Origin: a virus
Virus record (IMG/VR): IMGVR_UViG_3300009100_000034
Coordinates: 1 to 30,982 of that record
Strand: one strand, 5' to 3'
Length of the DNA: 30,982 nucleotides
Every line of letters begins with the position of its first letter. Position 1 is the first letter of the stretch. This document shows, piece by piece, positions 1 to 30,982 of this stretch. Position numbers and translations under genes: made by a program. The notes under the pieces are model-generated. The model did no database searches and was not told the origin of the DNA. It worked only from the letters and a program-made list of their open reading frames with translations.

Positions 1-90
1 CCAGAACAGCGGAAAGACACCTGCTTCCGAGACGACTGTGAAAACTGCTGGCACCTGGGAGAGGATGCATTTCAGTACGAAGCGAAATAA
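1..90 (+). CDS. C-terminal end of a cysteine-containing protein (partial)
   Basis: The reading frame is open from the first base and stops with TAA at 88-90, giving the last 29 residues of a gene that begins outside the window. The tail contains three cysteines (TCFRDDCENC), which could belong to a small zinc-binding module. The stop lies two bases before the first tRNA, as expected for a dense phage tRNA cluster. The fragment is too short to assign to a family. Confidence 0.5.
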   Translation, partial: PEQRKDTCFRDDCENCWHLGEDAFQYEAK

Positions 91-91
91 C

Positions 92-166
92 GCACCAGAG
101 CCCATCCGGTAGGTGGGGTCTGCCTTATAAGCAGAACGCGGTCGGGTTCAACTCCCACCTGGTGCA
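92..166 (+). tRNA. tRNA-Ile (anticodon UAU)
   Basis: The acceptor stem GCACCAG pairs with CTGGTGC (7 bp), the D stem CCCA with TGGG, and the anticodon stem TCTGC with GCAGA around loop CTTATAA, giving anticodon TAT, which reads AUA. The T stem is weak: only three of five pairs form around TTCAACT. No CCA is encoded. AUA is rare in high-GC hosts, so a phage-supplied tRNA makes sense. The weak T stem leaves some doubt that it is functional. Confidence 0.75.
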
Positions 167-168
167 CT

Positions 169-239
169 GTGCCTGTAGCTCAACGATAGAGCGCTGGGTT
201 GTGGCCCCGGATATGCCGGTTTAACTCCGGTCAGGCACC
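169..239 (+). tRNA. tRNA-His (GUG)
   Basis: Acceptor strands GTGCCTG and CAGGCAC pair over 7 bp. The D arm is GCTC/GAGC. The anticodon stem CTGGG/CCCGG closes loop TTGTGGC, giving GTG. The T stem GCCGG/CCGGT holds loop TTTAACT. The discriminator is C, as usual for tRNA-His. CCA is not encoded. Confidence 0.85.
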
Positions 240-243
240 CCAA

Positions 244-328
244 GCCAATGTTGGACAACGGTTGTCCCGCTGCCTGTAAAGCAGTCGCGCTGCGCGCATT
301 GCAGGTTCGAATCCTGCCATTGGCACCA
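244..328 (+). tRNA. tRNA-Tyr (GUA), type II
   Basis: Acceptor GCCAATG pairs with CATTGGC and is followed by A and an encoded CCA (326-328). The anticodon stem GCTGC/GCAGT closes loop CTGTAAA with anticodon GTA. A long variable arm (about 287-299) and the T arm GCAGG-TTCGAAT-CCTGC follow. The long variable arm is normal for bacterial tRNA-Tyr. It is the only tRNA in the cluster with an encoded CCA. Confidence 0.92.
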
Positions 329-329
329 G

Positions 330-402
330 ATCCCTGTAGCTCAACGGATAGAGCACGGTCCTCCGGAGGCCGGTGTAGCTGGTTCGACTCCAGTCAGGGA
401 TA
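330..402 (+). tRNA. tRNA-Arg (CCG)
   Basis: Acceptor ATCCCTG pairs with CAGGGAT. The D arm is GCTC...GAGC. Anticodon stem CGGTC/GGCCG closes loop CTCCGGA with anticodon CCG, which reads CGG. The T arm is GCTGG-TTCGACT-CCAGT. This tRNA decodes the CGG codon that sits at the proposed +1 frameshift site of the terminase gene in this window (8580-8582, minus strand). Confidence 0.92.
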
Positions 403-404
403 CT

Positions 405-488
405 CGACCAAGGCCTGCGCCTGTAGCTGGTTGCTGCACTACGCCTGCAAAGCGTGGAATCAATGGAGTTCGATTCTCCCGTGGGTCT
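405..488 (+). tRNA. degenerate tRNA-Cys (GCA)-like element
   Basis: The anticodon arm TACGC-CTGCAAA-GCGTG is convincing (anticodon GCA), and the T arm GGAG-TTCGATT-CTCC is present. A D-like hairpin GTAG/CTGC lies at 423-437. The acceptor is poor: GACCAAG (405-411) pairs at only five of seven positions with GTGGGTC (481-487) and is too far from the D arm. It is either a degenerate tRNA or a tRNA with an aberrant D region. Confidence 0.45.
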
Positions 489-489
489 C

Positions 490-720
490 GTGAGCGACAG
501 AATCCTGCGTCGTACCACCTGCACTGTTCCCGGCCACGGCACCAGCTGTGAGCCATCACAGGAACGGGACAATAGGCACTCCCGCTGCACAGAGGAGCAG
601 TACGCCTTATCTCTGGAGCTAGCCGCCAACGCCTGCCAATACTGCGAGACGCCGTTTGATCCAGTGCGGTACCGCTGGTTATGTCCGTACTGCCACGGGA
701 AGAACACCTGTTGCGAATAG
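490..720 (+). CDS. small zinc-ribbon protein
   Basis: A 76-residue protein starting at GTG 490, immediately after the Cys-like tRNA. The C-terminal third carries CQYCETPF and, fifteen residues on, CPYC, a CxxC...CxxC arrangement typical of a rubredoxin-type zinc knuckle. Two or three more cysteines lie in the N-terminal half. No catalytic motif is visible. The gene is squeezed between tRNAs, so it is probably expressed with them. An ATG at 454 in the same frame would run through the tRNA and is less likely. Function unknown; a nucleic-acid-binding role is only an inference from the zinc knuckle. Confidence 0.6.
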   Translation: MSDRILRRTTCTVPGHGTSCEPSQERDNRHSRCTEEQYALSLELAANACQYCETPFDPVRYRWLCPYCHGKNTCCE

Positions 721-737
721 CTGTCCACTGTGGTCTT

Positions 738-807
738 GCCGAGCGGCCTTGGGTGCCATCTGCCTTTCATACGGGCGGCTTGCCCAGTTCAAATCTGGGG
801 CTCGGTA
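738..807 (+). tRNA. tRNA with CAU anticodon (Met, or Ile with lysidine)
   Basis: Acceptor GCCGAGC pairs with GCTCGGT (one G-U). The T arm CCCAG-TTCAAAT-CTGGG is perfect. The anticodon stem TGCCT/GGGCG (with two G-U pairs) closes loop TTCATAC with CAT at 768-770. The D stem is short (GGC/GCC). No CCA is encoded. Whether it is initiator, elongator Met or Ile2 cannot be told from sequence alone. Confidence 0.8.
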
Positions 808-829
808 CGTGGAGAATTTCCCCAAGTCC

Positions 830-1249
830 ATGGCTGATGTCTACAGGGCGTCGGGCACAGAGCAGACGATCACAGATCACCGGGTTGAGGCGAGTTATGG
901 TGGTGGCATCTGTCCCGAGCAACACTGGGGCATCCTTACGGACGGCCGTAGTTTCTACTACCGCATGCGACATGGGTCTGCATCCCTGTGTCTAGGGCCA
1001 GTGGGCTCAGATCCTGGTAAAGACCTGCCAGCCGTGAATCCGGACTGGGTCAGGGCCGATTTTGACGCTGCATACGACGCCGGGAAAGAGTACCCACACT
1101 CATTTTTCCTGGGCCCACGCCCGTACCTTGAGGTTTACCCAGATGACCCCCTGGTCGGGTGGTTTGAGACTGACGAGGATCGACAGGATACGTTCACCAA
1201 GCTCCTGAACGAGATTGACGGTCCCGTCTCATATAGCACTGGTCCCTGA
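830..1249 (+). CDS. hypothetical phage protein, 139 aa
   Basis: Start ATG 830 is preceded by GGAG at 811-814. The frame is open further upstream but runs through the CAU tRNA, so the later start is preferred. The protein is acidic and rich in aromatic residues and glycine in the middle (GGICPEQHWG, FYYRMRH), with a C-terminal block ending in a short helix-like stretch (DRQDTFTKLLNEIDG). I do not recognise a family. It is the last protein gene before the Y-RNA-like array. Confidence 0.6.
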   Translation: MADVYRASGTEQTITDHRVEASYGGGICPEQHWGILTDGRSFYYRMRHGSASLCLGPVGSDPGKDLPAVNPDWVRADFDAAYDAGKEYPHSFFLGPRPYLEVYPDDPLVGWFETDEDRQDTFTKLLNEIDGPVSYSTGP

Positions 1250-1319
1250 AAACCGCTTGCGCACCCGGACATCCTCCTGTAGGATTGTCGTCGTACCTCG
1301 GTACCTTGACTTTTGAATA

Positions 1320-1465
1320 GATGTTGCCGGATCCGAAGATCAGGGTTACTTCGCCTGTTAAGCGGGAGATCGCAGAGTTCGAATCTCTGCCTGGGGCTTT
1401 GGTCCCAGTAGCTTAGTGGCAAAGCGCCTAACGTGTCCTTGGTCGCCATGTTGCCCGGCAACGTC
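1320..1465 (+). ncRNA. Y RNA-like unit 1 (YrlA-type, with permuted tRNA mimic)
   Basis: The ends GATGTTGCCGG (1320-1330) and CCGGCAACGTC (1455-1465) pair over 11 bp. After an ATCCGAA internal loop, GATCAGGG (1338-1345) pairs with CCTTGGTC (1437-1444). A third helix, GTTAAGC/GCCTAAC, leads into a tRNA-like body in permuted order: T arm GCAGAG-TTCGAAT-CTCTGC (1372-1390), a closed acceptor-like hairpin CTGGG/CCCAG (1391-1408), and a D arm GCTT-AGTGGCA-AAGC (1411-1425). Bacterial YrlA RNAs are known to bind Ro60 through one stem and mimic tRNA in the other module. The Ro60-type gene lies just downstream. The 5' part can alternatively fold as an Asn(GTT) anticodon arm, so a tRNA scanner might report part of this as tRNA-Asn. 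Exact ends are inferred from pairing. Confidence 0.72.
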
Positions 1466-1475
1466 ACACAAGCTT

Positions 1476-1560
1476 TGCTGCCAGATCCGCAGGTTCGGGT
1501 TACTTCATCGAAAATTGGTTTCGAACCCAAGGTCCTGAGCCGATTAGTCGTCTGGCAGCA
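1476..1560 (+). ncRNA. Y RNA-like unit 2 (short form)
   Basis: Ends TGCTGCCAGA (1476-1485) and TCTGGCAGCA (1551-1560) are perfectly complementary over 10 bp. Next comes the shared TCCG motif, then helix GGTTCGGG/CCTGAGCC (1492-1499 with 1534-1541) and the shared TTACTTC. The apex is a simple hairpin TCGAAA/TTTCGA (1508-1524) instead of a tRNA-like body. The layout matches unit 1 without the tRNA module, resembling a minimal Ro-binding Y RNA. It begins ten bases after unit 1 ends. Confidence 0.62.
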
Positions 1561-1569
1561 TAAAGACTT

Positions 1570-1642
1570 TGGCGCAGGTCCGAAGGACGGGGCTACTTCA
1601 TCCAATCAGAAAATGCCTCGCCCGCCTCTGTTGTCTGTGTCA
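1570..1642 (+). ncRNA. Y RNA-like unit 3 (short form, weaker fold)
   Basis: TGGCGCAG (1570-1577) pairs with CTGTGTCA (1635-1642) with two G-U pairs. The conserved GTCCGAAGG and GGGGCTACTTC follow the same order as in the other units. The second helix GACGGGG/CCTCTGTT has four G-U pairs and is weak. GTCCGA here is the closest of the four to the GGUCCGA motif of animal Y RNAs. No tRNA-like arms. It may be a degenerate copy. Confidence 0.45.
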
Positions 1643-1653
1643 CCATGTACCAC

Positions 1654-1766
1654 GTTGCTAGATCCGATAGGTTTGGGTTACTTCAAAGGTTCAATTCCTT
1701 TCTTTCCCACCAAACATGGGAAAGCCGCCTGGTGCGGATACCTGAGCCGCCTAGTTGCCTAGCAGC
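1654..1766 (+). ncRNA. Y RNA-like unit 4 (YrlA-type, with permuted tRNA mimic)
   Basis: Ends GTTGCTAG (1654-1661) and CTAGCAGC (1759-1766) pair over 8 bp. Helix GGTTTGGG/CCTGAGCC (1670-1677 with 1741-1748) follows the ATCCG motif, then TTACTTC. The apical module is T arm AAAGG-TTCAATT-CCTTT (1685-1701), closed acceptor-like stem CTTTCCCA/TGGGAAAG (1702-1724), then D-like hairpin CCGC-CTGGT-GCGG (1725-1737). Thus T arm, acceptor and D arm appear in permuted order, as in unit 1, though with different sequence: the helices are kept by compensating changes. It ends just before the terminator at 1778. Confidence 0.72.
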
Positions 1767-1777
1767 ATTAATACCCA

Positions 1778-1816
1778 GGGGCCGGATCCCATCAGGATCC
1801 CGGCCCCTTATTTCTT
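1778..1816 (+). terminator. intrinsic terminator after the tRNA/Y RNA cluster
   Basis: GGGGCCGGATCC (1778-1789) pairs with GGATCCCGGCCCC (1795-1807) with one bulged base and a CATCA loop, followed by TTATTTCTTG. It separates the RNA cluster from the Ro60-type gene, so the RNAs and the protein need not share a transcript. Confidence 0.85.
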
Positions 1817-1837
1817 GTCCCTGGAGAGGAGAGAGCA

Positions 1838-3448
1838 ATGGCAAGAATCAACACCAAGGGTGCACGCACGACCAAGCCTTCAGCAGTTGGTCCAGTGCGC
1901 ACTGTTGCAAAGGACACAGTTACCTACGAAGGCGCTCCCGCTTACACCAGGGATGCCAAGTCGGAGCTATTCCTACTTGCCGTGTCCCAGTTCGTTGGGG
2001 AGCAGACCTTCTACGAGAAGGCTGACGACCGCACACAGCGCCTGGTCAACCTGGTTCGGACTGTAGCTGCTCAGGCCAATGGCCCAGAGTGGTTGCTGAA
2101 GTTCGTCCCTTGGCTACGTAAGGATGCCAACATCCGTACCGCAGCAATCATCGCTGCCGTGGAGGCAGCTCGGGCTCTACGTGAGAAAGGACAGACGGGA
2201 CAGGAGCCTGGCTACGCACGGCAGGTCCTTCGTGACACCATCACTCGTGCCGATGAGCCAGCTGAGGCACTGGCCTATCAGTTGAACACCTACGGCCGTA
2301 AGGTTCCCAAGCCTGTCCTCCGGGGCATTGCTGATGCTGCCACGCGCCTGTACAGCGAGCGCAACTTCATTAAGTGGAACGGAGATGGTGCGGTCAAGAT
2401 GGCTGACGTCATCGAACTGACCCATCCCAAGCCAAAGGCTCCTTGGCAGTCGACATTGTTCAAGTACATTTTGGACAGTCGACGTACAGGTGCAGAGCTG
2501 GACACGGATGCATTGCCCATGCTGTCAGCTCGGGCTCTGCTCCTTGCTGCACCCACCGAGGAGAAGAAGGCTGTTCTATCTGCGCCAGATGCTGCCGAGA
2601 TGCTGGACGCTGCCGGCATGACCTGGGAGCAGGTTTCTTCATGGGCTGCCTTCACGGCAGCCACCTGGGAAGCTCTGATCCCAACCATGGGATACATGGC
2701 CCTACTGCGGAACTTGCGCAACTTCCAGGAGGCTGGTATCAGCAAGCAGGCCATGAAGTTTGTGGCCGATAAGCTGGCTGATCCTGACGAGGTCATGAGG
2801 TCACGGCAGCTGCCATACCGGTTCCTGTCTGCCTACTTGGAGGCAACCAACTCGATGTGGGCACGGCCACTGGAGGCAGCTCTGGAGGTCTCAACATTGA
2901 ACATCCCGAGCCTGCCTGGCCGGACCTTGGTCCTAGTAGACACGTCAGGATCTATGACCAGTGTCGGCTACAGCGCCAAGTCGAAGATCAAGCCAGTTCA
3001 GGCTGGCGCTCTCTTCGGCATTGCCCTGGCAGCTAAGGGTGAACAGGTTGAACTTTTCGGCTTCGATGACCAGCTGTTTCCGTTTGCTCTCAAGCGTGGT
3101 GCAGGCGTTCTTCGAGCCACTGAGGAATTCAGCAAACTGGCCCGTGGAGGCGGCACCCAGACCGCCAAAGCCCTGAAGGCTACCTGGAATGGCCACGACC
3201 GAGTTGTTATCGTCACCGATGAGCAGACCTTTGGCCCACGCCAAGGGTACTGGCAGGGCGACGTGTCATCCCAGATCCCTGCCGAGGTGCCGATCTACAG
3301 CTTCAACATGGTTGGTTACGCACCGTCCATGATGGAGACTTCAGCCACTCGGCATCAGCTTGGTGGATTGACGGATGCCACCTTCTCAATGATCAGTCTC
3401 CTTGAGGCCGGTCAACAGGCAAAGTGGCCCTGGGAGCAGAGCAGGTAA
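1838..3448 (+). CDS. Ro60/Rsr-family TROVE-domain protein
   Basis: A 536-residue protein with a GGAGAGGAGAGAG ribosome binding site. Residues about 25-345 are helical-repeat-like (for example FVPWLRKDANIRTAAII), as in the TROVE ring of Ro60. From residue about 360 a von Willebrand A domain begins, with the MIDAS motif DTSGSM at 368-373 and a later TDEQ strand. Length and domain order match bacterial Rsr and vertebrate Ro60, which bind misfolded RNAs through the ring and Y RNAs on its outside; in Deinococcus, Rsr is tethered by a Y RNA to PNPase. Four Y-RNA-like units lie directly upstream, which strongly supports the assignment. In the phage it may direct host nucleases to, or away from, structured RNAs such as the neighbouring tRNAs; this is inference. 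Confidence 0.92.
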   Translation: MARINTKGARTTKPSAVGPVRTVAKDTVTYEGAPAYTRDAKSELFLLAVSQFVGEQTFYEKADDRTQRLVNLVRTVAAQANGPEWLLKFVPWLRKDANIRTAAIIAAVEAARALREKGQTGQEPGYARQVLRDTITRADEPAEALAYQLNTYGRKVPKPVLRGIADAATRLYSERNFIKWNGDGAVKMADVIELTHPKPKAPWQSTLFKYILDSRRTGAELDTDALPMLSARALLLAAPTEEKKAVLSAPDAAEMLDAAGMTWEQVSSWAAFTAATWEALIPTMGYMALLRNLRNFQEAGISKQAMKFVADKLADPDEVMRSRQLPYRFLSAYLEATNSMWARPLEAALEVSTLNIPSLPGRTLVLVDTSGSMTSVGYSAKSKIKPVQAGALFGIALAAKGEQVELFGFDDQLFPFALKRGAGVLRATEEFSKLARGGGTQTAKALKATWNGHDRVVIVTDEQTFGPRQGYWQGDVSSQIPAEVPIYSFNMVGYAPSMMETSATRHQLGGLTDATFSMISLLEAGQQAKWPWEQSR

Positions 3449-3549
3449 ATAGGAAATGGGCACCAGGTGACATGTCCTTAAACGGCGCCAGTGATCTAAA
3501 TTGGCGGTTCACTGTCGTGAACAGGATCTGCAAAAATCCTTTGACAGTT

Positions 3550-3585
3550 GGCCCCGGTCTCCGGATATGAGGCCGGGGCCTCCTT
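3550..3585 (+). terminator. intrinsic terminator after the Ro60-type gene
   Basis: GGCCCCGG (3550-3557) pairs with CCGGGGCC (3573-3580), with an inner CTC/GAG extension, followed by TCCTT. The preceding stretch 3449-3549 holds no gene. It has a short hairpin CAGTGA/TCACTG and no Y-RNA motif. Confidence 0.7.
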
Positions 3586-3601
3586 ACATCCAGGAGAATG
3601 A

Positions 3602-3928
3602 ATGTCTGAGTACACCCGTGAGCTGGCCAAGATCGAACGCACTTTCCTCGGCTTCGAGGATCACGGCATACTGACCGGGTTCCTTCATGTCACCTACGGT
3701 TCAGCAGGCCAGGGCATCGGCGGATACACCATCACCCCAGTAGCTGGCCCCTACATCGAGCGCACGCTGAAAGCCTGCGGGGTCGACTCGTGGGAAAAGC
3801 TACGTGGTCGGACGATCTACGTCCTTACTGATCCCAGCACTCGCCGCGTTGAAGGCATCGAGAACCTGCCCACGGAGCAGGGCGAACGTTTCATCTTTAC
3901 CGAAGTCTTCGGCATCCCAGGATCTTGA
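3602..3928 (+). CDS. conserved actinophage protein, 108 aa
   Basis: Start ATG 3602 follows CCAGGAGAATGA. The pattern FLGFEDHGILTGFLHVTYG...GIGGYTITP is one I associate with a small family found in many actinobacteriophages and also in plasmids; no biochemical role is known to me. It is predicted to be soluble and mostly beta near the N-terminus. It has its own ribosome binding site just after a terminator, and a promoter follows its stop codon, so it may form a single-gene unit. Confidence 0.7.
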   Translation: MSEYTRELAKIERTFLGFEDHGILTGFLHVTYGSAGQGIGGYTITPVAGPYIERTLKACGVDSWEKLRGRTIYVLTDPSTRRVEGIENLPTEQGERFIFTEVFGIPGS

Positions 3929-3940
3929 CCAAGACGCCAC

Positions 3941-3969
3941 TTGACACCCTGGCTCCAGCGCGCTAACCT
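3941..3969 (+). promoter_or_regulatory. sigma70-type promoter for the DUF932 gene
   Basis: TTGACA at 3941-3946, 17-bp spacer, and TAACCT at 3964-3969. It lies 13 bp after the previous stop and about 125 bp before the likely DUF932 start, leaving a leader with a short reading frame. Confidence 0.7.
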
Positions 3970-4010
3970 TGTCCATGTAAGCAAGACAAAGTTAGCTCAC
4001 AGGGAGGAAA

Positions 4011-4031
4011 ATGAAGATCTGCCCCAGGTGA
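4011..4031 (+). CDS. possible leader peptide (MKICPR)
   Basis: ATG 4011 is preceded by a strong AGGGAGGAAA site yet reads only six codons (MKICPR) to TGA at 4029-4031. It lies between the promoter at 3941 and the true DUF932 start at 4094. A good ribosome binding site on so short a frame suggests a translated upstream frame that could affect expression of the next gene. It could equally be a fortuitous site. Confidence 0.4.
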   Translation: MKICPR

Positions 4032-4093
4032 TCGCCCAGATCTACTTATTGCAGCAATTAAATATCTACTCCATGGAGAGGGAGAAGTTAGCA

Positions 4094-5164
4094 ATGTCAG
4101 CACTGGTTGAATCAATGATGAGCGTTCGGCAAGCACCCTGGCACAACGAAAACGTCACCATCCTGGACGAGTATCCAGGCTCCTGGGCTGAGGCCCGTGG
4201 TCCCGCTGGTCTGCTGTGGGAGCCCGTCGAGGAGCCGGTCTACCGGCTCGCAGGTCCTGAGGTCAAGGACATTCCCATCTACGAGCTGCACAGTATGGAC
4301 AAGGATGGGTCGCCCCTGTACAAGCTCAAGGGCACCGAGCCGGTTGAGTGGCCCACCTACGAACTCAACCCTGATCACAAACACATCGTGCGCTCAGACA
4401 ATGGAAAGATCCTGTCGGTCAACACTGACGGCTACGCCCTGATCGATCACACCGCCATGGGCGAGATCGTGGAGGCAGTTCTCGGGATCGAGAACGTCAA
4501 GTACGAGACGGCCGGCTCACTGGATGGCGGCAAGGCAGTCTGGTGCCTGGTGTACCTGGACGAGCCGATCGAACTCCCTGGCGACGCCACCATGACCTAT
4601 CCGTTCATGGCGCTCACCAACCGCCACGACGGCAAGGGCTCTTGTGCCCTGCGCGCCACGGCCGTGCGCATCGTGTGCATGAATACTTTCCGGGCGGCCG
4701 AGATGGAGGGCGAGCGCACTGGCGCCACCTTCTCCTTCCGGCACTCCAAGAACTGGCGTGAGCGCATCACTGAGGCCAAGGAGGCTGTGACCGGCGCCCG
4801 TAAAGAGATTCGGGAGTACCGGGAGCTGGCGCTCGAACTGCTCGGACAGCCGATCACCGCTGGCCAACGGGAGCTGTTCGTGGCTGAGTTCATCCCGACG
4901 CCGCCGCAGGGCCTGATCACCGACCGGGTCATGCACAACATCGAGACCTCTCGCAAGGAGCTGCGCAACATCTTTGTGTCAGCAACGACTGCTGACATCG
5001 CAGACACCGCATACGGACTCATGCAGGGCGCAGTCGAATACCTGGACCACGTCCGTACCGCACGCAGCTGGGAAACGAAGCTCGGCCGCACCATCATCCG
5101 GCCTGAGCCCCTGAAGGCCAAGGTTCTTAAGCTGGTCCGTGAGGTTGCCGAGGCCGAGGTATAA
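4094..5164 (+). CDS. DUF932-family phage/plasmid protein
   Basis: 356 residues from ATG 4094, which has GGAGAGGGAGAAG upstream; a longer frame from 3941 would overlap the promoter and is unlikely. Features of the DUF932 family are visible: LVESMMSVRQAPWH at the N-terminus, a central beta-rich part, and the segment RATAVRIVCMNTFRAA followed by FRHSKNWRERITEAKEAV. The family is common in actinophages and plasmids; its role is unknown. The C-terminal third is helical. The gene ends in a GC-rich stem-loop. Confidence 0.8.
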   Translation: MSALVESMMSVRQAPWHNENVTILDEYPGSWAEARGPAGLLWEPVEEPVYRLAGPEVKDIPIYELHSMDKDGSPLYKLKGTEPVEWPTYELNPDHKHIVRSDNGKILSVNTDGYALIDHTAMGEIVEAVLGIENVKYETAGSLDGGKAVWCLVYLDEPIELPGDATMTYPFMALTNRHDGKGSCALRATAVRIVCMNTFRAAEMEGERTGATFSFRHSKNWRERITEAKEAVTGARKEIREYRELALELLGQPITAGQRELFVAEFIPTPPQGLITDRVMHNIETSRKELRNIFVSATTADIADTAYGLMQGAVEYLDHVRTARSWETKLGRTIIRPEPLKAKVLKLVREVAEAEV

Positions 5165-5173
5165 CAGCCATAG

Positions 5174-5201
5174 CTGGGGGCAGGGGCGGTCCTGCCCCCA
5201 G
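5174..5201 (+). terminator. GC-rich stem-loop after DUF932
   Basis: CTGGGGGCAG (5174-5183) pairs perfectly with CTGCCCCCAG (5192-5201). There is no U tract, so it may be a 3'-end stabiliser or a partial terminator rather than a strong one. Confidence 0.5.
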
Positions 5202-5221
5202 TCTCAACGAAAGGGAAACTC

Positions 5222-5509
5222 ATGAAAATCTTGGCCGCCTTTGTCATGTCGTTCGTCATTACCATGGGCGTCACATACCCCTGGGAATGCGTAACGTTCA
5301 ATGACGCTCGGGCCCAGACCTACTGTGACCAAGCTGGAGGTGAGATTGAACGCTTCAAGTCAGACACTGTCGTCGCGTGTATGAAGTGGAGTCGTAGTCC
5401 GGCAGAAGTGCCAAGTAGTTCATCACTTGGCGTCATGGTCCTTTATCGCGGACCTGGCGAAATCCTCTTCTGGTGGGAGAAGGACCAGCATCGTGTCCAA
5501 TTCAACTGA
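5222..5509 (+). CDS. small membrane-anchored or secreted protein, 95 aa
   Basis: ATG 5222 follows GAAAGGGAAACTC. The first about 20 residues (MKILAAFVMSFVITMGVTYP) form a positively charged start and a hydrophobic segment, a signal anchor or signal peptide. Cysteines at about 23, 35 and 53 could form disulfides outside the membrane. The rest is polar. It overlaps the next gene by 17 bp. Family not recognised. Confidence 0.6.
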   Translation: MKILAAFVMSFVITMGVTYPWECVTFNDARAQTYCDQAGGEIERFKSDTVVACMKWSRSPAEVPSSSSLGVMVLYRGPGEILFWWEKDQHRVQFN

Positions 5510-5759
5510 CAAGGTCCTCGACACGGCAGCCGTGGCCAAGATATTGGGCCTAGCAACAGCAACGGTTACCAGGTATCTCACTGAATCAAGAAGGGTGAAC
5601 GGGCGGTACTACACCCACCCATTCCCGATTCCAGATGGATTCATCAGTGGGGCCCCGTACTGGCTGTCTCACCGAGCACATGAAATTGAAGCTTGGTCAA
5701 ACGCTCGACCAGGGAAAGGCTCTGGCGGCGGTCGACCACCTAGAAGGGAAGAGAAATGA
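5493..5759 (+). CDS. helix-turn-helix DNA-binding protein (excisionase/MerR-like fold)
   Basis: 88 residues from GTG 5493, with AGAAGGA upstream. DTAAVAKILGLATATVTRYL is a clear winged-helix/MerR-type helix-turn-helix as in small excisionases and helper regulators. Its wing contains YYTHPFPIPDGFISG, then a conserved W followed by a basic glycine-rich tail (GSGGGRPPRREEK). It could be a transcriptional regulator or recombination directionality factor; no integrase is seen in this window. It overlaps the genes before and after, so it is translationally coupled. Confidence 0.65.
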   Translation: MSNSTDKVLDTAAVAKILGLATATVTRYLTESRRVNGRYYTHPFPIPDGFISGAPYWLSHRAHEIEAWSNARPGKGSGGGRPPRREEK

Positions 5760-5932
5760 ATCAGCGACCTCAGACGTGGCCCGAGTGCTGGCGCTACGCC
5801 CGTACCATCGGATACCCACGAACATTGCGGGGTGTGATGCGGGCATACAGAGATCTCGTGCATGCCGCCTACTTGCCCTGGGGTGTTCGACGCACCCCCA
5901 TCAACGAACTGTATGAAGAGCTTGTCAACTGA
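5756..5932 (+). CDS. small basic protein, 58 aa
   Basis: ATG 5756 overlaps the preceding TGA (ATGA), with GAAGGGAAGAGAA as ribosome binding site. The protein is rich in arginine, tryptophan and tyrosine (RPQTWPECWRYARTIGY) and ends in an acidic helix. No family recognised. Coupling with the helix-turn-helix gene and the terminator seven bases after its stop support a real gene. Confidence 0.6.
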   Translation: MNQRPQTWPECWRYARTIGYPRTLRGVMRAYRDLVHAAYLPWGVRRTPINELYEELVN

Positions 5933-5938
5933 AACGAA

Positions 5939-5976
5939 AGCCCAGACCCCGAATTAGGGGCCTGGGCTCTTTTGTT
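5939..5976. terminator. bidirectional terminator between converging operons
   Basis: AGCCCAGACCCC (5939-5950) pairs with GGGGCCTGGGCT (5957-5968) with one mismatch, followed by CTTTTGTT on the plus strand and, on the minus strand, by CTTTCGTTTC. It lies between the end of the rightward genes and the end of the leftward terminase operon. Confidence 0.85.
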
Positions 5977-5984
5977 GACCGGAC

Positions 5985-6455
5985 CTACAGGTCAGGTGTC
6001 ACTTCTTCCACTGCGCCTGGCTCGATGGTGATGCGCTCTGCATCGCCAGCCACGACAACGATCTGTAAATCACCAGAAGCCTCTAGCGGGCCCGTGGCGT
6101 CCACGTGCACATTGGCCGTACCGAGCACTCCGGTCGCAGCTGCTGAGGCCGTACCGTCGCCATTGTCCGTGAGGGCAATGATCGAGGGGTCGTCTACCGT
6201 GTAGACCACCGTCTCGCCAGCGGGCAGTGGTACCGGGTTGCCAACCTCATCGGTAGCAGTTACCGATAACGCGACCTTCTTGTCAGCCTGTAGATCCATG
6301 ATCACACTTACCTTTCGTGGGGGTTTGCAGGTTGGGGGCAATCCCGCAACCCGTTCTTCGGGGGCAGTTTCTTCTGGGGCTCCGATATGCCAAACCAGGG
6401 ATTTTGGCTTGCAACAATTGCAGCCATCGACTGTCACGGAGACATGTATTGTCAA
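5985..6455 (-). CDS. bacterial Ig-like domain protein (probable virion decoration protein)
   Basis: The C-terminal about 100 residues are a BIG-type immunoglobulin-like domain: VALSVTATDEVGNPVP, then TVDDPSIIALTDNGDGTASA and GTANVHVDATG, with alternating strands. Such domains decorate capsids or tails of many phages. The start is uncertain. TTG 6455 has a strong AGGAGG five bases upstream and adds an N-terminal part with a CNCC cluster; ATG 6299 has a GAAAGG site and would give only the Ig domain (104 aa). The gene follows the terminase on the same strand, 50 bp downstream, fitting a structural-gene operon. Function in the virion is inferred. Confidence 0.7.
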   Translation of the reverse strand: MTIHVSVTVDGCNCCKPKSLVWHIGAPEETAPEERVAGLPPTCKPPRKVSVIMDLQADKKVALSVTATDEVGNPVPLPAGETVVYTVDDPSIIALTDNGDGTASAAATGVLGTANVHVDATGPLEASGDLQIVVVAGDAERITIEPGAVEEVTPDL

Positions 6456-6505
6456 AAGGGCCTCCTCGTAGAGGCAATTCTCGATGCAGAGAGTATCCAA
6501 GCCGC

Positions 6506-8771
6506 TTAGAAATTGCTATAGCTCCCAGCGTCTTGCCATAGCGACTGAAGCGTCGAAGACAAAACGTCGCGTGGGCTTGCGATACGGACCTCTTTCTTTT
6601 CACCGTCCATTAGGAATCGGCAGGCATGGACCAAGGCGTCCAGGCGGTCTGGGGATTCTCTAGTTCCCCAGCCGACAAAGGTCGACATCTGGTCCTCCAG
6701 CTTGGGCATGTGTCCAACTATGTGGAGCCGACCCTGTTCGCAGCGCATGGCAACAGGCTCGCCCCTGGTTCGCTTACCCAGCTTCGTGTCAATTCGAACC
6801 AGTGGCGGCTTGGTATTGGCCGGGAATGTGCCAAGGCCCACCAACTCGTAGTAGGCATCGTTGAACACCTGCTGCATCCAGCGCTTGCCCAAGTTCTCTT
6901 CTACTACCAACTTGTCAGCGCCGAACTCGGCCACTACGCGCCAAGCCTCTAGGGCCGCAGCTCGGCCTACGGCCATAACTGAACGATCAGCTTGGACATA
7001 CAGATGCTTCTGTCGGTCCCGAGAGACGACGATGATACCCATCTCGTCGTCCTCACCAGTGAGGCTTGGGTCTACTCCGACCACCGTGGAAACCAGCCCA
7101 TCGGGCGTGTCATCAACCCGGTAGTTCTCGATATCAAGGCGTGTGAACAGGGCACCGTCGAAAGCCTCGATAATGTCGCCATACAGTTCCTGGCGCCCGA
7201 TCGTAGTTCCCTCAAACCGACGTCTCAATTCCTCAATTACCAGTGAGGATAAGTTGGCCTGGTTTTCAAACGTGGATCCACGAATAACGTGGACTGTGCC
7301 ATCATCTCGCTTCACCCAGTCCTGGATGATGTCGATTGGCTTCGGCGTCGTGGTTACAAAAGCTCGTGGATGGTCGTTTGTGAGATCAGTCCGCAGCGAC
7401 GGCATGATCCCCTCACTCCACGAACGCCCTGGCCAGCGCCATTTACAATTATGGATAAGTAGCTGGCCACTTCCGGCAAAAAACTCTGGAGCATCACCAG
7501 CAACTGTGATGTCGTAAACGTCAACTGGAGCGGAGACCTTGACGACGTCTACGACGAGCGTCGTTGTTCTTCTCCCTGCCAGCTGCTGCTCGACAAGAGG
7601 CGCCGCAAAACTTGGCCCGCATTCCGTTACTAAGGTACTCAATACCGCACTGAGCACAGATAACTGGTCGTGCCTCTCGGCGCTTCCAATAGGCTGTGAG
7701 TCGCTTAGAGGTTGCCTCTGGGGACATGTTACTAATCCACGCCTCATCATCCCGCTGTCTGCAACTAAGGGCTCGGTGATCGTGAATGGTAAGAAGTTCC
7801 AGATTCCCGATCCGGTTGTCCCAACGTTTCCGATTAATGTGGTTAATTTCATGGCCTTCTGGGATGGGTCCATACTTCTTGATCCAGATGCATCTATGGA
7901 GTAATGACCCAGACCGATTGAGGTGGTAGCCCATCCTCTTATTGAAGTACCAACATTCACCATCCCAGTCATAGAAGGCTGGGGCTTCGCTGGCGACTGG
8001 GTCTTCATTTCCTGTTGACATGTCGTCATAATGTCATATGGCGCTACGTGGCGTGCGTCAACCCACCGGCCATTTGCCCAAACCCTGTGCTCTGGCGTGA
8101 CCCTGACGGCACCCGAAGTGGTTCTGATCTCCAGGACCTCGGCGTTTCGGCGAGTGAGTCCAGCTTTAATGACTGGACGCCACCCCTTGCGCGTCAGCAC
8201 TAGGTCTCCAGCACGCACATCCTGAACGAAGATTCGACCGCGAGCAGTAGTTATAAGTTCATGTTTGGCGACACAGATTTCATCAAGCCATGCTCCAGCT
8301 AAGTTGTAACCACGGCCAACATCCGGATTATCTGCACCCTCGGTATAGATCTTTGATCCATTAGGGAATAGGACCATGGGGCGTGGGGACATCTTATATC
8401 GATGTCTGATCTTTTTGCGCTCCAGTACCCGCAGGATCCCGGCTGGCCCCTCCATGCAAATGGTCCGGGCATCAGACAATGTTTCAGCAATCACCAACCA
8501 CTCGGTTGGTGTACCACTGCTGTCGTAAGGATGCTTTAAGACTTGCCCAGCAATCCATTCACTTCCACTTCTCGATTTCCCGAAAGCCGCGTCCGGCTAA
8601 AGCTAGACAGACAAACCACCCGCCATCAGGCGGCACCTGTTCTGGTCGTGCGACCCACCACCATTCACCCCTGAGCATCTCCTCGATCATGTACGGCGGC
8701 TGTCCCGCCAACCACGCCAGACGCTCGGGCTCTGGGAGGGCTGCAACCCTATCCTGCAGTGATAACCCCAT
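6506..8771 (-). CDS. terL: terminase large subunit, interrupted by a +1 frameshift and an intein
   Basis: The ATPase-nuclease that packages phage DNA. The first 63 codons (ATG 8771) end in AGRGF. To continue the Walker A motif as GRGFGKS the ribosome must skip one base at TTT-C-GGG (8579-8585, minus strand); the unshifted frame stops 24 bases later. The second frame (8581 to 6506) carries LVIAETLSDAR, Walker B AWLDE (residues about 163-164), an intein of 276 residues, and the C-terminal RNase H-like nuclease with GVDPS, VVEEN and DRLDALVHA acidic residues. Joined and spliced, the protein is 478 residues, normal for TerL. No clear ribosome binding site precedes ATG 8771, and the frame is open further upstream. 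A sequencing error is the main alternative to programmed frameshifting. Confidence 0.9.
7448..8275 (-). other. intein within the terminase ATPase domain
   Basis: Intein of 276 residues. It begins with Cys after LDEI and contains block A (CVAKHELITTARGRIFVQDV), block B TPEHRVW with the TxxH motif, block F VDVYDITVAGD...FFAGSG, and block G LLIHN followed by Cys+1. Splicing would restore LDEI-CKWRWPG immediately after the catalytic Walker B acidic pair. Insertion into such an invariant active-site sequence is typical of inteins. The middle about 167 residues in this frame resemble no endonuclease; instead an HNH endonuclease lies in another frame over the same DNA. Confidence 0.9.
7521..8021 (-). 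CDS. HNH homing endonuclease, out of frame inside the intein
   Basis: 166 residues in the -1 frame relative to the terminase/intein frame, entirely within the intein. It has the HNH_3-type core (CIWIKKYGPIPEGHEINHIN then NRIGNLELLT and H..ALSC) and a C-terminal zinc knuckle (CAQCG...FCGASC). In most inteins the endonuclease is in frame between the splicing blocks; here the two frames overlap for 501 bp with both open. ATG 8021 has no evident ribosome binding site, and a stop lies three codons upstream in this frame. It may be made by internal initiation, by frameshifting, or be a remnant. Confidence 0.82.
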   Translation of the reverse strand: MSTGNEDPVASEAPAFYDWDGECWYFNKRMGYHLNRSGSLLHRCIWIKKYGPIPEGHEINHINRKRWDNRIGNLELLTIHDHRALSCRQRDDEAWISNMSPEATSKRLTAYWKRREARPVICAQCGIEYLSNGMRAKFCGASCRAAAGREKNNDARRRRRQGLRSS

Positions 8772-8837
8772 AGCAAGTGATGCTACACCAAATGTCCGAT
8801 GTTCTGGATCTTCCTCACTTGCTCGTTGTCCAGGGGG

Positions 8838-8868
8838 TTGACACCCCCACGTAGGGGTGTGCTACTGT
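8838..8868 (+). promoter_or_regulatory. promoter with embedded operator-like palindrome
   Basis: TTGACA at 8838-8843 and TACTGT at 8863-8868 (19-bp spacer). The inverted repeat ACACCCC-CACGTA-GGGGTGT (8841-8860) fills the spacer. It sits between the leftward terminase and the rightward RNA block, so a regulator bound here could control one or both directions. Similar palindromes occur in promoters at 13054 and 23512. Confidence 0.6.
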
Positions 8869-9245
8869 TGCAACAGCACCAGGGAGGCTTGAGGACCTGG
8901 ACGAGCTACTTGAAAATTGGAAAACGTTGTAGGGGGTATAGCTGCCTGGTCATGGGCGCTATACTCGACAGGGATGGTGCTGCATAAGCGGTTCCCCGGT
9001 ACTGCATCTGCGCCCATTCCACCTAAGTCGCCCCAAACAGGCTGACAATACTGGGATCTCCTTTCTCCCGCGTCAGCTAGTGGACCGGCCGGACCAGGCT
9101 CCTCCTCCGGTGGGCGCAAAGGAGGAGCATCAGCTTCCCTAGCCGCCGTGGTGTGGGAAGACCGTCAGGCCCCTTTGATGAGGGAGGCAGAGCGTCCCAA
9201 AAGACGCGATGAAGCCAGTGAACTTGTCAGAGGGGTTTGGCATAT
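8869..9245 (+). other. 377-bp leader without a convincing gene; one strong hairpin
   Basis: No frame with a good start and ribosome binding site is seen. The clearest element is the hairpin 8936-8964: GTATAGC and GCC pair with GGC and GCTATAC around TGGTCATG, with one bulged T. A 35-codon frame (9148-9255, GTG start, running into the tRNA) is possible but weak; an AAGGAGG at 9119-9125 is too far from it. The stretch is transcribed if the promoter at 8838 is active. Confidence 0.4.
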
Positions 9246-9317
9246 GGACGCATAGCTCAATGGGAGAGCGCGCGGTTTACGCCCGTGAGGTTCCAGGTTC
9301 GAGCCCTGGTGTGTCTA
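9246..9317 (+). tRNA. tRNA-Val (UAC)
   Basis: Acceptor GGACGCA pairs with TGTGTCT (7 bp with G-U pairs). D arm GCTC/GAGC. Anticodon stem CGCGG/CCGTG closes loop TTTACGC with anticodon TAC. T arm CCAGG-TTCGAGC-CCTGG is perfect. No encoded CCA. Confidence 0.88.
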
Positions 9318-9383
9318 CGCAGTGAAATGCTAGGAACGAAAGTTCGGTACAAGATCTTGTAGCGTTGCTCGAACGGGGCAAAA

Positions 9384-9595
9384 TGGTGGACCCCCCGACT
9401 GCAAAAGGTCCACCACAAAGCACCAGGGGCGTGGGACAGCGCCCCATCGCGAAGGATAGGCCAGTCCTGTTGGATCTGTTCTCCTAGAGAGGGCCCGCCA
9501 CCGGACACAAGGGAAACCGAACAACCTCCTGCCTCCGGGCGAGAGCGCCAGTTCAACCTCCCGTCCGGTCCTAACGGCCCCGAGAGCATCGCGAT
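9384..9595 (+). ncRNA. candidate structured noncoding RNA upstream of the LAGLIDADG-like gene
   Basis: No gene fits 9318-9678. The stretch holds hairpin TGGTGGACC/GGTCCACCA (9384-9415), hairpin GGGGCG/CGCCCC (9426-9445), and a nested set of helices: ATCGCGA/TCGCGAT (9446-9452 with 9589-9595), GGGCC/GGCCC (9491 with 9576), ACCGGAC/GTCCGGT (9500 with 9563), GGGA/TCCC, and an inner GGCG-AGAG-CGCC. Six helices nested or in order are unlikely by chance. I do not see the group I intron core sequences. Identity unknown; its position between a tRNA and a homing-endonuclease-like gene suggests a mobile or regulatory RNA, which is inference. Confidence 0.45.
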
Positions 9596-9678
9596 GAAGA
9601 TCGAAGACCGCCACAGGGATCCCCGGAGCACTGGATCACTGTCCCACCTAAGTCTTCCTGGAGAGAGGCTGAGGGAAA

Positions 9679-10206
9679 ATGATCACAGCTCAAGAAATGG
9701 CCTGGATGGCGGGCATCATCGACCTGAAGGGCCGGGTCTACGTCAAGAAGAACCGTAGCCGCAACACCGGCCAATACGTCATGGTCGTGGACTCCAAGAA
9801 CCTTGTCGTGGTCCGGAGACTGTGTGAACTGACCGGCACCTCATCCGAGGGTAAAGAGACCAGACCCGTCAGCGAGATCCTGCGCCACCCGTGTCTCGAA
9901 CACTGCCCACAGGCACACTCCCACGTCTACCGCGACGGGCTCATGATGCCCTTCATCGGCCGGTGGACCGTGACCGGCGCCTCTCTGGTTATCGTGCTTC
10001 AAAGCCTGATGCCGTACCTGGTCGCAGATCGGGAGAAGTACGAAGACCTGCTCCTGGAGCTTCAGCCACAGCTGACCCTGTCCGGACAAGGCAGCAACGC
10101 CGTACTCAGCGGATGTTTGCGATTGCAACGACTTGGCTGGCCATTGCCTGGTTTCATGGAGGCTGCTATCCTCAACAGGCTGGAAGCCCTGGGAGCAGAA
10201 GTATGA
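9679..10206 (+). CDS. LAGLIDADG-like homing-endonuclease-family protein
   Basis: 175 residues from ATG 9679, with GGAGAGAGGCTGAGGGAAA upstream. WMAGIIDLKGRVYVKKN near the N-terminus resembles the LAGLIDADG helix and first strand (usual form LAGIIDGEGS), but the usual E/D-G catalytic end reads L-K-G, so nuclease activity may be lost. The second half has RWTVTGASLVIVLQSLMPYL, like the second strand-helix unit. One motif implies a dimer. It overlaps the next gene by four bases. A diverged, possibly domesticated family member found in actinophages is my best reading. Confidence 0.6.
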   Translation: MITAQEMAWMAGIIDLKGRVYVKKNRSRNTGQYVMVVDSKNLVVVRRLCELTGTSSEGKETRPVSEILRHPCLEHCPQAHSHVYRDGLMMPFIGRWTVTGASLVIVLQSLMPYLVADREKYEDLLLELQPQLTLSGQGSNAVLSGCLRLQRLGWPLPGFMEAAILNRLEALGAEV

Positions 10207-10535
10207 ACCTGCACTACCGTCGCGCCGTTGCTCCAATGCTGCGAGCCATGGCGCCCAGTCTCACAGCATGTCACCACTGTGGCTGGCCCTGGAGTCGGGT
10301 AACCCCCAGGTCGGTAACCTACAAAAGGAGGAAATGGTCAAGCGACGGAATCTTCTTCGTGTGCGTTGACTGCTGGCCATTGCTGACACCAGCAGAAGCA
10401 ATAAAGTACGCATCCCAAACTGTGCTCGGATACGGTGTAGCAGGCCGCAGGCACACAGCATGGGATCAGACAACAGGCGTCACCGCAGTACTTGCAGTAG
10501 CTAAAGAGGTACGAGCAACACACCTGCCCCTGTAG
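10203..10535 (+). CDS. zinc-finger protein, 110 aa
   Basis: ATG 10203 overlaps the previous TGA (ATGA). CHHCGWPW and, 26 residues on, CVDCW form a CxxC...CxxC zinc site around a basic stretch (SVTYKRRKW). The C-terminal half is alanine- and threonine-rich with no recognised motif. Its TAG stop lies inside the 5' end of the following tRNA, a ten-base overlap. The gene is probably co-translated with the LAGLIDADG-like protein. Function unknown. Confidence 0.65.
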   Translation: MNLHYRRAVAPMLRAMAPSLTACHHCGWPWSRVTPRSVTYKRRKWSSDGIFFVCVDCWPLLTPAEAIKYASQTVLGYGVAGRRHTAWDQTTGVTAVLAVAKEVRATHLPL

Positions 10536-10597
10536 CTCAACGGAAGAGCGCGTCGGTCCTAACGACAAGGCTCGCAGTTCGAATCTGCGCAGGGGCT
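10526..10597 (+). tRNA. tRNA-Arg (CCU)
   Basis: Acceptor GCCCCTG pairs perfectly with CAGGGGC. The D arm is GCTC/GAGC. The anticodon stem CGTCG/CGACA closes loop GTCCTAA with anticodon CCT, reading AGG, a rare codon in high-GC hosts. T arm CGCAG-TTCGAAT-CTGCG is perfect. The 5' end overlaps the preceding gene by ten bases. Confidence 0.9.
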
Positions 10598-10608
10598 CGG
10601 GTCAAGGT

Positions 10609-10878
10609 TCATGATTCTGTCGACCGTCCAAAAATGAGAATCATGAGTCCTCTTGGTGGGGCGGGCTTAATAAATAGGACCCACCCGCTTCCGGGATAAC
10701 CAGGGGAGCTTGCAACGGTTTACGGGGCGAAGCTATGATCCTGGGCCCGGAGGCGTAAAAACAGGAGCTAGGGGCGTCAACATGTACGGCACCACCGTCC
10801 CACCTCACGTGAAGGCCACCCAAGTAACCGGCCCGATTGATTGTCTCCTCCGGAGTGGTGGACCTGCGCCCCGCCCCA
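10609..10878 (+). ncRNA. candidate structured noncoding RNA after tRNA-Arg
   Basis: The 358 bp from 10598 to 10955 hold no convincing long gene. TCATGATTCT/AGAATCATGA (10609-10646) is a perfect 10-bp hairpin without a U tract. TGGGGCGGG (10657-10665) pairs with CCCGCCCCA (10870-10878) and encloses an imperfect long hairpin: CTTCCGGG/CCCGGAGG, then CCAGG/CCTGG, then AGCTT/AAGCT (about 10689-10755). A 33-codon frame (10781-10882, ATG) and a six-codon frame (MDNDFY) exist but are weak. No T-arm or tag frame of a tmRNA is present. Identity unknown. Confidence 0.4.
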
Positions 10879-10955
10879 ACTAAGAGAAAGGGACTGAAGA
10901 AATGGACAACGACTTCTATTAGGTGACCGGATGGTCCGGCACTAGATAGGAAGTG

Positions 10956-11363
10956 ATGTCCCGCACTGACAAGGACGCACCCTGGTGGGTGCGTAGTGAG
11001 TGGTGGGTCCCTAAGCACTGGCGCTGTGAGAATTCGTTGCGGACCTATGGACGTGAGCCCAGAGTCTGTGACTTGCCAGCAGAGCCCGTTCGACAGGATC
11101 GCCCCACCCCACGGCCACGGAGATGGCTCGACCTGGAGACATGTCATTGGGAAGCGGAATGGGTCCGACTGGATCGCTACCGCTACACCCGCCCACCAAC
11201 GAGGCAGGAAAAGCACCTTGATTGGTGGGGGCCGGATCGTGCTCAGGTTCGTGATCTGACGTACGACGCACGCAAGCAGTACCGAGGCTCTGCAGAGGTG
11301 GAGATTCTGAGGCCAGAGCCCGGTCATCATCGACACGCCAGCAAAAAGGGCTGGTGGGACTAA
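10956..11363 (+). CDS. conserved actinophage protein rich in Trp and Arg, 135 aa
   Basis: ATG 10956 follows ATAGGAAGTG; a GTG one codon earlier is possible. The layout SRTDKDAPWWVRSEWW, then C-x-L near LPAEPV, CHWEAEW, and a histidine-rich end HHRHASKKGWWD matches a small family I know from many Streptomyces phages, always annotated as hypothetical. Spaced C/H residues might bind metal. It stops 17 bp before the AAA+ gene, so both are likely in one operon. Confidence 0.75.
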   Translation: MSRTDKDAPWWVRSEWWVPKHWRCENSLRTYGREPRVCDLPAEPVRQDRPTPRPRRWLDLETCHWEAEWVRLDRYRYTRPPTRQEKHLDWWGPDRAQVRDLTYDARKQYRGSAEVEILRPEPGHHRHASKKGWWD

Positions 11364-11380
11364 ACACCTGGAGAGAGTAA

Positions 11381-12949
11381 ATGGCATCACGACATGATCT
11401 TGTCCCCGTACCAGGCTTTCATATCAACGAGGATGAGATAATCGCAAGCCTCATGGACTCGGTCCAAGAGGCCAAGCGCCGGGCAAGTGAGCCGAGTCAG
11501 GAGCAGCGCCTGCGCGACACCGTCAGCGCACTCCTGAACCAGCTCGGGAAGCTCAGCGTTCAGGAAGACGCCCTCATCTTCGAGGGTGAGAAGTTCATCC
11601 TGCCGGCGCAATATAGCGGCAAGGTCGAACAGGCCATTGACTTCTTGCGGAACCACATCAAGCAAGAGTCGATGATGTTCAACTTCAGCAAGACCATGCC
11701 CTACCGGCCGTATGACGGTGCACATGCCTTCATGAACGTGATGCGCAACCTGACCGGCACGACCGGCTTCGGCGTCAACCGGATGACCTTCTTCGGCCCT
11801 GAGCCGCCAGAGTTCGTCTCCATCAAAACGAGCCTGAACACAAGTACCCAAGTTCCCTGGGGCCTGGTGCAGTTCCCGGCCTACAGCGCCACCTTCGATG
11901 TCGGCGTCACGTCGACTGAGCACGGCTACGTCTTCCACCTGACCGTCGAAGCACCCAGGAAGTTCCGCAAGGAGATCGAGGCCATCTTCGGGCTGATCGA
12001 GGACTACCTGAAGACGGACTCCATCTACAAGGGTCAGGCCATCAACGGCGAGGGCCTGCAGCCCGAGTTCATGGACCTCACTGGCGTAGACCCCGACAAG
12101 GTCGTCTACAGCCAGGACGTGATGGACGACCTCCTGGCACACGTCTGGGCACCCATCCGGTACGCAGAGCAGATGCGTCGGCAGGGACTGCCCCTCAAGC
12201 GGGCAGTGCTGTTCGCCGGCCCGTTCGGCACCGGCAAGACCCTCGGCGCCATGCTGACGGCCAAGGAGGCGGTTGAGCACGGCTGGACCTTCATCATGTG
12301 CCGTACCGGCAAGGATGACCCGGCCGTGGTCATGAAGACGGCTGAGCTGTACGCGCCGGCCGTGGTCGTGATCGAGGACCTGGACGTGCACGCCGGTACC
12401 TCTACCAAGGTGGAAATCTCCAGGCTCCTGGAGATGCTCGATGGCGCGGTGACCAAGGGCAAGGAGATCATCGGCCTGTTCACCACCAACCACATCGAGG
12501 ACATCCAGAAGGGCGCCCTGCGTCCTGGCCGCATCGACGCGGTCATCGAGATCACCAAGCTCGATGAGCCAGCATTCCGTCGCCTGATCAGCAACACGCT
12601 GGGCGTGGACTTCCTCGCCAAGGACATCGACTGGACCCGCGTGGCCATGGCGTACGAGGGCTTCCTGCCCGCGTTCGTGGTGGAGGCCGCGCGCCGGTCT
12701 CAGCGCTACATCATGGCGCACAACGGTGGCATCCCCAGCATCGTGAACACCGAGGGCCTGGAGGGTGCTGCACGTACCCTGCGGCCACAGCTGGACCGGA
12801 TGGAGGGTGCCAAGGAGGGCGTACGCGAGCACCAGCTCGAAGACGGACTCCGGGAGATCATGGAAGGCGTCAACAAGCGCACCTACATCCCCAACCACCC
12901 GAAGTTCCAGGTCGAAGAGGCCACCGTCCTCAACGGCGGCAAGCACTAA
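11381..12949 (+). CDS. AAA+ ATPase, 522 aa
   Basis: ATG 11381 follows CTGGAGAGAGTAA. The AAA module occupies about residues 235-430: Walker A GPFGTGKT (280-287), Walker B VVVIEDLD (E332-D333), a sensor-1 region IIGLFTTNH, and LRPGRID, the usual arginine-finger and PGR region of FtsH/Cdc48-type ATPases. The N-terminal 230 residues are specific to the family and probably recognise the substrate. No protease domain follows, so it is likely a remodelling ATPase acting on protein. Codon use is very regular and GC-rich. It ends in a strong terminator. Confidence 0.9.
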   Translation: MASRHDLVPVPGFHINEDEIIASLMDSVQEAKRRASEPSQEQRLRDTVSALLNQLGKLSVQEDALIFEGEKFILPAQYSGKVEQAIDFLRNHIKQESMMFNFSKTMPYRPYDGAHAFMNVMRNLTGTTGFGVNRMTFFGPEPPEFVSIKTSLNTSTQVPWGLVQFPAYSATFDVGVTSTEHGYVFHLTVEAPRKFRKEIEAIFGLIEDYLKTDSIYKGQAINGEGLQPEFMDLTGVDPDKVVYSQDVMDDLLAHVWAPIRYAEQMRRQGLPLKRAVLFAGPFGTGKTLGAMLTAKEAVEHGWTFIMCRTGKDDPAVVMKTAELYAPAVVVIEDLDVHAGTSTKVEISRLLEMLDGAVTKGKEIIGLFTTNHIEDIQKGALRPGRIDAVIEITKLDEPAFRRLISNTLGVDFLAKDIDWTRVAMAYEGFLPAFVVEAARRSQRYIMAHNGGIPSIVNTEGLEGAARTLRPQLDRMEGAKEGVREHQLEDGLREIMEGVNKRTYIPNHPKFQVEEATVLNGGKH

Positions 12950-12969
12950 ATAGCTTTGCTCTCTCCACC

Positions 12970-13025
12970 TGCCCCCAGATCCAGGGTTCCTCAGCCCCCC
13001 TGGATCTGGGGGCACCCTGATTTTC
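12970..13025 (+). terminator. strong intrinsic terminator after the AAA+ gene
   Basis: TGCCCCCAGATCCAGGG (12970-12986) pairs without mismatch with the strand 12998-13014 (17 bp) around TTCCTCAGCCC, followed by CCCTGATTTTCTT. Confidence 0.9.
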
Positions 13026-13053
13026 TTGGTCGGGAGGTTCTTCAGCCGTACCC

Positions 13054-13082
13054 TTGACACGGGGGACATCCCCCTGTAGTGT
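13054..13082 (+). promoter_or_regulatory. promoter with palindromic spacer
   Basis: TTGACA (13054-13059), exactly 17 bp, then TAGTGT (13077-13082). The spacer contains GGGGGACATCCCCC (13061-13074), an operator-like palindrome. GTCACGGGTGAC just downstream (13081-13092) is another inverted repeat. It drives the ParB-like gene pair. Confidence 0.75.
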
Positions 13083-13137
13083 CACGGGTGACGGTTCACA
13101 GAGGCCCCCCTAAAGGGACTGAGGGAAGGGAGGGATC

Positions 13138-14172
13138 TTGAGTAGCGACGTGCGCCTGTCGATCCGCGATATTCGCAACGCCAACCCGGTGTGGTTGCGC
13201 AGCGAGGATCGCTTGCATCCATTGGATGATCTTCAGGTAAGTATCAAAGAAGACGGGATGCTGCTTCCAGTTTTGGTCCGGAAGGACTTCGTCATGCTTG
13301 ACGGAGCACGCCGGCTCCTCGCAGCAGAGAAATTGCATTGGAGAAGCGTTCCGGTCACGGTCGCCAATGACTGGGCAACCGTGGTGCGCCACTTCAAACA
13401 GGTCAACAAGCTTGAGGCTGAAGGTCTGCCATACAGGCGTCTGACCTGGATGGAGCTGGACGAGCTGTGGGTAACCCTTCTCACACCGGTTCACAGGCAT
13501 GTACGACGTGAACAGACCATAAGGGAACGTGCCCGTCGTGCTGGCCTGCGCAAGAAGGGAATGTCGGAGACTGAGGTCAGGCGAGAGCCCGCATACACGG
13601 GATTTGTCACAGACCTGGCCGAACTGTTCAACATGAAGCCGATCCACGTGAAGTTGATCCGGGAGATCTTCCACACGTACCGGGCACTGAAGGACACAAC
13701 GCCAGAAATGGTCGAGCCTTTCGAGCGACTGCTCGTAGTGGCAGAGGAAACGGGCGTAGAGACCGCCTCAACCGTGCGTCAGTTTGTACGCAACATAAGA
13801 CTCGGCACCTTCACGGTTGACGAGGCAGCCAGACGTGCAGAGAAGTCGCTGAACAACGCATTCGCGGCGCCATGGCGTCTGACCCGTCGCACCTCACAAG
13901 AGATAGAGGACGAGAATACAGAGCGCAGGGAAATTTTCGCCGGCCAATCGAACCTTCTTCCGGCCACTACCCTCCCGGCCGTTCAGAACCTGACCAAGAT
14001 TCTGGAACAACTCAGTTGGGATGCCGGGCAGTTCCAAAACTTCGGCGACATCGAGCCGGCTCACCTTGTCGCGCTCAGCAGCACAATCCGCACATCGGTT
14101 AACCGAATCAACGCCATGCGGCGACGCCTGGAAGCTCATGGCGCACCACTCCAAGGAGAGAGAGAGCAGTGA
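13138..14172 (+). CDS. ParB-like nuclease-domain protein 1, 344 aa
   Basis: Start TTG 13138 follows GGGAAGGGAGGGATC. Residues about 25-75 form a ParB/Srx domain: LDDLQVSIKEDGMLLPVLVR then MLDGARRLLAAEKL, the DGxRR box that binds nucleotide in ParB proteins. A middle part (about 130-190) is basic and helical with LAELFNMKPIHVKLIREI, resembling the DNA-binding KorB/ParB helix-turn-helix. The end is a long helical region. Such proteins in phages may regulate transcription or partition DNA; which applies here is not visible. It overlaps the next gene by four bases (GTGA). Confidence 0.8.
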   Translation: MSSDVRLSIRDIRNANPVWLRSEDRLHPLDDLQVSIKEDGMLLPVLVRKDFVMLDGARRLLAAEKLHWRSVPVTVANDWATVVRHFKQVNKLEAEGLPYRRLTWMELDELWVTLLTPVHRHVRREQTIRERARRAGLRKKGMSETEVRREPAYTGFVTDLAELFNMKPIHVKLIREIFHTYRALKDTTPEMVEPFERLLVVAEETGVETASTVRQFVRNIRLGTFTVDEAARRAEKSLNNAFAAPWRLTRRTSQEIEDENTERREIFAGQSNLLPATTLPAVQNLTKILEQLSWDAGQFQNFGDIEPAHLVALSSTIRTSVNRINAMRRRLEAHGAPLQGEREQ

Positions 14173-15065
14173 ACAGCGTGCAGTTCAAGGACGGCGGAAA
14201 CACCGCTAAAGTCGAACCCCCGGCAAAGGATGCTGCTCACGTCGTGAGTAGCACCTTCAAAGCCAGCAACCCCAACCACCGATTCCGCTACGAGTGGGTG
14301 GATCTGAAGGCCATGACCATCGACCCCCGCATCCAGCGAGGCGAAGAGGGGCCTGAGATCAACCACATCGCGGCCAACTTCAACCCTGCGGCACTGGGCA
14401 CGTTCACATTGTCCCGGCGCAGTGATGGCACCATCGTGGTCCTGGACGGACAGCAGCGTCGGGCGGCGGCACTCAAGATCGACTACAGCGAGCAGGTTCA
14501 GGCCATCGTGCACGAGAACCTGACCCTTCCGGAGGAAGCACAGCTGTTCCTCGATCTCAACTACCGACGTTCGGTGAACGCCTGGACGAACTTCCGGATC
14601 GCCCGGACTGCGGGGGACGAACTGGCACAGGCCATTGGTGTGGTCCTGGACGAGCTGCACATCCCACTCGGTGGGCCCAAGGGCTTCTCTGCCGTGGTCA
14701 TGGCCCGTCGCGTGGCGAAGCGCCAGGGCGGTCTCACCCACCTGCACTGGGCACTGCGCCAGGTACAGGCCGTGTACGACCCAGCTCGCGAGGGCGGCAT
14801 GTACGACGGGCGCGTGGTGGAGGCCTTTTCAATGCTGTACCGCTACTGCGCGGAGCAGCATATTCCAATCGATGAGGACAACCTCCACAAGAAGCTGGCT
14901 CGCATCGGTGGCGGCATCAATGACCTGATCGGCCACGGCCACACCGTGCAGAAGGTGGCCCACCCGCCCGTCAAGATCGCCAAGGCCATTGCTCGGGCCG
15001 TAGCCCTGCGCTACAACGTGGGCAAGCCTAAGGGATCGTCACACGCACTGCCGATGCTCCCCTAG
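14169..15065 (+). CDS. ParB-like domain protein 2, 298 aa
   Basis: GTG 14169 overlaps the previous TGA; GGAGAGAGAGAGCA lies upstream. FRYEWVDLKAMTIDPRIQRG...NHIAANFNPAALGTFTLSRR, then VVLDGQQRRAAAL, is the ParB-like fold with its DGQxR box (residues about 98-107). This type (DUF6551-like) is frequent in actinophages. The rest is helical with basic patches. It is adjacent to another ParB-like protein, suggesting the two work as a pair, perhaps a CTP-type switch and a partner; this is inference. A terminator follows. Confidence 0.8.
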   Translation: MNSVQFKDGGNTAKVEPPAKDAAHVVSSTFKASNPNHRFRYEWVDLKAMTIDPRIQRGEEGPEINHIAANFNPAALGTFTLSRRSDGTIVVLDGQQRRAAALKIDYSEQVQAIVHENLTLPEEAQLFLDLNYRRSVNAWTNFRIARTAGDELAQAIGVVLDELHIPLGGPKGFSAVVMARRVAKRQGGLTHLHWALRQVQAVYDPAREGGMYDGRVVEAFSMLYRYCAEQHIPIDEDNLHKKLARIGGGINDLIGHGHTVQKVAHPPVKIAKAIARAVALRYNVGKPKGSSHALPMLP

Positions 15066-15080
15066 CACCAAGATCAAAGA

Positions 15081-15119
15081 AATCACCCCCAGGTCCTGTA
15101 CCTGGGGGTGGTTCTTTTT
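15081..15119 (+). terminator. intrinsic terminator after the ParB-like pair
   Basis: CACCCCCAGGT (15084-15094) pairs perfectly with ACCTGGGGGTG (15100-15110), followed by GTTCTTTTTG. Confidence 0.92.
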
Positions 15120-15167
15120 GTCAGCGGCTCGTAGTAGGTTCCTTGCACCTGGAGTGAGAGGAGTCGG

Positions 15168-15941
15168 ATGGGTGATCCGGAGTTTGCCCAGTTAGGCCCC
15201 GACCCTGCGGCCATGGCCCTGAAGCAGGAGCTGTCGGAGATCATCCTCTGGAACGAGCAGAGTTCCCCCCGGTCCCTGCAGAAGAGCCTTGGTCCCTCGG
15301 AACTGGGTGATCCGTGCGACCGACGCATTGCCTACAAGATCGCAGGCGCGGTCCCGGTCAACATCTGGGCTGACCCATGGCCGGCAATCGTCGGCACCGC
15401 AATCCACGACTGGCTGGAGAAGGCCATCAACCTGTACCAGGACCGGGTCGGAGACCGGGGCTGGCTCACCGAGCTTCGCGTGTCCCCAGATCCCATGGTC
15501 CAGGGACGCAGCGACGTCTTCAACACCCGTACCAAAACGATCCTGGACTACAAGACCACGGGCGCCGACAAGATGCGCAAGCTGCACCGGGGACAGCCCC
15601 CGTCTCCGGGCTACATCACCCAGGTCCACCTCTATGGGCTCGGACACGAGCGGGCCGGCCGCGAGGTCAAGAACGTGGCGCTACTGTTCTTCCCCCGGTC
15701 CGGGTGGCTGGACGATGCCTTCGTGTGGCATGAGCCGTACAACCGCGAGGTGGCCCTGGACGCCCTGCAGCGGATGTACCGTATCGGCTTCCAGCTCATG
15801 GACATGGACATCGAGACCAACCCACACCGATTCCAACTGATCAATCCAACACCCGGCGACAACTGTGTTTGGTGCCCGTTTTTTTCAAAGGAAAAAAGCT
15901 ACGACATGACGGCAGACCTGGGGGGGTGCCCAGGAAGATGA
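15168..15941 (+). CDS. Cas4-like PD-(D/E)XK exonuclease, 257 aa
   Basis: ATG 15168 follows GGAGTGAGAGGAGTCGG. GTAIHDWLE, GRSDVFN (Asp about 115) and ILDYKTTG (Asp127, Lys129) make the PD-(D/E)XK core; TQVHLYG is the QxxxY-type motif of RecB/Cas4 nucleases. Cysteines in GDPCDRR near the N-terminus and CVWC...GGCPG near the end are the four ligands of a 4Fe-4S cluster, as in Cas4 and AddB. It probably resects or processes DNA during phage replication or recombination, next to the SSB-like gene. There is no CRISPR array nearby. A poly-T/poly-A run and a run of seven G near the 3' end are error-prone spots. Confidence 0.85.
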   Translation: MGDPEFAQLGPDPAAMALKQELSEIILWNEQSSPRSLQKSLGPSELGDPCDRRIAYKIAGAVPVNIWADPWPAIVGTAIHDWLEKAINLYQDRVGDRGWLTELRVSPDPMVQGRSDVFNTRTKTILDYKTTGADKMRKLHRGQPPSPGYITQVHLYGLGHERAGREVKNVALLFFPRSGWLDDAFVWHEPYNREVALDALQRMYRIGFQLMDMDIETNPHRFQLINPTPGDNCVWCPFFSKEKSYDMTADLGGCPGR

Positions 15942-16012
15942 AGCGAGCATCCGAGTGTCAGATTGATCAATGCGCCACGGCGGCCTCGGACAAGGGATGT
16001 CCTGGCCGATGA
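15938..16012 (+). CDS. cysteine-containing microprotein, 24 aa
   Basis: ATG 15938 overlaps the nuclease stop (ATGA) with CCAGGAAG as ribosome binding site. Three cysteines (ECQIDQC, GCPGR) fall in a pattern like the nuclease C-terminus, which also ends GCPGR. It may be a coupled microprotein or the relic of a frameshifted nuclease tail. Confidence 0.35.
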   Translation: MKRASECQIDQCATAASDKGCPGR

Positions 16013-16028
16013 ACAAGGAGGAAAAGTA

Positions 16029-16232
16029 GTGAGTAACTGGTACGAGGAAATGGCACTCGCGATGCGTGACCGTGAGCGGGCACTTAGCGGTGTCGAAAGG
16101 TGGCGGGCCAAGGTGATTGAGGCCGAGCAGCAGATCATTGAATTGACCAAGCAGCGTCCGGCAACTGACCCAATTGCTGCGCCGACATTCGAATCAGGAA
16201 TTGCTGCCGATTACGCAGACTCGGCAGAATAG
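16029..16232 (+). CDS. small coiled-coil protein, 67 aa
   Basis: GTG 16029 has a perfect AAGGAGGAAAA upstream. Residues about 10-45 (MALAMRDRERALSGVERWRA through IIELTKQ) form one long charged helix, then a disordered acidic end. No enzyme motif. It sits between the Cas4-like nuclease and the SSB-like gene, 22 bp before the latter, so a role as accessory factor in DNA metabolism is plausible but unproven. Confidence 0.65.
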   Translation: MSNWYEEMALAMRDRERALSGVERWRAKVIEAEQQIIELTKQRPATDPIAAPTFESGIAADYADSAE

Positions 16233-16254
16233 GTAATAAGGGAGAGAGAGTGGT

Positions 16255-16953
16255 ATGAGTTACCAAGACGAAGAGTTCGCCCAAGTCGTAGAGGTTACCG
16301 GCGAATACGCTCGTCCGGAGAATCTGAACGGCCACCTGCTGATCGTGTTCCCGATCGGGTACCACGATTACCTACCCACCCGGTTCACCCAGCAGGGCAA
16401 GAAGTCAGACGCCTTATGCTGTGACGTCATCGACCTGGACGACAAGGATGGGGCCGGCGTTCCCGGAAAGGTCTACCGGGCTTCCAACTTCATGCAGAGC
16501 CAACTCATCGTTGGCTTACGTCCGTTCATTGGTCGTAAGGTACTTGGACGAATGGGCAAGGGTGTCAGCAAGACCGGACTAAACCCACCTTGGGTTATCA
16601 CTGATATGTCAAACGACCCAGTTGCGATTGAACGGGCAAAGGCATGGAAGGTGGCCAACCCCGACTTTGTGACAAGTCCGTTCATGCCTCGGGACGACAC
16701 AGCTCCACCCGCTGGAGCACAGCCACAGCAGCCAATGGATCCCGCCTGGCAGCAGTACTCAACGACACGACCAGCTCAGCAGCCAGCTCAGCAGCCGGCT
16801 CCACAGCCAGTCCAGCCGCCGCTGCCTGCTGCTGCAGTCGCCGGTTCGGTCCAGGCCACAGCTGAGGAGCTGAACCTGCTACAGAAGCTCCGGATGGAGC
16901 GGGCTCGCGAGGAGGCGCAGCGGGCCCAGTTCGAGGACGTACCGCCGTTCTAG
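16255..16953 (+). CDS. SSB-like single-stranded DNA-binding protein, 232 aa
   Basis: ATG 16255 follows GGGAGAGAGAG. The first about 140 residues look like an OB-type beta domain (LLIVFPIGYHD, CCDVIDLDD). A disordered linker of Pro-Ala-Gln repeats (QQPAQQPAPQPVQPP) follows, then a short helix and the acidic tip FEDVPPF, closely like the SSB tail DDDIPF that recruits partners. Domain layout is that of an SSB although the OB sequence is diverged. The place between nuclease and primase-helicase supports the role. The DNA repeats at 16770-16810 encode the linker. Confidence 0.75.
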   Translation: MSYQDEEFAQVVEVTGEYARPENLNGHLLIVFPIGYHDYLPTRFTQQGKKSDALCCDVIDLDDKDGAGVPGKVYRASNFMQSQLIVGLRPFIGRKVLGRMGKGVSKTGLNPPWVITDMSNDPVAIERAKAWKVANPDFVTSPFMPRDDTAPPAGAQPQQPMDPAWQQYSTTRPAQQPAQQPAPQPVQPPLPAAAVAGSVQATAEELNLLQKLRMERAREEAQRAQFEDVPPF

Positions 16954-16962
16954 ACGGCAAGA

Positions 16963-17000
16963 GCCCCGCACCACTGACGACAGGATCGGCGGTGCGGGGC
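16963..17000 (+). terminator. stem-loop after the SSB-like gene
   Basis: GCCCCGCACC (16963-16972) pairs with GGTGCGGGGC (16991-17000). The tail CCTCTACTCC is not U-rich, so termination strength is uncertain. The rest of 17001-17162 shows no gene; GGAGAGAG at 17013-17020 is not followed by a usable start. Confidence 0.6.
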
Positions 17001-17162
17001 CCTCTACTCCTGGAGAGAGTTACCCAGGAACTTTACTGCATCTGGGCCTAGCGCGCAGCTGTGGCCAGGGTCTACAGTCTGTTTCACCGCTCATGGCGAG
17101 GCGCCCGATGATCATCCGGTTTAGCGCCGCGCCAGCATACTTTTTACGTCCTGGGAGCAGCC

Positions 17163-19703
17163 ATGGTTGATGTTGTGGTACCAGGGCAGGAACTCGACAC
17201 CCACCACAACATCGCCCTCCCCTGGTACTACGGCGGATGTGCTGTTATACCGATCAGGCCCGGTGGCTCCAAGGCCCCATGCTTCGAGTGGGAGGGCTAC
17301 AAACATGCCCGCCCCTCCCTGGACGACGTACGGCTCTGGTTTGAAATGCAGTACCCGCGAGCCGGTGTCGCTGTTATCTGTGGTCGGATCTCGGGCAACC
17401 TGGAGTTGGTCGAGCTGGAGGGCCGCTCCGCTGATGCCGATTCTTTGAGCAAGATACAGGCCGAATGTGACCTGCGTGGGGTCAAGGAAATCTGGGACAG
17501 CCTACTTCAACATGGCTACGCAGAATGGAGCCCGTCCGGAGGGATCCACGTCCTTTACCGGGTGCCTGATCACGAAATTCCTGGCAATGCAAAATTGGCC
17601 ATGCGCGAGGCCGTGTTCGATGAATTAAATGACCAGGAATTGAATCTACTGTCTCAGAATTCCACCAGGAAATTCTGGCGTGTATTGGCAGAAACCAGGG
17701 GCGAGGGTGGCTATGTAGTAGTCGCCCCCACCGGGGGACATTGCCATAAGTCTGGAGAGCCCTGGACCACTGTCTCAGGCCAACAAGGAGTCTTCCAGCA
17801 GATCACCTGGTCCCAGAGAATGGCTATTCATGCAGCTATCATCGCTGCCCTGGATGAACGGCCGCTGGCGCCAGAGCCAACCCATCAGCCTGCCCCCGCG
17901 CCCCGTCTTCTGACCGATGATCTGCGTCCGGGCGACTACTTCAACGAGCGTGCATCCTGGGAAGAGACCTGGTTCACAAGCCAGGGCTGGAAAGTCAGTC
18001 ATCGGTCCAAAGAAGAAACGTTCTGGGTCCGTCCGGGCAAGGACGTGAGGGACGGTCACTCAGCCTCGACCGGATACAAGGGCGACACAGACTGCCTCTA
18101 CATCTGGTCCTCCTCCACGGACCTTCCTACCGAGACCCCGCTCAGCAAGTTCTTCGTGTACTCCCATTACTACTTCAACGGAGACATGTCGAAGGCCGCG
18201 AAAGCGTTGCGGCAACAGGGCTACAGCACCGACACCGACACCAAGGTCCTAGTCCCCTTGCTGCGGGCGCTGGATCTGGACGGAGTCGACAGCGACGACC
18301 AGGAGGTAGCCTTACCCGTACATGGGGGCTATGACCTTACAGACACGGGCAATGGACGCAGGATGAAGGAGTACTGCGGGGACAAGTTCCGATTCAACAC
18401 GATCGAGAACAAATGGTACGTCTGGCGGGGGCACGCCTGGGAACGTGACGACATTCTGGAGATTCAACGCGCAGCTGAGCACAACGTAGAACTGGTGATG
18501 GACGCCTGCAGGCTGATCGTTGAGCAGACCAAAGGTACGGACGAGTACAAGGCCGCTGCCAAGCAGCTGGCGGAAGCCAAACTGGGCTACAACCAGGGCA
18601 AGATCATGGCCGCCATTGCGCGGTTCTCTGCCCAGCCGGGTATCGCCATCACCCCTGGCCTGTTCGATGACAACCTGGACCTACTCAACCTGCCCAACGG
18701 CACTCTCAACCTCGTCACTGGCGAGCTTCAGCCCCATAGCCCGGACGATCTGATCACGTTGACCTTTGGCGCGGAGTACGACCCAGAGGCCAGGTGTCCT
18801 AAGTTCCGCAAGTTCATAGCCGACATCCTGCCGTGTTCCAACATACAGGCGTACGTCCAGCGCGCTCTTGGTTACTCCCTCCTTGGTACACCCACAGAAC
18901 GGGCCATGTTCCTGTTACACGGTCCCAGCGGTACTGGCAAGTCCGTCCTCACCTCCGTCATGACCCGAATCTTTGGTGGCTACGGAATTACTGCACCAGC
19001 AACAACTTTCCGACTCAAGAAGAACGACACCTCTGTCGACGTTCACCGGCTCCGGGGACGTCGATTTGTTACCACGTCAGAGATGCCTGAGGGCGTGCTC
19101 CTGGACGAGGAGCTGGTCAAGCGCATTACGGGTGGAGACGTCATCACGTCAAGGAGCCTGTACGAGGAGTACCAGGACTGGAGGGCCCAGTGTGTGGTGT
19201 GGATTGCCACCAACTTCCTGCCTCGGGTGAACAGTGACGACAACGCAATCTGGCGCCGGGCCAAGAGTATACCTATGAAGACGGAGTTCGGGCAGGGTGG
19301 CCTAGAGGAGATCCTGGGCTATGCAGAGCATCTGGTCGTGGAACGCAACGGGATCCTGAACTGGTTGCTTGAGGGGTTAGCCGCCTACCGAGAACAGGGC
19401 TTGAACGAACCACCCGAGATCACGGCCGACATCGACTCGTACCGCACGGACGTAGATGCAGTAGCCTCCTTCATCCGGGACAGACTTGACGACGGGCTCC
19501 TGGTTCGCAGAGACGGATACAAGATCAGGTCTTCTGTCCTCAATGGACTCTATACGCAGTACTGTGACGAGAATCGGTTGCCAGCACTGGGCGCCAGACG
19601 TTTTGCTAACCGGCTTAGGGCACTGGGCTTTATCCCCGACAAGATCGGTGGTGTGGCCATGTGGAGTGGGCTGGAGCACATCCCCGGAGGGAACATGCCC
19701 TGA
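17163..19703 (+). CDS. primase-polymerase / D5-type SF3 helicase, 846 aa
   Basis: ATG 17163 follows TGGGAGCAGCC. Residues about 1-240 resemble a bifunctional primase-polymerase domain (ALPWYYGGCAVIPIRPGGSK, GVAVICGRISGNLELVELEG). The second half is a D5/P4-type helicase: D5_N region around residues 400-560, then superfamily 3 Walker A GPSGTGKS (587-594), a Walker B-like FVTTSEMPEG and VVWIATNFLPR (motif C/sensor), and a C-terminal winged-helix part. It would unwind the origin and prime synthesis, the central replication enzyme of this phage region. No DNA polymerase gene is seen in the window. Confidence 0.88.
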   Translation: MVDVVVPGQELDTHHNIALPWYYGGCAVIPIRPGGSKAPCFEWEGYKHARPSLDDVRLWFEMQYPRAGVAVICGRISGNLELVELEGRSADADSLSKIQAECDLRGVKEIWDSLLQHGYAEWSPSGGIHVLYRVPDHEIPGNAKLAMREAVFDELNDQELNLLSQNSTRKFWRVLAETRGEGGYVVVAPTGGHCHKSGEPWTTVSGQQGVFQQITWSQRMAIHAAIIAALDERPLAPEPTHQPAPAPRLLTDDLRPGDYFNERASWEETWFTSQGWKVSHRSKEETFWVRPGKDVRDGHSASTGYKGDTDCLYIWSSSTDLPTETPLSKFFVYSHYYFNGDMSKAAKALRQQGYSTDTDTKVLVPLLRALDLDGVDSDDQEVALPVHGGYDLTDTGNGRRMKEYCGDKFRFNTIENKWYVWRGHAWERDDILEIQRAAEHNVELVMDACRLIVEQTKGTDEYKAAAKQLAEAKLGYNQGKIMAAIARFSAQPGIAITPGLFDDNLDLLNLPNGTLNLVTGELQPHSPDDLITLTFGAEYDPEARCPKFRKFIADILPCSNIQAYVQRALGYSLLGTPTERAMFLLHGPSGTGKSVLTSVMTRIFGGYGITAPATTFRLKKNDTSVDVHRLRGRRFVTTSEMPEGVLLDEELVKRITGGDVITSRSLYEEYQDWRAQCVVWIATNFLPRVNSDDNAIWRRAKSIPMKTEFGQGGLEEILGYAEHLVVERNGILNWLLEGLAAYREQGLNEPPEITADIDSYRTDVDAVASFIRDRLDDGLLVRRDGYKIRSSVLNGLYTQYCDENRLPALGARRFANRLRALGFIPDKIGGVAMWSGLEHIPGGNMP

Positions 19704-19705
19704 CG

Positions 19706-20092
19706 ATGAACAACGACCAGATGTGTGGTGCTCCACACCACGGCACGTTCTATGCCTACGATCAGCACGGCTGTCGGTGCGAAGAAGTAAAGGTCCGCTA
19801 CAACAGACTAAGATCACGTTACGTGGTTCGAGGGACTGGTCAGCATGACATCACTCGCTCCGGCTGTGATGACCTCAACGTTGAGATCGCTGTAGCCCGC
19901 GTACGGTCCGGTGATGCATGCCCAATCATCAATGTTTCTGAGCGTCGAGCCGTGGTCGCCACATTGACTGGGCTGGGCTGGTCATGCCGTCGAATTGCAA
20001 GAGCGCTGGGCCTGGCCGAGCGAAGTGTACAGCGCTACAAGACTGACGCCAGGCGAGCTAGAGAGGGAACAGATGGTCTGCTCGGCATGTAA
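19706..20092 (+). CDS. helix-turn-helix DNA-binding protein, 128 aa
   Basis: ATG 19706 lies two bases after the helicase stop; GGAGG is rather far (15 bp) upstream, so translation may be coupled. The N-terminal 45 residues have C/H residues (CGAPHHGTF...HGCRCEE), a possible zinc site common in actinophage proteins that start in this way. Residues about 85-120, RRAVVATLTGLGWSCRRIAR then LGLAERSVQRYK, are a clear resolvase-like helix-turn-helix. Probably a regulator or accessory DNA binder. Confidence 0.7.
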   Translation: MNNDQMCGAPHHGTFYAYDQHGCRCEEVKVRYNRLRSRYVVRGTGQHDITRSGCDDLNVEIAVARVRSGDACPIINVSERRAVVATLTGLGWSCRRIARALGLAERSVQRYKTDARRAREGTDGLLGM

Positions 20093-20240
20093 AGGCATCA
20101 ACCACAATGGACAGCCAGCAAACTGCCAAGGTGGCACATGGTGCGACTGTCACCATCGGCCCGTTCCCCCACCGATGGAATTAACCGAGGCCATCATCGA
20201 TGTGGGACATTCCGACAACGGATCCAAGACGAGCGGCTAG
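20073..20240 (+). CDS. small zinc-binding protein, 55 aa
   Basis: ATG 20073 with GAGAGGGAAC upstream overlaps the preceding gene by 20 bp. MVCSACKG...ANCQGGTWCDCHH has five cysteines plus histidines, enough for one zinc site or more. Its TAG overlaps the converging stop of the minus-strand gene at 20237, supporting both ends. Confidence 0.6.
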   Translation: MVCSACKGINHNGQPANCQGGTWCDCHHRPVPPPMELTEAIIDVGHSDNGSKTSG

Positions 20241-20506
20241 TAACGATCTCGCTTATTCGGCACCTTGACTGCACCATCTATGCGACAGGGCAACTGTCCC
20301 TGGTCCCTTTGAGTACGGCCCGGACACCGGACCTTGACCGCACCGCGATCCGGGTCATCGTCTGGGATCACCCAGACTGACATGGCCGTATCGGCCAGTG
20401 ACCAGACAACGCCCTCACGCTCAATGATGCGAGGACGGCGTACTGATAGGTCCTCCGGATGCACGTCTTCAAACCTGATCTGTGCCCCTGGTTTGGGTAA
20501 CGCCAT
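20237..20506 (-). CDS. hypothetical protein, 89 aa
   Basis: ATG 20506 has GGGAG upstream on the minus strand. The sequence is rich in Arg, Asp and Val with no cysteine cluster except one near the end, and alternates beta-like stretches (GVVWSLADTAMSVWVIPDDD). No family recognised. It is the leftmost gene of the long leftward array. Confidence 0.55.
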   Translation of the reverse strand: MALPKPGAQIRFEDVHPEDLSVRRPRIIEREGVVWSLADTAMSVWVIPDDDPDRGAVKVRCPGRTQRDQGQLPCRIDGAVKVPNKRDRY

Positions 20507-20523
20507 TTGGGTACTCCCAGGCT

Positions 20524-20676
20524 ATGGAAATACTGATCCTGTTACTGCTCATTGCTGCCGCCATATGCTTTGGGCTTGCTGTTGTTAGCTTCACGGCCCG
20601 TGTCAATCTCATTGCCTTGGGCCTGCTCTTTTGGGTTGCGACAGCCGTACTTCGTGCCTTTGAGACGGTCAGTTAG
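20524..20676 (+). CDS. small membrane protein, 50 aa
   Basis: ATG 20524 opens a frame of 50 residues with two hydrophobic segments (MEILILLLLIAAAICFGLAV and LIALGLLFWVATAVL) separated by a short polar turn with Arg. Its TAG (20674-20676) overlaps the TAA of the converging release-factor gene. The ribosome binding site is weak. A small two-span protein such as this could be holin-like, but nothing in the sequence proves it. Confidence 0.5.
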   Translation: MEILILLLLIAAAICFGLAVVSFTARVNLIALGLLFWVATAVLRAFETVS

Positions 20677-21023
20677 GAGCTGAGGTCGGCCTCATCGACC
20701 CGCACCCAGTGGTCATTGCGCTTGACCTCTATCTTGATCTCGTGCCTCGGGACCTCGAACTCAGACTCACGAACCAGCTCTTGCCCCAACGTCCGGCGCA
20801 GTCATAGCTGGAACTGAGGACTTGTGGCCATTCGCTTCCAGGCCAGCCTCTTATTCTGCAACTGGCTACGTTCATCACGAGCCTCGCCACGGGCACCAGA
20901 GGCCCGATGAATGATCCGTACTCCGGTGTCACGCTTATTAACGTTTTGACCGCCCTTGCCACCGCAGCGAAACGTCTGGACATCGCAGTCAGCGATGGTC
21001 ACTGACAATATTCTCGTGCGCAT
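20673..21023 (-). CDS. RF-1/ArfB-like GGQ peptidyl-tRNA hydrolase with an in-frame UGA
   Basis: ATG 21023 follows GAGGAGGTGGCAA. FRCGGKGGQNVNK carries the GGQ motif (residues 24-26) that hydrolyses peptidyl-tRNA, followed by the usual GVRIIH...SGARGEARDERSQLQNK and AWKRM. The frame meets TGA at codon 74 (20802-20804), then continues in the same frame for 42 codons (LRRTLGQELV...EIKIEVKR) to TAA at 20673. RF-domain proteins usually have Trp at about the UGA position (FQxWLRR). With read-through the protein is 116 residues, the size of ArfB-like proteins. Alternatives are a point mutation or sequencing error. Confidence 0.8.
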
Positions 21024-21246
21024 TTGCCACCTCCTCACGCAAACTATCTAGCAGCTTCCTTACAAGTTCTGGATCACTGGGCTTGATACTTTTCCACGTC
21101 TTACGTAGCACAATGTCTCGGATCGTTTCTCGGGACCGGCCCACGCGACGTCCGATTTCTGCATTGCTCAGTCCATCCACTGAGCTAAGAGACCGGATAA
21201 CAGCAACTTGTTCTATGGCCAGTGGTTCGTGTCTTTCAATTGTCAC
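20989..21246 (-). CDS. helix-turn-helix protein, 85 aa
   Basis: A short protein whose middle, LSNAEIGRRVGRSRETIRDI, is a sigma/resolvase-type helix-turn-helix followed by VLRKTWKSI, a pattern frequent in actinophage proteins. It overlaps the GGQ gene by 35 bp, so the latter's ribosome binding site lies inside this gene. Likely a small regulator. Confidence 0.7.
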   Translation of the reverse strand: MTIERHEPLAIEQVAVIRSLSSVDGLSNAEIGRRVGRSRETIRDIVLRKTWKSIKPSDPELVRKLLDSLREEVANAHENIVSDHR

Positions 21247-21258
21247 TAGTCTATTTTC

Positions 21259-21552
21259 TCACGAAGGGATGCCCTTTTCGGCTGGCCACTCACCTGTAGC
21301 TGCCTTATGGAGGTTGGCGCACAGACCCTTGGGATTCTGTGGGAAATACTTGCGAAGCAGCCGTACGCAACGACGGAAGGAGCCGTCAGTCCCCCAGCGG
21401 ATCTTCAGGGCACCCTTGCCTCGGGTCCAGTACCTCTTGAGGTCCCGATCCATGACGCCGGGGATGCCGGTGGCGAACTCTTCATCACAGTCAACGCAGT
21501 CCCTAGCGGCACCTTGATGCCTGGCTAAGTTGATGGAGATCTTTCCGGCCAC
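21259..21552 (-). CDS. conserved actinophage protein, 97 aa
   Basis: GTG 21552 starts a frame with WTRGKGALKIRWGTDGSFRR and LRKYFPQNPKGLCANLHKAA, a strongly conserved motif of a small family I know from many actinobacteriophages, function unknown. DCVDCDEEF near the N-terminus may bind metal. No clear ribosome binding site. The 63 bp upstream (21553-21615) hold nothing I can identify. Confidence 0.65.
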   Translation of the reverse strand: MAGKISINLARHQGAARDCVDCDEEFATGIPGVMDRDLKRYWTRGKGALKIRWGTDGSFRRCVRLLRKYFPQNPKGLCANLHKAATGEWPAEKGIPS

Positions 21553-21615
21553 GCTTGTCAGAGTACTACGTCAGCGTCCTGCGATCGATCCCACAGTTGC
21601 CCTGAACATAACAAC

Positions 21616-21912
21616 TCACGATGCACACTCCTGACAGGAGTAGCCGTGCGTGCACGAGCGAATGATCTCGCCCTCGTCAAACAGGCGACCGCAGTCGTTG
21701 CACTGCCCCGGCCAATTTGCGTGAAACCACGGCCCGTACTCTCGATGATCCTGGACTGGCCGCCCGCATGTCGGGCAACACGCCACGGCTAACGACTCAT
21801 CCAGGACCGGGACAATAATTGGATCTGTTTCTCGACAGCTGGACTCATAGCAATTCCATTGATCATGCAACTGGCACTTCTTATTTGGCACCGGGCGGCT
21901 CTCTTTTTCCAC
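21616..21912 (-). CDS. multi-zinc-ribbon protein, 98 aa
   Basis: CCPTCGRP, CNDCGRLF and a terminal CTHGYSCQEC make at least two CxxC zinc ribbons. GTG 21912 would overlap the upstream gene by 32 bp; a second GTG at 21891 (VPNKKC) is equally plausible with GGAAAAAGAGAG upstream. Probably a small nucleic-acid or protein binder. It is the second of two neighbouring zinc-ribbon genes. Confidence 0.65.
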   Translation of the reverse strand: MEKESRPVPNKKCQLHDQWNCYESSCRETDPIIVPVLDESLAVACCPTCGRPVQDHREYGPWFHANWPGQCNDCGRLFDEGEIIRSCTHGYSCQECAS

Positions 21913-22153
21913 GTACCTGTAGCCAGGCCTTGGTGATGTTCTGTAGCTCTATTGATTTGTCCACCTGCTCCATCTGGTCCAGGGTCAAGTAGGCCAACTG
22001 CAGATCCTCGTCATATACCGAGATACCACCGCAGGTGAAGCAGAAGCTGATTGATCCAGGTTCCGGAACGGCGTCAGGATCAGTGACGCTGGTATGCAGC
22101 TCCTGTAACTTTCCACAGTGCGGACAGTTAACATCGAACTCCGTGGTGGTCAC
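21881..22153 (-). CDS. zinc-ribbon protein, 90 aa
   Basis: GTG 22153 overlaps the stop of the preceding gene (GTGA). CPHCGKLQ and CFTCGG, 24 residues apart, form a zinc ribbon; the rest is a charged helix (LTLDQMEQVDKSIELQNI). No enzyme motif. Confidence 0.65.
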   Translation of the reverse strand: MTTTEFDVNCPHCGKLQELHTSVTDPDAVPEPGSISFCFTCGGISVYDEDLQLAYLTLDQMEQVDKSIELQNITKAWLQVRGKREPPGAK

Positions 22154-22557
22154 TGTTCCTCCAGCCGTCGCAGCAGTTCATTCTCCCAGTCGCGATCGGG
22201 GTCATCATTGTTATTGAACAAGGAACTATTCATTGCAGCAGCAACGATGTTGTCGAAGCTGCCATGTCTTTCCTTCAGCTCCCGAACCAATAGATCACAG
22301 ACAAGGGCCATTGCACACACGGCCTCCGACTTACCCAACGTGCTGAACGCCACCTGAAACTGCAGGTGATACAACAGGGCCGCGTCCTGGTCCTCGGCAT
22401 CCATCGCCACGCAATAACCCATGTAATTGGTCAACAGATCGGCGGCAGCCTTCTTGCCTGCGGTCATAATCTGGTCACCGGTCGCTATTTCTGCTGGAGA
22501 CAGGACTCGGCCCACCAGCTGCTGGACCCAGGTCGGAAGCTCGTCTTCAGTGGCCAT
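22150..22557 (-). CDS. hypothetical helical protein, 135 aa
   Basis: ATG 22557 follows CAGGGAA and overlaps the upstream gene by 11 bp. The sequence is helical and acidic at the end (DDPDRDWENELLRRLEEQ), with two cysteines in a hydrophobic helix (AVCAMALVCDLL). No family recognised. Confidence 0.6.
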   Translation of the reverse strand: MATEDELPTWVQQLVGRVLSPAEIATGDQIMTAGKKAAADLLTNYMGYCVAMDAEDQDAALLYHLQFQVAFSTLGKSEAVCAMALVCDLLVRELKERHGSFDNIVAAAMNSSLFNNNDDPDRDWENELLRRLEEQ

Positions 22558-22837
22558 TTCCCTGTTCCTGTCGTGGTTCCCAACTCTTGAGTGTCTGCGT
22601 CTTCTCGAAGTGAGCCAGGATGCTGAGCGACCTTTTCGTCAGGTAGTCATTGGTAACGGGAATGGCTACCTCGTTCGGATACTCTTCCTCATCGACAGCG
22701 ATATTTGCTCGCTCCAGGATCCTGTCGACAATGCTTTTGTGGTACCGGCCAGCCTCATGCAACAGGCCCGTGTACCCGTGCTCATATGGCGCCCACCACG
22801 CCCGATGTTCATTGCTCCAGATCCAGTACTCGCTCAT
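22547..22837 (-). CDS. conserved actinophage protein, 96 aa
   Basis: ATG 22837 (MSEYWIWSNEHRAWW) follows GAAGAGGTCC and overlaps the previous stop (ATGA). The opening YWIWSNEHRAWWAP...GYTGLLHEAGRY is a pattern I recall from small phage and mobile-element proteins of unknown role. A longer frame from 22879 is less likely. Confidence 0.6.
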   Translation of the reverse strand: MSEYWIWSNEHRAWWAPYEHGYTGLLHEAGRYHKSIVDRILERANIAVDEEEYPNEVAIPVTNDYLTKRSLSILAHFEKTQTLKSWEPRQEQGNGH

Positions 22838-23196
22838 AGGACCTCTTCGTCTTGTATTACGACTGGGGGGAACAGGCACTCTAGAACCAGCCTCCGTTCC
22901 AAAACCAGGTTCTTTCCCTCACCTAGTTTGGACAGGTGATAGCTTGCCGGCCGTGAGTCCCAGAGACCACCATGGGTGTATTGGCGTTCACCATCCTCGC
23001 TGTATTGGACTCGGATCAGTTCCCTTGTTTCGCATTCCAGGAGCGCTGCCTCAAGAACAGTGTGCGCAGTCTCCCGGTACATTTCCCGGTGATATTCCAG
23101 AATCGTATTCCAGTCAAAGGTCACCGGATCCTCGCCGGAGTCTTCGGCGCACAACGCCCGAGCTGCCGCCTCGACTAGCTTTTCCGGGATCTCCAC
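22834..23196 (-). CDS. hypothetical protein, 120 aa
   Basis: GTG 23196 overlaps the upstream TAG by one base (TAGTG). Its opening, IPEKLVEAAARALCAEDS and later TAHTVLEAALLE, is a short helical domain seen at the start of many phage proteins annotated as hypothetical. No catalytic motif. Confidence 0.6.
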   Translation of the reverse strand: MEIPEKLVEAAARALCAEDSGEDPVTFDWNTILEYHREMYRETAHTVLEAALLECETRELIRVQYSEDGERQYTHGGLWDSRPASYHLSKLGEGKNLVLERRLVLECLFPPVVIQDEEVL

Positions 23197-23501
23197 TATT
23201 CATCCTTTGCCGGGAGCAGCGTCTGTACGATTTCAGCCAGGGCCTTGATGGCGGCAGCATGATAAGCAAGGTACTCGGCCACCACCTTGCCGGTGAACGG
23301 TCTACCCTCAAAGGCCTCAACGTCCCGCTCCGCGTCAGCTGCGATTTCTCGTAGCACCCAGCGACGACGATCTGTACCAGCTGCAGAGCACGACTCCTCT
23401 AACCCAACGTCACGAGTGCATCTGGTGCAATAGGTGACACCCAACTGAGCGTCGGTTACCAGCTCATGGGTGTGATGGAACTGAAGGTAGTCATTCTGCA
23501 T
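23196..23501 (-). CDS. hypothetical protein with one CxxC, 101 aa
   Basis: ATG 23501 opens a frame with YCTRCTRDVG near residue 25 and a helical C-terminus (AEYLAYHAAAIKALAEIVQT). It is the first gene after the promoter at 23512-23536, and heads the coupled array that runs down to 20237. Confidence 0.6.
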   Translation of the reverse strand: MQNDYLQFHHTHELVTDAQLGVTYCTRCTRDVGLEESCSAAGTDRRRWVLREIAADAERDVEAFEGRPFTGKVVAEYLAYHAAAIKALAEIVQTLLPAKDE

Positions 23502-23511
23502 GCCTCAAGGG

Positions 23512-23536
23512 TGCCACACCCGTACGTACGGGTCAA
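23512..23536 (-). promoter_or_regulatory. leftward promoter with perfect palindrome
   Basis: On the minus strand TTGACC (23536-23531) is followed by a spacer containing the rest of CCCGTACGTACGGG (23519-23532), a perfect 14-bp palindrome. The -10 (CACCCT) is poor. Position just upstream of a gene and likeness to the promoters at 8838 and 13054 support a regulated promoter or operator. Confidence 0.5.
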
Positions 23537-23542
23537 GGAACC

Positions 23543-23797
23543 TCAGTCCAGGTAACCGGGCTCCGGGATCGCGGGCTCGATCGTGTCTGAGTACCACGGA
23601 CCAAGGATGTCCGTACCGTCCGGCAAGCTCGTGCACATACGGGTACGAACATGGCGCTTCTCAGGCTCAGCGCCCGCCAGGACCTTGGCGACCTGCTCCC
23701 GGCTGAAGAAGAATCGGCCGGTAACTTCCGGGATCTGCCAGACGCGCCAGTGATAGGCGCCGGTCAAACTTGGACGTGTTTCAGTAGCAGCGGACAT
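23543..23797 (-). CDS. hypothetical protein, 84 aa
   Basis: ATG 23797 (MSAATETRPSLTGAYHW) has CTGGAGAGATC upstream; a longer frame from 23878 lacks a site and would cross the terminator. FFFSREQVAKVLAGAEPEKR and an end rich in Pro and acidic residues. No family recognised. Confidence 0.6.
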   Translation of the reverse strand: MSAATETRPSLTGAYHWRVWQIPEVTGRFFFSREQVAKVLAGAEPEKRHVRTRMCTSLPDGTDILGPWYSDTIEPAIPEPGYLD

Positions 23798-23799
23798 GA

Positions 23800-23852
23800 T
23801 CTCTCCAGAAAAGGGATTGGGGGCCTGGTACCAACCTTCGGTACCAGGCCCC
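23800..23852 (-). terminator. intrinsic terminator after the M23 peptidase gene
   Basis: GGGGCCTGGTACC and GGTACCAGGCCCC (23820-23852) pair perfectly over 13 bp, followed on the minus strand by CAATCCCTTTTC. It isolates the peptidase from the following gene. Confidence 0.85.
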
Positions 23853-23871
23853 AAGGAGATAACTCTATTTA

Positions 23872-24660
23872 TCAGCAACCAAGTGGTGCACCACGAGCGG
23901 CCATGAATCCAACCGGGTTCACGCGGCCGTTCCAGGCGCCACCAGTGTGTACCTCGAAGTGCAGGTGTGGGCCAGTGCTGTTACCAGTGGAGCCCACATA
24001 CCCAACAACCTGGCCAGCTGAAACCCAGCCAGATCGCACAGCGAAGCGTGACTGATGCATGTACACAGTCATCAGGCCGTTGCCATGATTGATCATCGTG
24101 TAGTTGCCGGCGCCACCAGCCTGGTAAGCCGTTGAGACGGTCCCAGAGGCTGCTGCCCTGATCGCGGTACCGTAACCAGCACTCAGGTCCGTACCCCAGT
24201 GCATGCGTCCCCAGCGCATGCCGAACCCACTGACCACGCAGGCCCTGACCGGGGCGACCCAGCCAGATGCTGCGGCCGGAGGTGCGGCCCGGACAGGAGG
24301 AGCCTGAGCCTGGGCGATAGTACCGCCAGACGTACATGTGACTACGATCCGCTGGCCCAATAGCACCAGGTAGACGGGCGGTGTGACCCCGTTTCGAGCC
24401 GCTACCGCAGGCCATCCGGCAGCCGAGCCACAGACTCGGGTGGTAATCCGGATCATGCCTTCTCCCGATCGCGCATTAGTTGCGACTTCAAGCACGGGAG
24501 CCAGGTCTGCTGCAGTAACCACAGTTTCGACTGTCTTGGTTACAGCAACCCTTTCGAGTGGTACTACAGAAGGAGCTGCTGCATGAGCGGCTCCTGGGGC
24601 TAGGGCCACTGTCAGGATTGAGGACCCAACGACAGCGGCAAACCGACGGATGATATTCAT
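23872..24660 (-). CDS. secreted M23-family peptidoglycan endopeptidase, 262 aa
   Basis: Residues 1-27 are a signal peptide (MNIIRRFAAVVGSSILTVAL, cleavage near AHA). Residues about 70-110 look like a LysM-type wall-binding unit (AAGWPAVAARNGV...VLLGQRIVV). The C-terminal M23 domain has HWGTD (His154, Asp158), YMH (His202) and HLHFE (His232, His234), the full zinc-binding and catalytic set. ATG 24660 is preceded by AAAGG eleven bases away; a TTG two codons earlier has better spacing. A signal peptide is unusual for a phage lysin, which normally uses a holin; it may act on the host wall from outside. Confidence 0.88.
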   Translation of the reverse strand: MNIIRRFAAVVGSSILTVALAPGAAHAAAPSVVPLERVAVTKTVETVVTAADLAPVLEVATNARSGEGMIRITTRVCGSAAGWPAVAARNGVTPPVYLVLLGQRIVVTCTSGGTIAQAQAPPVRAAPPAAASGWVAPVRACVVSGFGMRWGRMHWGTDLSAGYGTAIRAAASGTVSTAYQAGGAGNYTMINHGNGLMTVYMHQSRFAVRSGWVSAGQVVGYVGSTGNSTGPHLHFEVHTGGAWNGRVNPVGFMAARGAPLGC

Positions 24661-24723
24661 TTGCAAAGAAACCTTTCAGGAGCTACTGCTCATGCAGCAG
24701 CGCGACAGGAATGTTTCGAGTTC

Positions 24724-24909
24724 TCAATCGGCCTCACCTCCTTCTCTGTATCTCGCCGGTGGTCGCATCAGAAGCTGGACTATTTCCTGAATGGAGACCG
24801 ATGAAGGAACGGCCATCTCCCAGGTAATCTCGATTGATTCTGGCACTGAGCCATCTGTAGCGGAATACGATGCCGCAATCCGTACTGAAGCAATTGGCGT
24901 TGGTTGCAT
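24724..24909 (-). CDS. hypothetical protein, 61 aa
   Basis: ATG 24909 shares one base with the upstream stop (TAATG). VRIAASYSATDGSVPESIEI then WEMAVPSSVSIQEIVQLLMR is beta then helix. No family recognised. Overlap coupling supports a real gene; the 63 bp after it contain only the leader of the peptidase gene. Confidence 0.55.
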   Translation of the reverse strand: MQPTPIASVRIAASYSATDGSVPESIEITWEMAVPSSVSIQEIVQLLMRPPARYREGGEAD

Positions 24910-25103
24910 TATGTTGTGATCCGTACCTCGGTATGGGAGTGAACCTCATGACCAGTTCCCTCCACGTGCCCCACAACCCAGGCATCACGCTGCGTAAGCA
25001 CGCTGAACGGAACTGGCCATTTCCCGTCGCCACACTGCCGGCAAATGGCCAGATGAAATACATCAACCAATGCCGGCTGTGTGATCAATATGGTCTGCTT
25101 CAC
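24909..25103 (-). CDS. small zinc-finger protein, 64 aa
   Basis: GTG 25103 overlaps the upstream TGA (GTGA). CRQCGDGKWPVPFSV...W-x3-H-x4-GHEVH is a C2H2-like array: CxxC, then His-x4-GHxxH. This resembles short actinobacterial and actinophage proteins with a CxxC...WxxxHxxxTGH pattern (DUF7848-like). Plus-strand frames over the same DNA are judged shadows. Confidence 0.6.
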   Translation of the reverse strand: MKQTILITQPALVDVFHLAICRQCGDGKWPVPFSVLTQRDAWVVGHVEGTGHEVHSHTEVRITT

Positions 25104-25789
25104 TTCTTAGCTGAGGCCGACTGCTTGTCCCAGCGGATGACCTCATACCGGCCATAGCCCTGGGACCGGGACGCGCCGACGCCGTTCTGCTCGCCACATG
25201 TCCAGATCATTGCCCACTGCTTCTCGGTGAAATCGTGGTCCGAGATAACGGTGAAATCGATCTTTGCGTCGTTTACGTATTCCTCGTACTGGATACCAGT
25301 ACCACGGAATGTGTGCACGAACCGCTGGTTGATTCCGGTCGCCTCGGTGACACCAAGGTGCAGGCGGTCCTCAACCACGAACACGTGCTCAGCCAGATAG
25401 CTCTGGATCCACTTGTTCGTCTTGCCCCAGCCACGCTGGTCGATCTTCCCAGCGGCAACGGCGATGGAGACAGCCTCCTTGAGTGCGGCCTTCAGTTGAC
25501 GACCTTCGATGTACAGGCCGTTCTCATCACGCTTAAAGCCGTTGAGATTCTTCTGCGTGTTGACGATCTCAGTTGCCTCGTCAACGGTGACACCGCGCTC
25601 GACCATGACCTCGGCGACCTTCTCACGAAGCAGGTCGTCCTTGTCGATGCCGAGCTTGGTACGGAGCCAGCCCTCAGCAACCTTAGGGTCCGTTGGCGTT
25701 CCTCCTGCGATCGTTGCGACAAGCAGGGTGCCACTGTACCTGTACGGGTATGCGTCTGACTGGTACCGCTCGAACACTGATGCTGACAC
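25100..25789 (-). CDS. RAMP-like hypothetical protein, 229 aa
   Basis: GTG 25789 follows AAAGGAGAGAGAA. The protein starts with YPYRYSGTLLVATIAGGTP, contains a middle helical part, and ends in NGVGASRSQGYGRYEVIRW. That glycine-rich GxGxxRSxGxGR loop before a final strand is the signature of RAMP folds (Cas7/Csm3-type RNA-binding proteins), though here there is no CRISPR array or other cas gene. Similar proteins occur in many actinophages as hypotheticals. It heads a coupled three-gene unit. RNA binding is inference. Confidence 0.65.
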   Translation of the reverse strand: MSASVFERYQSDAYPYRYSGTLLVATIAGGTPTDPKVAEGWLRTKLGIDKDDLLREKVAEVMVERGVTVDEATEIVNTQKNLNGFKRDENGLYIEGRQLKAALKEAVSIAVAAGKIDQRGWGKTNKWIQSYLAEHVFVVEDRLHLGVTEATGINQRFVHTFRGTGIQYEEYVNDAKIDFTVISDHDFTEKQWAMIWTCGEQNGVGASRSQGYGRYEVIRWDKQSASAKK

Positions 25790-25829
25790 TTCTCTCTCCT
25801 TTGTGGATTGTTAACTTTGGCTGAACTGG

Positions 25830-27690
25830 CGAGGGTCGTCGGTGCGGGCCGATGTGGCAAGGTTGGGGTTGTCGGGCGAGCATGGGGGTGACTTGGGGCT
25901 GGGTGGTCGAACAGGGCGGGGCAGGGTCGGAGCGGGCTGTGGAGCCTAGTCGGGATCGGGCTGGAGTCGGGCGGGTCCGGGGTGAACCGGGGTAGTCAGA
26001 AGGGGTGAGGGCAGGATTGGTCTCTGGGTAGGCGTGTACATGGCAAGTCGGGTTGCGGTGGGTCGTAGTGGGTTGGCTCGTCGGATGAGGTTTGTTCGGG
26101 GCTGAACCGGGGAGTCGGTATCAGGCCGGGGCGAATGCCGGGACGGCGGGACCAGGGAAGTCGGTACTGGGTCGTGTTGGGTCGCGCGGGGTAGTCGGAA
26201 TCGGATCGAGGCGACAGGGCCTGGGAAGTCGGGCGCGGGCCGACAGGGGCTGAGTAGGGCGGGGCAGTCGGATCCGGGCCGGGGAGTGTGGGGCATAGCT
26301 GGGTAGTCGGGACGGGGTGCAGTGGACTGGTGCAGAACTGGCGGGGCTGGTCGGTGAGGTACGGGGTGAGCGGACATGGGTGGGGAAGTCGGGATTGGAC
26401 AGGCCGGATGAGAAGTGGTTAGTCGGGTTGGGATCGGTCCGGGAAGGATTGGTGGGAATGGGGCCGGGTAGTCGGTGCTGGGGCCGGGCCGATTGGATAA
26501 GGGCGGGGCAGTCGAGATGGGCTGGTCCGTGTGGGGTCGGGCAGGGAAGTCGGGGAGGAGTGACATGGGTGGATGTGCGCAGGGAAGTCGGGAGAGGCGA
26601 GGAGGGGCTCCAGGACTGGGTGGAGGAGTCGGGGCGGATGCGGGGTGCAGGTGACGCGACGGGGGTAGTCGGGGGGAAGGGCCGGGTGGAGTTGGAGTGG
26701 CACGACTAGTCGGATAGGGGAAGACAGGGAGCCGGCCGGACTGGGGGTGTGCCGGGTAGTCGGGAGCGGGGCCGGTAGGAGTTGTGTTGGCTTGTCGGAG
26801 AGGCGGGGGTTGAGTAGGGAGGGGTAGTCGGAGCGGGACGAGCGGGCTCGTGATGGGCGGGGTAGTCGGAACGGTACGGGAAGAATTGGCTCGTGGTGGG
26901 CGGTGTAGTCGGTATCGAGCTGGGATGGTCGGGAGTGGGTAGTCGGAACGGAATTGGCTCGCGGTGCGCTGGGGAGTCGGGCGTGGGATGACGCTGGGCT
27001 GGACTGCGGGATGGCCTGGAGAGTCGGGCGTGGTACGGGAAGCGGGAGACGAGGCCTGGAAAGTCGGAGCGGGTGTAGGCGGGGGTAGGCGGGGGGAGTC
27101 GGGTACGGGCCGAGGCGGGCTTGGGGGGAAGCAGGGTAGTCGGAAATGGGGCGGGACGCGCGGGAAGGGCCGGGTAGTCGGGGAAGGGAGGAGGCGAAGG
27201 GGCCTGGGGAGGAAAGTCGGGGAAGGGAATAGGTGGAATGGGGCGGCTTGGGCGGTCGGAATCGGGACGGGAGGACATCGACTGGGACCGGGTGGTCGGA
27301 GGAGGGCTGGCGAGAGCGAGACGTGGGCTGGGCGGTGTAGTCGGGACGGGGCGAAGTGGGGAGTGTCGGGCGGGCTTGGGAGGTCGGTACGGGATGGCCT
27401 GGGACGAGGTGCGGGCTGGGTGGTGTAGTCGGTACGGGCAGGTTGGCATGGAGGGGGGTAGTCGGGGTTGGGAGGGAGAGGAACATGGCCGGGAATGGGT
27501 AGTCGGTACGGGATGAGCTGGGATGGGCCGTGGTGCCTAGTCGCGGAATCGGGGCGGAACGGTGTGGGCAGTCGGGCAGGAGTGGGGCTGAGTGGACGGG
27601 GGCCGGGTGGTCGGGGCGGGAGGGAACGCGGGTTGGCATGACGGGTGTAGTCGGAGCGGGGAGGGATAGCTCGTGGTGAACGGGGACGGG
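25830..27690. repeat. 1.9-kb G-rich degenerate tandem repeat with recurring AGTCGG
   Basis: From about 25830 to 27690 the plus strand is strongly G-rich and the minus strand C-rich, unlike all flanking DNA. The motif (G)GGTAGTCGG or GGGAAGTCGG recurs several dozen times, typically every 34 to 44 bases, for example successive spacings near 26155-26300 of 34, 34, 39 and 39. Long Pro/Arg/Ser/Thr-rich reading frames are open on the minus strand in three frames at once, because C-rich DNA lacks stops. Spacings that are not multiples of three argue against a protein. Runs of GGG could form G-quadruplexes. Nothing else is identified here. Confidence 0.8.
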
Positions 27691-27703
27691 TAGTCATCAG
27701 AAC

Positions 27704-28255
27704 TTACTCGCCTGCTATCGAGCACCACATCGTGGCAACAGTTTCCTCGTCCAGTACCTCTCCTACTGGGCGGTCACCACATCTCTTGGCCAGGGCACGG
27801 AGGAACGCCTCTCGCAGCAGACTGGTCCGAGCCAACTGGGAATACTTGTCGGCCACATAGGACAGCTCCGTTGCCGTCATGTCCTTGAGCAGCATCCTAG
27901 AGCCATCATTGATCACGTATGCCTCGGTCAGGAAATGGGAGCGCAGCTCCGTACTGTCACCCGTCTTCTCGAACTCCTCTGCGGCGTCCTTGAATACGGA
28001 CCGACACGCCTGCGTCCGGTTGTGAGTCCGAGCCGATGCATCTCGCTTCAGGATGGCCTGGCGCACGTAGTACACAGCCTGAGCGTTGAGCCAGCCGATG
28101 AGTAGTTCCGGGTCGTTCTCTCGCAGGAAGTTCACCAGCTCCTCGGCAATCGTGCCTGGGGTATAGGAACCACTCTGCGTCGCCTGATCGATCAGGGTAC
28201 GTATTTCCCTGGCGTAGTCCCGATCTGTTTGCACTGCCATTGTCATTTCCGCCAT
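27704..28255 (-). CDS. hypothetical phage protein, 183 aa
   Basis: ATG 28255 (MAEMTMAVQTDRDYAREI) overlaps the upstream gene by 13 bp. The protein is helical and charged, with LVNFLRENDPELLIGWLNAQ and LLREAFLRALAKRCGDRPVG, resembling helical phage proteins that are annotated as hypothetical in actinophages. Its TAA lies just before the G-rich repeat, seven bases before an ATG that opens the repeat's longest minus-strand frame. Confidence 0.65.
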   Translation of the reverse strand: MAEMTMAVQTDRDYAREIRTLIDQATQSGSYTPGTIAEELVNFLRENDPELLIGWLNAQAVYYVRQAILKRDASARTHNRTQACRSVFKDAAEEFEKTGDSTELRSHFLTEAYVINDGSRMLLKDMTATELSYVADKYSQLARTSLLREAFLRALAKRCGDRPVGEVLDEETVATMWCSIAGE

Positions 28256-28881
28256 GCGCCTTTCTCTTTGTCCCATTGGTCTTTGAATACGGACCGGAAA
28301 CTGAATTTCATCAACCACAGTCGTAGCCAGGAATACGGATGCAGGCCCATACTCATGCAAGCCCTGGCCCAGCCGACAGCGAATTCGGCACCCGTACGGG
28401 GGTCCACGGTGTCCGGTAGTACGAAGACATTGGCGTTGTACTTCTCCAGTCCACGTGCCCACCAACGGTTGGGACATGTCACCGCGTCGGCTTCTTCCAC
28501 CATTTCCACGGCCACGTGCCGGTTCAATGGGTCTGCCCAATACTCCTGTGCACGACGATCCAGGTCTCTGTCCCTGGTGTCGTCAGTAGTACCTGGCTGA
28601 AATGCCGTTACCAGTTCGGGCATTGTCAAAGGGAAGTGCACATCCACAATGACCTTCACCCGTTCACCCAGACGATTGCGCATGCTGTCTATGACAGACT
28701 TGCAACCCACTTGACCGCCGTCTACGAACATGATTCCGGCGCCAAGTGCTATTCCTCCGTCCTTTTCCATTTCCCTGATTTCAATGCCCTCGTCCTTGAG
28801 GAATTGGAAGAAGGGACCACCGCGCAATTGCCCAAGCTCAGGCGTGAGATGGGTAGGAAATAGCCGCATGATCCTGGTCAT
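28243..28881 (-). CDS. glycosyltransferase-like protein (GT-B fold, short), 212 aa
   Basis: ATG 28881 overlaps the preceding stop (ATGA). VKVIVDVHFPLTMPEL, then VEEADAVTCPNRWWARGLEKYNANVFVLPDTVD, is the middle strand-helix unit of GT-B glycosyltransferases (usual form: ADAVTVPSxxLAExLxxYNxNVxVxPNGID). The N-terminus GGPFFQFLKDEGIEIREM also fits. The C-terminal nucleotide-sugar half seen in full enzymes is missing, so it may be a cut-down or regulatory relative. It might modify phage or host surface; no substrate evidence. Confidence 0.55.
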   Translation of the reverse strand: MTRIMRLFPTHLTPELGQLRGGPFFQFLKDEGIEIREMEKDGGIALGAGIMFVDGGQVGCKSVIDSMRNRLGERVKVIVDVHFPLTMPELVTAFQPGTTDDTRDRDLDRRAQEYWADPLNRHVAVEMVEEADAVTCPNRWWARGLEKYNANVFVLPDTVDPRTGAEFAVGWARACMSMGLHPYSWLRLWLMKFSFRSVFKDQWDKEKGAWRK

Positions 28882-29195
28882 AGGGCGCGGTCTCTCTCCA
28901 GAAGGGTGCGCCAGGCCTGATCCAGTTCGTGGTATTCGACCTCAGACGTACGATCAAACCCGTGGTCATTTACCCAGTTATCAACCTCTGCCTGTGAGAC
29001 AGCACCATGGGCCATCAGTCTCATGATGACTTGCTTGTAATCCGTACCCAGTTGTCCGAGCACGCATCGACGGCATGAACCCAGATTGAGTTCAGAAATG
29101 TCCACCTCATTAACGTCGAGTCCGTAGATAGGGCCAGACTCCTTGAGCCACGCCAGTCCTTTCTCGGCCGCCTGCATTGCAATTTCCATGCTCAT
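28878..29195 (-). CDS. hypothetical protein, 105 aa
   Basis: ATG 29195 (MSMEIAMQAAEKGLAWL) overlaps the stop of the preceding small gene (ATGA). LNLGSCRRCVLGQL is a conserved CxxC segment I have seen in phage proteins, followed by helical stretches. Function unknown. A longer frame from 29309 would overlap that small gene and is not preferred. Confidence 0.6.
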   Translation of the reverse strand: MSMEIAMQAAEKGLAWLKESGPIYGLDVNEVDISELNLGSCRRCVLGQLGTDYKQVIMRLMAHGAVSQAEVDNWVNDHGFDRTSEVEYHELDQAWRTLLERDRAL

Positions 29196-29326
29196 GAGTT
29201 CCACCACTTCTCTGCTATCCAGTCCATCGTGCGATGGACAAGAATGAACGGGCCCAGGATGACCAGGCTCAGTGTCTGGACTGTAATTTCCAGGACTCGC
29301 GAGCCCCATCCCCAGCCTTCATGCAA
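29192..29326 (-). CDS. single-span membrane protein, 44 aa
   Basis: TTG 29326 opens a frame of 44 residues with one clear transmembrane helix (LEITVQTLSLVILGPFILVH) and an aromatic, charged end (DWIAEKWWNS). Its TGA overlaps the next ATG (ATGA). The ribosome binding site is weak, so the start is tentative. Confidence 0.5.
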   Translation of the reverse strand: MHEGWGWGSRVLEITVQTLSLVILGPFILVHRTMDWIAEKWWNS

Positions 29327-29331
29327 TGGAG

Positions 29332-29556
29332 TCAGCGCCACAACCAGACCCCGACCGTGTAGCCGAGCATGAATGCCCCGAATGCAAACAGCAGGGGGTG
29401 ATGATTGACGAGCCAGAACCAGAACCTGGGCTTACAGACGTGAGGACCGAGTTCGTCCAGAGATCTGAACTTTGCTCCGCAGTACATACACGTAGCACGG
29501 ATGAAGGACCTGTCGCTGTCTTCTAGAAAGCTCTCCAGCTCTCCCATGTCGCCCAT
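29332..29556 (-). CDS. zinc-finger membrane protein, 74 aa
   Basis: ATG 29556 shares a base with the upstream TGA (TGATG). CMYCGAKFRSLDELGPHVC is a C2HC-type finger, followed by a transmembrane helix (LLFAFGAFMLGYTVGVWLW). A zinc finger tethered to the membrane is uncommon; partners unknown. Confidence 0.6.
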   Translation of the reverse strand: MGDMGELESFLEDSDRSFIRATCMYCGAKFRSLDELGPHVCKPRFWFWLVNHHPLLFAFGAFMLGYTVGVWLWR

Positions 29557-29753
29557 CAGAACCTGCTCTCGTACGCTTCAGCTACTTGTTCCGGTGTCAG
29601 TTCCCGGTCGGCTATGACCATGATGTAGTCCTCGGATCCGGTATCCACGTTGTGTACCCAGACCCTGTTCCTGGAGACAGACTGGATCGCGCGGGCTATC
29701 TCCTCGACCGGAGTGCCGTCCTTGAGTTCCCAGGTGACCATCTCAATCTTCAC
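29556..29753 (-). CDS. hypothetical protein, 65 aa
   Basis: GTG 29753 overlaps the upstream TGA (GTGA), with AAAGGAACAAGCC as site. VTWELKDGTPVEEIARAIQS, then a strand and helix ending LTPEQVAEAYESRF: a compact alpha-beta fold without catalytic motif. Confidence 0.6.
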   Translation of the reverse strand: MKIEMVTWELKDGTPVEEIARAIQSVSRNRVWVHNVDTGSEDYIMVIADRELTPEQVAEAYESRF

Positions 29754-29869
29754 GGCTTGTTCCTTTCTCTCCAGATCAGTGCGCCCACCAAGGCAGACAG
29801 ACCAAGACCCAGAGCTATGAGCAGGAAACCGATGAGCCGGATGATGGCCGACTCCGTTTCCCAGCCCAT
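29750..29869 (-). CDS. single-span membrane protein, 39 aa
   Basis: ATG 29869 shares a base with the upstream stop (TAATG). One transmembrane helix (IIRLIGFLLIALGLGLSALV) with a basic end (WRERNKP). It lies just after the lipoprotein gene and may work with it at the membrane; this is inference. Confidence 0.6.
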   Translation of the reverse strand: MGWETESAIIRLIGFLLIALGLGLSALVGALIWRERNKP

Positions 29870-30468
29870 TACACTGGGCCTCCTCGTCCGGTCGTGTATG
29901 TACAGAGATTGGATGCGTGGGCCATCCCACCAGTCAACTCTCGCAGCTCCGGATTGAGTACTGCAGCAAAGGTGCGGGTGTTGGCAATCGGCGCCCCCGT
30001 CCACGTCTGGAACTCGCAGCCGACCACATCCCCGTACTCACCCTCGAACCCGTAGGCGATGGTAAAGGAGATGCTCTCGTTCGGCGGGAACCAGACGGTG
30101 AACCCATACGGAGTCGCCTTCGGCGCTGGGGTGACAAGCAGGTTGGCCCGAGTCACCGGGTCCCGGAACGGGTGAGTAACGAACGTATCCGGCTCCTCGA
30201 AGGCTCCGAACAGGTCCGGATTAGCCGCCACCGCCAGCATGTTGAAGCTGAACGTGATCTTCTTGTCGAAGTCCGCTACGTCATGGCCATAGAAGAAGAC
30301 CCGTACTCCTGGCCAAGAGTCGAGGATACCGCGCGGCCTTGGTGCCGGGACCTCCCCGTTGTACGGCTCGTCAGCCGGCTGCTGGCGCTGTGACGGGATC
30401 TCTGGCGTACAGCCAGCTAGTAGTCCAATCATCACTGCAGCTACAACCAGACGCCATGTGTGTCTCAC
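29869..30468 (-). CDS. lipoprotein, 199 aa
   Basis: GTG 30468 follows GGAGAGAGAGACTGATC. MRHTWRLVVAAVMIGLLAGC is a lipoprotein signal with lipobox LAGC, acylated Cys20. The mature part is beta-rich (VRVFFYGHDV, ITFSFNMLAV, FTVWFPPNESISF), resembling a DUF4352/immunoprotective-extracellular type fold. Phage lipoproteins often block superinfection, a possible role here but unproven. It is co-translated with small membrane proteins on both sides. Confidence 0.75.
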   Translation of the reverse strand: MRHTWRLVVAAVMIGLLAGCTPEIPSQRQQPADEPYNGEVPAPRPRGILDSWPGVRVFFYGHDVADFDKKITFSFNMLAVAANPDLFGAFEEPDTFVTHPFRDPVTRANLLVTPAPKATPYGFTVWFPPNESISFTIAYGFEGEYGDVVGCEFQTWTGAPIANTRTFAAVLNPELRELTGGMAHASNLCTYTTGRGGPV

Positions 30469-30492
30469 GATCAGTCTCTCTCTCCAGAGTAT

Positions 30493-30585
30493 TCATCGAC
30501 TGGACCACCAGTCTTCGATCTTGTACCAGCCCCAGCCGACTAGCATCACGAGTCCGGCTAGCCCCAGCCAATAGACACAATCCAT
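30493..30585 (-). CDS. single-span membrane microprotein, 30 aa
   Basis: ATG 30585 follows GTGAGGTGAGGGT. A helix WLGLAGLVMLVGWGWY and a charged tryptophan-rich end (KIEDWWSS). Twenty-four bases separate it from the lipoprotein gene. Confidence 0.5.
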   Translation of the reverse strand: MDCVYWLGLAGLVMLVGWGWYKIEDWWSSR

Positions 30586-30614
30586 ACCCTCACCTCACGT
30601 CCCTTCACACGTGG

Positions 30615-30854
30615 TCATCGGTGCCGATACAGGTAAATGGTCCGGCGACCCCAGCACAGTCCGGCCGTCCACTTCCGGCCGTCGCGGGCCGCGTGCAGTG
30701 GTGTGAGGTGCCACTGCCACAGCCAGCGGTTGCGCCAGTAGGTGCGGTAACCACGCGGCTGGACATGGCCAATGAACAGGGCCAGCCAGTGCCAGGACTG
30801 TTTACCTTGCCAAAGAGTCTTCAGGTGCCTGGTTGTTGCTGCGGTTGTGTTCAC
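30615..30854 (-). CDS. Trp/Arg-rich hypothetical protein, 79 aa
   Basis: GTG 30854 overlaps the upstream TGA (GTGA). The sequence is basic and rich in tryptophan (QSWHWLALFIGHVQPRGYR, WLWQWHL) with a hydrophobic middle. No family recognised. A longer frame from 30938 would swallow the coupled microprotein upstream and is not preferred. Confidence 0.5.
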   Translation of the reverse strand: MNTTAATTRHLKTLWQGKQSWHWLALFIGHVQPRGYRTYWRNRWLWQWHLTPLHAARDGRKWTAGLCWGRRTIYLYRHR

Positions 30855-30916
30855 ATCATCACCAGCCCCACCAGCCCAATCAACGCCAGAAACCCAGCTG
30901 CAAACTCCACCTTCAC
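30851..30916 (-). CDS. membrane microprotein, 21 aa
   Basis: GTG 30916 follows GGAGAGGTGGGGTG. Twenty-one residues, nearly all one hydrophobic helix (VEFAAGFLALIGLVGLVMM). Its TGA overlaps the next GTG. The preceding bases to the window end (30917-30982) hold no further gene on this strand that I can support. Confidence 0.4.
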   Translation of the reverse strand: MKVEFAAGFLALIGLVGLVMM

Positions 30917-30982
30917 CACCCCACCTCTCCAAACCCACACCCCCACGTACCCCTAACAGGCTACAGGAACCGACACCCGCGA

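What the first reader, a model, noticed from the sequence alone, without database searches (positions are those of the whole stretch)
20673..21023. In-frame UGA inside a release-factor-domain gene where Trp is expected
The GGQ protein is interrupted by TGA (20802-20804) and continues in the same frame with a typical RF-domain helix (LRRTLGQELV) to a stop that exactly meets a converging gene. UGA is decoded by RF2; bacterial prfB also contains an in-frame UGA for autoregulation (by frameshift). A phage ArfB-like factor controlled by UGA read-through, giving a 73-aa and a 116-aa form, would be a parallel invention.
Basis: partly seen in the sequence, partly recalled or inferred. Interest (0 to 1): 0.78.

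Follow-up and report, generated by a model that had tools for sequence, protein, structure and literature searches.

The report
Phage release-factor gene with internal UGA
A small phage gene resembling the enzyme that frees finished proteins from ribosomes carries a UGA stop exactly where almost all relatives have a tryptophan codon, and other, distantly related phages have the same stop at the same codon with the same neighbouring bases, which suggests a deliberately leaky stop that limits how much full-length factor is made; this rests on sequence alone.

Summary
On the minus strand (21023 to 20673) an RF-1/GGQ gene (phrog_3122, E=1.9e-38) is interrupted by TGA at codon 74, where 131 of 138 distinct relatives have TGG, three TAC and four TGA. 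The four TGA loci (window, L053, L073, L015/L118) sit in different branches of the family. All read N-T-A/T TGA CTG; only 1 of 131 TGG relatives has that context, and none of 98 long TGA-ended ORFs in five phage contigs is followed by CTG. The only other in-frame stop found is also TGA at a Trp codon (L010). Among one-step nonsense mutations, 5 of 5 being Trp-to-TGA has P of 4e-7 to 5e-5. In three of the four the 42-53-aa tail remains homologous and about as constrained as in sense relatives; L118 has lost it. TGA is an ordinary terminator in these phages, so the code is not reassigned. I found no suppressor tRNA, SECIS-like hairpin or second gene copy. The best reading is leaky UGA-C decoded by tRNA-Trp, giving a 73-aa GGQ core and a minor 116-aa form. 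Control by RF2 level is inferred. This parallels prfB (frameshift) and the Mimivirus release factor (UGA-C readthrough). Only protein data can prove it.

The parts
20673..21023 (-). RF-1 domain (GGQ) gene, read-through ORF of 116 aa (ATG to TAA)
   Evidence: phrog_3122 E 1.9e-38
20805..21023 (-). codons 1-73: GGQ core, the short product if UGA terminates
   Evidence: AlphaFold pLDDT 89.6
20802..20804 (-). in-frame TGA at codon 74 (Trp in 131 of 138 relatives)
20799..20807 (-). leaky-stop context CTA TGA CTG, shared as NTW TGA CTG by all four TGA loci
20676..20801 (-). C-terminal extension of 42 aa (rest of helix 69-86, beta hairpin 98-109)
21027..21036 (-). Shine-Dalgarno-like GAGGAGGTGG
   Evidence: sequence inspection
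20989..21246 (-). upstream HTH-like gene overlapping the start of the release-factor gene by 35 nt
   Evidence: weak HTH matches, below Pfam cut-off
20524..20676 (+). convergent 50-aa membrane-peptide gene whose stop overlaps the release-factor stop
   Evidence: homologous ORF in L051

Best explanation
A phage release/rescue factor is expressed through a leaky UGA. The ribosome usually stops at UGA 74 and makes a 73-aa GGQ core. A minority of ribosomes accept near-cognate tRNA-Trp at the weak context (A/U)UGA-CUG and make the 116-aa protein, with Trp at residue 74 as in the TGG relatives. Because UGA is RF2's codon, the full-length yield should rise when RF2 or termination capacity is low. Shown by sequence: the UGA, its recurrence, its context, the conserved tail and the unchanged genetic code. 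Inferred: Trp insertion, the two products, and regulation by RF2 (the least certain step; a plain low-dose device is as compatible).
For: Four of 138 distinct relatives carry TGA at this one codon, against one stop at any other position. Under a one-step nonsense model, 4 or more of 5 stops at this codon as TGA has P 1e-6 to 8e-5, and all five being Trp-to-TGA has P 4e-7 to 5e-5. TGA loci are scattered: 4 changes on the tree, at least 3 forced by supported branches. A context-blind pattern scan of the collection found only the known TGA loci and no TAA at this codon. Context NTW TGA CTG: 4/4, against 1/131 TGG genes and 1/37 with the same flanking residue types; 0 of 98 long TGA-ended ORFs have TGA CTG. 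Tail dN in TGA-sense pairs (0.26-0.43 for window and L073) is like sense-sense pairs (0.41). TGA is a normal stop in all five contigs. The core folds alone in prediction and the UGA lies in the first turns of the C-terminal helix. Single gene copy per contig. Literature: C after UGA affects termination efficiency and favours recoding at prfB (PMC13245932); the Mimivirus/Megavirus release factor has a UGA-C readthrough stop with Trp as the likely residue (PMC3521657).
Against: Only four loci, all metagenomic contigs; no reads, no protein data. The full CTG context was noticed after the fact. L118 has lost the tail, so there TGA may simply end the protein. No stimulatory RNA structure. A one-clade origin of the four is not rejected by the AU test (p 0.27). 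TGA at this Trp codon (4 of 135) against other Trp codons (1 of 176) is a difference that small numbers could give. No isolate phage with the TGA was found among 50,697 records, but most of those hits were not inspected codon by codon. No baseline rate of in-frame stops in other phage genes was obtained.
Confidence: 0.55

Rival explanations
1. Recent nonsense mutations: the gene is dispensable and TGG-to-TGA knocks out the full-length protein; the tail is intact only because too little time has passed.
For: TGG-to-TGA is a single transition; relatives are mostly TGG; L118 has already lost its tail.
Against: Five of five stops are Trp-to-TGA and none is TAG, TAA or at Gln/Arg codons. Shared flanking synonymous bases are not expected from random hits. 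A strong Shine-Dalgarno is kept in the window. Tail divergence is not raised.
Confidence: 0.25
2. The 73-aa GGQ core is the intended product in TGA phages; the stop trims off a C-terminal extension that is becoming unnecessary.
For: L118 has only 10 codons left before a stop and a terminator-like hairpin. The core alone is predicted to fold. phrog_20323 is a 73-position RF-1 family in phages.
Against: Window, L053 and L073 keep a conserved tail ending in the hairpin motif found in TGG relatives.
Confidence: 0.12
3. UGA is read efficiently as Trp by a phage or host suppressor tRNA, or the host uses an altered code.
For: Related phages carry large tRNA sets; the L073 phage encodes tRNA-Trp(CCA).
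Against: TGA terminates long ORFs in all five contigs. No UCA-anticodon tRNA was found. The L073 tRNA-Trp has no Hirsh-type G24A and a paired 27-43. Contigs are incomplete, so this is not excluded.
Confidence: 0.05
4. Sequencing or assembly error at the codon.
For: No reads were available.
Against: The same codon is TGA in contigs from different samples.
Confidence: 0.03

Closest known systems
prfB (RF2) programmed +1 frameshift, CUU UGA C
   Same: In-frame UGA followed by C within a release-factor gene; the stop read by RF2 sits inside a gene for a peptide-release protein. L053 even reads CUU UGA C.
   Different: Here the downstream part is in the same frame. The window has CUA and no Shine-Dalgarno-like stimulator. 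The stop lies after the catalytic core and not at codon ~26. Atkins et al. 2016 (PMC5009743) state that no RF2 gene was known with an in-frame UGA continuing in the same frame.
Mimivirus R726 / Megavirus mg280 class-I release factor
   Same: Virus-encoded release factor with UGA-C readthrough, Trp proposed as the inserted residue (PMC3521657).
   Different: Eukaryote/archaea-type factor in a virus of amoebae, with an additional frameshift and the stops in the 5' region. Here: bacterial RF-1 domain, tailed phages, single stop, stop after the core.
ArfB/ICT1/mtRF-R GGQ-only rescue factors
   Same: GGQ domain without a stop-codon-recognition domain; similar fold (ArfB Z 6.7, mtRF-R Z 7.5).
   Different: Sequence nearer to RF1/RF2/PrfH; C-terminal extension not basic.
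phrog_3122 RF-1 domain peptide chain release factor of mycobacteriophages (Bixzunavirus, Wildcatvirus, Mclasvirinae, Omegavirus)
   Same: Same family, similar length and tail.
   Different: The four isolate relatives read here have TGG and no interruption.
In-frame stops under purifying selection in bacterial genes (Belinky et al. 2021, PMC7918605)
   Same: In-frame stops kept in genes that remain constrained, suggested to lower expression.
   Different: That is a genome-wide survey; here one gene family, one codon, one context.

Membership tests
phrog_3122 phage RF-1 domain factor | full-length profile match with GGQ motif | tested here: met
   profile 21-135 of 136 when read through; GGQ at residues 24-26
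ArfB/ICT1 rescue factor | GGQ domain without codon-recognition domain | tested here: met
   116 aa with one domain
ArfB/ICT1 rescue factor | basic C-terminal tail for the mRNA channel | tested here: not met
   residues 75-116 have 8 Arg/Lys and 10 Asp/Glu (sequence)
ArfB/ICT1 rescue factor | peptidyl-tRNA hydrolysis on non-stop ribosomes | not testable with these tools
   needs a biochemical assay
prfB-type autoregulatory frameshift | in-frame UGA followed by C | tested here: met
prfB-type autoregulatory frameshift | shifty CUU codon and Shine-Dalgarno-like element, with the rest of the gene in the +1 frame | tested here: not met
   window has CUA, no such element upstream, and the tail is in frame 0
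PrfH-RtcB ribosome repair | RtcB ligase partner gene | tested here: inconclusive
   no RtcB in 8 contigs, most of them fragments; one isolate relative has RtcB close by
programmed UGA readthrough | coding constraint downstream in the same frame | tested here: met
   not in L118
programmed UGA readthrough | UGA conserved in, or regained by, relatives | tested here: met
   recurrent in four phages but a minority (4 of 138)
programmed UGA readthrough | stimulatory RNA structure (present in many cases) | tested here: not met
   no significant fold near the stop in window, L053 or L073; in L118 only the terminator-like hairpin
programmed UGA readthrough | extended protein made | not testable with these tools
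   needs a reporter or proteomics
selenocysteine UGA | SECIS hairpin just downstream | tested here: not met
   no significant fold in the 60-90 nt downstream in window, L053 and L073

The most novel reading that the evidence does not exclude
Tailed phages repeatedly evolved a same-frame UGA-C switch inside a release-factor-like gene, so that full-length factor is made in proportion to failing RF2 termination: the simple readthrough autoregulation once imagined for RF2 and not found in bacterial RF2 genes.
Probability: 0.3. Interest if true: 0.85.

Novelty: new variant of a known kind. Interest (0 to 1): 0.66.

Why it matters
The review by Atkins et al. (PMC5009743) notes that in-frame UGA readthrough was considered for RF2 before the genes were sequenced, but that no bacterial RF2 gene continuing in the same frame after UGA was known. 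A phage release factor doing this, gained several times at one codon, would make that idea testable with a short reporter. It would also give a natural, compact leaky-UGA context, and would warn that automatic annotation truncates such genes.

Tried and rejected
Genome-wide TGA=Trp: rejected, TGA terminates long ORFs in all five contigs. +1 frameshift as in prfB: rejected as the source of the tail, which is in frame 0. Stop-start coupling ([AT]TGA overlap): by inspection of the sequence the overlapping ATG in the window opens only a 12-codon frame. Stimulatory RNA structure or SECIS: none. Suppressor tRNA-Trp: none seen; the L073 tRNA-Trp is ordinary by D-arm and 27-43 pairing. Paralogue rescue (an intact second copy): none. 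RtcB partnership: none in 8 contigs. First TGA pattern scan had a spacing error and was repeated. Search of genome contigs returned cellular RF genes, not this family. Control gene (exonuclease) gave only one relative, so no baseline stop rate for other phage genes was obtained. Plasmids: no match. The RF00005 scan served only to locate tRNAs.

Full report
What is there. The gene lies on the minus strand, 21023 to 20673. It encodes 73 codons, TGA, then 42 more codons and TAA. Pfam RF-1 (3.2e-16) and phrog_3122 (1.9e-38 read through, 3.1e-31 for the short part) identify it. Profile comparison with solved structures puts it nearest to RF1, RF2, mitochondrial RF1 and PrfH, with ArfB and ICT1 further off. 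The AlphaFold model (pLDDT 90.8) has the GGQ core of RF domain 3, then a helix (69-86) and a beta hairpin (98-109). The 73-aa part is predicted to fold on its own (pLDDT 89.6). So the TGA falls in the first turns of the last helix, at the border between core and extension. A Shine-Dalgarno-like GAGGAGGTGG precedes the ATG. The stop overlaps that of a convergent 50-aa membrane-peptide gene that phage L051 also has.

Relatives. Four scans of IMG/VR were reduced, with the window and four phage records, to 138 distinct family members. Codon 74 is TGG in 131, TAC in 3, TGA in 4: window, L053 (IMGVR 3300038406_000058), L073 (3300044706_000074) and L015/L118 (3300048574_000038). Only one other in-frame stop was seen, TGA at Trp 62 in L010/L079. 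Elsewhere in these genes Trp is TGG 175 times and TGA once. A pattern built on the invariant residues, with no demand on the bases around codon 74, found only the three known loci in the whole collection and no TAA; another pattern agreed. The window itself appears to be hidden from these scans.

Chance. A single-step nonsense model on the 131 TGG genes gives 2 to 6% of targets for TGG-to-TGA at this codon and P 1e-6 to 8e-5 for at least 4 of 5 stops there. All five being Trp-to-TGA, the one nonsense change that near-cognate tRNA-Trp repairs exactly, has P 4e-7 to 5e-5. On the tree the four TGA rows need 4 changes, at least 3 of them forced by supported branches; the AU test does not reject one clade (p 0.27), so independence is likely but not certain.

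Context. The sites read CTA TGA CTG (window), CTT TGA CTG (L053), GTT TGA CTG (L073) and GTA TGA CTG (L118). Among TGG relatives NTW TGG CTG occurs in 1 of 131, and in 1 of 37 with the same flanking residue types; in those above 55% GC the base before codon 74 is A or T in 1 of 22. CTG follows in 16 of 131 (Fisher 4e-4). None of 98 long TGA-ended ORFs in the five contigs has TGA CTG. The exact motif was seen after the fact, so its P values are optimistic; UGA followed by C is a known weak-stop feature (PMC13245932; PMC3521657).

Downstream constraint. L073 against L083 has tail dN 0.31, while its sense sister L076 against L083 has 0.41. Window against L042 and L002 has 0.43 and 0.38, and L042 against L002 has 0.41. 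L053 against its relatives varies from 0.31 to 0.63, as does the sense pair L050-L045 (0.57). TGA lineages therefore show no relaxation. L118 is the exception: ten codons, a stop and a terminator-like hairpin follow its TGA.

Alternatives. TGA is an ordinary terminator in all five contigs, so the code is standard. No contig holds a UCA tRNA; the L073 phage has 38 tRNAs with an ordinary tRNA-Trp(CCA). There is no structure downstream in window, L053 or L073, and only one copy of the gene in each contig. Isolated mycobacteriophage relatives that I read have TGG.

Mechanism. The most likely mechanism is leaky termination: RF2 and tRNA-Trp compete at a weak UGA-C; most ribosomes release the 73-aa core, a few make the 116-aa protein. 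Trp insertion, the existence of both products and RF2 dependence are inferred. The extension is conserved in nearly all relatives, so the long form is probably the working one and the stop a brake on it. Because one transition turns the brake on or off, a scattered distribution is expected. The pseudogene reading remains the main rival.

Known systems. prfB uses UGA-C with a +1 shift; Atkins et al. (PMC5009743) wrote that no bacterial RF2 gene with same-frame readthrough was known. The Mimivirus release factor has UGA-C readthrough plus a frameshift (PMC3521657). Conserved in-frame stops in bacterial genes have been reported in general (PMC7918605). Library searches found no report for phage RF-1 genes, but most subscription papers are not held. 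I rate it a new variant of a known kind.

Noticed in passing
L010:5181-5183 (also L079): Another relative has TGA at a different Trp codon (62; GCT TGA AGG) with a conserved downstream part.
   Followed up: partly
window 20989-21552 (-): The 97-aa ORF 21259-21552 ends in TGA and the same frame runs on without another stop into the HTH-like gene 20989-21246; probably two adjacent genes, but it ranks second among in-frame TGA candidates of the window.
   Followed up: no
window 11381-13069: Two long antisense ORFs (560 aa on -, 522 aa on +) overlap almost fully; the minus one has no Pfam or PHROGs match.
   Followed up: no
window 20524-20676 (+): Small convergent membrane-peptide gene, conserved next to the release-factor gene in phage L051.
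   Followed up: partly
L039:2995-5913 (Mycobacterium phage prophi86-1): The RF-1 gene stands among tRNA genes close to an RtcB-like RNA ligase and a peptidyl-tRNA hydrolase, reminiscent of PrfH-RtcB repair of damaged ribosomes.
   Followed up: partly
window 92-808: Cluster of six tRNA genes at the window start; sibling phages L042 and L002 have 35 and 47 tRNA matches.
   Followed up: no
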